A model generated the notes under the pieces. It was given only the letters and a program-made list of their open reading frames with translations, did no database searches and was not told the DNA's origin. Of a DNA stretch of 64,000 nucleotides, positions 1 through 64,000 are shown piece after piece; position 1 is the first letter of the stretch, and each line of letters begins with the position of its first letter. The translations under genes were made by a program, and so were the position numbers. The stretch is taken from the NCBI RefSeq assembly GCF_026151205.1, contig NC_087074.1:7915726-7979725 (forward strand), written 5' to 3'. The stretch is from Bolinopsis microptera. Lineage: Eukaryota > Ctenophora > Tentaculata > Lobata > Bolinopsidae.

Positions 1-329
1 CCAATGAGCACATATTATACTGGCCATTAATATGGCGGCCAAAATTTATTTCTACTGCAATTGTGAGCACAGGAAAATTGCGATAAGAATACATTTTCTC
101 GAGGACAGAAGACGATGCGCAGTTGGATTATTACTAAAGAAATAAGCATGTATAAAGATATTTTGCAGTTAACATTATAACTTCTTTGGTTCTTACGCTA
201 TTTTTTGACAGCATTTAAACTCAACCGACTCATACAACCCCGTCATAGTCACAACTACTAGACTTAAATACCAAGCACTACACTGTAAATAGAAAGCACT
301 CTTAACAAGTTCACAAAAATTAAACGTAC

Positions 330-521
330 CAGCAGGTTCATGAGGATGATAGGGCAGAGAAAGAGAAACATCATGTAAAGAGGATAAGTTGAGTACGGGT
401 ATTTAACAGGGTTCGGTCCTTCAAAAGCCAGGGGTACAAAGTACATGTCGAAGTTGATCTCTCCAATGAACATCGTCAGTACTTTGACAATCGTGGTGCC
501 AACTCCTTCAAACGTTCCAGT
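330..521 (-). CDS. TRPA1: TRPA1 pore helix and S6 exon
   Basis: A 192-base phase-0 exon. It contains the pore helix and selectivity motif (TMFIGEINFD; TRPA1 of other animals has an acidic residue at the matching place) and S6 (LYMMFLFLCPIILMNLL). The acceptor is CCGCAG above 521 and the donor GTACGT below 330. No continuation exon is recognisable in bases 1-329, so the cytoplasmic tail lies outside the window. Confidence 0.85.
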
Positions 522-3500
522 CTGCGGGAGTTTGGTGCTGAGTTTGTAACAGTTTGTGACGGACAAATTTGTTACATAGAGATCAATTTGTTACATCTAG
601 GTAAATTTGTTACATCTAGGTAAATTTGTTTAATATAAATTCGTACAGATAACTTTGTAACAGACAACTTTTGTCCCTACATACATCCACGCATCATTTT
701 TAAGGAAGCATTTTAAAGTCAGCTATTATAGATAAAGATGATAATATAACATTATATCTATATTATGAAGTTTTAAGGGGGGGGGGGGGGGGGGGGTTCA
801 CCCTGATTTTTTTGTAAAACTTGGTTTCGAGATAGTAGTTGACCAACAAACTAGGACCGGTGACCGAACTTTTGAGGGGATCCCCGACCCCAACCGCCAA
901 ACGGTGCCCGCGGGGCAGCCACGCCCATATTTGGTTCAAATTAGGCCCAATTTAGCCAAATACCCTGAACATGCCCAAAACCCAGATTTTATGTGCTTTA
1001 CTTGTAGCTAGTGGTCCCCTGAACTAGCATATGAATTTTCATCAAGATTGGGCAAAAAATGACTGAGTTATGAGCCAAAAACCATATGACCATATTTGGG
1101 CATACGCACCAAATTTGATCGATTTTGGCCCATAAATTGGTCAAATATCAATGTTTTTGAATGAAACCAACTTTATATCAAAGGTAAGCTTATACTACAC
1201 ATTCTCTATGATTATCAGCTCAGTATCTACCTAACTGTGGATTCTGTGTTCAAATAATCACAAAAAATGAACTAAATCGTCCATATCTCAGTTCGCGATA
1301 TTTGCAAAACTGATTTCGCTCAAAACAATAGAACTCAATAGGGTTTCAATATTTTTACATGAAATTTTCAGAATCAACGTAGAATCGCATTTCGACCTTA
1401 TCTCTTGTATTGAAATTTTGAGTTAGGCCTTTTAAAAAATTTGGCGGCCAAATTCCAAAATTTGCCAGGCATTTTTCAGAATTTGGCCGCCAAATTTTTT
1501 TAAAGGCCTAACTCAAAATTTCAATACAAGAGATAAGGTCGAAATGCGATTCTACGTTGATTCTGAAAATTTCATGTAAAAATATTGAAACCCTATTGAG
1601 TTCTATTGTTTTGAGCGAAATCAGTTTTGCAAATATCGCGAACTGAGATATGGACGATTTAGTTCATTTTTTGTGATTATTTGAACACAGAATCCACAGT
1701 TAGGTAGATACTGAGCTGATAATCATAGAGAATGTGTAGTATAAGCTTACCTTTGATATAAAGTTGGTTTCATTCAAAAACATTGATATTTGACCAATTT
1801 ATGGGCCAAAATCGATCAAATTTGGTGCGTATGCCCAAATATGGTCATATGGTTTTTGGCTCATAACTCAGTCATTTTTTGCCCAATCTTGATGAAAATT
1901 CATATGCTAGTTCAGGGGACCACTAGCTACAAGTAAAGCACATAAAATCTGGGTTTTGGGCATGTTCAGGGTATTTGGCTAAATTGGGCCTAATTTGAAC
2001 CAAATATGGGCGTGGCTGCCCCGCGGGCACCGTTTGGCGGTTGGGGTCGGGGACCCCCTCAAAAGTTCGGTCACCGGTCCTAGTTTGTTGGTCAACTGCT
2101 ATCTCGAAACCAAGTTTCACAAAAAAATCAGGGTGTTTATGATGAACACTGAACATTGAACAAAGTAGATGAAAACTCACTTGTGGAAAACTCATATGGA
2201 ACATCAGAATGTATGGAATGAGAAACAGAAAGATTGGCAGCATCACTTTGATGAAGGATTCCAGGAGGATTTTAATCATGATTACGTAGATACCAATAAA
2301 GGGGAGTTTCTTGAGGGACATTAACATGTTGTACCAGGCAAATACTACCACATAGCAACCAACCTGTAAATTGTACATGTTCATAATAATTTATCGTAGC
2401 AGTTAGTAATCTAGTGGACCCGTATTTTTACATCAAATCAAAGAAGAAAAAAAACCGGGAAACTTTAAATCATCTAAAATTTTAGCCACAAGCTAGTTAG
2501 AAGAGTTATGATAATAATATCCTGAACGAGCCCGATGAGCTTGCAGTGCAGCTAGTTTGAGCACATTGCATAAAATCAGAATGGAACAGACATGGTACAT
2601 GTCAAAACAAGGTGGGAACTGGGAACTACAGGGAAATACTCACCTCCCACTGAAAATAGCTGGGATGAGTATCTGGGTACTGTATGATGGAGAGACAGAA
2701 AACAATAGTCAGCCCAAATATAACCACTTCCAGATAGTTCATCGGGTCCCTGAAATAAACGTAATATTACTTTAACACACTTATATTAGGTTGCAAATCT
2801 TTAATTTTGTTTATTTTGTGTAACACTAACAAGTAAATTCATGGCACGCTCGAGTCTTGATCATAGCATATTTTATGACTAGTGCGGCGAGTTCAGTTCA
2901 ATTTAGACTGCTACCAGCAAACCTGGTACAACAAAAATGCAAATAACAAAGCCATAATCTTCATCGCTTTAAAAATGTAATGATGAACAAAGTTAGCCTC
3001 CCTCCTCACTTTAAATATCCTCTGGTGTTGGTAATGAGCTGAAAGAGCTCGAGAACTAGTCTCAACCCACTAAGTCCTATAGAGCACAGCGACAAGACTA
3101 ATAGAATTCCCTTCTTCCTGTTATCAGTTGATCCATGAGGTGGAATTTCCATCAGAGCGTACGTTCTGCGGACATTAGCTGATAAGGAGATGATAAGATA
3201 ATACACCTATGAATCATGTATGTGCGTGTGACATTATGTATGATTTAACTAAAATGAGGCAGTAAATCTGGCTTTTCGAAAATAATGAATAACAAAAGTG
3301 AATAATGCTTGAATGATTTTAAGGAAAACTGGACAAAAGTGAATAACAAAAGTGAATAATGCGTGAATGTAAGGTGACAAACGAGATGAATATGACGAAG
3401 ATGACATTGAGGAACACGTTGAGATAACACCAGACTTTGCCTAGTGCATTCCATTTGTAAGTGATAACAGAGCTGATGAGAGGGTGATCCAACAAGTCTA

Positions 3501-6500
3501 TTCTGTCGTGTTGTAACTGGGTTGTTATTGGTTTAACTTTAAGGAAAAGGGCCGAGATAAAAAGGAAATACGGGTATTATTAATATCATAGTGATGAGCT
3601 TTAAATGCGATGTAATTTAAATGAAACTTCGTAATGACTCGAAATCAAACTGTGATAAAAGCTTTAATGACACGACAACCGTTTAATATACAGTTTGAGT
3701 ACCATGACCATTATCCAGATAATAAATAGGTACCATAGTGTTAAAAGGGTGGAGGGTACCGTCCGTAGCATCGTCAATAACACTGTAGTCAAACTGAACC
3801 CAATAGTCCTCCTTTTCCTCTGAAACCATGTTATCTGGATCCACATAGGTGCACCTGAGGAGTAGTTGTCACACTGTTTGGTTATTTATAACCCCCTCCC
3901 TCTATTTACTAAGCTGAATCTAAGATAAGGAGTAAGGACATAAAAGCGCGTATAAAATTTCAACCATGTAAGACAAAATTATTGCATTTTTTCTACCGTA
4001 ACAATTAAACAGAAATCATCCCTCTCCTCTAAAACAAACGTTAACAATATAAAATAAATTTGATTTAAGTAAAGAAATTGTGTTACTTGTCAAAAACAGC
4101 TCTCGCCTGGGAGGGATAGTGTATGATTAGTTGATGCAGAGGGTGACTGTTGATCAACTGCTCTTTCCGGGCTTTCTTTCCCCCGACTTCCGATAACATG
4201 TTTAGTTTGACACCACTTGTATCTACTGCATCACCTCCAGATTCTAACGCTGGCTCTGAGGAGAAATTGTAACTTTGTAAGGTTTTTAGATCTACAGGGC
4301 ACTGCACTGTGCACCAATTCATAAACTTGACACAACTTTACAATTCTATTCGATTCTATTTTGTGTTTTAGAAACACAGATCAGACAGAGTTACGCAGCA
4401 TTTTGTAATCACGAGTCTCTTATTTAACTATTTGTGCTATCAGTTCAAATTCTTAAATAAAATTGTTTGTTCAAGAAAAGTTGTTTTGTGACGTTAAATC
4501 TGTTTCTAGCAGTTTGTTGTAAGCTTAACTTTCACACTGGTCAAGTGGAAATCATTACAGATTGCCTTTTCTCCCACTATAACTATAACTACAGTTACCA
4601 TGGTTACCACCAATATACCACTATAACTATAACTACAGTTACCATGGTTACCACCAATATACCACTATAACTATAACTACAGTTACCATGGTTACCACCA
4701 ATATACCACTATAACTTCTAACCAACTGCGCTACCTGGCCGTCAATATACCACCAATATACCACTATAACTATAACTACAGTTACCATGGTTACCACCAA
4801 TATACCACTATAGCTATAACTATAACTACAGTTTCCATGGTTACCAGGTCGATATACCACTATAACTATAACTACAGTTACCATGGTTACCACCAATATA
4901 CCACTATAACTATAACTACAGTTACCATGGTTACCACCAATATACCACTATAACTATGACTACAGTTACCATGGTTACCACCAATATACCACTATAACTA
5001 TAACTACAGTTACCATGGTTACCACCAATAATCAATATACCATCCATCATAGACTCAACCCCCTTTTTGTTTATCGATCTTTTCGATCTTCCAAAAAACA
5101 TGAAATTACTATTAGTCTCCGGCCGATTGCTTCAGCATTGCACGGTAAACCTTAAAAGTGGCATATTACTACGTTTTAAAGTTTTAAACTGATCTGAAGT
5201 TGCTTGTAACATCTCAGTACATAACGTGTCTAACCCTTACAATTGTTAGCTAACACGTGACCACGTGATGACCATAATATAAGGAGTGTTAACATGATAC
5301 TACTGTTCACCTTAATTACATTCCTCTGTCACTATCCAGCACTCACTGAGGGTGAAGAAAGAGCACTGAGCTTCGGGGAGACAATAGGAGACTACATAGA
5401 GTGGGTCCCGGACATCCTGGATATCCCAGACACAAGACAGTTCAGCATGTGCACGTGGGTTCGGAAGAGGTACCGGGCAAGCTGGCCTCTGGTATTGTCC
5501 TACATTCCCCACAATGGCTGGAGATACAGCATGTTGCTAGGCGACGACGGGGCCTATAACTACGTGGTTCGCACTAACCTCTGCAGAGCAAGTTCTCACT
5601 GTCTGACATGGTTCCATGTGTGCTGAACCTGGGGGAGCAACACCACTACGATATTCCTTAAGGGGGGAGTTATCGGATCTACCAGCTCTGAGCGGAGAGA
5701 AGTCCGGACGAGGGGGGTGTTGTGTCCGGGGACCTCACCTCTTCGGGGGAGATCTCTACAACCTGTATACTCTATTATAATTAAAATCATCTTATCCATG
5801 TTTTCTTTAAATGTGGCACACGAAATCTGGTCAAAGATTGAGCCGAAGATCTTATCGGCGGCGGCCTTATAACCACAGTACTGACGCCGAATTACCGTCG
5901 TCTACATAAATTAGTACCAACCCTGTACCATAATAAAAGTTACAACATGCTGCTAAGTGCTACTATCATTTGGAGTAACTATATATTATTCTATAATATG
6001 CTATTATAGACTTGTGTTACGCTACGTAGGCCTAAAATAAGCACAGTAAAATCCCGCTACAATTTCCATAAATTCTCATCGCTAAAAACCGATTCCTGAA
6101 ACCACATTTCTCGAAAACATGCATCTACAGACGTCTCCTTTCCGTGGCTAACATGACGCAGTATGTACTGACTTCTGCACGGCTTCGCAAGTACCCATCC
6201 CGGCTGGTCGGAGAATTCCAAGTTCTGACGAACAACTACACACTCTGTACACTATCATGGCAAGACTATAATTCATTGGTGAAGTTCTGATAACCAGGGG
6301 GTGAAGCAGCATTGTTATTCAGATATATAGTCCCCAGTGTAACGCGTTATCTACTACAACTAGCTGAATCCCTCTAATACTGCTCGAGATAGCCTAGATA
6401 ATATTATATTTCTTGTATGTTATGCTGGTACCGTGATCAGTTCTTGTTATTTATCAGAATTTTTTATTTACCGTAAAAACAATGAAGTACTTATGTGTGG

Positions 6501-9500
6501 TGTGAGAGAGGCATTTGAACAGGGATTTAACAATACATTCTATGAGATTAGGTGTCCTTACTTGAAGGAAGATCTGCTAGCTAACATAAAGCACACATCT
6601 GTCTTCGCTGGGACCACACCTAACATCGTATCACCAAATCCATAGTCAGTAGTCAGTAGTCAGTAGTCAGTAGTCAGTAGTCAGTAGTCAGTTGTCAGTA
6701 GTCAGTAGTCAGTAGTCAATAGTCAGTAGTCAGTAGTCAGTAGTCAGTAGTCAGTAGTCAGTAGTCAGTAGTCAGTCACCCAGTGCATTCAGAGAAATAA
6801 ATGAACAATCTGTAACAGAAAGGTTTCTGATTCTGGAGTAGTGTTCAAATCCTTCTGGACTGAATTACCCGCTGGAGGCTCAGATGTTGAGAACTGCAAT
6901 CCCAGATTCAATATGCGGAGAAGAAGATTGTGGGGAGTAAGTAAGTAAGTTAAGTGTTATATTCTCGGTTCTGCTGCTTGAATCAGGGAGACAGGTTTGT
7001 GCCTGCTGCCGGCGTGCTGATAATGTGCTTGAGGGAATATCAATAAATATCTATTCTCCACTACGAGATATCCTATATCATCATCATATTGTGACGTTTG
7101 TACGTGATGAAATGGATTGTTCCGTAGGGGCCAATTTATTTTAGTTCCCGGATACAAATAACCTTAAATATACCTCAAATATAACATTGATACAAATTGC
7201 CTTGCATTCCATAGAAGCCCTTCACGATAACGATTAAGGAAGTTAAAGATGACTTGAGCATCGCCAAATTTTATCAACCAATGATAAAGTTAAGGTACGT
7301 CGTAAATGAGAACTCAAAAGTTGTTTCAGGTGAAATTAAGAATTAAAATCCAGTATCATGTTTAAGACAGCAATCTTGTAATATGATCTAACTGATCCAT
7401 GATACGGTGGTGTTAGGGAGTTGTTGATGAGTTTGTCGTCAAAGAGAGCTTTTATAATGGGCGTTAGATCGAGACAACTTGTAATCTGGCTTGTGTCGTT
7501 TCCTCTTATTACTCATAATTTGCTATTTCCTTATCGAAAGCAAGTATACGTATGTGTCGTGAGGGATTAAGATTTTCTTGGAAGAAACCCTATGAAAGTC
7601 AGGTTTGACGTAGTTATTTTGTACAAAATAACTACGTTAAACTTAAATATCTTGCAGTGATATTATAAAGCATACCTTGAGTTGATTTAGTAGTTCCAGG
7701 AACAGTCAGAGCTTCTTTCCATTGTTCTGACTGTAACAGCAAAGCTATAACATTCTCATTATTATTCCGAATAGCTGTCAGAAGAGGAGTGTCACCGAAC
7801 TGGCTAACTTTAGCCAAGTTTGCACCTTTATTTATCAGAGCCTTTGCTGTGTCTTCCTGCCCAGCACGAGCGCTGTAGTGCAGTGGAGTTTCCTCGTTTA
7901 GGTCGGGCACGTTAAACTTAGCACCTGCTTCTAACAGAACTTTTACGGTAGTTCTGTGGCCTGCTTCTGCAGCAAGATGCAGGGGAGTGACACCTCGTCC
8001 ATTCTCGTTGTTTATACTTGCTCCATTTGACAGCAAGATCCTGAGGAGAGAGGGATGAGTTGGAAGGCACACATCAGTCACCGCTATAAGATAATATTGA
8101 GAATTGAGATAATTTTAGAATCGTAGAGCATTACAAAAATTCATGAGTAATTGTTAACTGAGTACTTTTTTTTTGGAAAAAAAATAACGGTACTCCTATT
8201 TTTACAAATGTTGCATTTCTGAAGAGATTTGTTGAAAGGTCGACTGTGACGAGTCTTAGCTAACGATTACAAAATATGATCCTGAGTTCGTACTTAGCAT
8301 TTTAACTTTTCTAGATATTATGTATTATGATTTCAGCTTTTGCTCCTCCAGTCGTTAACTATGAAGGTGTAACTTATTTAACTCTTCTAGGTGCTATGGA
8401 TGAAGGAGACGTAACGCTGAATGTGCCCAAAGGGGAACCAGAAGCCATAGCGATATGGAGCTGTGTAACCTTGCTCCTTTCCATTGGGGGAAGTCTTATC
8501 ATCCTGGTAGGTTCCATGAGACATCAGGCTATCAAACTGAACATCATGTCAACCACCCTCATCAATCACATTGCAGTGGCAGACATGGGATTTGCAGTTT
8601 TCGTCAACGGACCTATTTTGCTGGCTGTGCTGCTGAGGAAATGGGTCTTTGGGGACTTTCATTGTAAACTAACAGAACTGATAGCCCAGTTTTTTTGCTT
8701 TGCAGATTTCAATATGATCTGTGCATTTGCTATCAGCAAGCTTCTTTACCTCGTGTACCCACTTAAAGCATGGTCACAAAAGCAAGCTCGAATAGCTGCG
8801 CTAATTCTCTGGACTCTAGCTACTGTCCCTTCTGTTGAACATGCAATATTTATTAACACAGGGCTCCAGACATACTCAAACTTTACCTACGGCGACGTCT
8901 ACCATTGTACACTCGTGACAGATGATGGCTCCGACAGAGTTGCTTGGGTTGACAAAGTTCAAAGTTTCATATTGATGGTGATTCCTTCTTTTCTTACGGG
9001 CGGAGCTGCGGTCTGGATGCTGATGATAGTCCGGAAAGTACAGGGGCTTAACAGACAAGCTGTCTCTACTGTTGTGCTAGTTACTTTAGTTTATTTCATA
9101 ACTTGCTTGCCCATCGGATTACTTTACATATTTAACTTGCATGAATTTAAAGTATTTAGACAGTTTGCTTATTTTATACCTTTCCTCAACAGTTCAGCAA
9201 ATGCATTAATTTACTACGGTTCGATCAAAAGTTTTAGAATATACATTGATAGGGGAGCAAGAAGATTATCGTCTAACTTTTCTAACTACGCTGTAACAAT
9301 AGGTAATTGTGATGTGACCATGGGTCGAGACCCACAGTTAGGTGTGCTGAGAGAAATTTAAAAAACAGTGCTTACTTTTTAATTATAGCTCGGTTTTAAT
9401 ACAAACATTTTAGTTTCCATGAAAAAATTGATTGTGTATTTTCATTAAAAATTACTAACCGTGACAGTCAGTTTGTGTTTATTTGTTCTTTAGTGTGCCA

Positions 9501-12500
9501 ATTGAATTTGATAACATTTGTTTCTTTTATAAATTCATTAAAGTTGAAAATTGTAAATTATTGTTTTATGCGTTAAAATTAATGTATGAGTGAGTTTAAG
9601 TTTTTTAGGTCGCATCAAATTCGATTTTTTGCCCGATTTCTGTAGTCTTAAAATCACCTGAATTTTGTTTCTGATAAAAAACAGTCCCGGTACTAGTTTA
9701 AACTATTGCTAGCAAAATACATTTTGATAATCGATTATTGAAATACAGATGTTCGTGTTTTTTTCATGATGTTATTAAAGACATAATAGTTTTTCGCATA
9801 TATTTGGTATTCAATATTTTTTTTAAACCGCTGTTTTTCCTTCGAATGAGTTAAAAAAATATTTAAATCTGGGAAAAAGTTGTTAATTTAACCTGCAACA
9901 CTGGGACTGGCCCCGCTGAGCGGCATCATGGAGAGGCGTGTTGCCGTTTGTATCGACAAAACGACAACTTTTACTTTCACTTTCTAACATTATTTTCAGC
10001 GTCCTGCAAGTTTTGATTAGATCTATTTTCACGGTTCATTTCATCAAGCATATCACTTTGTTGTTAAGATATCGTACGGTTAAAAGTAATTGTTGATAAG
10101 ATTAAGGGACGTTAAATTACACAAAACAGAAACACCACTAAAATTAAAAACCGAACTTACTCAGTTCTCCCCTCCGTTGCTGCATAATGAATTGGTGTTT
10201 TTCCCTTGACTTTGTTCCTTTGACCGATCTTGTATTTCTTTTCAATCAGAATCTGTTAGAAATTTGACGAGTTAAAGTTTGTTACAACTTGAACTACCGC
10301 CAACGCTACATCGTTTCGACTACAAGGTCTTTTTTTACTATAATACGTTCTTTTGCATATACAAATTAATGATCAGATAGATCCTATTAGATTGACTCTA
10401 TCGAAAAGAGATAATTTCCAACCCCTAACCTTGCAACATATCAGAAAACCCTTATCAGCAGCCCAGTGAAGCGGTGTGTTCTGAGATTTGTCAATATCTT
10501 GTTCTATCATGTCTGATGTCAACTGTGTCATCAGATACTCCAAAACGTTTACACGATTGTGTAGAACTGAGTGAGACACCATTGAAAGAACCACGTTAGA
10601 ATGACATTTTTAAAATAATTGCATACATTGGGATTATAGATTTTACATGAGTTTTATGTGAGGGCCATGTTGATTGTTTAGTATGCTGCACAAAACAGAG
10701 CCATGCTTATTGCTTATATAAAACCTACCAGCCTCAAAGACAGGAGTTTTGCCAGTATGATCGTGAGCTAAAATTTTAGCACCAAGTCCTATCAACATTT
10801 GAGCAATAGCGGGCGAATCATTCTCAGCACTGGCAATCATCAGGGCAGTTTTTCCTGATTCATCAACACTTCCTATCACATCTCCGTTCCTGTAAGATGA
10901 CAAAAATTAGATAATTTTCATCTAAATCAAATTACGGTTTTACAGACACTAGTAATAAGGTGATCATCATGTCATTGCAATACATTAACTCAAAATTATT
11001 GAACAAACCAATTGGCGAGTGCAGTGGCAGCGTCCAGGTTTCCTCTTTTACAAGCCACATGCAGTGGGGTGCGTTGACTTGCTGAAACACAATCTGTTTT
11101 AGCCCCCGCTTTTATCAGCATATCTATCACCTCTTTACTGCCTCCTCTTGCAGCACAGTGAAGTGCTGTCTCGCCTGAAAATATTTAGTACTGTGTCATC
11201 AAGGTTATTCGTATTGGACTTGGTAAATTTAAACAACAATTTGAAGAGAAATGCATTATTTAAACACAGCATGAATATTATACAGAATAACTCACCATGT
11301 TCTCCTGTTATACAGTTAACGAACCCTTCCATATCAAGCATTGGCAGCAATTCTTTTACCCCGTCAGTCAAGTATTTCACCACGTTGACATTGTTATTCA
11401 AACAAGCAATTTGGAGGGGGTTACGTGAGAACGCATCAACAGCCGCCATACAGTCCCTGGATCCCTTGTCTAAAGCATTTCTCCTGATAAGTTCTTTGAC
11501 AATATTTTCATTGTCCCGGGTACACGCAACATGGAGTGGCAGCCGGTCTTTCCTGAAATACAAACATCAACAATAATAATCAACAAACATCAAAAAAGGT
11601 CAACCATGTGCTAGAAACAATATTTCAGTCCATCAGCCGAATTGCAAATACATTTTCAGTTGGTATGAACCAGGCCAGGTACGATAAGACAAATAATTTT
11701 ATCATTATTCACTATTTTACCCATTTCTAGCCCAAAGGTCAGGATTGTCTTTGTAGTCGAGCAATAGAGAATTAACACAGGCTTCGTGCCCTTGGGCAGC
11801 TGCCAAGTGTAGTGCAGTGTTCCCTTTAGCAAAGTCACTAACGTTGTCTGAGGTAAAGTTTATTTAACTTTGATAACTAAAATAAGCTGCACTTGTTGCT
11901 AGTGACTAGTACTGTTGTTCGTCAGTAGAAAATCTAAAAACATAATTTAAGCTTATTACAATCTTAGAAAAGTGCACTGATAGTACCTGATAAGTTAATG
12001 TTTAGTGAGTTAGTTTCGCTTTTCATCATGAGGGCCCGTAGATTCTTAACATGCCCTTTATTTGCTGCAATATGAATAGCTGCCCTTCCAAACTTTTCCT
12101 GAAATTTAGTCGTACTCATATTTGATCAGTGGATAGTAAATTGTCTCAGTGTTCAACTGCAAAGATACGATTTTCATAATGACTGTTTCTTAGAAACATA
12201 ACAATTGAACCTAAGCTATATATAAGCTAGATAAAATGAAGAAGAACCTACTTGTAAGTTAGGATCAGCTCGATGCTTCAGAAGACATTTGATAATGTCA
12301 CCTCTGTCTTCAGTCCTAGCTGCCCAGTGTAAAGGTGAAGCACCATCTGGTCCTCTCTTGTTTGGATCTAAAAAATACGTTTGAAACTCTCTATCTCATG
12401 AATGATAATTACAGATATTATAATTTAGATTAGAAAAAGGAAATGCCCAGTGGATTTACCTGCATGTCTAAAGAGAAGGGCTCTTACAGCTTCAAGGTTC

Positions 12501-12616
12501 CCTGAATCTACTGCATAGTGGAGTCCAGTGAAACCGTCTGATGAATTTGATAAGTTGACATCTTGGCCAGCATCCAACATTGCCTTGATCATAGTCAAGT
12601 CTCCTCTTTCACAAGC
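330..12616 (-). CDS. TRPA1: TRPA1-type ankyrin-repeat cation channel (partial, multi-exon)
   Basis: Plasma-membrane non-selective cation channel of the TRPA family, known for sensing irritants or temperature. Eighteen exons were placed by GT-AG sites and frame: 12616-12460, 12367-12252, 12098-11987, 11847-11721, 11552-11296, 11174-11009, 10889-10729, 10566-10430, 10252-10161, 9967-9893, 8083-7676, 4291-4087, 3854-3734, 3516-3383, 3165-3010, 2749-2644, 2363-2181 and 521-330. The first eleven encode ankyrin repeats (TPLH motifs). Then come the pre-S1 linker, S1 (3516 exon), S2 (3165), S3 (2749), S4-S5 (2363), and pore helix plus S6 (521; pore motif FIGEIN, then ILMNLL). Reading frame is continuous across nearly all joins; only 9893 to 8083 does not close in phase, so a small exon or another donor is missing. 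The start exon and the C-terminal tail after S6 were not found. An alternative 5' extension reads open above 12616. Family call is firm; orthology to TRPA1 rather than another TRPA subtype is inferred. Confidence 0.88.
777..796. repeat. Poly-G tract (20 G)
   Basis: An uninterrupted run of 20 G directly at the left end of foldback palindrome 1. It could form a quadruplex or could be a low-accuracy stretch of the assembly. Confidence 0.9.
799..2135. repeat. Foldback palindrome 1 (about 1.34 kb)
   Basis: Two near-identical inverted arms of roughly 650 bases meet around position 1467 with only a short spacer. The outer ends read CACCCTGA at 799-806 and TCAGGGTG at 2128-2135. It fills most of the intron between the S5 and pore exons of TRPA1. 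The left end abuts a run of 20 G (777-796). No clear target duplication is seen. It carries no ORF of its own; the open frame over 1923-2384 is the TRPA1 exon read into the arm. Most likely a non-autonomous foldback or MITE-like DNA transposon. Confidence 0.85.
2181..4291 (-). CDS. TRPA1: TRPA1 pre-S1 to S5 exons
   Basis: Six exons: 4291-4087, 3854-3734, 3516-3383, 3165-3010, 2749-2644 and 2363-2181. They join in phase throughout. The pre-S1 linker has the family's HP-containing stretch (DLLDHPL). S1 is NVFLNVIFVIFIS, S2 is ILLVLSLCSIGLSGL, S3 is VVIFGLTIVFCLSII, and S4-S5 runs from VGCYVVVFAWYNML through PFIGIYVIMIKILLESFIKV to the exon end. The 3516 exon appears to use a GTTTGT donor, which is weaker than the usual GTAAGT or GTGAGT. 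Confidence 0.85.
4575..5035. repeat. 44-bp minisatellite with a captured SINE head
   Basis: About ten copies of a 44-base unit built around CTATAACTATAACTACAG and TTACCATGGTTACC. Phase is checked by unit starts at 4575 and 4619. The array is broken at about 4713-4745 by a fragment matching, on the minus strand, the first ~26 bases of the tRNA-derived SINE found at 60.3 kb. It lies in a TRPA1 intron; the short ORFs across it are repeat translations. Confidence 0.9.
5254..5267 (+). promoter_or_regulatory. Paired CACGTG E-boxes upstream of the pentraxin-like ORF
   Basis: CACGTG occurs at 5254-5259 and 5262-5267, 27 bases before the ATG at 5294, with a TATAA at about 5277. The arrangement resembles a bHLH factor site. 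Function is inferred only. Confidence 0.35.
5294..5790 (+). pseudogene. Pentraxin/LamG-like secreted protein, interrupted
   Basis: An ATG at 5294 opens a frame with a signal-peptide-like start (MILLFTLITFLCHYPALTEG) and a stretch resembling the start of a pentraxin or concanavalin-like domain (LSFGETIGDYIEWVPD, then FSMCTWVRKR). The frame stops at a TGA (5624-5626) inside the family's conserved W-H-V-C-x-T-W segment. The same frame resumes at once with TWGSNTTT and a VIGSTSSERRE-like stretch. A further frame change is suggested near 5735, where FGGDLYNLYT appears. I read this as a decayed gene with one stop and one frameshift; a sequencing error is the alternative. It lies inside a TRPA1 intron on the opposite strand. 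Confidence 0.5.
6643..6779. repeat. 7-bp tandem repeat (AGTCAGT)n
   Basis: About 19 copies of AGTCAGT with two or three substitutions, within a TRPA1 intron. Confidence 0.93.
7676..8083 (-). CDS. TRPA1: TRPA1 large ankyrin exon
   Basis: One 408-base exon with about four ankyrin repeats (TPLHLAAEAGH, TPLHYSARAGQ, TPLLTAIRN). The donor on the minus strand reads GTATG just below 7676. Its last base joins in phase to the exon beginning at 4291. The intron between them is 3.4 kb and contains the pentraxin-like ORF and two minisatellites. Confidence 0.85.
8327..9361 (+). CDS. Rhodopsin-like GPCR, intronless, nested in a TRPA1 intron
   Basis: A 344-residue seven-transmembrane receptor with an uninterrupted frame. 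TM1 is about residues 44-66 (SCVTLLLSIGGSLIILVGSM). The fold then follows class A order through TM7. Signature motifs are altered: the DRY position reads SKL (AISKLLYLVYPLKAW), TM6 has CLP where CWxP is usual, and TM7 has NALIY where NPxxY is usual. Cysteines for the TM3-ECL2 bridge are present (FHCKL and YHCTL). The start is the first ATG; a second in-frame ATG at 8396 would remove 23 residues and keep TM1. It lies between TRPA1 exons ending at 9893 and starting at 8083, on the other strand. The ligand is unknown; the motif changes hint at non-canonical signalling. Confidence 0.85.
   Translation: MISAFAPPVVNYEGVTYLTLLGAMDEGDVTLNVPKGEPEAIAIWSCVTLLLSIGGSLIILVGSMRHQAIKLNIMSTTLINHIAVADMGFAVFVNGPILLAVLLRKWVFGDFHCKLTELIAQFFCFADFNMICAFAISKLLYLVYPLKAWSQKQARIAALILWTLATVPSVEHAIFINTGLQTYSNFTYGDVYHCTLVTDDGSDRVAWVDKVQSFILMVIPSFLTGGAAVWMLMIVRKVQGLNRQAVSTVVLVTLVYFITCLPIGLLYIFNLHEFKVFRQFAYFIPFLNSSANALIYYGSIKSFRIYIDRGARRLSSNFSNYAVTIGNCDVTMGRDPQLGVLREI
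9893..9967 (-). CDS. TRPA1: TRPA1 small ankyrin exon (75 bases)
   Basis: A short exon too small for ordinary ORF listing. It reads on from the 10161 donor in phase and encodes an ankyrin core with DTNGNTPLHDAAQRG. Acceptor AG lies just above 9967 and donor GT just below 9893. Its downstream phase does not match the 8083 acceptor, so this junction is unresolved. Confidence 0.65.
10161..12616 (-). CDS. TRPA1: TRPA1 ankyrin-repeat exon block
   Basis: Nine consecutive exons (12616-12460 through 10252-10161) encode most of the N-terminal ankyrin stack. Recognisable repeat cores include GLHYAV, SPLHWAA, AAIHIAA, TALHLAAAQGH, LPLHVAC, NPLQIAC, TALHCAARGG, TPLHVACKRG, TPLHWAA and TPIHYAA. Introns are short (roughly 90-250 bases). 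The phases checked across 10729/10566 and 10430/10252 join without a stop. Confidence 0.88.
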
Positions 12617-14645
12617 CTGTAAAGGTTTTAAAAACATATCAGAACTATCGTATGATCGTATAATCCTGGGAAGACATACACAGCATTTGGAATATTTGTA
12701 TCTATTCTTACCCTGTAAATTGTAATACATTTTTAATAAAGTGCTCATTTTAGCTACATAATTTGATATTTTCATCTTTAAAACCTATTCTTGTTGGATG
12801 GAAAACTTGTTGGAAAAAGTAGAAATAAAATGTAGTAGAACTGATGTATAACTTACTCCGTAAAAAGACTTGTGTTTTGACATAGCTAAGCTTTGAATAT
12901 ATAAATTGAGAAGTTGTTGCAAAGGGATAACACATCAATAAAAAAGAAAGTCAAACAATTAAATAAAAGCAATGAACCACCGTTCAGTTAATGCAACGTA
13001 ACTATAAAACCAGATAGACACTGATTCACTGATTGAAATTTTTAAAGATCTTATGGAGCTGCAGCTTCTGAGTACATTTTTCCGTTAAGAATTAGTGCAA
13101 TGTGTTCAGAATCTGAATACGAATCGACTCGAGGATCATGTCAGTTTGTGGGATCAGTTGATCATCTCAGTAACTGATTAAGTGCAAGGTGCATGCTAAC
13201 GAGTCAGTCAGTCAGCGCCCAGCAGCTCTGTTAGAGCCGAGCAAGTACCCAATCATCATATTATGCAGTGCATAATATGCTGATTAGGTACTTGCTAATA
13301 TGCACCACCTATTACTCTATTATGATCTGACACCCGCAATAAATTGCTCATTACACGACTGAAGAGTATGTAATTGTTTCCTTGGACTCTGAAGGTCATA
13401 CCACTGTAAATAACAAATTATGTTCTCAAACTTTTCTTGAGTTAATAATACTAATCACTCGGTTGCCTTTTTGGGACACCCTGGCCCTGTATAATCATGA
13501 TCCTCGAGAAAACATTAAAGTTGCGGTTTTTGTTTTATTTTAAAATCTCAATATACAGATGTACATTATATTTTGCATCTTGATCGTTGACGATATAGCC
13601 GTTCATTTTTATTGTCATTATCACTTATTTTATTGTCATTATCACTTATATTACACGAGTTATACGAAATTCCTGTAAATTCTCCAAATAATTCCAATAG
13701 TTTTAATAATTATCAATTTAATATTTTGCCTGTAAGGGTTGTGGAATAAGGATTGGTCGTTTATCACCACAAATCAAAAGATTTTACGATTGGGAAAATT
13801 ATGTATATTTTTTACGTGAATAATACGTGAATTATTGATTACAAATTGCAATCTAAATAAATAATAAAATTGAACATCCCTTGATATGTCCTATAAATCA
13901 CCATTCTTTAGAATAGCCGCTAAAAAGTGTTTAAAATGTTATTTTCAATTAAGAACGAAAATGCCCGTATATATATATATCAATTTCAAACAAAAATTGA
14001 CTCCATTGTAAAGTTGGATATTCATTTCAATACAAAATCAGTTCGTGCAGTTTTTCAATAATAATCGATCATCGTATAAAAACTGAAACAATAAATATAA
14101 ATTCAAATAGAGTGCTCTAAATAATGAATAAAATTTTTACCTCCGTTTAGTTATAACTAGTTATAAGTTAATAAATTATGTGATCTTTGACAGAACAAAA
14201 AATACGAAAACTTTAAAGGGTTTGCCCTGGGATTGATTGAATGACATGCCCGTAAGATATGACTAATCTAAAAAGTTGGTATGTTAACTGATTTCCAATC
14301 TTAAATATCTTCTCAATAGATATGATGCTAAATACCTGACCACTCTGGGACTGGGCATAATAGAAATAATATCGGAAACGATGATTATGAACCTCAATCA
14401 GACTCAACTACAGTTTGATTTTATGTACAGTTATTCTCGCATTCAATATGATGAAACAGCAATACATTCTTTTAAAAACTCAGATATAATTGAAGTACAA
14501 GGTCAGTGAAATTCCCTATTATTTAACATAATGAAACAAAATTAAAGTCAGACTTGCGCTTTAACAAGACCTGAATTCTGTCAAATATGAAGTTTTCTTG
14601 GCGCTTAGTAGTAGTAGTACTAGCTGACAGAAGGAGAGGGAAAGT
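12617..14645. other. Gene-poor stretch upstream of TRPA1
   Basis: AT-rich sequence with one hairpin (13240-13296). The start exon of the TRPA1 gene is expected here or within 12617-12775, where the ankyrin frame stays open upstream, but I could not choose it. Confidence 0.4.
13240..13296. repeat. Short perfect-type hairpin
   Basis: Two 28-base arms, AGCAAGTACCCAATCATCAT onward and its mirror, meet at about 13268 with almost no loop and few mismatches. It lies in the unannotated stretch upstream of the first placed TRPA1 exon. It may be a relic of a small palindromic element. Confidence 0.7.
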
Positions 14646-16009
14646 TTAGGGGACATCAAGTTTAGCAGTCACATTACAGCAGTTAACGTGAGTCAATATC
14701 TTTTTCTTATTGACTCGTACACCCGTTATAAACCGATAGATCATATTGTGGTCATGGTATATCTCACCGCATGTCCAAGTACTGGCACCTGACTCTGAGT
14801 TTACTGAAATGTCGTGGCAGTCAACAACCTCAAACAGTATCTTCTGGTAGGTTTTAGAGAGCGATGCGGGGATTTCCGAGGATCTGCTTGTTGTTGGACT
14901 AACTGGTATCGTAGGTGGTTCTGCAAATATTTTCAAATAGGTTGAACTGTCAATTCACATATTGTAGCAACATCGGTTTTAATCGGTACTTATATCACAA
15001 ACTACAGTATAACTTGCAATGCACATTTTTATGAGGTTACATGACAGCAATATTTGAACTCGATCGAGGAATCCGGGTTTTTATTAAATTAATTGAATGA
15101 TACAATAACCTCAACTTTTAAAATTACTTATCTTACCTGTCGTCTCAGAGGGTTCTGAGCTTTTAGTGCTCTCATCTGAATCTGATGGAGTGGCTTTGTG
15201 ATTGTTATCATTGCTTTGGGGTTGTGGAGTTGAACAGTTACAGTAAGACACCGTCTCCTCTGTTATATTCTCTGTGTTAGGGATAACGAAATTCAGAAAG
15301 TTAGAGCAGAATTAAATAATATTAGTAGAACTAGAATTGAGATAACTTGTTATTAGAATAATGGCTATTTTTAAGTTGTAAGTTTGATGCTTGAAAACTG
15401 GGAAGAGATTTAGTAGATTTATCAACTCTCAATCTTCTTGTTTTATTAACACTGGAAAGTTACTAACTCACCCGTCACTATCTCAGTTTGATTATCTTTT
15501 CCACCCTCTGTCGGAGTATCTGAAACACAAAAAGTTAGCGTTAAGTAAGGATACCTATATTGAGTATATAGGTTAGGTTGTTAAATGAGGGTACCTATAT
15601 ATATATAGATTAGGTTGTTAAGTAAGGATACCTATATAGGTTAGGTTGTTAACTGTTAAGTGATGGTACCTATATATATTACCCGTAACTTACCCGTGAT
15701 TGCCTCAATGGGGGTATCATCACTGTGTTTAACCACTTGTAGAGCACCAGGACGGCTCCTTTGCATCACCTCCAAATATTCAATCTGCTCCCTCTTTATC
15801 TTATTCTCATCCCTTAGTAGCTGTATCTCTATCTCTGATTGTTGAATACGCTGGTCCATCCTCACCAGCATTACTACAACTGATACAGCCACTAATATAG
15901 TCAGCATGGTATTACATAGGGAATGGAGAGATGACATGCACGTTCGAGGCTGTGGTGTGCCGACTTTCGCTCCGTCATCATTGTTAACGGCGGTGAACCC
16001 TTTGGGCAT
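14646..16009 (-). CDS. Small single-pass membrane protein, four exons, unknown function
   Basis: Four exons join in phase: 16009-15694, 15519-15472, 15271-15137 and 14920-14646, giving 257 residues and a stop at the end of the last exon. All introns are phase 1. The protein has a basic, soluble N-terminus, one membrane span (about residues 32-45, MLTILVAVSVVVMLV), then a charged coiled-coil-like segment (EIEIQLLRDENKIKREQIEYLE). Short Thr/Glu-rich linkers come from the two small exons, and a Cys-containing C-terminal domain from the last. The lack of a cleavable signal and the position of the span suggest a type II protein with an extracellular C-terminus. Exons 1 and 2 end in similar D-T-P-x-E...T segments, suggesting small exon duplication. 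No family recognised. Confidence 0.75.
15535..15680. repeat. Degenerate tandem repeat in intron 1
   Basis: Three or more loose copies of a unit containing TAGGTTGTTAAGTAAGGAT and ACCTATAT, lying between exons 1 and 2 of the small membrane-protein gene. Confidence 0.7.
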
Positions 16010-18792
16010 TTTACTGATCTGAGGTAGTCTTCGTCATTAAACATGTTGCAAAGTAATTGCTTAGTGTTTTTCTATATTGCCGACGAATAATTGGAATGTT
16101 GAAAAAAATGGAGAACTAATGTGATGCTGCAAATAGTCCTGGATAGGACTGACATTTGTATAATTATAAATCAAGACGTCTTGTGGAAGTAAAATTGAGG
16201 CTCAGTTCGCAGCAAAACTTTCAGTCGACCTGAGTAAAATTAAATTACATGGCAGTAAAATTAGGTTTGCTGACATCTGTTGACATCTCCAAGATCCCTT
16301 ATCAACTAAAATTATAATTATGTTCTACAACCGTTAATGAATGGTACGTAGGTGGGACATGCGGCTACCAGACTGTTTAAATTGCAAGCACGGATACAAT
16401 TACCAGCTAAACTGATACAAGAACTCAAGAACTGTAGCCGGAGATCAAGACTAGCCGGAGATCGAGAGTAAGAACACTCTCTGCAGCAAGATAACGAGGG
16501 TAGAAGGAGGAAAAGAAGAGGACTGAACGTGTGTTAGTGTGGTGTTTTAAATACTCACAGAATACCAAAATACTGTAATTTTCAGACTAAAAGTGAAGAA
16601 GCCGGACAAAACACGACGTACCAAATTACCAAAGTTCAGCTGGTAACAGCCAGATCAGCGAATAATGTTCAGAAGAATGCGCATAAACTGTGGAATAGGT
16701 AATAAATAGAAGGGAAATTGATAAATTGAGGGGAATTACGGATGGTTTATCTTGAACCTGACAAATAGCCAATATAGCCATGGTCGGCAGGGCAAGACAA
16801 ACCAAACTAGGTGAGAATTAAAAGAACTGTTAGCGTTAATTCGGCTGTCTGCTGGATTATTACCACAAAGAATGTGCTATCAAAAACGACACAGTGCAAT
16901 GCAGTATAGTATGTACGAATACACGGTTAACAAACGATGTAAAATCACTGAATCTTAATATTTGACACTTGCCGCCAAAACTGAAAACATAACTGCAACG
17001 TCAAACGTTTTGCACGCCTATTTCTGTAGTGTTCATTAGGATTTAGGGAGCATCATTGCTCTCGACAGACAAAGTGAAACAAGGCGGATGACGGGTGAAA
17101 ACTAAATGAAATAATCGACGTTTCGGCACTAATTAACCTTTTAATAAGATGAATCTTAGCACTAATCTTAACAGTACAGTGTTAAAAACTCGGCCTAACG
17201 AGATCTACGCATATTTCTAAAAATGTGTCAAAAATATCCGAACATCAGTCTAAAAGCTAACCCTAATATTGGCGCTTATTGTGGGTAGCTAATGAGAGTA
17301 GTGTAGGAGGAGTTACTAATGAGCCTCTACAGTCGACAGAGGAATCCCTTAGCTTCCTGGTAACCACCCAAACTCTGCGTCATTCGCCAGGGTATCTAAT
17401 ATCTAATATCACAAGCGCGAGATATATTCACTACAAAAGGGACTGCCGCCTAGCTTGAAATGACTGCCTACCACGACTGCGAACCAGAACCAATACTTCT
17501 TAAACGGTACGAGAAGCGTCAGGGCCCAGGGGCTGTAAAAAGAAAATAATGTGGTCTGGACGAAGATACCTAGAGATGCTCCATTTCTTATCTACAGTCC
17601 GTTAATGTAGTTTACTATATCATGAATCATCAGTCTACACTGTAGGGTGTTTTTCTTTTCTGGTACATCAAAGGAACATCCACAAAAACGGAGAACTGAT
17701 TATTCATTATCTTAATTTGGGTGTTTCTTATCCTGTATGTAATTAAATAAGTGACACTGGTCACGTTTGTACCTGATTTCTCTCTACTTTTAAAGCTGAT
17801 AAACTGAACCAGATGCATGTCACAGTCTAACACTACAGGAGGAAAATATTTGTAATAAATTACATATTTCGTGGGTAAACCTGGCAAATTGCCAATAGCT
17901 TGAAGCCACTAAAACCAATTTTGGCTTAAATTCATATAATATCGACTTCTCTACTTGGATTTAGACAAATTTTTAGACAAATCGTTTAGACGGCTACGAT
18001 GAAATTTAAAACAAAGGTACTGTTTCAGGAAACCCGAATAATTTCCATTGTTCTAAGAGATATGTGAATCGGGCTATAAGTCATGAGTCATTAATCATTA
18101 TTCAATACAGGAGAGCACGATATATCTCGTAAAACTAAAAGCTTTAAAATAAAATTTCGTCATCAAGATACAAATTATATTTAGATTAGATGTTGACATG
18201 AAATACTAATTAAGAGGGGAGTTATACCTCCCTCCGGTATAATTAATACAATATTGTAAGCGAAATTAATACCTCATTAAACGTACTCCATGCCGACCTA
18301 AAAGATGTGACGATAGAAAATATATGTGAATTTTTATCAGATGATAACTTTATAAACGATTTGCGAGAACTGGTGGGAATTTAGAGCCAGCAATTACGTA
18401 ATCTTTAGTCTTAAACTAGTTTTCAGTTACAAATAAATGTGAAAATCGCTTTTTCGATCAGATCCAATATGTAAAGCTGTAAAGGTAGAATGGAAACTAC
18501 ATATACTCAGGTTGAGTCCATCGGCTAATCATCCTTATTTACAGTTACGATGAGAAGATGATGTCACACCTCTTGAAACTTCACTTAAATTAGACGGGTC
18601 CTACTTGTAAATTAATCGCATACCGTGTATTCTTATTTTCTACATAATTTTAAAAAGTATCAACTAGTCGGACATTTCATTTTACTTGCCAATGAAACAA
18701 ACACAGACTTACAAGGAAGCTAGTTCTAGAAAAGACAGACCTCATACGACTAATATCCTAATTACCCTGATTAAATTCGTCAAATTAACTCG
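16010..18792. other. Intergenic, no gene recognised
   Basis: AT-rich sequence with only short open frames lacking domain-like content. I see no RNA gene or clear repeat here. Confidence 0.5.
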
Positions 18793-19918
18793 TTATTATA
18801 ATAATAATAATAATAATAAAATTTGGTAGCTTAAACACAAACTCTAAGCCCAGTGGATAAACCACAAAACTTATGCTCTATTGTGTGAAACAAAGATACT
18901 AGATCAAGATAATTATCAAGGAGTGTATGCATAGGACATAAAAAGTTTTGGAACGAAGATGACATGCTTGTGAAGCGAGCTAACAGTCTAATAGCTAATA
19001 AGTTCAAAAAGATCATGACATTAGGTTGCATCCTAAACAGTTTAAGCAAATAACATAAAGTTATTATATTGTCAATTAATCGCTCATGCCATAACTTTTC
19101 TTAAACAGGTGAGTTTTTAATAATGTTTTGAACAGATCAACATCGGAACAAGTCTTAATTTCAATTGGTAGTTGGTTCCAGATTTTCGGAGCAACAGTCT
19201 GAAATGCTCTTGGGTGTGATCTTGTAGATCCGACGGGTAGGTGTAAGGAGGAAGTTCTTCTGCTACTCGAACTAACAAATGTTACTAGATCACACAGATA
19301 TGCAGGAGCAACACCATTGACTGCTTTGAAAATCAGTAAGCATAACTTAAACTCAATCCTCTCCTTCACCTTGAGCCAATGAAGGGATTTGAGCTTCTCC
19401 TCGACTGAGTCTCTCTTCTTTAATCCAAAAACCAGACGGCATGCTCGGTTCTGAATGTTCTGCAGCTGCGTAATTGAGGCTTGACTACAACCGTAGTAAA
19501 GTGCATTGCAGTAGTCAAGCGATGAGATTACAATTGCTTGAGTCAGTGTTCCCATCTGTTTGGTTGTGAGGAAAGTTTTCATCTTAGCAAGGTCTCTTAG
19601 TTTCAGAAAACACGATGTTTTAAGTTGCTTGATTTGCTCACCAAAGTTTAGTTGAGAGTCGAGACGAAATCCGAGGTTCTTTGCAACAGGTGACAGCCTG
19701 ACACACGTCTCAGAGTTAACAAACACGCCCCCTATGGACAGCTGCTGGAGAACAAGCGGTGTCCCAAAGACAAGAATCTCAGTTTTTCCTGCATTGAGCT
19801 GGAGATAATGTTTTTTCATCCAGTCATTAATTTCTTGGAAACATTTGGGAACATCGTTGATAAGGACGGTGGGCTCCTCGTTTGGCTTGAAACTTTTATA
19901 CAGCTGATGATGATTATA
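18793..19918 (-). mobile_element. 5'-truncated CR1/L2-like LINE
   Basis: The minus strand encodes the C-terminal part of a non-LTR reverse transcriptase: the region after the catalytic YADD box (LQLNAGKTEILVFG, then NLGFRLDSQLNF, SSLDYCNALYYG, LQNIQNRACRLVFG) and the usual end block (APKIWNQLPIEIK, then FKTLLKTHLF). The frame runs from about 19915 to a stop at 19076. A ~250-base 3' UTR and a (TTA)n tail at about 18793-18822 follow. The 5' truncation falls next to the YADD box (HHQLYKSF remains). Typical of incomplete target-primed reverse transcription. Confidence 0.88.
19076..19819 (-). pseudogene. Reverse transcriptase C-terminal fragment
   Basis: An open stretch of 247 residues within the truncated LINE; the frame continues upstream to about 19915 (PNEEPTVLINDVPKCFQEIN). 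The catalytic domain is absent, so it is not functional alone. Confidence 0.85.
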
Positions 19919-20484
19919 GAATGCTCACTGATCAAAATTCAAAGCGATCATACCTCGTAAGGGGTATTCCCCTTTGAGAACGAGTAAGGAGTTCTGTGAA
20001 AACTTTATCTGGAGCTACTAAGACTTTTATATTACTACTATATTATTCGTCATGCTTACTAGTTGATAATCGTGATTTAATTTCCAAAGTTATTCATTAA
20101 TTCACTTACAGCGAGTGAACATACACGCATATCGCAATCATGTCAATGGCTGCTCATTAGTTCAAGTTTTAAAAGTAGAGAAGACTATTATGTCTAAATG
20201 AATATTTTGCATCACATTGTCATTATGCAATGGCGACTCTTGGGTGATAAGTCTATCATAGTCTGTACCATAAACTGTTCGTGGAAGACACCCAGCTCTG
20301 CAGACTCGGAATAAGTGTAGCGGGCTAAAAGCCCCGTTAAAAAAACATCAAAGCAGATTTTTCAGCATTCTGGAGTTCGCCTCACATAGTCTGCTATAAT
20401 ATTATAATAATGAAATTATTATATTTTAGCATTTTAAGTCTGTCAAATTTACATTGTCGCTGAGTTCGCATTGTGAACCAAGTT

Positions 20485-20800
20485 TGCAAAACTTCGGACA
20501 GATTCAGGTCTGCACAACTCCGAGATAGACACTCTTAGTCTTCAACGAGATATGCTACTAAGGAAAGTGTGACACAATCAACTGTAAATCTAATAAAAGT
20601 AAATCTAATAAAAGTAAATCTAATGACAATCCGCATGCTATCATACGTAGTAATTTTGACGCTGCTGTATCACTAGTAGAGTAGTAGGTCAATGAGCAAA
20701 TCCACCGATGTAATCATGGTTCGAATACTTGTATTGACATTACAAGTAAAGAGTTGTCATCCTACACCGTATAATCTACACGGTGCAAATATTATGGTAT
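20485..20800 (+). repeat. Dispersed repeat, copy 1
   Basis: Matches in direct orientation the segment at 22193-22856. Shared landmarks include GGACAGATTCAGGTCTG, TCACTAGTAG, GGTTCGAATACT and ATAATCTACAC. No coding content. Family unknown. Confidence 0.7.
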
Positions 20801-22192
20801 GTAGATATTAGTAAATCCGGCTAAAATGCCAGCACATTGACTGTCTTGCCTCTACTCCTCCCAATTATCTAAACTCTTTTAATTATTTTGGTTTTATCAT
20901 CTTAACTATAGTGTAATCCGCTCAGTTGAAAAGCCGCATCAAGCAATCATTATTATCAAGATACGCTCGTAAAATTTCATGTGACGGAAGAACGTATATA
21001 AAACAAAATGATGAAACGTTGCCATTGGGCAACTACTCCCTGCTACTAGAGTAGTTGGGGATATAAAGAGGATCGTATCGGAACGGAATGTTGTGCTCCA
21101 ATTGAACTTCCTACAAAACACCAGTTATGTCATGGTGGCCGGTAAAGGCAAATCCGCTCCCTTACTCAAGCCGATGTATAGACCTCGTATATATTTCAGA
21201 TCAACCTGCCGCTATAATAAAAAGCATCCATACTTTTTAAATATTTTGAAACCATTTTTTAATAACAACCTCAGAGTTTTGTCGGCACTATAATACCGAA
21301 AAAACCGGTCCCCTAACTCTTACCGTTTTCTTAATAAAGTGGTCTGTAAATTACAAACGGACGCGGACGGACAGTGCAGATGCAGTTTCTACCATTATTA
21401 TTAGTGATGTTAATACGGGGGGTTACACGGAGCGATCATAATCTGTAATTCGGCTACAAATGTACAAAATATTAAATAACGCAAAGAAAATAACTATTTC
21501 TCTCTCGGAAGTGTAACTACCATGTGACCACTGCACTGCACTGGTTGATGTTCCCATCGGGTAGAGGCTGTGTCAAAAACACACACCAAGATACCACCAA
21601 ACTAACATTGACGGCCTCTCTCTCCGGCCGGCCACCCGGAGTTCACGCTTCGCGTGCACGAGAGAGGTATACAACGTGTAGCAAAACTAACATTAACTTG
21701 AACAACATTAAATGTTCGCAGGTCTCCGGTGAAATAATGTAAAGTCTGCTCACGCGTTACAGCAGTATTCTCACGTGGAAATATCCAATTTCAAAACCGA
21801 AAGTGAGGTAATATGTGATCTACTGTGAGGCGAATTTAGAAATTGATATTTAATTAAGTGTCATTTTTACCTGGCTGCTAAAGGTCTGTAAATATATTGC
21901 TGTCAAATGAAAAATAATTCCACTTTATTGTAATGTCAAAATATGAAGGAACAGCAACGAATTAATCGCAAAGGAATAATTAGTAATACACTGGAACCAA
22001 GGGGGTGCATGCATTAGCGGCATCTCAAAAATATTTAATGAATATCCAAGTACTCGAGTAGTTATGAAGCCACACCGCCCTGTATATGGGTAATGGGTTT
22101 CCAATTTTCAAATCGAGTTTAATAATTAAACGCTAAGTAAGTAATGCGGCCTGTAATATAAAACCCACTCATTAGCGGTGTATTTAAAAGGA

Positions 22193-22856
22193 GTTTGCAA
22201 AACATCGGACAGATTCAGGTCTGGTCCGAGACAGACTCTTTTCAACGTGAAAAGTGTGAGACAGACAACTGATGTGTCTTTGAAAGTAAACTTTGGCAGA
22301 TTCTGCAGGTGAAATACGGCACAAAAGAATGCAGAAAAGTAGACCTAGTCTGCTAGAGTATGCTGCTACGTCTGCCTAGTATTATAGAACAGGGTTTGGC
22401 AGAGCTAAATTTGATAATCTCGAGTCTGTGATAGGTTAAATTTTAGCTTTGAATGGGGTATTGCCATTTGCCATGCGTTGCTTTAGTCTTAATTTCAGCG
22501 AATTATTACATCAGTGACCGAATAATCTCTCGTGTTTGAAATAAAGCGTGAAACACCATTAGCCTGTATACAAAAATAAAGGTACAAAAACTTCGAACGC
22601 GATATGAGTGCAATAACATATCTCAGCAAATAATATGTGTGATAGAAATAATATGTGTAATAAAAATAATACAAGTAATCTCATGACAATGCGCTTCATG
22701 CTATCGGATGGAGTAATTTTGACGCGGTATCACTAGTAGGCCAATGAACAAATCCACTGATGGAATTATGGTTCGAATACTAATCATCAATGATATATTC
22801 ACAGGAGTGAAATTTGTCATACTACACCAAATAATCTACACAGTGCAGATTATGTG
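22193..22856 (+). repeat. Dispersed repeat, copy 2
   Basis: Second copy of the repeat at 20485-20800, longer because of an internal segment at about 22290-22670. The ends correspond in order and direction. Confidence 0.7.
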
Positions 22857-22928
22857 CCGCCCCTAAAGGCCAAATATCACGTTTTGCTGGCGCATGCTAA
22901 CAAGCACCAGAGTTCAGAATCTGTCTTC

Positions 22929-23265
22929 TCTAAAACTTGAACACTCGACATAGACTTGACCAATGACCACTCGACATAGACTTGAACACTCGACTAAAAC
23001 TTGACCACTCGACTTAAACTTGACCAGTCGACATAAACTTGAACACTCAACTTAAACTTGACCACTCGACATAAACTTGACCACTCGACATAAACTTGAC
23101 CACTCGACTAAAACTTGACGACTCGACATAAACTTGATCACTCGACTAAAACTTGACCACTCGACATAAACTTGACCACTCGACTTAAACTTTACCACTC
23201 GAAATAAACTTGACCACTCGAGACCTCAAGACCTCGAGTCTCGACATAAACTTTACCACTCGTGC
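22929..23265. repeat. 19-bp satellite array
   Basis: About 17 copies of a 19-base unit, CACTCGACATAAACTTGAC, with variants CTAAAACTT and CTTAAACTT. The end of the array degenerates around 23220-23265. Confidence 0.92.
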
Positions 23266-24799
23266 AGTAGGTGATATGCATCATAATTGATAGTCATAAT
23301 ACTTGTAACTTCGTAAACGTCACAAACTTTTACGCTTCTTGTAATTGTAGTTATTGATTCGCTTGTTTGTAAAACCACTTATTGAAATGTCCAGCCGATA
23401 CCTCATAATCTAGAAAACAGTATTCCGTTCCCAAACAGGGAAATTTCACAGCATGGTCTCTGCTCGTGTGACTTAAATCTGTCAGCTGGATTTGGGCAAG
23501 ATGAACTAAAAGAAAAAGAACTAAGAAAACAGTAAGAGGAGTCTTTTCTCAAAGATTTATCGTCAACTGAAGAACCACCTCGACCAAGTAAGAGAGAAAT
23601 GAGCCCTAACCTGGCTCTCGAACCCACCACTGTTTCTGTAGGACCTCAACTATGTTTTAAACAGGCAAGAATTTCATGACAGCATATAATATGTCTACGT
23701 TATGGTTGGAAGATCTAAAAGTATAGATTGTTACAGGATTATCTCCTCGATACATTAGAATGTGAATTGCCACGGTAAAATTGGCAAAAACCTGAGAAAA
23801 TAGGCCTAAATTTGATGTTTTTTGAAATTGTCAACAGTTTACCTCATGAAAAGAGTAAGGAGCAAAATTTTAAAAATCGCCGCATATTTCTTGATTTTGC
23901 CACAACTCAGAGACAAAATTAAAAGTTCCAAATTTGAGATGAAACAGATTGCAGCTTTAAGAGAAGATAGGTTTTAAACTGAGAAGGAGAAGAAAGATTC
24001 GTACGAAGAGAGGGTACTTCAGTCAGAGTAAGTATTCTTTGTCCCTCTAGACTTCACAACATCTGGAGGAATAGCACCACTCTACACTGCACCATGTTTG
24101 TAGAACATGTGTCTGACTCAGGTTAAAAATCATGTAATAGACATAACATGGTCTCACACTAGCTCAAAAGAGTCATGCTTCATTATCGATGCAATGGTAA
24201 ATACTATATAACACAAAATGAACCCCCTGGCACTTCATGGGGCCGCGTACCTGTGCATGGCAGGCAACCAGTACCAGGGATACATCACAGTACCAGGGAT
24301 ACATTTGAATTTATCTTATGCTACTGTCAAACTAGAAAGTACCGAAATTAATGTTGTACCATGACTGCAGACTGTGATTTCCCATGGCTAAATTATTTGG
24401 TAATTTTACTTTTTCAAGATTAGCTTCTATGTAACCGTTTTGCTACTTTTCTTATTACTGATAATCTTATTAAGTTTTTTTTTTTTTAAATGTAAGATGA
24501 AAAAAATATTACTATCGTTCAAATTTGTAAAACTTTACTTACAAAAGAATGATACAGAAAATTACAGGGCTGCTTTGGCAAGAGTTTCTCCGTCGTATAT
24601 CTTTATGCCAAATCCTATGACAGATGCTTTCATCATTACTAGAGGCTTCGCATGGCTGAGGTAATTAAATTATCATGAAATATATTGCCTATTTGTAAGT
24701 GACCACCAAAATCTGCCCACTATCAGCAACCCTCTAATTCATTTGGCCCTAATTAATTAGAAGTTAAAATCATCCAATTATTACAGAAAACTGTATCTA

Positions 24800-25310
24800 T
24801 TTAATTTCTCTCAGTACATGTAATCAGTGTCATCATCCTTACGTGAATAAAGTGGCTCATTATATACATAAACGTAGCACTTGGTGTCCAGAGAAAAGGT
24901 CTGAAAGTTTTAACCCCGTTGTTCCATACCCTTGCCAGCAAGCATGTGTACTGAAGGGTCATCATCTTCCCCTTATTTTGCAAATTTCGTTCCCACATGC
25001 ACGATAGCATTCATGGATTCTTGATCTGTTACTGAAATTTTTCGAAATCAGAGATTTAATACAATATACAATGAGAGCTCCATGTGGAAATTTGACTAAT
25101 GGAGCACTCAAATACACATTAAAGACAAATGGCTATTATTTATATGCAGTGACTGATGAGACATAATTTTCATAAAGCATTTTAAAACTCACTTGAAAGA
25201 ACAAATTTCCATTTCTATCAATAATTTTGATACAGTCATCTCTGAAATTGAAAAATGATCTGAAATGGTCCTGATCCTGGCATGTAATATAGAGTCCCAA
25301 ACAAACATAA
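24800..25310 (-). pseudogene. Possible decayed two-exon gene fragment
   Basis: A minus-strand frame around 25300-25195 (DQDHFRSFFNFRDDCIKII, DRNGNLFFQ) ends at a GTGAGT donor. After an AG near 25034, a second stretch reads ESMNAIVHVGTKFAK and continues with plausible protein through two in-frame stops to about 24830. It looks like an eroded coding region, but I do not recognise the family and the splice phase is not clean. Confidence 0.25.
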
Positions 25311-25759
25311 TTTAGATAGTGAAAAGCTTTGTTCACAATTCAGTAAAATGTGTATTTTTATATATTCTTTTTATGATTTCTGCAACTTAAAAGTTGCAGT
25401 TTTCAACTACATTAATTTGCAATTGCTAAATTTGGTTATTATCATTGCAAAAGATCCGCTACCCACTCCTACTAAATTGCTCGCCCAAATTTTCTTGAAT
25501 TTGAAAAAAAAGAAAATTCTTGAGAAAAGGCCCTTTGGGTAAGAAATTTTTACGGACGAAAGAAAAGTGTGTCAAACAGTATATATACAATAAAGTAATT
25601 CAAGTGTTGCAATTGGCAGAGCACAATACAGTAATTTGGGTAAAAAAATTGGGTAAGAAATTGATCAGAATCGGTGTATTTTTGGACGCTGATTCCAAAT
25701 CACCCCCCATGACAAAGGGTAAAAATGCTTCCCTGGAGAGTTATGGGCAAAACACCGTT

Positions 25760-26545
25760 TTGGTCACGTGACAGGCTATACTAGCGCTAGTAACACACGA
25801 ATTCGGTTGTTTAGGGCTCGGGTTAGGGTTAGGGTTGTGGTAAGGGTTATGGATATTTATTTATTTATTTGATAGTTTAGTCTGATATTGATATTAATAT
25901 TGATTATATTGATATTGTTATTATTGAATGAAGCTAACTCCAAACATAAATAATACTACTTCTATTAACAAAGGGACTTGGAGTATAAACGACCAATTTT
26001 GCATAATTGTCTATCCAACCAAGAATTCAAGAGGCAAGGGTGGGTGCGTAAACTTTATGGTCTGCACTCTCAGATCCTGTATCACCCTGGATTCATTTCG
26101 ACGTATTTTTGGTAAAAGTATACATATACTTTCTGGTCACTCTCTTGCTACTCCAAGTCCCGGCCTAAGATATATGGTCTAAAGTTTGCACTAGTTATAT
26201 TTATAAAATATGTTTTTGTCTGCTTTAACTGTACTGATACTAAATAAAAATGTTGTTTTCTTGAAATTGTTGTTTTCTTGGATAGCTTCGGGGTTATGGT
26301 TAGGGTTAGGGTTGGGATTAGGGTTTATGTAAAACCGTTTTATACGGCTGCAAAACCATAAAAACCAAAGTCACGTGAATTTTATGGGCAAGCGAATTAG
26401 TTGTTATGTGTTAGTAAAAGCCTTGGCGGTTGTTACTCGTCTAAATTTCTTCGAAGTAGCGCGCGCCGCTAATTTCTTCTCGAAATGGCCCGATGGCAAG
26501 TGCTACGAAGTAGCGCGCGCCGGGCCAGACCATTAACAATGGTCA
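25760..26545 (+). repeat. Composite repeat A with telomere-like arrays
   Basis: Contains GGGTTAGGGTTAGGG-type arrays at about 25818-25850 and 26285-26330, a conserved segment with AAAACCGTTTT and GTCACGTGA, then GC-rich blocks with GCGCGC near 26455-26530. Much of it recurs inverted at 27825-28640. Interstitial telomere-like sequence carried by a repeat family is the simplest reading. Confidence 0.75.
25856..26279 (+). mobile_element. Short insertion inside composite repeat A
   Basis: Comparison with the inverted copy at 28.6 kb, which lacks it, shows an insertion of about 424 bases flanked by the 5-base duplication GGATA (25851-25855 and 26280-26284). A related copy lies at 28925-29290. It ends in a repeated TTGTTTTCTTG motif. 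No coding content; probably a SINE or MITE-like element. Confidence 0.65.
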
Positions 26546-26724
26546 AGTAAAAGCCCAAAAGATCTCTTGCACTAAGTAATACATTTTTGTGTTTTGTATA
26601 TTATTACTTTAGTTCACTTTTTACACTTTTGCTCACATCATGATCACTCACAGTCAGCCGCTCTGACATGGTTAACCACCTTCCTTGTGTTGTTGGTTAA
26701 TCATATGAGCGGGATATAAATACC

Positions 26725-26763
26725 TCATTTCATTTCATTTCATTTCATTTCATTTCATTTCAT
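26725..26763. repeat. (CATTT)n microsatellite
   Basis: Seven copies of CATTT in a row. Confidence 0.9.
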
Positions 26764-27824
26764 GATCAACGCCAGAGAGATTTCGTCAAAAAATCTTTTT
26801 CAGGGGTCCGAAAAAGCCGTACAGGCACTTGGGTCCTTATCCTTGTCACTAATCTCAATTGGATTCGGTTTACACAAAACATGAACATTTAGACGTACAC
26901 ATTTGACATTGACACGATATTTATAAGAAAGCAAAAAGTATAAAATAATACGTGCGTGCGCGGCTTGAGCCGCGCCGCATAAGAACGGATGCGTGCAGGG
27001 GCTGGAATACGTAGTAGATTAATGAAATATTGCATTGTAAATATTGAGAATTGACGATATATTATGATCTAATAGTAAATTTTACAAAGCTGGCTTTGGA
27101 TTAAGGTAAGATTATAATTCATTAAAAAAAACCATGGATAGTTTAAATTTATTTTTATTTGTCGTATATAATCATAAACAATTTAATCCTGTTTTCAAGA
27201 ATGCGCGGCTTTGGCGGCCAGTTATTGACTTATATACATTAAATTGAATTTTAAATAGAAATGTGAATATATTAAAATTTGAAACTTTCAAAACGGAGGC
27301 TTATAAATATTATTATATTATGATTGTAAAATAAAGGATAAAATTTTAAAAATTGTTTCACTAAAATTTGTTTCACTAATTTTCGAAGCTGCAAAAATTG
27401 ACATCGTCAATCAACTAAACATCAATCTCATAATTCGTTTAATTTTATATTTAACCATGGGCCTACGCTTACTACGTTTTTTAATTAATTTAACTCCATA
27501 AAATTTACATTATTTCTTTTTCTTTTTAAACTATTAAAGCGGAAAAATACATAAAAGACGGTGCCATTTGACAATGCGACGCGCGCATTATCACAATTGC
27601 TGCGCACATAATCAGCAATTGCAAATTGTTGCAAAGCAAAAACATAATTTTGAAGGGTCGGCATCATCGATTATAAAGGAACACATAGTTTTTAAAATAT
27701 TCAACTATCAATAATCAATAAAGGCTAAAGAAAAGAAATTTTAAAATTTGTTTAACTATTTCATGGTGGTGATATTTCGTATTTTTCATCGTTGATCACC
27801 TGGAGACTTCAAGGTATAATTAAT

Positions 27825-28640
27825 ATATCATGTTGACCATTTTTAATGGTCTGGCCCTTCACATAGCCATGTGCCTACGCGACGCGTACTGCGTGACGCG
27901 CGCTACTGCAAGCGAGAGGGCTCTGGTTAGAGCAAGTCTGGCCCGGCGCGCGCTACTTCGTATCACTTGCCATCGGGCTTTCGAGAAGAAAACGGCGCGG
28001 CGCGCGCGCTACTTCAATGAAATTTAGACGAGTAACATCCGTCAATATATTATGATAATGTCCATAAATATATTGTTACAGGTTTCAGGTTTATAACTTC
28101 AGTCTTCACCTAACCATGTGCTTCCGCGCCACTGTGGGCGCGGGCAAGACGGTATAAGTATCACCCGCTAAAAATATTGAATGTTGAAGTTGCAGCGGAA
28201 ATACAGGCCTTACCAGGGGACCTCAGGCTATTATGTTCATAAATAGAGATTCGGCGGAATGACAGGCTGAGCACGGCCCAGTAAGACAGGCCAGGCTTAG
28301 CGTTGCTCTAACCAAAGCCCTTGGCCCCTTGCGCTTGTAGTAGCGCGCGCCCGTACCGTGAAACAAGCGCCTAAAGTGGTGCGAAAGCTGAGCGCCACTC
28401 AAAATTGTTAACTCATACCAATTCTTAACACAGACAAATTGTTGACACACGTTTTATATTTTTTTGCGTGGAGCTTGCGGCTTTTACTAATTCGCTCGCC
28501 CAAAAATTTCACGTGACTTTGGTTTTTACGGTTTTGCAGCCGTACAAAACGGTTTTACATAAACCCTAATATAATCCCAACCCTAACCCTAACCATAACC
28601 TCGAAGCTATCCATAACCCTCACCACAACCCTAACCCTAA
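27825..28640 (-). repeat. Composite repeat B, inverted relative to A
   Basis: Reverse-complement counterpart of 25760-26545. The GC-rich part at 27825-28040 mirrors 26430-26545, and CCCTAACCCTAACC-type arrays at 28560-28640 mirror those of copy A. An extra copy of the GC-rich block is suggested around 28120-28370. Confidence 0.7.
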
Positions 28641-28924
28641 CCCGAGCTGCACTGGCAAGCAAATATATATATATATACATTTTAACATTCAATTTTTCAT
28701 GTACAATCAATACAAGTTGATGCATGATGTTGACTTACACTAAGTGTAAAAAGATAACATCTGACATCACAGTAGTGGCAATTTTAAATTGCAGTTATCA
28801 AATTATAGCAGCAAACTCTTACTATTACTATCATGCTTGAACTATAAGCTGAAAAGCTTAATTTCAGATCGATTTTCAAACATTTGTAATAGTTTATCTG
28901 ATCACTGATTAGTTGATATCGATA

Positions 28925-29290
28925 TTGTTTATATTGTTGAATGAAGTTAACTCCTGAGATAAATTTTATTACTTTTAACAATGAACAAAGAGACTTGGTT
29001 GATACATGTTACAGACTTGGTTGATACATGTTCGGCGGCGCGCGCATCGCGCGAAAAGTGGCATGCAACGTATGTCAAGGACTTGGAGCATAAATGCCTA
29101 CCCAACCAAGAACTCAGGAGGCAAGGGTGTGTGCGTAAACTTCACGGTCTGCACTCTCCGATTCTGTATCACCCTGGATTCTTTTTATTTATATGTATTT
29201 TTGTAAGAAAAACAAAAATAATATATATTTTTGTTTACTTTAATTGATACTAAATAAAATTGTTGTTTTCTTGAAATTTTTGTTTTCTTG
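28925..29290 (+). mobile_element. Second copy of the short insertion element
   Basis: Direct-orientation relative of 25920-26279, sharing GAATGAAG, ACCAAGAA, GGCAAGGGTG, TGTATCACCCTGGATTC and the TTGTTTTCTTG end. Copies differ by an internal block at about 29000-29080 with GCGCGC. Confidence 0.7.
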
Positions 29291-29789
29291 AATAATATTA
29301 CTTCCATCGTAGTTTGCTAGTTTACACGTTTAGTGTGGTTATAAAATAAAATCTATTTTTTACTTCTTCTCTTTATATCATCTTTCCTTCCATTCATCAC
29401 CTCCTTCCCCTCTCCTTTTTGTCTATAATTCTTCCCATGCTTTCTTCTACGCACAACCAATATTTGCTCTACCTCACATTTTTGATTGATTCATATAGAT
29501 TCACAATAGACAAAGTATCTCTTAGCCTCTTTTTGTTGTTAATCTGTTAACTGGCTTCCATGCATTTCCAGATTAAATACTCTAGGCCTTACCCTGCCTA
29601 GGCTTTTTCATCATGTGATACCTGTGACAAACCCTTGATTATCGTCAGTCGCATGTCACATTTTAGTTCATTTTGAATACATGGACATGTTTCGTCGAAA
29701 AGTGGTTTATTTTAAAAGACATAGGAAAAATTACAAGATTACAATCATAAAGTTCTCTAACATTATTTCTTAGCTGTACTGAAGAACAG

Positions 29790-32036
29790 ATGGGTGGATG
29801 TGGTATTGGCTTCCCTGATTTGATCTCATTCATAACCTTATTTTCAACCAGTCTGTATTCTCCCATTGTTCCTGCTCTGCAATATGTAACTCTTGGAGTC
29901 GAAAAGTATGGAATCGAAAATGTGACACTCATTGTTGCATGCTACAAAGAAAATGATACTAATGTGACGTGTAAAGATATTGGAGATGCCATTTCCAGTG
30001 ACATGTCATCATTAACTGTGTATATAAATACTGTAAAAGCTGTCTGTGCTCCAATCTTTGTGGTTTTGCTTGGTGGATATTCTGATGCAGTGGGCAAAAA
30101 GTTTGCTATCAATACAGTTCTCTTTGTAAATATAGTGTGGTGCATTGTAATCCTCTTCAACACAATATTTCTTACTGGCTATCCATCCTGGATGTATGTG
30201 CTTGCAAATGGGTTCATCCTAGGAGTGAATGGAGGCTCTACATTTACTGTCAACAACTTCTTGACTGGTTACCTGTCAATTACAACACCACCATCCAAAC
30301 AAACTGGCAGGTTCAGCCTGCTCTTGGGTTGTGGCCTTCTTGGCTTTGTGCTAGGCCCAGTTACAAGTGGCCTGATTCTGAGGGTCACAACAAAATACTG
30401 GATTCTCGGAGCGCTGTCTACGTCATTGATGTTCATTGCTATGATAATTGGAATTTTCTGTTTGAAACCTATCGAAAATAAACCAGAATTTCAGCTAATG
30501 TTCAGCTGACAGGATTTTTCGATACTTTTGTGAAGGCCTTGAAGTTCCAGTATCATAATACCATTGATCTATTCAAGTATCAGTCTTTCCTTGGAAAGTT
30601 TCTTGGTGCTAACTTCATGTACATGCTAGGTTCTGTTGGATTGATTTCCCCCATTGTCGTCCTGTCCCAGGTGTACTTACTTGCAGATCCTTTTAAATGG
30701 ACAACGAGCTCTAGAGGTTATTTTAGTGCAGGTAAATCAAGCGTCTTGTTACTTGTGAATCACAGTTGCTTAATAATATATAACAATATATTATACTTTA
30801 CTAACACTAATTATTATACTTCACAAAAAATTCAAAAATTGCCTTATTAATTATAACTTTCACCTGTTTGATACTTCAATTTCGTTAGTTTTTAGCTCTT
30901 TAGTTCTATTAAACCTGAACTTTCATTTTTCTAATACCTTTATATTTCAGGTCTGGGTTTGGTCTTGCCCTTCAGAGTGTAATAACAGTGAGAATTTTGA
31001 AAATGTTCCACTTCTCCAGACCTGCCATTGTTAGAGTGGGAGTATTTATGGGTTTTGTTGGAACATTCTTCTTAGCATTTGCTACAAATAGCCCTATCCT
31101 ACTGATAGGTAAGTAAACAAAGGCTTGCTGAACTGTTGACATTTCTGATTCGATGTAAGCTTACAAGTAACTAATTGTAGATAAATATCTTAAAATTTTC
31201 ATGAGAACATGTTTCAGGAGTGGGATTGAGCTCATTCATTGTAATAACAACCCCAACGATTCAATCAATTATACTGTCTCTCGTTGAGCCTGAGCAAGTT
31301 GGTACTGCTGTCGGTTTCATGGCAGCCATGCAAGGCTTTGCTGAAAGTGCTTTAGTTAATATCATCCTGTTGGTTTACAACAAAACTAAACACATCATGA
31401 ATGGCTTCTGCTTTTTCACTTTATCCTTTCTTCTTGGTATTAACCTAGTGATCGCAATGTGAGTACTAGATCTTTTTCAATACTTGTATAGAATACTGGG
31501 GGTGGGGGGGGGGGGGGGGGGGTGGGGGCCAATACTCTTAAATTCTGCTCACTTAACTAATTAAATCAGAAAAATGTACTTTAATTAACTCAAACTCATT
31601 AACTCTATAAATTATCCCTATCTCTAGGTTCTATACGCATCCTCAGACTACAAGGGAAGACAGGAACCCTCTGACAACTGATGATGATACCCCTGGCTCC
31701 CCTATTGTCCCCAGTTCTGATGTTCTCAAAGGGGGTGTACCTAAAGCTTCGACAACTCCTGTGAGTGTTTTGGGGTACTTCCCTGAGGGGCAGAGCATAT
31801 TATCTTGTTTTCACAAAAGATGAACATAGGACTCCACTTTGTAAATCTAATTTTTCCATAAAGATATTGAACCTCCAGCTTTTTTTGCGTTTAAGAAGTA
31901 ACAAGGCAGTGGGCGAATATTTCTATCACAAAAGACTAGGCTAAATTTATCATTTCAGGATGGATGTGGACAAAGTGAACGTACTAGTCCTGATAATATA
32001 TATGCTGCAGATCCTCTACCTGCATCTGAAGCTTAA
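29790..32036 (+). pseudogene. SLC46-like major facilitator transporter, copy 1 (two frameshifts)
   Basis: A membrane transporter resembling the SLC46 (proton-coupled folate transporter) branch of the major facilitator superfamily. Five exons: 29790-30731, 30951-31108, 31218-31458, 31628-31760 and 31959-32036, all with GT-AG sites matching those of copy 2. Landmarks are the early FSTSLYSPIVPALQYVTLG segment, the glycosylated loop, the loop 2-3 motif GGYSDAVGKK, and GPVTSGLILRVTTKYW. Relative to copy 2 it has lost one G near 30487 (exon 1 then stops at 30509) and one C near 30969 in exon 2 (then a TAA follows). Both losses shorten a doublet, so assembly error is a real alternative. The later exons stay open to the normal stop at 32034. 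An AATAAA lies near 32480. Confidence 0.75.
31501..31527. repeat. G-rich tract in intron of SLC46-like copy 1
   Basis: GGGTGGGG followed by an almost pure G run to about 31527. Absent at the matching place in copy 2. Confidence 0.85.
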
Positions 32037-33480
32037 AGATAAAGGCAGCTTTTTGTGAGTCCATGAGCCAGATTGCGGACAATTTAACCCATCTTAATTC
32101 TGATTCTTCTGTAAGTTTTAAATGGAATTATTTCTTTTTACCAGTTTTATCAGTTATACTGTTTTTAATGTGATTATACTAACGGAATTGAATAATTAAA
32201 AAAAGGTTAACATTTTTTCATTGTTTTGAACAGCTAAATTAATCATTGCATTTATGTTTTTAACTAAAATTGGTCTTGTTTTAGTTTGTTATTCGTACGT
32301 TTTTAATTACAGATACTAAAAGATTAATTTTGTTTTTGCTAAAGATTAATATTTGTATGGTTTTTATTTTAAAGTTTGTAATTTTTATCGATATTTGATT
32401 GGTTGTAACTGTTGATTATCTTTATTTTCAAAATCGGAGCAGTATTTTCTTTGGCAGTGTGTAAAATTGGTATAGGTTAATAAATTTGTTGAAGCACCTT
32501 ACTACTAGATCTCAATTAGGAACCGACCGGATTTTTTTTTCAGAAAAACTTTGAAAACGTTTTGACTTTAAAAATGTTCGGTCCGAGTCATTCTCGATAC
32601 GTACCTCCCGTATCGAGAATATTCGAAAATCATTTCTGATAATAACTTTCTACTCTTGTTACTTCTTGTTAATACTCTGGTTACAACGTACTGCTCAGTG
32701 CTCATGCTTGTTGATTTTATATTTGACCTATGTCTACTGCTAGGAAATTATGGATTATAGATTTCTGATTTTTATAAACAGATTGGTACTTCTAGCTATC
32801 AGATCATGGTTGTTTTAAATTTTTAAATCGATATATTATTGTTGAATCGTTAGATACTTATTTTATTCGTGTGAAATAATAAAATATCAGCATTTTTATT
32901 TCTCTAGATGATTGTGTCCGTCGTGTATCCGTGCAAATGTTAATAAATCATTGAAAACTTGGGCTATCCCAGCAATCCAATTATAGTCTAGATCGATGGA
33001 ACCATTTTGGGGGTTCCAATATGGTTGATCATGGAACTTGATTTTATGACGTTTCCTTAAAGAGGAGAGTAAGATCTTTATCTTGATCCTAACACACGCA
33101 AGAGTTCAGCTCATATAATATTAATGTGTAATTCTAACACACACAAGAATGAAGAATTTTAACGAAAATCCCTACTCCTCCCACATTTCTGATAGGGTTG
33201 CACTGAAACTTGGCAGGTACAAATTAAACATTATTTAGAGAAGAATTTTCTGGCCAAAATATTAAAGGCCTTTAAAATGAAAAAATGTAAAATCAACTGT
33301 GACAGAAGTCATAGAAAGGAGGCTATGGTTCATTACTAAGAGTGTGTGATCGTATTATATGTGCGACCAGCCTGCCACTTATTGCAGTTGTTGGGGCCAA
33401 GCTGATTGTCAGACTGATTATGTAGACAATTGGATGTATTGGTTACCCCTGATTGTTGTCATCAGTCACCTCTACATGTA
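32037..33480. other. Downstream spacer, no gene seen
   Basis: AT-rich sequence between the two SLC46-like copies with a probable polyadenylation region of copy 1. No domain-bearing frame. Confidence 0.5.
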
Positions 33481-33951
33481 ACTGCATTTTGGTTGATTTG
33501 TAATACAAATTTCGTTCAAAAATGATTTATTGTAAAGGAGTTTAAACAAGAATGATTACAAGATTTCAAAAATTAATTACCATGTACTTAAATTAAATGC
33601 TTCCTAAGTACAGAAGAACAGATGGGTGGATGTGGTATTGAGTTTCCCTATGTTATCGCATTTATTAACCTATTTTCAACAAGTCTGTATTCTGCAATTG
33701 TTCCTGCTCTGCAATATTTTTTTTTTTTTTTTTTTTTTAGAGAGGCTGGGCCTGGTTGGCCCACGAGAGTATAGCATATGAATGCTTTGCCTACCTCTGG
33801 GGTATGGCAGTCCTGTGGGAGGATGCCAGTGGAATCAAGATGTGTAATCAAGGATGATGGTAAGTGTTGTGGGGTGTGTCATAGATAAACGCTTAAGTGG
33901 TGGTTGAGTGTGGAAGAGAGAGGCGAAATAAGACGGCGTTAAAGTAGTCGC

Positions 33952-36900
33952 TATGTTACACCTGTCTGGTCCAACTCCTCTGGCACCACTAAGCGTTTAG
34001 TGTAGTTTGTAAAGTTGACAATGGTGGAGATGTGTTGGTTGTCGAATATGTCATTGACAGAGAGGTAGTAGTCCCGGAAATATTGACCTCTTATTTGGGC
34101 AATAGCCGGGCACTGTCCGAGAAAGTGTGAGACAGTCTCCTCTTCGTCGCCCTATTTAGGACAAGCACTTGTGTCTGATTTGCGAATGGTGTGTAGGTGT
34201 TTGTTGAGGCCACAATGTCCTGTGATGAGGTGCACTGCAGTTCTATAATTTTGTCTGTTGTTACTGAGTGTAGTGTTGAGATTTTTGATGATGTTGATGT
34301 TTTTATGTCCAAGTGTCAGTTTAGTGTGTCTGGGACCATCAGTAATCCATGATTCTTGATTAAGTTTTGTGACGTTGTCGTTGATCAGGCGTTTGATGTA
34401 AGATTGTGGAATTGGGCAATTCAAAGTGGATTCACTGGTTGTACCATTTTTGGCCAGCTCGTCTGCTTTTTCATTTCCCCACAATCCAATGTGTGCAGCT
34501 ATCCATCTGATCTCTAAGGTGTTAGTGGATCCGAGTGTATTGAGGGTGTCGTAACAGTCTCTAGTAGTCCTACTCCTCGTTGAAGGTGAGGATATGGCTT
34601 GAATAGAGGAGAGACTGTCTGACCATATGATGATGTGTGTGTTTGTATAAGTTGATAGATATTTACAAGCTTCGATGATGGCAGTGAGTTCTGTTTGATA
34701 AACGGTGCAATAATCGGGAAGCTTGAATGATCTTTCATCTAGTGTAGTGTTGTTGTTGTCTGTGGTGATAATATAACCAGCCCCGCTACCTGAGTCTGTG
34801 CGTGACCCGTCTGTGTAGCAGGTGATGGTTTCACTGGGGATGTTGTCGATGGTGTTTTGGAGTGAGCCTCTATATCCAATGTTGTCAGCTCCAGGAGTGG
34901 TGACCGTGAAGCGTCGTTCAAGCATCATGGTTGGTATAGATAGGTCTCTCTCTGCTTTGGGTGGTATGTTGAGATCTACCATGAATTGTTTGTTGATAGT
35001 GGTGTGAGTTGTGATGGTACCTTTTCTGGGGGCGATAGTTTCGAGGGTTAGGCTTCCATAAGCTTGAAGCCTGGCTGTGCCCTTTGCTGCTTCACCTCTC
35101 AGGAAAAGTATGATATCTGGAGTGTTAGTGAGGTGGTTCAGTGCGATGAAGGGAGTACTAGGCATGGCACCAGACATCATTCTCAATGCCAATGCCTGAA
35201 CTCGTTTGAACTTCCTCGCGTTGGTGTCTGTTTGGGTTGCTCTAATCCATATACTACAGCAGTATGATAGAATAGGTCTGATGACAGCGGTGTACATCCA
35301 TTTGCATGTTTTAGGGCTCATACCCCAAGTGGGGCCGACAGCTCTTCTACATTGCATAAGGGATGCCGTAGCTTTTTTGGTGGTATTGGTGATATGTTCA
35401 TTGAAATTGAGCTTGCTGTCGAGGGTCACTCCTAGGAATTTGGCAGATTTGGATAGACCTATAGTGGTGTTACCCACCACCACAGGTCTTAGTGTCCATT
35501 TCTTATTCCAGGTAAACATGACTATTTGTGTTTTGAGTGCGCTTATGGATAGATCTTTGGTTTGGCACCATTTTTCTATTGTGTTGATGGTTTTGCGTGT
35601 TCTGTTCCAGATGATGTCTAAATCATTCCCCTCCGCTAGAGAGAGCAGATCGTCTGCAAAAGCTTGCAGATAACCTGGTATGTCTCTTGCGGTGTAGGCC
35701 AGGAGATCATCGACTACCAGGTTCCAGAGGAAAGGGGAAAGGATGCCACCTTGAGGGCACCCTCTCCGGATCCGAACCCTTGTCGACTTATCCTTATGAT
35801 TTAATGTGATGAATCTGTTAGTTACCATGTTGATAATCCATTGTGCTGTGGCCAGATCCACTTTCGTGGTCTTGATAGCGTCAGAAATAGCCTTGAAAGA
35901 GACATTATCAAAAGCTCCCTCTATATCTAGAAAGACGCCTAGGACATATCCCTTCTTAGCTATCCTGCGCTCGATGGTGTGAGTAACTTTATGAAGGGCT
36001 GCTTCGGTTGAACATCCTTTCTTAAAGCCAAATTGTCGTTTGTTGATGTCTTTAGCGATATTAAGGTCGTGTTGCATATGCCACAGTATCACCTTCTCCT
36101 GTAGTTTTAACATCACTGGAGAAAGGGTGATAGTGCGAAATAACTTTGGTTGGTTGTAGTCAGTTTTTCCAGGCTTTGGAAGAAAGATTCTAAGGGATTC
36201 TTTCCACAAAGTTGGAATGTGTTGGGTTTCATGATTTTTTGTCATAATGGTTCTGGTGATGTCTTTGATGTGTGTCCAAGCTTTCTGTATGATGATAGGT
36301 TTGAGGGTGTCGGGTCCAGCAGCTTTCAACGGATCGAAAGATTTAAGAGCCTCCTCGATTCTGTCTGGGCTGTAGATGGTATTGAGTAAGGTGGTGGTGA
36401 TTGGTAGAGGACCAGGTGGAGGCACTGGCGGATCAGTGACACTATCCTTGAAGTGGGTTCGTGTCATGACCTCCAATGTCTCCTCTGCATTTTTGGTGAT
36501 GTCTCCGTTTGGTTTGTAAACGGCTTCTAGTGTATGTTTGTTGTCGTTACAGGATTTCAGAATCTTATTCATCCTTCCGGATTCCTTAACAGACTCTGTT
36601 TCCTGACAAAAAGTTCTCCAGGCATTACGCTGGGAGTTGGTTATAAGTCTGTTGTATTGTTTGTTGCTCTCTCTAAGAGCGAGCCACAGGGCATCAGTCT
36701 TCTTTTTGCGGGCAGTAATCAGTTTTTGTCTTATTCCCCTCTGTGCTTCCTCTACTTCTTGAGTTAGCCAGGGGGGTTTGCGGACGGAACTTGAGATGTA
36801 AGTGATGGGGCATGCCTCCTCGAAGGCTTCCTTTAGTGCAGTATTGATTATGTCTATTTTGTGATTAATTTCAGTCGTAGTGTTGATTTGTGTGTTGTTA

Positions 36901-37743
36901 AGGTTGGGGTTATTCGATAGGATCTCATCAAATCTGTCCCAGTCAGTGTTTTTGACTAGTCGGATCTGTTTGGGTTCCTTCTTTGGCCCTGTAGTTATAT
37001 CGAACATAATATAGCGATGGTCAGAGTTGGAGTAAAGGTCACTAACATGCCAGTTACTAATGAGATCTCCTCCCAACTGGTTTGTTATTGTGAGATCGAT
37101 AATTGAGTTGTGGCCTCGAGAGTTGAGGAAGGTTGGGGATGATCCTTTGTTGGCACATGACAGCCCTAGGGAGGAGAGAAAGTCAAGAAGCTCCTCTCCC
37201 CTTTTATTGCATGCCTTGTTCCCCCAAAGGGTGTGGTGGGAATTGGTGTCCGACCCTATAATGAGCGGGATGTTGTTATCATTTGCGTATTTTGCTAGAG
37301 GTGATGTTTCTTGTGGCGGGTACCCGGCCCATTTATATCCATGTACGAAGCTGCCAGAATGAGTTCTGTCGAGCTGAGTTGGATTTTAATGGCCACTTGA
37401 TCGGGTGTTGTGAATTGTGTAAGTTCCCAACATTTTACTGTCAGGTTTTTGTGCAGTACAATAGCGGCACGGGGTCTTTTATCCCGACCTTGTAGTAATA
37501 TTGGGTGAGATCCTTATTGATGGGTGGTATTAGGTTTTTGTTATTAGAGTACGGTTCTGTTGCAAGAATGATTGGATTTCTCCGGCCGTGAGTGTTGATA
37601 AGGAGGGTTTTCCATGCATTGAACTTGCGTTTGAGATTAATTTGGGTGACAGAGTAAGTTTCAGACTGCTTATTGCATGCTGCAATAGTAGTTTTTAACT
37701 TTTTTTTGGCGTCTCTTCTTTTTTGTGCTAGTTTGAGCGTCAT
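33952..37743 (-). pseudogene. ORF2: APE endonuclease, reverse transcriptase and RNase H (broken)
   Basis: Endonuclease start is at 37743-37441 (INLKRKFNAWKTLL, ILATEPYS). At least one frameshift follows, near 37320-37350, before the SDTNSHHTLWGN box. The long open frame reads to 34152: RT boxes VFLDIEGAFDNVSF, GCPQGGILSPFLWNL and FADD, then RNase H with CYTDGSRTDSGSGAGY, TELTAIIEA, WSDSLSS and AAHIGLWGNEKADELAK. A TAG at 34152-34154 interrupts the C-terminal motif (ACPK, stop, GDEEETVSHFLGQCP); the frame then continues to about 33952. RNase H catalytic residues (D, E, D, D) are all visible. Confidence 0.9.
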
Positions 37744-37986
37744 TGAGCGGAGTGGAAGCCGTCCCTCCCCCTAGACAGGTATTATGACCTATCATTGCCG
37801 GTGGGGCGCTGAGGAGTTGGACAGGGTCGGGTAGCAGCAGCTGGCCCTCCAGAAGGTACGCATGGTCCCTTCCAGACAAACAGCCCCCGCCAGACCTTCC
37901 CTGAACATGGCTCCCACAGTCCGCTCAATAGACGTTTGTGTGTGAAATTGTGTTTGTTGTTATCTTTTGTTTGTGACCATATGTTC

Positions 37987-38517
37987 TCACGTGGGTGCGC
38001 GCACCCGCTCGAAGATATGATTTTTTTTAGCTTTTAACACAATAATGTCGTATGTCGGTTGGACCATTGAGACTTGCCGAGAGTCAAAAGTGGTCGGTTG
38101 AAAGTAGGTTGTTGGTCTGATCGCAATGCCAACTGTCGATTCAATGTCCCCATCCGGCCCGACTGCAAACAACTTTACTAGCTTAAGCTGGTCGTTATGG
38201 ATAGTGACCGTCCCTCCAGTTGGCACCACTGTTGGTAGTAAAGGTTGGTTTTTGGTGTTGTTACAGTATATTACTTTATAGGGTTCGTGGACGGTGCACA
38301 AAGTGCATGAGTCAGACCCAAGAGTCCGTGCACATACATTCGTGTTTGCCGAAGCACACTCTACCCACAATCTATAAAGCAAATGGTTGATCAGTGAGGG
38401 TGTATCGTGAGTTTTAACACTTTCTGCGAATCGTAGAAAGATGCTGAGAAATACTACGACGACAGTGTTGAAATGCCGCCCAATAAAACAGGGAAAATGG
38501 GTGCTAATGATCGGCAT
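37987..38517 (-). CDS. Open frame in the retrotransposon 5' region, possible ORF1
   Basis: A 176-residue minus-strand frame upstream of ORF2 with a hydrophobic stretch (FNTVVVVFLSIFLRF) and several cysteines (CARTLGSDSCTLC). No zinc knuckle or other ORF1 signature is visible, so it may be a chance frame in the element's leader. Confidence 0.3.
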   Translation of the reverse strand: MPIISTHFPCFIGRHFNTVVVVFLSIFLRFAESVKTHDTPSLINHLLYRLWVECASANTNVCARTLGSDSCTLCTVHEPYKVIYCNNTKNQPLLPTVVPTGGTVTIHNDQLKLVKLFAVGPDGDIESTVGIAIRPTTYFQPTTFDSRQVSMVQPTYDIIVLKAKKNHIFERVRAPT

Positions 38518-39113
38518 TAAGGGCCCGACCTGAAGCGCACACCCTAAACTTCAAAAACCCTATAGCTCAATGTGAATGAAAGCTGTGAGTGCTCAGGAAG
38601 GAAGGATCAGGTGAGTTAAATAGCCAAAAGAAGTGCACGTGCGACTTATGTCCAGTGATGCCCAGCTGGACAGTACGGCTTAGTTTCGGCAGGTCGAGTG
38701 AAGCCCAGTAAGCCCCCTTACCACGTCAAGGTCACTTAACCGACTCCAGGCTGCAGTTCCAATCAATCCAAGAATGAAAGACACGAACAAGAAGTGGGTT
38801 GAAAGGAATTACAGTCAGATAAATCAGAGTAAGTGGGCGGAGTCTTCACGAATGCTCTGGTGCTCAGGACTGACTCCGCCGCCGTACTTATAATCCCAGC
38901 AATTCTAAAGCGTCCAGGAGGCCCCAGACGAGAGGCGGGAGCCCAAACCCCCCGTGCTAGCCCCGAGAAACGGGTCCAAGGCCCGAGAGTTTGACAAGAG
39001 CCAGGATCGCAATGCTAACTGTCGATTCAAAGTTCCCATCCGTCCCGACTGCAAACAACTTTACTTGCTTAAGCTGGTCGGTATGAATAGTAACCGTCCC
39101 TCCAGCCAGCACC
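38118..39113. repeat. Pair of ~110-bp direct repeats in the retrotransposon leader
   Basis: 38118-38230 and 39004-39113 are clearly related in the same orientation (shared CTGTCGATTCAA, ACTGCAAACAACTTTACT, CTTAAGCTGGTCG). Repeated promoter-type units in the 5' UTR of a LINE are one explanation. Confidence 0.75.
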
Positions 39114-39432
39114 ACTCACCCATCCCCGCCGCACCCCCGTGCCAACCCCCAGATCTCAGACCATACCACGAGGAGCACGAACCCACACCAATCCCGCCCA
39201 GGACCCACCCAGCCGCTCGAATTACCGGGAAGCTGCCTGGCTAATGCTCTGGACCAGTTACATATTGTAACTTGCTCTGCAATATGTAACTATTGGAATT
39301 GAAAAGTATGGAATTGAAAATGTGACACTCATTGCTGCATGCTATAAGGAAAATGCTTCTAATGTGACATGCAAGGATATTGGGGATGTAATTTCCAATG
39401 ATATGTCGTCTTTAGCTGTCTATATAAATGCT

Positions 39433-40158
39433 GTAAAGTCAAAAAGCTAAAATTGTCCTTTTCAGGCTTATTTTAACAAAAAGACAGTCAGGGAAGATCG
39501 GATTGATTTGATGCTTGACATCAAATTGTTCTCTGAATTCTGGCGCAGTTTTTGATGCCCTCAAAAATGTTTTTACTCATTCAGCTTCAGATCTATTGGA
39601 CCTCAAAGCCAAACAACAAATTTAGGCACATTTTTCGTTTTTAATATTAATTACTGATTTTTCTAAAATTTTGATAGGAATGTGCTAGTGACTTTTTGAA
39701 GGGTGCAAAATAACCGCAACTAGCACATTTATATATGAGTTATGAACAACAAAACACCCTAAAATGCTTCCCTTTGAAGTTATGGGAGAAAATGGGATTT
39801 TTTGGCTTTGCAGATAAAAAATCACATTTTCTCCCATAACTTCAAAGGGAAGCATTTAAGGGTGTTTTGTTGTTCATAACTCATATATAAATGTGCTAGT
39901 TGCGGTTATTTTGCACCCTTCAAAAAGTCACTAGCACATTCCTATCAAAATTTTAGAAAAATCAGTAAATATTAAAAACGAAAAATGTGCCTAAATTTGT
40001 TGTTTGGCTTTGAGGTCCAATAGATCTGAAGCTGAATGAGTAAAAACATTTTTGAGGGCATCAAAAACTGCGCCAGAATTCAGAGAACAATTTGATCTTC
40101 CCTGACTGTCTTTTTGTTAAAATAAGCCTGAAAAGGACAATTTTAGCTTTTTGACTTT
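39433..40158. repeat. Foldback palindrome 2 (about 0.73 kb)
   Basis: Inverted arms of about 350 bases meet near 39798. The left arm has a 23-base insertion relative to the right. It lies in a ~1.03-kb insertion (about 39438-40463) that splits exon 1 of SLC46-like copy 2; the 300 bases from 40159 to 40463 have no mirror. Ends include TAAAGTCAAAAAGC and its complement. It differs in sequence from palindromes 1 and 3. Confidence 0.85.
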
Positions 40159-42581
40159 AAAAATTCATAACACACCAGCCTTTTTAGATACGATATCAAG
40201 ATTTTACACACACCTTGAAATAGATGTGACTAAACGGCGAGCAAAATTTCAACCCGATACCGCAAGAAATGATTAACTTATAGCGTCTCAACCGCAAAAT
40301 AATTTTTTCCGAAAATTGCACTCTCAACCAGGAAATGCTCGATTACAAAAATGGGTATTCTCAAAATAATTTTTTTTGGTGTGGAAACGGTGCGCTAGAA
40401 GGTCATTGAACTGCATATGAGGTCATTTGGTCTGGACAGATTTGGTGTATGCCCCCTTAAGGGTGTTTGTGCTCCAATCTTTGTGATTTTGCTTGGTGGA
40501 TATTCTGATGCAGTGGGCAAAAAGTTTGCTATCATTACACTTCTCTCTGTAAATATGATCTGGTCCACTCTGCTCCTCACCAACACAATATTTATTACTG
40601 GCTTTCACTCCTGGATGTACGTGCTTGTTTGTGGGTTCATCTTAGGACTGAATGGAGGCTCTACCTTTACTGTCAACAGCTTCTTAATTGGTTACGTGTC
40701 AATTACAACACCACCTTCCGAACAAACTGGCAAGTTTAGTTTAATCTTGGGTTGTGGTCTTATTGGGTCTGTGCTTGGCCCAGTTACGAGTGGCCTGATT
40801 CTGAGGGTCACGACAAAATACTGGATTATCGGACTATTGTCGACATCATTGATGGCTATCACTCTGACTATTGGAATTCTCTGTCTGAAACCACTCGAAA
40901 ACAAATCAGGAATTAAAGCTAGTGTTCGGCAGAATGGATTTTTCGATACTTTTGTGGAGGCCTTGAAGTTCCAGTACCATAATACCATTGATCTATTCAA
41001 GTATCAAACTTTCCTTAGAAAGTTTATTAGTGCCAACTTCATGTTCTTACTGAGCTCAGTAGGAGTCATTTCCCCAATTACTATCCTGGTCACAGTGTAT
41101 TTACTTGCAGATCCCTTCAAGTGGACAACTAGCTCTAGAGCATACTTCGGTTCAGGTAAATCTAGTTTGCAATTATTTAGCATATTATCACATTTGCCTC
41201 AAATAAAACCATATTATATTTCATTTTCATTTCAACACTAATATTATCTTTCACAAAAAATAAATTACTGACTACTTATAATTTACAGGTTTTATGTTGG
41301 TCCTTGCCCTTCAGAGTGTATTAACAGTGAGAATTTTGAAAATGTTCCACTTCTCCAGACCTGCCATTGTTAGAGTGGGAGTATTTATGGGTTTTGTTGG
41401 AACATTCTTCTTAGCATTTGCTACAAATAGCCCTATCCTACTGATAGGTAAGCAAATAAAGGCTTGCTGAACTGTTGACATTTGTTATTCAATTTTAGCT
41501 TTTCAATCATAATTTTCTCAATTTTCAAAATTTCAAATATATTTGTTTTTCAGGAATGGGGTTGAACTCATTCATTGTTATAACAACCCCAACTATCCAA
41601 TCAATTATCCTGTCTCTCGTTGAGCCCGAGCAAGTTGGTACTGCTGTGGGTTTGATGGCGGCTGGGCAGGGCTTTGCTGAAAGTGCTCTTGTTGATCTCA
41701 TCCTGTTGGTTTACAATAAAACTGAACACATCATGAATGGCTTCTGCTTTTTCGCTGTATCCTTTTTCCTGGGATGTAACCTAGTCATAGCAATGTTAGT
41801 ACTAGAATATTGATGCTAGATGTCTACTCACGCACAGTATTAAGTATACATGATTTTTGTTCACTTAGATAATTGAATAAGATAAAGTTTACTTCATTTC
41901 TCTAAAATTTAACTCATTAACTCACTACAAATAATCCCTATCTCCAGGTTCTACACGCATCCTCAGACTACAAGAGAAGACAAGAACCCTCTGACAACTG
42001 ATGATGATACCCCTGGCTCCCCTATTGTCCCCAGTTCTGATGTTCTCAAAGGGGGTGTACCTAAAGCTTCAACAACTCCTGTTAGTAATTGAGAGCCTAT
42101 CTTGTTAAAAAAAAAGGTCCGCTCTATTTGTAAATCCAAATTTTCCATCAAAGTTTTAAACCCCCTTGATATGAAACATCCATAATTTCAGGACGGAGAT
42201 GAAGATACAAGGTGTCAACTTACTAGCCCTGATGAACTGATGAACGCTGCAGATCCTCTACCTGCATCTAAAGCATGATAAAACAGCTTTCTGTGGGCCT
42301 GGGAGCATAGCTTGGACAATTTGGGAAATTTTAATTTTGAGTGGTCAATGTGTTTTAAAGGTGTTACTCCGATTTTAAAAGAATATATCTATTTTTCTGC
42401 TGGGAAGGAAGTAGGAACTAGATATTTTTAAAACTAATTTTATTTTTATTGTGATTAGGTAGTTTAATTAAAATTAGAATCAATTAATTTAAACAGCAAT
42501 ACAGTAAGATTATTACATAATTTAAAGATGCTTCTTTCAGCTCTGAAGGACACTTAAATCAGTTCTATGAACTGCTAATAT

Positions 42582-43813
42582 TTGGAGTTCAGGGAAGAGA
42601 TGTCTGAACTTAAAACCTTGCTGAAGGAACAACTGTCCCAGAAACCTGAGAGAGCTCAAGAGCGATCCTCAGATCAGGTTGATTTTATGAAACAATTTGC
42701 TGAACAGTTTTCATCTTTAAAAGAAGACCTCACGAAAAATATCAATGATGTTATTGACAATAAAGTAAACACTGTTGTAACAAAATCCGGTACTGTTTCT
42801 CATACAAAGGACGTTCTCTATTCCAGCTTGTTTACCGACTCAAACAGTTCCACACCATCTGCTCAACCACCACTGCACATGTTCCAATTGCTCCAACACG
42901 TACACAACCTTCATCACCCGAGATTCTAATTCTGTCCCCGAAAGAAGAACAATCGGTAAATGCTGCAACAATGACGAATGTGAAAAAATTTGCTACTGAT
43001 AAATTAAAGAGCAGTCAAGTAGTATTTCTCAGATGTAATGAAAACAACAAGAAAGTTTCAATTGGCTTCCCTAATGCTGAAATTCGTGATAAGGCTACTT
43101 CACTTCTCAATGATGGAAATACCTTAGATTCGTATGGATATCAGTCTAAGAATGGCAACAAAATGCTGCCAAAAGTTACTATTTATGGTGTTTCTTCTGA
43201 AGTTCTTGACGATATAGACACTACAGCTGTAGGGAATGATGCCGATAAACTTAGGGATCTTGAAAAGAACCACTTAGTCGCCCAAATTGTGGAGAAAAAC
43301 TCGTCCATCAAAGATTTGTATGAAGCAGGGCACACTATCAGTATTGTCTATCTCAATAAGATAAAACGTTTCACCAACGATAAGCAGGAACGCATAGAGC
43401 TCACTATTGGAATCAAACTATCACCATCTGTCTATAGAGTCCTCTTTAACCAACAACAAGGATCTCTCTATTTAGGTAGTCGCAGATACAAAGTAACTGA
43501 TCGCTTCTACATCAAACAGTGTTATCATTGTCAAATGATTGGACACACTTCTGTTGACTGTAATGAAGTCAAAACAAATAAACATCCTACCTGCATGTAC
43601 TGTATGGGAAGTCACCGGTCTTCAGCATGCCAATTTAAGCAGAAGAAGGACAAACATGCCTGTGCTCGATGTTTGGCTTCAACACACACTAATGATGCCG
43701 AGAATTCAAGAACACATAATGCGGCAGCTTACGATTGTCCTGTGTTGGTAAGACTAAGAGAAACTAAACGTATTGCTGCTAACACTGACTTCATTTCAAA
43801 AAACGTAATGTGA
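42582..43813 (+). pseudogene. Retrotransposon ORF1 with zinc knuckles, one frameshift
   Basis: Frames 42582-42929 and 42971-43813 belong together: the first changes frame near 42872, where the second frame reads on from HVPIAPTRTQPSSPEILIL. The N-terminal part is coiled-coil-like (KQFAEQFSSLKEDL). The C-terminal part has CCHC-type motifs (CYHCQMIGHTSVDC, CMYCMGSHRSSAC and CARCLASTH), as in nucleic-acid-binding ORF1 proteins. Confidence 0.8.
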
Positions 43814-43853
43814 AATTAGGTGCTAATCGACAGAAATCACAGCTTTCTATTGG

Positions 43854-46764
43854 TTGTTTCAACGCAAGGTCTCTATGCAACAAAACTTGTGGCGTACTAG
43901 AAATGCTTTTAAAGATAACTCGATTTCTATCTGTTGTATCACGGAAACTTGGCTAAAAACTAATGATCGGGCAAAGTTTGCCGAAATCCGTGATTTTGGG
44001 TTCGATATTATCAGTGCCCCTCGAAGAGGTAGGGGAGGTGGTGTTGGTTTTCTCTTCAACCCCAAAATGATATCGCCTGTACGCAATGATGTTACTAAAT
44101 ATTCATCTTTTGAAGTACTTGAATGTGTCATTAAAACTGCTGGTGAGATTATCAGGCTATGTGTAGTTTATCGCAGCACTCAGGCCAAAGCGAAATATGA
44201 TGAAACAAAAATATCTAAGTTTATGGATGACTTTGATGGATACCTGGACAATCTTCTGCTTAAAACTGGATCTCCAATTATTTGTGGTGACTTTAATTTC
44301 CATGTTGAAGACATATACAATAATGCTGCCCAGAACTTTATTGCTCTTTGTGAGAGCAAAGGCTTCCTTCAGCATGTCGACTCTCCTACTCACATCTCCG
44401 GCGGGACACTGGACTTGTTATTTACTCTAGGCTGTGTAAGTGACTCATTGTCTGTAACAGATATGATGGTAGAGACAAGCACTGGAACCAGCTCTGATCA
44501 CTATCTAGTAAGTTTTCAGGTCCCAGTTACATTCGATCTTCATAAAGCTCGTACATATGAAGAAAAAGATGTCAGAGAGCTAAGCAAAATTGACATCGAT
44601 AAGTTCAGGGAAGATCTGTTTTGTTCAGAGCTTAACCTTTCTGAATATCAATCCTTAGACGAGGCTGTGAACCTTTATCAAAATGTCCTTGAACAGGTGC
44701 TAGACAAACATGCCCCACTTATTACGAAACGATTTACTGCTGAAAAGTCTGATTTTTGGGATAATAAATGTCAAATTGCTGTCAGAGAGAGGAGAAGGGC
44801 AAAACGAAAAGCCAAAAAGTATCCAGAGAATGATGAGTTTAAAACTACTCATTTTGAAAAATGGTGTTGACGCAGAAATCACTATCAATCGAGCTAGGGA
44901 TGGCTACTATGATAAACAGCTCAGTTCTTGCAAAGGAGACTCGAAAGGGACCTATAAAGTCATAAATAAACTTTTAGATAAGGAATATGGCTCCAACAAA
45001 TTGCCAAATGGTGAAGATACCGAAGTGGCTGCCAAACTCAAGACTTTCTTCGATCAAAAAGTAAAGACCATTTACTCTAATATTGAGAAGGAAATTCAAA
45101 ACACTTCCCTAAACGGTCAAGGTACCAAGGACTCTACTTCGATAGATAATGCAAAGTGTAGACTTAATCAGTTTAAGGAAGTCTCATTATCAGACCTTGA
45201 AACCTTAATTAAGAGTCTTCCCAATAAATCAAGCGTACTCGATGTCATACCAATGTGGCTCTTCAAGAACTGCTTACCCGAGCTTCTCCCAATCATCCAT
45301 TACATCGTGAATGAATCACTAAGAGTCGGAAAGTTTCCATCTGCCCTAAAAGAAGCATCTATTAGGCCTGGACTCAAGAAACCTACCTTAGATGTTGATG
45401 AGCTGAAAAACTATCGACCGATTAGCAATCTAACTTATCTGTCCAAAATACTAGAAAAAGTAGTTCATTGCCAATTAAATGAATATGCTGATGTCAACAA
45501 CCTGTTTTCCCCATATCAATCAGGCTATAGAAAATTCCATAGTTGTGAAACTGCAGTTACCAAAATACATAATGATATTCTAATGATGATTGACAGCAAA
45601 TCGAATGTTGTGCTTCTACTCTTAGATCTATCAGCTGCTTTCGACACCATAAACCATAACCTCCTTCTTACGAAACTCAAGAATGCGTATGGTATTACAG
45701 AACTAGCACTCAGCTGGTTACAATGTTACCTTAATAATCGCACATTCAAGGTTAAAGTAAAAAAAGCCACATCTTCTGAAGGCTATCTGGATATTGGTGT
45801 ACCTCAAGGATCCATTTTAGGACCACTACTGTTCATATTGTATACCAGAGATCTTGAAGAAATTGTCACAAAATATGGTTTCTCGATACATTTGTATGCA
45901 GATGACACACAGGTGTACTTTACTTTTGATGTTCACAGTTCTAATCCTGATTTAACAGCTGTGAAAAATTGCTTTCTGGAGATAAAGCAATGGATGACAG
46001 TTAACTTCCTAAAACTGAATGATGAAAAAACAGAGTTCATTGATATAGGACCATATGTCAGCCCAATCCAGACAATGGATTTAGGAGACCTCTCAATCTG
46101 CCCTGTTAGCAAGGCCAAGAACCTGGGATTCCTTTTCGATCACCAAATGAATCTGGACTCTCAAATAAATGCTGTCTCCAGAGTATGTTATTTGAATCAA
46201 AGGGACTTAGCAAGAATCGGTTCGAAGCTTTCCCATGACCTAAAAGTTCAGTTAGTTCACTCCAATATCCTCTGTTTCATAGACTACTGCAACTCAGTCT
46301 ATTATGGAATAACAGAAAAGAATCTTCATAAGCTACAAAAGATACAGAACAATGCTGCTAGATTTATCTTTGGTCTTTACGGAAAAAAGTTACGTGAACC
46401 TATCTTGCTTTACCTCAAAAAGCTCCACTTTCTGCCTGTTCGGTTCAGAATTAAGTTCAAAATATCACTTCTGGTCTTCAAGTGTCTTAATAACATAGCC
46501 CCTCAGTACTTACAAGGACACGTCAATCTAAGGGAAGTACGAAGACAAAGTTCCAGACTAGATGATGACTTTTATTTGTTGAAAGTTCCTCCTGCTCCTC
46601 ATTTCAGACGAACAGATGCTGCATTTATGTTTTGTGGACCAAAAATTTGGAATGAACTACCCTACTCAGTGAGATCATTATCATCTGTAGAATGTTTTAA
46701 AAATGCCCTAAAGACGTTTTATTTCCAACTAGCTTTTGATAATATTTCTAATATTTGTCCATAA
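43854..46764 (+). pseudogene. Retrotransposon ORF2: endonuclease and reverse transcriptase, one frameshift
   Basis: 43854-44870 encodes an APE-type endonuclease (SICCITETWLK, CGDFNFHVED, SSDHYLVSF). 44710-46764 encodes the reverse transcriptase (LKNYRPISNLTYLSKILEK, LLDLSAAFDTINH, GVPQGSILGPLLFILY, LYADDTQVY). The two frames overlap and must change near 44850-44870, so this copy has a single indel there. Catalytic residues of both domains are present. Confidence 0.88.
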
Positions 46765-46980
46765 TGTCTGAACTGATATGAAAGTGCATAATTTTGGTAA
46801 CTTCATACAAATATTTGTTCATAAAATCTGAACTGTTTAAAAAGTCCATAATCTTGCTATTTCAACACTAAGTCTCGCTTGAATGACTTTAATGTACATC
46901 TTTGTTGGGTATATTTTAATGTCGAAGCGTGTAATAAATGTTAGAATTTATTATTTATTTTATTTATTTAATATAATAAT

Positions 46981-48280
46981 TCTACCCAAGACTAAATTCA
47001 AAACATACAATATGCGTTGTTACCAATGGAATGTTAACATCAACGAATAATAAATAATGTCTGCATTTACTTGTATTCTTAAACTATCTGATCTTTTCCG
47101 TTTTGTTTTGTAGCTTGTTTGTGTGAAGAGATATATCGGACTATAATTTGTTTTAATCTGATAATAATTTATATATTATGTACTGTACTCGAATTTGTGT
47201 CATGACGTGTCAGATATTTTTGTTATACAATTTGTCTGTCGTTTCGAATTTGATTATTAGGGCTAAACTAAGAAATAAATTTAAAGGTTAATTCCGCATT
47301 TTTTTATTCAAGTAATTGCAAATACGATTGTTTGTTTTTTGGTTAATATTTTGTTTTAAATTCGTAGTAATTTATAATTTGATTTCGTTATAATACTACT
47401 TTTGATTTTGAAACTGGGTAATTCCATGACTATTTTGAAGTTTCAACTTTAATAACCAATCACTAAATAAAATCCTTTTAACATCTTTTTAATTTGATTA
47501 TCGACACATTCAGAATTATATTGCAAGACTATGTTGCACCTTGAGCACTTCTCTGCGGAAAAGGGCATTTGTATATCTGTATATTATGTTTCGGATAATT
47601 TAAAACAAGATAGAGTGTATCCTATTTCGTTTGCTGAATTTAGGACCCATAGCACGAGGCACAATTTACTGACATAATGTTATGATATTACGAAAAAGCC
47701 AAAAGGATGTAATTTTACATTTTATACATTGTTCAGATCACGTGAAAACTGTTATCACAAAATTTTGGTAATTAAGCTTGGTACAACTAGCACAAGTCCA
47801 TTTTACATTAAAACTCTTCACATTGAAAACTAATAAAAGGTGATGAGAAAAAAACATCTATGTTTCAGAATTATACAGAACTCTTGTTAAAGATCCTTAA
47901 AAATGGGATCGATTATGCTTGAATTATTGTTAACTGTTATAATGTGCATGAACGATTACTTTTGTCTGTAAATTTTATTTTATTTCCTTAACTGGTGTAT
48001 GTACTGATTTTTATAAACAGATTAATAATTTTATACGTTTAAGTTCATGGGTTTCTGCAATTTAAATGATGTGTGTATAAGCGTTGTATTTTGTTTTTTA
48101 GTCTTTTTGTAAACTAGCTTTGAAGTCTTACTCAAATTCGATGGAAATTTTGATGACCTTACGATATTTGTAAAATGTAAAACCATAGACTTAATAGGCA
48201 ATCTTTAAAATCCTATTTTAAAGATTATTAAGTTTCACTATTGACTAAACTTAAAACTACCATCCTTCTAGATATGCCAA
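46981..48280. other. Spacer upstream of LZTR1
   Basis: AT-rich, no gene or clear repeat seen. It should contain the LZTR1 promoter and leader. Confidence 0.5.
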
Positions 48281-48283
48281 TGA

Positions 48284-48299
48284 CACGTGATGACACGTG
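48284..48299 (+). promoter_or_regulatory. Tandem CACGTG pair at the LZTR1 start
   Basis: CACGTG at 48284-48289 and 48294-48299, ten bases apart in a TGACACGTGA direct repeat, ending directly at the ATG (48300). These are canonical bHLH E-boxes. Whether they act in the leader is inference. Confidence 0.4.
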
Positions 48300-50654
48300 A
48301 TGATCGATAAAGAGAGCTCTGCAATAGTAAATTGCAGAGTTAAAGAACAAACGAGGAACGAATCACTAGATGGTATAACCCTGGACTCTTACTCTCAGAG
48401 TCTCAACTGTTGGATCAAACTCCCGGAGTCCAGCGAGCTAAATGTTGGACTTGCTCGGAGACACCACACTGCTGTCGCTTGGAAGGACTCCATCTACATA
48501 TTCGGTGGATGTTTCTCCAATGACAGCATCAGTGAGCTGCCAGGAAATGGGAACGGTTTGAATGACATGATAAGTTTCAACATAACAGAGAGGGTCTGGA
48601 AAATAGTGCAACCTCAAACCAGACCACCAGCTCCTAGATACAATCACACTGCAGTGGTCTACGAGAACTCTATGATGATATTCGGAGGTTTCAGTCAGAC
48701 CAACAAGAATGATGTTCACCAGTTCCGGTTTGATCGCCAGGTCTGGACCCCTTGGGTACACATCTCAGGAACCCAGCCCAACCCACGGTCAGCTAACTGT
48801 GCTTTTGTGTATGATGCTCACATGTGGATATTTGGTGGCTATGATGGTCGGAACAAGCTGAATGACATGTGGATGTTACCACTGGATGATGATAATCCAA
48901 CATGGAAGAAAGTAGAACAACATGGTCAGATCCACCCTCCAGTTCTCCACGCAGTCTGTGCTGTTATTGACGATAAGCTTTACACATTCTCAGGGTTGTG
49001 TGGTGCTTCAACCTCTAACGACATCCTCTCTTTCAACCTAACAACAAAGACATGGTCCATAGTCCTGCCTGATCTGATTAACAATTGTTGTGCCGCACCT
49101 GATAGGAGACGCGGACACACCATGGTATCTCACGGCAAGTGTCTTTACATCTTCGGGGGCCAGAACAACACTTCAAGATCCCCGAACGATCTGTTTTGTT
49201 TCGAACCGGAAGCCTCTGCCTGGCACATAGTTAAATCCAGGAACAAAGCCAGTAAACATGTCCCAAGTAACAGGTCTTACCATGCCGCCACCATCATCGA
49301 CAACATCATGTTCATCTCGGGGGGAGTCACTTTCAAAAAAGATCAAAGTGACAGGGGCTCCGACAATTTCTACTGCTTTATCTTTGCCTCCTTCCCAAAA
49401 TCTACCTTAAGAGAGGACCTATCTGGATTGCTGGATAACAAGATGTTATGTGATCTGGAGTTTGTGGTAGGAGAGGAACCTGAAAAGGAGTCCCTCTTTG
49501 CACACATATCTATAGTTGCTGCTCGGTCTCCGATACTGAGGATGAAAATAATGGACCAGTTAAACCAGTTATGCGATGCTAAAAACCACAAGAACCGTGA
49601 TCACATACTGACAGTTCTAGATCTGGACAATGGAGAGAGGGTAGTGCTGCCTTTTCCTAAAGTTTCATCTGCAGCTTTTAAAATAGTCCTGACTTTCATT
49701 TACACGGACAGAATCCCCCACTCTGTTAGAGAGGATGATAACAGTATTGTTACTCTGACTGATGTCTATGGAATTGCAAACTATTTCCAACTGTCTCGTC
49801 TGGAGAAGATCTGCATAACCTACATACAAAGTTACATCAGCATTGAAAATGCACTTTCAGCCCTCAAAGTTGCTAAGGATAGAAATCTTACTGAACTTGT
49901 CGGAGTGCTGGAAAACTTCATCATAAGAGATCAGAACTTCAAAGCCATCATAACTCGAGAAGAGTTCGAACTGCTGGAAAAATCAAGCATTATAGAGCTC
50001 ATCCGACTGAAAACCAACATAACAACAGCAATCCGATCACCTCACATTTCCAGTGACGCAGGACAACAGTCCTTGGAAGAGGACCTACAGGCCCTGATGG
50101 GAGATCAGCAGCTGAGTGACATCACCCTTACCATAGACGGGATCGCTAGGAGAGCTCACCGTGCTATTCTCCTTGCTAGATGTACTTACTTCAGGGGTAT
50201 GTACCGGTCCTTACCCCCACCACAGGACACAGTGGGTATCAAGATAGGTGAACTGGAACCCACTCCAGCTGCTTTTAACTCCCTTATGAACTATATTTAC
50301 TATAATGATACCGAAATACCTCCGGAGGATTCTTTGTACCTTTTTACTGCTGATAAATTCTACGGATTCTCCAACAACCAGCTGCAAGCGTACTGCAAGA
50401 AGAGTCTGGAAACGAACATTAAAACTTCAAATGTTATTGAAATTTTGAAAGCAGCTGATCAGGTAAATAGCGAGGATATGAAGTGCCACGCCCTGAAAAT
50501 GATTGCGGAGCATTTCACATTGGTGCAACCTTTACCAGCCTTCAGAACAATTAAACACTCTTTGTTGCTGGAGGTTACAGACTATGTTGCTACTCATATG
50601 AAGGGGAACAGAGTCATAACTCCTCATAACACCCCTAAAAACACCAAATCCTGA
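48300..50654 (+). CDS. LZTR1: LZTR1 orthologue, intronless
   Basis: A 784-residue single-exon protein with the full LZTR1 layout: six kelch repeats (about residues 50-370, with HHTAVAWKDSIYIFGG, RYNHTAVVYENSMMIFGG, MWIFGGYDG, RRGHTMVSHGKCLYIFGG), a first BTB-BACK unit (from about 377, CDLEFVVGE) and a second (from about 597, LSDITLTIDG). The second BACK region has the distinctive PPEDSLYLF and GFSNNQLQAYCKKSLETN segments. In other animals LZTR1 is a cullin-3 adaptor that ubiquitinates RAS-family GTPases on endomembranes. Length is close to the vertebrate protein. The start is the ATG at 48300; the frame is open three bases further to a GTG. A polyadenylation signal AATAAA lies at about 51134. 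Its lack of introns is unusual and suggests intron loss or an old retrocopy. Confidence 0.92.
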   Translation: MIDKESSAIVNCRVKEQTRNESLDGITLDSYSQSLNCWIKLPESSELNVGLARRHHTAVAWKDSIYIFGGCFSNDSISELPGNGNGLNDMISFNITERVWKIVQPQTRPPAPRYNHTAVVYENSMMIFGGFSQTNKNDVHQFRFDRQVWTPWVHISGTQPNPRSANCAFVYDAHMWIFGGYDGRNKLNDMWMLPLDDDNPTWKKVEQHGQIHPPVLHAVCAVIDDKLYTFSGLCGASTSNDILSFNLTTKTWSIVLPDLINNCCAAPDRRRGHTMVSHGKCLYIFGGQNNTSRSPNDLFCFEPEASAWHIVKSRNKASKHVPSNRSYHAATIIDNIMFISGGVTFKKDQSDRGSDNFYCFIFASFPKSTLREDLSGLLDNKMLCDLEFVVGEEPEKESLFAHISIVAARSPILRMKIMDQLNQLCDAKNHKNRDHILTVLDLDNGERVVLPFPKVSSAAFKIVLTFIYTDRIPHSVREDDNSIVTLTDVYGIANYFQLSRLEKICITYIQSYISIENALSALKVAKDRNLTELVGVLENFIIRDQNFKAIITREEFELLEKSSIIELIRLKTNITTAIRSPHISSDAGQQSLEEDLQALMGDQQLSDITLTIDGIARRAHRAILLARCTYFRGMYRSLPPPQDTVGIKIGELEPTPAAFNSLMNYIYYNDTEIPPEDSLYLFTADKFYGFSNNQLQAYCKKSLETNIKTSNVIEILKAADQVNSEDMKCHALKMIAEHFTLVQPLPAFRTIKHSLLLEVTDYVATHMKGNRVITPHNTPKNTKS

Positions 50655-51480
50655 AGTTGCGATATAAGGACCTTAGAGCCTTAGGACCGGAGATGTCTTT
50701 ATTATTTGTTGTGTTGATAATGGTATTTTGTTCTTTTCTCAGTATGTGTTCTGTTTCTCTGTTTAAATACTTAATGATGTAATATAGTCTCATACGCCTA
50801 AAAGGCAAATCAGTTTGGTAGTTGCTGAGCTTTCAAAAATTAAAAAATTTAAGGAGTTCAAAAGACGTAAAAATAGCTACCTTTTTCTTTGTCGTTAACT
50901 GCCAATAATTGGACTTTCATACATACATACAGCAAATTGTTGTAAATTAAATAACTTTTTACATAAAATTTCAATTCATGACAAGATTTCTTCCTGATTA
51001 TATTTTAATAAGCCGCTGGAATGAAATGAAACTAACACATTAATGTTTTAACCGAATTCTACTCATTTTGATTGATGTAAAATGTTCTTTTATTTTAAAA
51101 GCCGTTGAAATAGTTAACGAATTTTATTTCTTCAATAAATGTATTATTATATAATCTGAAGCTCGGATGTTTTGAAATCTTGATTTGCTTAGATTCCAAC
51201 CATAAAGTAAAATATTATTAACATAATTTTTCAATCTTCATGCGTAAGAGATCAAAAATTAATACTCGTTATTGGGTATCACCATATTATTATGAATGAA
51301 TAAATTTTCATTAAATTGATAAAGACATCCACTAAAAACTTTACCATCAGGCGTTAAAGAATATGAATTTAACTCCTCGTTTCTTCCTCAGAAAAAGGTT
51401 GGAATTTTCAGTTAAACTGAAATTTGAATGCTCCGAGTTGTGGGAAATTTTCTGTGAAAATAATGTGATCAAATATAATG
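50655..51480. other. LZTR1 3' UTR and spacer
   Basis: AT-rich, with AATAAA near 51134. No coding frame. Confidence 0.5.
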
Positions 51481-51515
51481 TACGTACATGCTAACAGGTG
51501 AGCGGTTTATATTTC

Positions 51516-52661
51516 ATGCTAACATCCGTGACAATCGGTTTGAATTTCAGATGCTGTACACTACACACCCTCACATCTAGTGTCTCCCTGTTCCGTGGTT
51601 CATCACGTGTTGTATCACGTGGTATGTCTACAATAGATCACTACAGAACACTTGGAGTCAACAAGGACGCAACGGCTGAGGAAATCAAAGCTAAATATAT
51701 CAAACTTTCTAAGGTACTGTGATATATTTTTACTGAAATAATGATTCAAGATGATAATACTTGAGGGATTACCCATTACCCATTACCCAAGAAACCAGTC
51801 CGTACACCAGTCCGCCATATTCGATATTCAGGCAATTCATTATTCCTATAACCGAGAAAACTTTTTATACCTAACGAGTAATTGTCACCAGGAATACCAT
51901 CCAGATAGGAACAAAGATAAGAATGCGTCAGAGAAGTTCGCAGAGATATCTAATGCTTATAAAACCCTCACAAATCTCACGTTTGTGGTCTTGTTTTTTA
52001 CATGTTATTATAATGTTATTACCTTTGTCACCATTAATTGGTGTTTATCAGCTTAGCTGGGCTTACTTTTGTGACGTTCGTTTAGCTAAGTTAAACCTCT
52101 TTTACCGATTTAAAGTAATTTTCGTTCTAATTATGTCAAATGTCGTAGGAAGCGGATAGAGTATGACGAACATTTTGATCTCTCTAAAAATCCTTATAAA
52201 GACACTCCTGAGTTTTATACAGGCGGTAAGAAAATTTGGATTATCTAACCTTTAGTTTATCATGAATCGAAATTTCAAAGTACCTAGTGCATTGTATTTA
52301 TCTGAATTATGTTGGATATATGTTAATGCTTGTAAAAACATTAATTGTAGTTATATTATGTTTGCATTTGTGACTTATGGCGGTATGATCACTTCACTTT
52401 TCAGTCAATCCTAATTACCGGCCCGGAAGAACCAGACTAGATTGGTACAAACAAAACCATGACGACGACTACCTGATAGAGAAAGCACAGGAAGCACAGA
52501 GCGCCACCTTTGAAGATCAATTCAGAGCTTTGCGCAAGAAATTAGCGTTAATAACTGTTGTTAAATTAGGTGGTTTAGGGTGTATAATCGGGGTGTACTG
52601 TTATACTGATAACCTGTGGATTCTTGGACTAGCTGTTGTTTATCTTTCCATGTTGAGATGA
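51516..52661 (+). CDS. J-domain protein 1, probably mitochondrial, C-terminal membrane anchor
   Basis: Four exons join in frame: 51516-51713, 51892-51980, 52149-52225 and 52405-52661, giving 206 residues. The N-terminus is rich in Arg, Ser and Thr without acids (FRCCTLHTLTSSVSLFRGSS), as in mitochondrial presequences. The J domain follows (DHYRTLGVNKDATAEEIKAK), with the catalytic HPD in YHPDRNKDKN. A linker has RTRLDWYKQNHDD, then come one or two membrane segments (VVKLGGLGCIIGVYCY and LGLAVVYLSM) at the C-terminus. J proteins stimulate Hsp70 ATPase. Layout resembles DNAJC30 or DNAJC4. Exon 2 appears to use a GTTTGT donor. First of three neighbouring J-domain genes. Confidence 0.8.
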
Positions 52662-53007
52662 CCATTGATGATCAGAGCCATTCACGGTCCTCATTTTGTG
52701 ATGATAGAAGTTAATTAAATCTTATTAAAACAGTTTCTGGAGTATTTGCCTCCATCGAGGTCTACTGTGTCAAATGTAAAATACTGATAATATTCAATTT
52801 AAGTTGAACTTTTCTACTACTTCTTTTACTGCACTAAAAAACATTATCAAACTACACATAAATTTTCAAACTAACGAAATAAAGATTATTGGTGATTCTC
52901 ATAATATTTAACTTCTTAACACATAACCGTGAACACCCATAATCCATATAGGTCGATGAGTCGGTATCTGGGGTCTGGGTATTTTCTAATCGGTGTCCGA
53001 TAAGTGT

Positions 53008-54054
53008 ATGCATTTTGCACTGGGACACCTCAAGTGGATACAACGTACTTGTATTATATCCGTGCTCTCCAGAAGTTCACATTACGATGTTCTGGGTGTG
53101 TCCAGGGCTGCTACTCACGAGCAGATAAAGAACAGATACTACGAGCTTAGCAAGGTTGGGTTTCCTAATTAGCAATTAACCTAATTGTCTAATTATCTTG
53201 ATGATATTATCATGATTATGTTAAGTTACCATCATGTTCGTCCAGTGTTTTGTTGGTCAATATATTACAAGCTAAAAGCTGGCTCCCCCTAGAAATATCA
53301 CCCGGATTTAAATGACTCTGAGGAGGGTGCAGACAAGTTCAGGGAGCTAGCAGAGGCTTACGAGGTCCTGGGAAATGTTGATGAGAGACGTACTTACGAT
53401 AAATTGCAAAAGTAAGTTGTTACCTTTGCTTCTGGTATTCAGCTGTTCAGTTTAACGCAATGTGTTTGAAAGAACCCCCACAAATGCTCAATGTATCACC
53501 AAAGATTGCTTGTTTTAGCTTCAAAATCAACAACAGTGTATCAACCCTTCTATTCCCAGTCAACCAGGAAAAGGCAACAGGGCAGGTACAGTGACAGTAA
53601 GTGAAGATTACAGCCAGCACCTGAGAGATAGGTTCAAATACACCCAAAGAAGTTCAAATTCCGGGTATCGACCTAAATACCGCAAGGCTGCAGCTGGAAG
53701 CTCTAGTTCTCGAACGTCTAGCATGAGCACACGAACTGGAACTGGTTTCTATGAACAGAGGGCTAAGGTACATAATATGATGGCAGAATTTATAGCTTAT
53801 TTTCTCGCTCAATGATTTACCGTGTTACTTATGTATTGTGTATGATAACTAAAGGCTGCTTTTCTTTCTTTAATAGATCTCACTGACTCCGCCCTAAATG
53901 TTGAATATTACTAACAATTGAACACTATCCGCAGCATTACACACAACAGCATATCAGTGCAAGAATGAGCGTACAAACATCGGAACCTAACATTGTTCTC
54001 GTTCTCGTTGTAGCGTTGTTCATGTTGACGTTCTGTGTTATAAACAAACGCTGA
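53008..54054 (+). CDS. J-domain protein 2, DNAJC30-like
   Basis: Four exons join in frame: 53008-53154, 53293-53411, 53560-53767 and 53935-54054, giving 197 residues. J domain begins [17 protein letters not shown] and carries HPD in [12 protein letters not shown] Ser-rich linker follows, then [15 protein letters not shown], recalling the F-Y-x-x-H-Y segment of DNAJC30, and a single C-terminal membrane span ([17 protein letters not shown]) with a short basic end. DNAJC30 is an inner-membrane mitochondrial J protein linked to respiratory function. The start has few basic residues but no acids. The gap to J-protein 1 is only about 350 bases. Confidence 0.8.
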
Positions 54055-54269
54055 TGCTAACTTTTCTGAATTGATAGTTCCGAATTTTAAGACTCCTGTC
54101 CAGCCAAGCTATGACTATCTAGATTCCTGACTACCATCAGAGGTGTTAAAACTGTTCCAAACCACTAACCAGTGTTCCAAGCTTGTTTCGTAATGTGGGT
54201 CATGTGCCAGTGTGCCAAACTCACCATAGAAGGGAACATATGGAAGGCGCGGCGTCATCGAATTCAACG

Positions 54270-54425
54270 GTGCGCACGCGAGTTCTTTGTTTTGATCGGA
54301 TCACGCGAGCTAGCTAGCTAGCGATCGCGTCGAACGATCGATCGACCGTACCCGATCGACATCATAAAATCGAGTGAATTAAGATCTCGATGATCGATAT
54401 AATCTGATATGATCAATCGATCAAG
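54270..54425. other. GATC/CGATCG-rich island between J-protein genes
   Basis: A short GC-richer patch packed with GATC, CGATCG and GCTAGC palindromes, unlike the AT-rich surroundings. No coding frame. Nature unknown. Confidence 0.5.
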
Positions 54426-54727
54426 CTAAACTAGTTGGTAGTGACACAACTAATGAAAATGAATATGTAGGAGATCTCATATCGGTGACCCAGTGAGATC
54501 GCGATTTTAGCATCATGAGTATATTTATTGTTTTATGAAATTAGGTTATACTTGAGTTTTCTAAATTATATCGATTGCAGAATTTGTATTTATAAGCATT
54601 TGGTTTCTCTACTTGTTCTACTCAATTGTTCTGCTCTGTTTTTTATACCCTCAGTCTTGAGGTATCGATTCATCAATGATCACTAAAGTCATAGGTTTTA
54701 GCAATGAATTTAAAATCTACCTGTAGG

Positions 54728-55700
54728 ATGTTAAAAGGAAGAATATGTACTAGAGTATACGGACCTACCATAATAAGGAGGACTGTGTTCGGTACGCAAT
54801 ACTGCTCTTTTCGTTTTATTGAAATGAAACCATGTTAGGATTTCGATTGTTCTGAATTTTGTATGCATTACAATTTAGATTAAAGATGCTAATTCTGGCA
54901 TTGTATATTTAACATATCCATACAACATGAGTTTTATCACTCTATTATCTAGGTGGAACTCAGACTAAAGATCCTTATAAACTATTGGGAGTGAATAGGA
55001 ATGCGAGTGATGCTGAAATAAAAGAAGCTTATCTCAAGAAAGTTAAGGTGGGCGGATTCTTCTGATAACTCCTCAAGTCTGATATAAATTTCATTCTGGT
55101 GAATCTTGAAACATATGACCTAAATTATTCGATTTTGTATTAATCACAATTAATTAAGGAGTTGTTTTGTGCTCTATATTCGACCCGTTTCTTCTTTGTC
55201 AGTGCCTTAAGTTAAAATGAGTGTAACATAAAGTTTTCCAGTTGTTACACCCAGACTTGAATCCTGGCCCAAAAGCAGCAATGCAGTTTATGGAGGTGAA
55301 ACAAGCTTACGATTTGATCGGTAAATCTGATAAAAGAAAGATCCACAGAACTGCCGAGAGTGTGTGAGTAGAAATTGTCACTTTTCTGGGTGTTTAGTAG
55401 AACAATACAGCCTATTAGCCGTATTTTTGCCACGAAAAGGTCCTATAGATCTCTTATCTGTAACTAAAACCTTGACCCAATATATGGACGATGAAGAGAA
55501 AATCTTTCATCAGGGGTAAAAATACGGGATTTGACGACGCCATGAAAAGGGCTATGGGAAATCAGAAAGACTGGATGTCAGACTTCGAGAACGCTCAGAA
55601 GACGACCGAAGATCGTTTCAACCGTAGAAAACAGCAAAGACAGCAGTTCGAGCAGCCTGATTTTGAGATGGGAAAGAAAGCCAACATGAGCGCCTTTGAG
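54728..55700 (+). CDS. J-domain protein 3, probably mitochondrial (3' end unresolved)
   Basis: Exons 54728-54791, 54953-55047, 55242-55363 and 55514-55700 join in frame. The first encodes a basic presequence-like start (MLKGRICTRVYGPTIIRRTV). The J domain begins DPYKLLGVNRNASDAEIKEA and has HPD in LLHPDLNPGP. The last placed exon is charged and ends at a GTAAAT donor after KKANMSAFE. A final exon with SNKDCRHPLPAQVW and a stop at about 55850-55895 is possible but weak. No membrane span is seen in the placed part. Third of the J-protein cluster; all three have intron positions around the HPD motif. Confidence 0.7.
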
Positions 55701-55981
55701 GTAAATATATATTATATATAGTTGTACTTCTACACAGTAATATAATAAGCGGTGTTGATTAGATCCTCGATATTCTATATTATGTATATCTTTATTGATT
55801 AATATTGAGAGAGCATCTCCCAAGTACCATTCCATTGTATTTCTAAGTCTAACAAGGATTGTCGCCACCCTTTACCCGCACAAGTTTGGTAAATTTAAGC
55901 ACGTTTCACTCAATTTAAGGTAATAGTCTGGCTAGCTGGAGAACATGCGTGCAGCCAGTATAATACATTAGTAATAGTATA

Positions 55982-56319
55982 GGTAGCGCAGTTGGTTAGA
56001 GCACCAGCTTTGCAATCGTAAGGCTGCGAGCGTCGTCGACGTTCTGCTAAGCCCTAAGGATCCCATAGGATCTATGCAGCCTCCCGGTTCACTCAGCCGA
56101 ATGCTCGAGAAATCGTGTGTGAGGGTTAAATGGGGAGCTGTGCAATAGTACAGCGAAAAAGCAAAAACTCAATGGATGGTTAGTGGTTACCTTAATGGGT
56201 GCCACATGCCTAGCATGAAATATTTACCTACTTACTTGCACTTGTGTAGGTCTGTAGAAGCATTAGAATCGGGCGTTGCCTGCCACAGGCTATCCCGAAT
56301 TTAGAAGCTTGCTTTAATA
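55982..56319 (+). mobile_element. tRNA-derived SINE, copy 1
   Basis: Begins GGTAGCGCAGTTGGTTAGAG, matching a pol III A box (TAGCGCAGTTGG). The B box is eroded. Flanked by the 9-base duplication AATAGTATA (55973-55981 and 56320-56328). Body shares CTCAGCCGAAT, CTCGAGAAATCG and GTGTGAGGGTTAAATG with copy 2. Confidence 0.88.
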
Positions 56320-56329
56320 AATAGTATAG

Positions 56330-56890
56330 TACATACAGTATGAATAATAGAAAAACATAATTTTTGGGCTGAGATATTCGTGGAGACAATCGCGATATGT
56401 CGCGGCAACCGTGAAAAATCGTGATTCGAATAGAAAACGCGTTTACGGAAGGTTACGTCTACGGTAAAGGTTCACGGACACTCTCTTTCTTATTTTGTGC
56501 CAAAATTTCGAGTCAAAGTAATAAATCATTTCTTTTTCAATAATGTGCTGATCTAAGTAAGGGTTTTTCTTTTTTTAAATTGGCACAGTAGATACAAAGT
56601 TTGATAAAAGTTTGACTTTTATAGACTTGACTACTGATGGGATTTAACATAAAATTTCCAACGGCAGGCTTCCTGGGAAACAAAGCTAGCTAAAATCTGT
56701 AATCTTGCGAAACATTTCTGTTCTTGCCTTGCAATCGATACAATATTTTATAAGATTACATGACCTCGCACTATTTTCTGATATCTTGATCTCTATGAAT
56801 ACAATAATCTATTGTGTGGCACCGAACTAAATGAATGGCATGTAAGGTAGCTGGGGACCAAGGGTATTGTGTAATTCTCTCAAATTAGCG
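56330..56890. other. Upstream region of the LDLa receptor
   Basis: No coding frame of note; AT-rich sequence between the SINE and the TATA box. Confidence 0.5.
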
Positions 56891-56898
56891 TATAAAAG
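56891..56898 (+). promoter_or_regulatory. TATA box of the LDLa-GPCR gene
   Basis: TATAAAAG 93 bases upstream of the ATG at 56991, a good TATA match at a plausible distance for a short leader. Confidence 0.5.
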
Positions 56899-56990
56899 GT
56901 CAAACCCTAGAAGCAACACTCGTCCTCAGTCATCGTCAGTTCTCTCAAGGAACCCAGCTCGTACTTCAATACACTTGAATAGAGGGGTAA

Positions 56991-59702
56991 ATGAGGGATA
57001 TTCCATCTTGGGGTGTCTTCTTGCTGCTTCTTCTGTCGCTCTTTCCATTTCAAGTCCCGGGCACTGGTCCTCAGGGGAAAAAGTTTGCAGTTGATTTTGC
57101 GAAGTATGACGGACAGCATCCCTATTTACCCAGAGACACAGAGATAATAACAAAATGCTTCCAATATTCTCGATTGCTGCTTCCTGAATATTATGATAAA
57201 CCGGCCAAAGAAATAGGGAATAGTTCCACAATATGTCGGTTCAATTTCGACCCTTACCAAGGCCAAGGAAGGATTGACCCCACAGATTATGTCGATGAGA
57301 TAGTCCGGATTGCAAGTGATGAAGATGCAGTATGGACCTGTTCTCTGCCTGATAAGAACCTCTGTGATGGTGTGTCCCAGTGTCTCACTGATGAGTGTGG
57401 CTGCAAAAATAACTTGACTGAAGTTTTCTACTGCTTTGACGGCTCAGGCTGCATCTCGTTCGACGATCTATGTGATGGTACCCAGGACTGCATTGATGGG
57501 TCTGATGAGTGTTACTGTGAAGATTCTGTGAAGATATCTTGCCCGCTAATCAGCAGCACTCCCAATTGTTTGCCTGCTGTATCGTGCCTGGGTAGCCTGT
57601 CAACTAATTTGAATTGTACTATTCCAGATAAGAGTGACGCTGATAAATGTGAGGAGGCTTTTCGGGAGACTGATAAAATTTCTCCCTTGTACTCGTGTCT
57701 TGATAGACAATACCAACATAACCACCAGTCATTTACGTTATCAATGCGTGAGGATCCAATAAGTTTCGTGTCATCTTATTGCAAATATAACTGCGCTAAC
57801 GAGACAGACTTCGTGGTGGAAAATTGGGTACAATTTTGTGATCATATATTTAGTGATTTATGGTCAGAGAGCGACTTCGTTTTCAACTGTGAGAAAGATC
57901 CGTTTAGATCTGGAACAGAGTCTTTCCACGTGACAGCATTGTGTGATGAAAAGCAAGACTGTAAAAATGGGGCAGATGAAATTGGATGTCCGGGCAGGTT
58001 CTATTGCAGCCCAAACTCAACAGCAGAGTGGGTTGATCCTGACAAAGTATGTGATCATGTGAAGGATTGTGCTGACGGTAGTGATGAATGTGGGACATGT
58101 GACTTGGGAAGTTTGTCCTCCTCAAAGTTCCTTATTCGATCCATACCGGTTCTAGTAGTCACAATTTTCATGGGGCTCTTCATAGTCATCATCAACTCTG
58201 TAGAGGGATACAAATGCTATCGCTCCCAAAAGGATTCAAAGACCGGTCAAATTGACAGAATTTTCCGTCTCCAAATATTCTTCTACGATCTGCTGATGGG
58301 ATTATATCTGTGCTGTATCGTTATAGCCGCTACAGTGCTCCGATTCAAAGGCGACTACTGCTTGTTGGAGAGAAAGTGGCGAGCCAGTATATCGTGCTCT
58401 AGTCTTGGTGTGCTCTTCTCTGTATCTTCTCATGGCTCCTTGTTGACTGTCGCATCTGTTAGTGTGATCAGATGGCTGAATTGCACCAGTATGGTTTGGG
58501 AAATGAAAACAAGGATGGTTGTCTTAGGATCCGCTTTAGGTCTTCTCCTAAATGTAGCTCATGCTGTTCTTCCGCTCCTATCCATTTCTGCCGTACAGGA
58601 TATTTTTAGGACGGAAATATTCTTCACTCATCTTGATGAAAATCCATTTTTTAGCAAGAATCCTATCGACCTACCTAGACTTACAAAAATGTACGAGGGT
58701 GCATTTGCTACGGAAAGTAACACAAACGCCATGCTGGAAAAGCTCCGAAACACGACTTCAAAGGGAAGCATATTCGATAGTGAGGAGATAGGCTACTACG
58801 GCAACACCGGATTATGTGTCCACAACATCTTCAAACTTCAGGAATCTTATCAGATCTACAAACTTCTATACTGCACGACTCTGGCAGTACTGTTGGTCAC
58901 AGTACTTGTAACATACACCAATATATTGCTGGAAGATAGAAAGAGTAAAGCACGTGTTGCGGCTCTACGAGAAGCAGAAAAGGCGAACATTACACAATCT
59001 CTAACAGTAAAAGTAGCTCTTATGATCGGAAGTCAACTCATAGCCTGGATACCCTTCATCATAGCAACAGTCTATTACCAGCTCATTTCCAAACAATCAG
59101 TACCACCTTCAGTTTTTGAGGTGTTCGCTCTGGTGGTCATCCCAGGCAACAGTTTTCTGAATCCCTTATTTTATAGCGACCTATACAAAAAGGCTGTTGG
59201 TTACCTATTGGCAGGTAGGAGATGGTCGGTGAACATGATCGCGATGTTCACTGACACCTGGAGACTGCCACCTGGAGACGAGGTCAGGAACATTCAGACT
59301 TGGAAGTGTGGACCTGGAGACGAGGTCAGGAACATGGAGACTGTGCAGTGTGCACCTGGAGACGAGGTCGGGAACATGGAGACTGTGCAGTGTGAACCTG
59401 GAGAAGAGGTCAGGAACATGGAGACTGTGCAGTGTGAACCTGGAGACGAGGTCGGGAACATGGAGACTGTGCAGTGTGAACCTGGAGACGAGGTCAGGAA
59501 CATGGAGACTGTGCAGTGTGAACCTGGTGACGAGGTCAGGAACATGGAGACTGTGCAGTGTGCACCTGGAGACGAGGTCGGGAACATGGAGACTGTGCAG
59601 TGTGAACCTGGAGACGAGGTCGGGAACATGGAGACTGTACAGTGTGAACCTGGTGACGAGGTCAGGAACATGGAGACTGTGCAGTGTGCACCTGGAGACT
59701 AG
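56991..59702 (+). CDS. LDLa-repeat G protein-coupled receptor with repeat-built tail, intronless
   Basis: A 903-residue single-exon receptor. A signal peptide (SWGVFLLLLLSLFPFQVPG) is followed by a Cys-rich ectodomain with LDL-receptor class A modules, for example FDDLCDGTQDCIDGSDEC, LCDEKQDCKNGADEIGC and VCDHVKDCADGSDEC. Seven membrane spans run from about residue 380 to 725. TM3 ends in VIRW (arginine kept, DRY otherwise lost), TM6 has AWIP, and TM7 has NPLFY. The long loop before TM5 carries Cys that may pair with TM3. The layout recalls LDLa-containing relaxin-receptor-like GPCRs, but no leucine-rich repeats are seen. From about residue 757 the tail is ten or more copies of a 14-residue repeat (PGDEVRNMETVQCE) up to the stop at 59700-59702. 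Ligand unknown. Confidence 0.88.
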   Translation: MRDIPSWGVFLLLLLSLFPFQVPGTGPQGKKFAVDFAKYDGQHPYLPRDTEIITKCFQYSRLLLPEYYDKPAKEIGNSSTICRFNFDPYQGQGRIDPTDYVDEIVRIASDEDAVWTCSLPDKNLCDGVSQCLTDECGCKNNLTEVFYCFDGSGCISFDDLCDGTQDCIDGSDECYCEDSVKISCPLISSTPNCLPAVSCLGSLSTNLNCTIPDKSDADKCEEAFRETDKISPLYSCLDRQYQHNHQSFTLSMREDPISFVSSYCKYNCANETDFVVENWVQFCDHIFSDLWSESDFVFNCEKDPFRSGTESFHVTALCDEKQDCKNGADEIGCPGRFYCSPNSTAEWVDPDKVCDHVKDCADGSDECGTCDLGSLSSSKFLIRSIPVLVVTIFMGLFIVIINSVEGYKCYRSQKDSKTGQIDRIFRLQIFFYDLLMGLYLCCIVIAATVLRFKGDYCLLERKWRASISCSSLGVLFSVSSHGSLLTVASVSVIRWLNCTSMVWEMKTRMVVLGSALGLLLNVAHAVLPLLSISAVQDIFRTEIFFTHLDENPFFSKNPIDLPRLTKMYEGAFATESNTNAMLEKLRNTTSKGSIFDSEEIGYYGNTGLCVHNIFKLQESYQIYKLLYCTTLAVLLVTVLVTYTNILLEDRKSKARVAALREAEKANITQSLTVKVALMIGSQLIAWIPFIIATVYYQLISKQSVPPSVFEVFALVVIPGNSFLNPLFYSDLYKKAVGYLLAGRRWSVNMIAMFTDTWRLPPGDEVRNIQTWKCGPGDEVRNMETVQCAPGDEVGNMETVQCEPGEEVRNMETVQCEPGDEVGNMETVQCEPGDEVRNMETVQCEPGDEVRNMETVQCAPGDEVGNMETVQCEPGDEVGNMETVQCEPGDEVRNMETVQCAPGD

Positions 59703-59945
59703 GTCAGGAACATAGAGACTGTGCAGTGTAAAACTGGAGACGAGGTCAGGAACATGGAGACTGTGCAGTGTGCACCTGGTGACGAGGTGAGGAACATGGA
59801 GACTGTGTAGTGTGCACCTGGAGACGAGGTGAGGAATATGGAGACTGTGCAGTGTGAACCTGGAAACGGGGTCAGGAACATGGAGACTGTGCAGTGTGAA
59901 CCTAGAGACAATGTCAGGAACATGGAGACTGTGCAGTGTGAACCT
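59262..59945. repeat. 42-bp minisatellite coding the receptor tail and running past its stop
   Basis: About 16 units of 42 bases (CCTGGAGACGAGGTCAGGAA, then CATGGAGACTGTGCAGTGTG, and two more). As 42 is divisible by three, several frames stay open on both strands, which explains the long shadow frames. The receptor stop is a single-base change (GACGAG to GACTAG) within a unit; six further units follow as 3' UTR. Confidence 0.93.
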
Positions 59946-60324
59946 GATGCATATTTGAAGTTATAACTAATAATAAGACGTACTTATCGCTGTGATGACA
60001 AGTATTTTTGCCGATGCAGTTTGCAAATAGTTTGTTAGTATGTATATTGTTATTTGCTTTTTGGATTAAGTTACAAATTCCAGCGTCTTCTATGTGTAGT
60101 GATAATACTTGATTACAACAGATGTGTACTATACGATCTACATAATTACTACATGCAAACAACCAAGTAATGGCCAATGGGAATAACAACATAATAATAG
60201 GTATCTTGTTTGAGCGGTACATAACCCTAGAGTGTAAAGAACTGTTTCCAGATAAGTCTGCCCGACAGAGGGAGCAGAAAAATGTCACATCTTGCGTGGA
60301 AGCGTGAAGCAGGAAATAAATTGT

Positions 60325-60670
60325 GATCGGCCAGGTAGCGCAGTTGGTTAGAACGCCTGTCTTACAATCGTTAGGTTGCGAGTTCGAAACCCACTGACTG
60401 CCTGGTCGTCGACGTTCAGCTAAGGATCATGAGTGGTCTATGCAGCCCCCCGGTCTACTCAGCCGAATACTCGAGAAATCGGGTGTGAGGGTTAAATGAG
60501 GAGCTGCACATTGCAGCAAAGTCTCGGACGAAGAAAGTATGGTACACACTACCTTAACCGTCACTGGCCAAAAAGATCCTTCGGCTTCCTGTAATTGGCT
60601 GGTTGCACTTGTGTAACATTGTGGCTGTTGGAATACACCGAAGTAAAATAAGTGTCTAGATAAAAAAATC
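60325..60670 (+). mobile_element. tRNA-derived SINE, copy 2
   Basis: Better preserved copy: A box in GGTAGCGCAGTTGGTTAGA and B box in GAGTTCGAAACCC. Flanked by the 10-base duplication AATAAATTGT (60315-60324 and 60671-60680). The anticodon arm is too degraded to name the parent tRNA. Confidence 0.9.
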
Positions 60671-60680
60671 AATAAATTGT

Positions 60681-61226
60681 AATCTCGAGGTCTGGATATA
60701 AGATTAACTTGAAACTTTCCAGATAGCTATATGGTTATGATATGGATAATCTGTGGAAGTTTGGGCGAATTTTTATATCACTTCAAACACAAAAAATTAT
60801 CTCCAAATGAGTGGTTTGCGGTGTTACAACGCATACATCTCGAGATCTGAATATACTTTTCATTGAAACGTTCCAGATAGTTATATTTATCATGGTATGC
60901 TGTTTGCTATACGGGTCTATAATTTTATAATAGTACGTGCATATAAATAGCTAGTACGTATTATAGTAAGGGGAAAAGTGGTCGATTTAAGGGTTCCATT
61001 GGATTTGAATGTTCACAAGGATTTCTCAACGGAATATGGTAGTTAAGACCCCTACGAACATAATTAGACTTGTTGCCAATTTTGTATCTCAACAGAAACA
61101 CCACTTTTACCACTTTTTACCACCTTTGTACCACCTGTCTGGTTTGCCAAATATCTTTAGTTGTGAACGTCGTAAAAGGCTGCAAATTAACCTAGAATGT
61201 TTATCTTATCAAGGAGTAAAACTTTT
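60681..61226. other. Spacer before the terminal palindrome
   Basis: No gene seen. The frame at 61009-61260 has no recognisable content. Part of it may belong to the palindromic element. Confidence 0.5.
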
Positions 61227-64000
61227 GTGTGAAAAATTTTTACATTGGACAATCAGCTAATTGTATAATTACCAATTAGTTAATCACCAAAAAATTTGAA
61301 AATTTTTTATTGGCTCAAAATGATTGAAATCGTTTGAAACACGGAGAAATGTAGTTTTTAGAAAAACTTCAAAAATTTTTCACTTAAAAATTTTTTTCGA
61401 GACTTAGAAAAAAGTTTGAAAATTTAAAAATATTTTTATTCCGCCAAAAGTGATCGAATTGCATGAAACGTGGATAAAAATGCTTTGCAGAAAAACTTCG
61501 AAGATTTTGAGATTGGGGAATACTAAAATCATCAATATTTGAAGTTGGAGTTCAGTAAATCTCGACATATTTTAGTAATTAGGAATAGCTTAGCGGAAAG
61601 GGCCGAACCTGAAAAAGGTTAACCACACAATATTAGAGTTTCATAACTAATTACAATACAGCTTTTATTCCACAAATTCCACATAAAGAAACAGCACAAA
61701 AGGACCATTTAAGATCGAACCGATTTTACCTGCTGTACTATCATTTTATTGATTTCAATGATCAAAACCTCTGTACCGTCAATCTTGCCAATCTATACCG
61801 GGTATCTGAATGTACCGGACCTCTTATTTACCTCTATAATTAGACCCAGTTGTGCAAGAAATGCGATTTCTCACAGGGGTTTCTTTTAACTGTGCACTTT
61901 TTGTCACTCTCGCAACTCGCAAGAGGCCCGGTATTATAGGGGGGTATAGGAAGCGAGTGTAAATATACCTTCCATCATCCACTGTGCCCCCACTGTGGCT
62001 TTTTTGTATTGTGAATGCGCATGCCGCTTCGTTTGCTATGCCAGATACCTCGAATAACCCCCATATGTCATTGCCAGGGTCGGGATAGAGCTGGAGATAG
62101 CATTGAAAAGTTGCTAGAAATAGCTAGATTTAGAGTAAACTGGTGGTAGCTGGGTGGTGCTAGCATGGATGTAGCAGAACGTAGCTACACGGGGTTTCAT
62201 TGGAGTTGGTTATTTTAATGGCCAAAGAGTGCCGGAACTAAAGTTACTTAAGATTGCAGTTGAGGGGCAGTGTAAACCACGGTGTAGTCAGGGACACAGA
62301 GCTACAGTGCAGGAGTACTGCAAGTGCAATAGAACAGTGCAAGTGATACAGTCTGCAACAGTAAAACGCCGACGAAGCTAGACTTAGAGTGAACTGATGG
62401 AAGCTGGGTGGTGCTAAAATGGAGGTAGCAGAACGTACTACATGATGAAAACAGGAAAACTAAGGCTGGTTGAGACCTAAAAAGATGTGAATCTGTCCTG
62501 ATAGATCCAGTGAAGAGCGAGTAGCGAAGAGTTTGATCACTAACCTAAAGCTCTAAAGAAGAAGAGGGCTAAAGAGACTCACTTTGATCAATCAATCTAA
62601 AAAGGGTGGGTCAGTCTCTCTGTTTTCATCAGATTCTGATGAAAGGCTGTTAAGCTCAGGACGGTGATCTTAATAGGTCGGATAGCTGTACCTGGTTGCT
62701 TCCAGCCCACCCTTGTCGCTTGAAAATAAGTTCTCACCCCACCTCTTCCAAAAATGCAGTGACCAGAGCAGGAAACTCTTCTTCCTACTCTTCTTTCAAC
62801 CCAAACAAAATCAGGTTCCAGCTCCTCTCCTCCTCTGCAGCCACAATCTTATCTCCTTCTTCGGCGTTTTACTGTTGCATACTGTATCACTTGCACTGTT
62901 CTTTTGCACTTGCAGTACTCCTGCACTGTAGCTCTGTGTCCCTGACTACACCGTGGTTTACACTGCCCCTCAACTGCAATCTTAAGTAACTTTAGTTCCG
63001 GCACTCTTTGGCCATTAAAATAACCAACTCCAATGAAACCCCGTGTAGCTACGTTCTGCTACATCCATGCTAGCACCACCCAGCTACCACCAGTTTACTC
63101 TAAATCTAGCTATTTCTAGCAACTTTTCAATGCTATCTCCAGCTCTATCCCGACCCTGGCAATGACATATGGGGGTTATTCGAGGTATCTGGCATAGCAA
63201 ACGAAGCGGCATGCGCATTCACAATACAAAAAAGCCACAGTGGGGGCACAGTGGATGATGGAAGGTATATTTACACTCGCTTCCTATACCCCCCTATAAT
63301 ACCGGGCCTCTTGCGAGTTGCGAGAGTGACAAAAAGTGCACAGTTAAAAGAAACCCCTGTGAGAAATCGCATTTCTTGCACAACTGGGTCTAATTATAGA
63401 GGTAAATAAGAGGTCCGGTACATTCAGATACCCGGTATAGATTGGCAAGATTGACGGTACAGAGGTTTTGATCATTGAAATCAATAAAATGATAGTACAG
63501 CAGGTAAAATCGGTTCGATCTTAAATGGTCCTTTTGTGCTGTTTCTTTATGTGGAATTTGATAAAGCTGTATTGTAATTAGTTATGAAACTCTAATATTG
63601 TGTGGTTAACCTTTTTCAGGTTCAGCCCTTTCCGCTAAGCTATTCCTAATTACTAAAATATGTCGAGATTTACTGAACTCCAACTTCAAATATTGATGAT
63701 TTTAGTATTCCCCTATCTCAAAATCTTCGAAGTTTTTCTGCAAAGCATTTTTATCCACGTTTCATGCAATTCGATCACTTTTGGCGGAAAAAAATATTTT
63801 TAAATTTTCAAACTTTTTTCAAAGTCTCGAAAAAAATTTTTAAGTGAAAAATTTTTGAAGTTTTTCTAAAAACTACATTTCTCCGTGTTTCAAACGATTT
63901 CAATCATTTTGAGCCAATAAAAAATTTTCACTTTTTTTGGTGATTAACTAATTGGTAATTATCCAATTAGCTGATTGTCCAATGTAAAAATTTTTCACAC
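61227..64000. repeat. Foldback palindrome 3 (at least 2.77 kb, reaches the window edge)
   Basis: Left arm 61227-62377 and right arm about 62858-64000 are inverted copies with few differences, around a spacer of about 480 bases. Position 61227 pairs with the last base of the window, so the arms may extend further. The arms hold AT-rich stretches with AAAAATTTTT runs and a GC-richer inner third. The spacer starts with a partial direct copy of arm sequence (62378-62444 resembles 62115-62188). No transposase frame seen. Likely a non-autonomous foldback element. Confidence 0.88.

Follow-up and report, generated by a model that had tools for sequence, protein, structure and literature searches.

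The palindromic element and its surroundings

The window analysed here is a stretch of 64,000 nucleotides on contig C3 (G000:C3:7915726-7979725), and the genome searched comprises 264.65 Mb in 232 contigs. A long palindromic element lies at the right end of the window, with the following features.

60961-60963, no strand: left copy of the target site duplication (TSD), TTA; the right copy lies outside the window
60964-60981, plus strand: L-type tip TAGTAAGGGGAAAAGTGG, the sole match in the window at up to 3 mismatches
60982-60993, plus strand: stretch that discriminates L from R ends, 10 nt longer in L, a difference fixed in 24/24 L and 24/24 R arms
60964-61090, plus strand: 127-nt end common to a 7.7-kb coding element, whose C2 and C12 copies match it at 94.5% with their L-type end
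60964-62377, plus strand: left arm, 1,414 nt
62122-62183, plus strand: arm segment A, repeated in the spacer
62376-62437, plus strand: diverged direct copy A' at the junction of arm and spacer, 55/62 identical to A
62378-62855, plus strand: spacer, 478 nt; 87 nt more follow spacer position 220 in 8/25 copies
62856-64000, minus strand: window portion of the right arm, which runs 253 nt further, to C3:7979978

The complete element measures 3,290 bp, from window position 60964 to 253 bases beyond the window end, and is cut by the window edge on its right side. Its right terminus, at C3:7979978, is the inverse of the left tip. The arms (1,414 nt on the left and 1,398 nt on the right) share 1,388 identical positions, the remainder of the alignment being 10 mismatches and 16 gap columns, and their innermost 705 nt (61673-62377 and 62856-63560) show 3 differences. 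The first-pass annotation had described two inverted arms of about 1.15 kb starting at 61227. The arms are real; their start and length are not as described, because position 61227 mirrors the window edge at 64000. Extension to the right, which it had proposed, carries the arm on for 253 bases to its tip, and the interval ends that it reported were set by that edge. The spacer, given as 480 bases, measures 478 nt, and the direct copy placed at 62378-62444 of a segment at 62115-62188 exists with the corrected bounds listed above. The annotation had also seen no open reading frame (ORF), and no long one is present: the longest start-to-stop ORF in the window part of the element encodes 97 aa (ORFs were listed from 80 aa). 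A tandem-repeat scan of the same part returned two arrays only, of 1.9 copies each.

Several other features lie in the window. A 42-nt minisatellite of 16 copies (59270-59946) overlaps the 3' end of a receptor-like ORF at 56991-59702, which has an LDL-receptor class A match and a 7tm_1 match just below the cut-off; an ORF of this kind suggests that the DNA comes from an animal. An ORF at 51751-52056 matches the DnaJ domain. A tRNA-like head, GGCCAGGTAGCGCAGTTGGTTAGAAC, occurs at 60329-60354 and 4715-4740, and also beside a copy of the palindrome at C11:4907000. No tRNA gene was called, and the sequence is probably a tRNA-derived SINE.

Dispersed copies and target site duplications

A DNA search of the genome with the window element, of the kind suggested by the first-pass annotation, returned at least 65 matching pieces. 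Merging the loci that were fetched gives 28 places; both arms recur at 27 of these, and at the remaining one, on C7, a single arm is visible in the part that was read. Reading from tip to tip was possible for 24 of the 28 loci, which together with locus L051 gives 25 foldback copies. Four loci (C12:5343000, C6:16391687, C8:934452, and C7:13053500) were left out because the sequence retrieved for them is truncated or interrupted.

An exact 3-bp TSD lies outside the tips in 24 of the 25 foldback copies, and the sole copy without one (C1:21519500) has an altered outer tip. The full set of 27 tip pairings, made up of the 25 foldback copies, one coding copy (L050), and an inner pairing that is spurious, includes 25 with a 3-bp TSD; in 1,000 shuffled pairings the count averaged 2.0 and never exceeded 7. 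No match of four or more bases was found among the 27. The duplicated triplets vary and include TTA, TAA, AAC, GAG, TCT, CAG, CAT, and others. The dinucleotide TA was rejected as the duplication, since it heads the conserved tip and the true 3-bp TSD lies outside.

The tip pattern, searched with up to one mismatch, matches 314 genome sites, and a reversed control matches 1. Among 100 of these 314 sites (all exact, on contigs C1-C5), 84 face one another in 42 pairs, and the spacing is 3.1-3.5 kb in 25 of the pairs. Facing pairs span 374 bp to 7.8 kb. One 587-nt insert is common to two foldback copies at different sites, with 99.8% identity; therefore, interrupted foldback copies were still mobile. 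The window palindrome is one copy of a real, recently mobile, non-coding foldback transposon family. Conserved tips, 3-bp TSDs, and dispersed copies refute the earlier suggestion that it might not be a transposon at all.

Two further observations were made while reading these loci. Near the end of C3 (21.28 Mb), eight exact tip sites fall within 55 kb (G000:C3:21178536-21233361); seven of the eight share a strand, in contrast to the facing arrangement seen at other places, and this cluster is perhaps a subtelomeric array. In foldback copy L051, the spacer contains a nested 3.19-kb inverted-repeat element (L051:2036-5226, C2:14419435-14422625), which has 738-nt arms (99%) and tips TAGGGCCTGTCGTGAT and is flanked by a 9-bp TSD, TCTCTTTAG. 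This is a second, unrelated long-arm family.

Two kinds of end shared with coding and miniature elements

The two ends of the foldback differ. The L end has 10 extra nt at positions 19-30, which the R end does not have, and there is no exception among 24 L and 24 R arms. Both kinds of end also bound a longer, coding element. At L050, a facing tip pair lies 7,761 bp apart, and only the ends are common with the window element. A protein search of the genome located five near-identical copies of this coding element (on C2, C5, C6, C10, and C12), with an open frame of 1,438 residues in two of them (C5 and C12). Both ends were read in three copies, and two of these carry a 3-bp TSD, TTT in each case (C12, 7,671 bp; C2, 7,761 bp); the C5 copy (7,553 bp) has an altered tip and no TSD. 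The C6 and C10 copies were read at one end only. At L050:5484-6291, an array of near-identical units adjoins the start of the large ORF, and alignment to the other copies is broken there, as if the length of the array were variable between copies.

The ends of the two elements were compared in both combinations. Over the outermost 30 nt, the foldback L end is identical to the coding L end at 30/30 positions in C12 and C2 and at 27/30 in C5, and over the outermost 20 nt the R ends agree at 20/20 in C2, C5, and C12. Over longer distances, L-L identity is 93.6-94.5% across 125-127 nt (C2, C5, and C12) and R-R identity is 93.2-94.0% across 117 nt (all five copies). Swapped ends reach 84-86%, against 94% for like ends, a contrast that is due to the 10-nt indel alone. 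Inward of this indel, like ends agree at 90/97 positions and swapped ends at 89-91/97, while the two ends within one element agree at 96/97 in foldback and coding element alike. The end-specific match is confined to the outermost 20-30 nt.

No coding-element counterpart was found for the foldback arm beyond the terminal 117-127 nt, nor for the spacer. A tblastn search with the coding protein gave no match to the window element up to E 10, and only hits of E 0.6 and above to foldback copy L051. A miniature form is also present: L069 is 374 bp long, has the same tips and a 3-bp TSD (ATA), and matches three coding copies in their L end, with 94.2-95.8% identity across 333-343 nt.

The protein of the coding element

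In a Pfam search, a CXC motif (Tesmin/TSO1-like) near the C terminus was the only meaningful match of the 1,438-aa protein; no Pfam transposase domain, including DDE domains, was found in it. The NCBIfam and PHROGs collections gave nothing below E 0.02, and no relatives of the protein were confirmed in the viral contigs and prokaryote genomes searched. Within its own genome the protein has more distant company. Thirteen of the 36 rows of the genome protein search are remote relatives with 23-26% identity, of which 12 lie in frames of more than 1,000 residues and 9 in frames of more than 1,500; three were read as examples. CXC-bearing remote families with frames of about 1,550 residues occur at G000:C6:3331435, C1:17562033, C13:4628453, C2:16073321, and others, which suggests that the genome holds more such elements.

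An invariant order of acidic residues, D..D..ExD..DxD..GxD, is present in five aligned rows, two of which are close relatives, and also in a four-row alignment. The arrangement D, D, E-x-D, D-x-D, G-x-D is that of FEN1/XPG nucleases. The Pfam XPG models did not match the coding protein, and the six genomic matches of XPG_I all lie away from the places where the transposon protein was located. A PDB profile search returned Exonuclease 1 in matching register at a non-significant E of 0.5-0.97, with an unrelated UPF0204 protein ranking higher. Comparison with FEN1 used a single sequence (human), because a FEN1 query of the prokaryote genomes found none; hhalign placed 49 columns in register, with P 0.028 and a probability of only 1.8. 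The protein may possess a FEN1/XPG-type nuclease region. Conserved D, H, and E positions are also found in the middle of the protein, and we would guess these to be a candidate DDE core.

Exchange between arms and orientation of the spacer

The arms of 24 copies were aligned, C10:9022000 being left out as it has no spacer. Relative to the L and R ends, the spacer is oriented one way in 22 of the 24 and flipped in two (C1:21519500 and C4:7755029). Both flipped copies belong to a three-copy class with one shared internal deletion, the third member of which (C10:11495506) is unflipped. Flipped interiors are the trace that recombination between arms would leave.

The arms also bear marks of sequence exchange. 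Mismatches between the L and R arms of one copy total 262 over the 24 copies, against a mean of 476.7 and a minimum of 389 in 200 random pairings. Among the 13 copies with the 478-nt spacer, the count is 163 against 186.5 (0/1,000 permutations as low); in the outer half of the arm it is 75 against 92.9 (0/1,000) and in the inner half 88 against 93.9 (89/1,000, not significant). The eight copies with a 565-nt spacer have 91 mismatches against 183.7 (0/1,000 permutations). By arm region, a copy's own arms are closer to each other than to the same-side arms of other copies at positions 160-700 and 900-1150, the result is mixed at 31-160 and 700-900, and at 1150-1414 own arms are farther apart (0.018, compared with 0.012 and 0.015 for same-side arms). 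Over positions 31-1150, 9 of the 48 arms have their own sister arm as single closest relative; the corresponding numbers are 8 (plus 8 ties) for positions 31-700 and 3 (plus 2 ties) for 700-1415. Copy-private changes occur in both arms in 11 cases and in one arm only in 88.

Arm-to-arm exchange is thus occasional rather than continual, because the inner half is non-significant in the 13-copy subfamily, the relationship is reversed at the centre, and the sister arm is nearest for only 9/48 arms. The difference between L and R ends escapes this exchange.

The spacer copy and the origin of the arms

The 62-nt copy of the arm segment in the spacer is present in 21 of the 25 foldback copies, in one of them without its first bases; therefore, it is ancestral and predates dispersal. 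The first-pass annotation had suggested that the element grew by slippage or template switching during replication. The copy is not a fresh slippage event; slippage or template switching may have contributed to the arms and the spacer copy at an earlier stage.

Eight of the 25 copies, including L051, have a spacer that is 87 nt longer. Five of these long copies were compared with the window copy, in which the 87 nt are absent between two ATC triplets. One long-form copy was tested, and 36 nt of its spacer resemble positions 9-42 of the L tip. Against the arm, the degenerate tip scores 33, with a maximum of 27 in 30 shuffles; against the coding element (plus orientation) it scores 35, with a maximum of 31, and the null for the opposite orientation went up to 36. 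The presence of a degenerate L-tip piece in the longer spacer is, by this alignment, moderately above chance. The succession of a diverged arm piece and a degenerate tip, both oriented alike, would agree with a relic of another element copy trapped between the arms, for example when two neighbouring copies transposed aberrantly; template switching would account for the tip-like piece as well. The palindrome may therefore descend from a rearrangement of two element copies. For the rest of the arm, inward from the shared end, no source was found.

How the foldback is mobilized

The evidence favours, with a probability of about 0.85, a foldback transposon whose tips the 7.7-kb coding element's protein recognises in trans. 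The earlier proposal that the palindrome depends on another element for its mobility is supported by the lack of a long ORF, the conserved tips, the TSDs, and the existence of a coding element with both tip kinds. The 1,438-aa protein would then be the transposase that acts on the palindrome. It would recognise the TAGTAAGGGGAAAAGTGG tips of the foldback in trans and insert either element, making the 3-bp TSD, presumably by a cut-and-paste mechanism. In the simplest reading, one transposase would serve the coding, miniature, and foldback forms. We infer that the long arms arose after the coding interior of the ancestor was lost; they would later have exchanged sequence now and then, with the short difference between L and R ends being kept.

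A different, unseen transposase might instead recognise the tips, in which case the gene of the 7.7-kb element would not be the mover. The coding protein is without a Pfam transposase domain and its DDE region is only a guess; moreover, with 100 of 314 sites listed, the genome may contain further coding elements that carry the tips. Set against this are the five near-identical coding copies, two with the open frame, as is expected of an element's own machinery, and the 13 further places at 23-26% identity, 12 of them in frames of more than 1,000 residues. We regard a separate mover as unlikely.

FB and Tm1 are foldback-type DNA transposons, and the TSD of Mutator-type and FB-type elements is about 9 bp. 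Assignment to this group, as a foldback like Tetris or Tm1, would suit the foldback architecture, and the part of the source available assigns the majority of described foldbacks to Mutator (PMC4079207). The TSD here is 3 bp and is longer in none of the pairings, which makes such membership very improbable. Two other groups were considered and rejected. PIF/Harbinger elements use a TWA-type 3-bp target and encode a DDE_Tnp_4 domain; the TSDs AAC, GAG, TCT, CAG, and CAT do not follow this target, and the partner has no DDE match in Pfam. Tc1/mariner elements duplicate a TA target, whereas here the TSD is 3 bp and the TA is part of the tip.

Palindromes that are long and almost perfect are a familiar product of misassembly, and a read folded on itself could yield a false palindrome, the more so as the window end falls within an arm; the recurrence of the same structure, tip to tip, at 25 loci with differing flanks, exact 3-bp TSDs at 24 of them, and fixed end differences leaves almost no room for an assembly hairpin. 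A static inverted repeat or segmental duplication of the host would likewise have no long ORF, and is practically dismissed by defined tips, 3-bp TSDs at 24/25 loci, and facing pairs that range from 374 bp to 7.8 kb.

Relation to described transposons

The present family shows structural features of the foldback class, namely long inverted arms around a middle domain and dispersed copies with TSDs. The family is ordinary in kind and unusual in completeness, and its lineage is probably unusual. In the available portions of their descriptions, Tetris has TSDs of 8-10 bp and a suggested place in Mutator (PMC4079207), and Galileo belongs to the P superfamily with TSDs of 7 bp (PMC2775673). As far as these accounts extend, the likeness lies in very long arms, a middle domain, non-autonomous copies, TSDs, and rearranged forms (PMC4079207, PMC2775673); the difference lies in the 3-bp TSD and the coding partner of another kind found here. 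The element also resembles miniature inverted-repeat elements (MITEs) in being a non-coding derivative that shares its tips with a coding element, as the 374-bp L069 does here. It differs from them in its size of 3.3 kb and in arms of 1.4 kb, of which only 127 nt are related to the coding element.

The nuclease of AcademX transposons is of the XPG type. The nearest named lineage for the coding partner is AcademX, because AcademX, in the section of its description available, makes TSDs of 3 or 4 bp, related to an encoded nuclease (PMC10045372); the comparison is by description only, and the coding partner fits this lineage without being proven to belong to it. The likeness, to the extent that the accessible text covers AcademX (PMC10045372), consists of 3-bp TSDs (2/3 coding copies) and a possible FEN1/XPG-type region. 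The window element differs in that it codes for no long protein. In the limited literature searched, none was found that joins 'Academ' and 'foldback'.

Implications

In the part of its description available, no coding partner was found for Tetris, and its superfamily was for this reason inferred from TSD length (PMC4079207). In the present case the coding, miniature, and foldback forms exist in one genome with the same tips, so the enzyme that moves a foldback is directly testable. A rather speculative extension, to which we give little credence, is that foldback derivatives owe their success to a FEN1/XPG-like, structure-specific nuclease of the partner, which would process hairpins or flaps at the arms in the course of transposition and so create, flip, and homogenise the arms, while the transposase keeps the ends distinct. 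If true, the formation of foldbacks would be a by-product of nuclease-bearing, AcademX-like transposons and not a chance error of replication.

The copies themselves allow the recombination of long arms to be followed, with two inverted interiors, a shared deletion, and arm-to-arm exchange. Should the partner prove AcademX-like, foldbacks would have arisen in one more transposon lineage, which has its own possible structure-specific nuclease.
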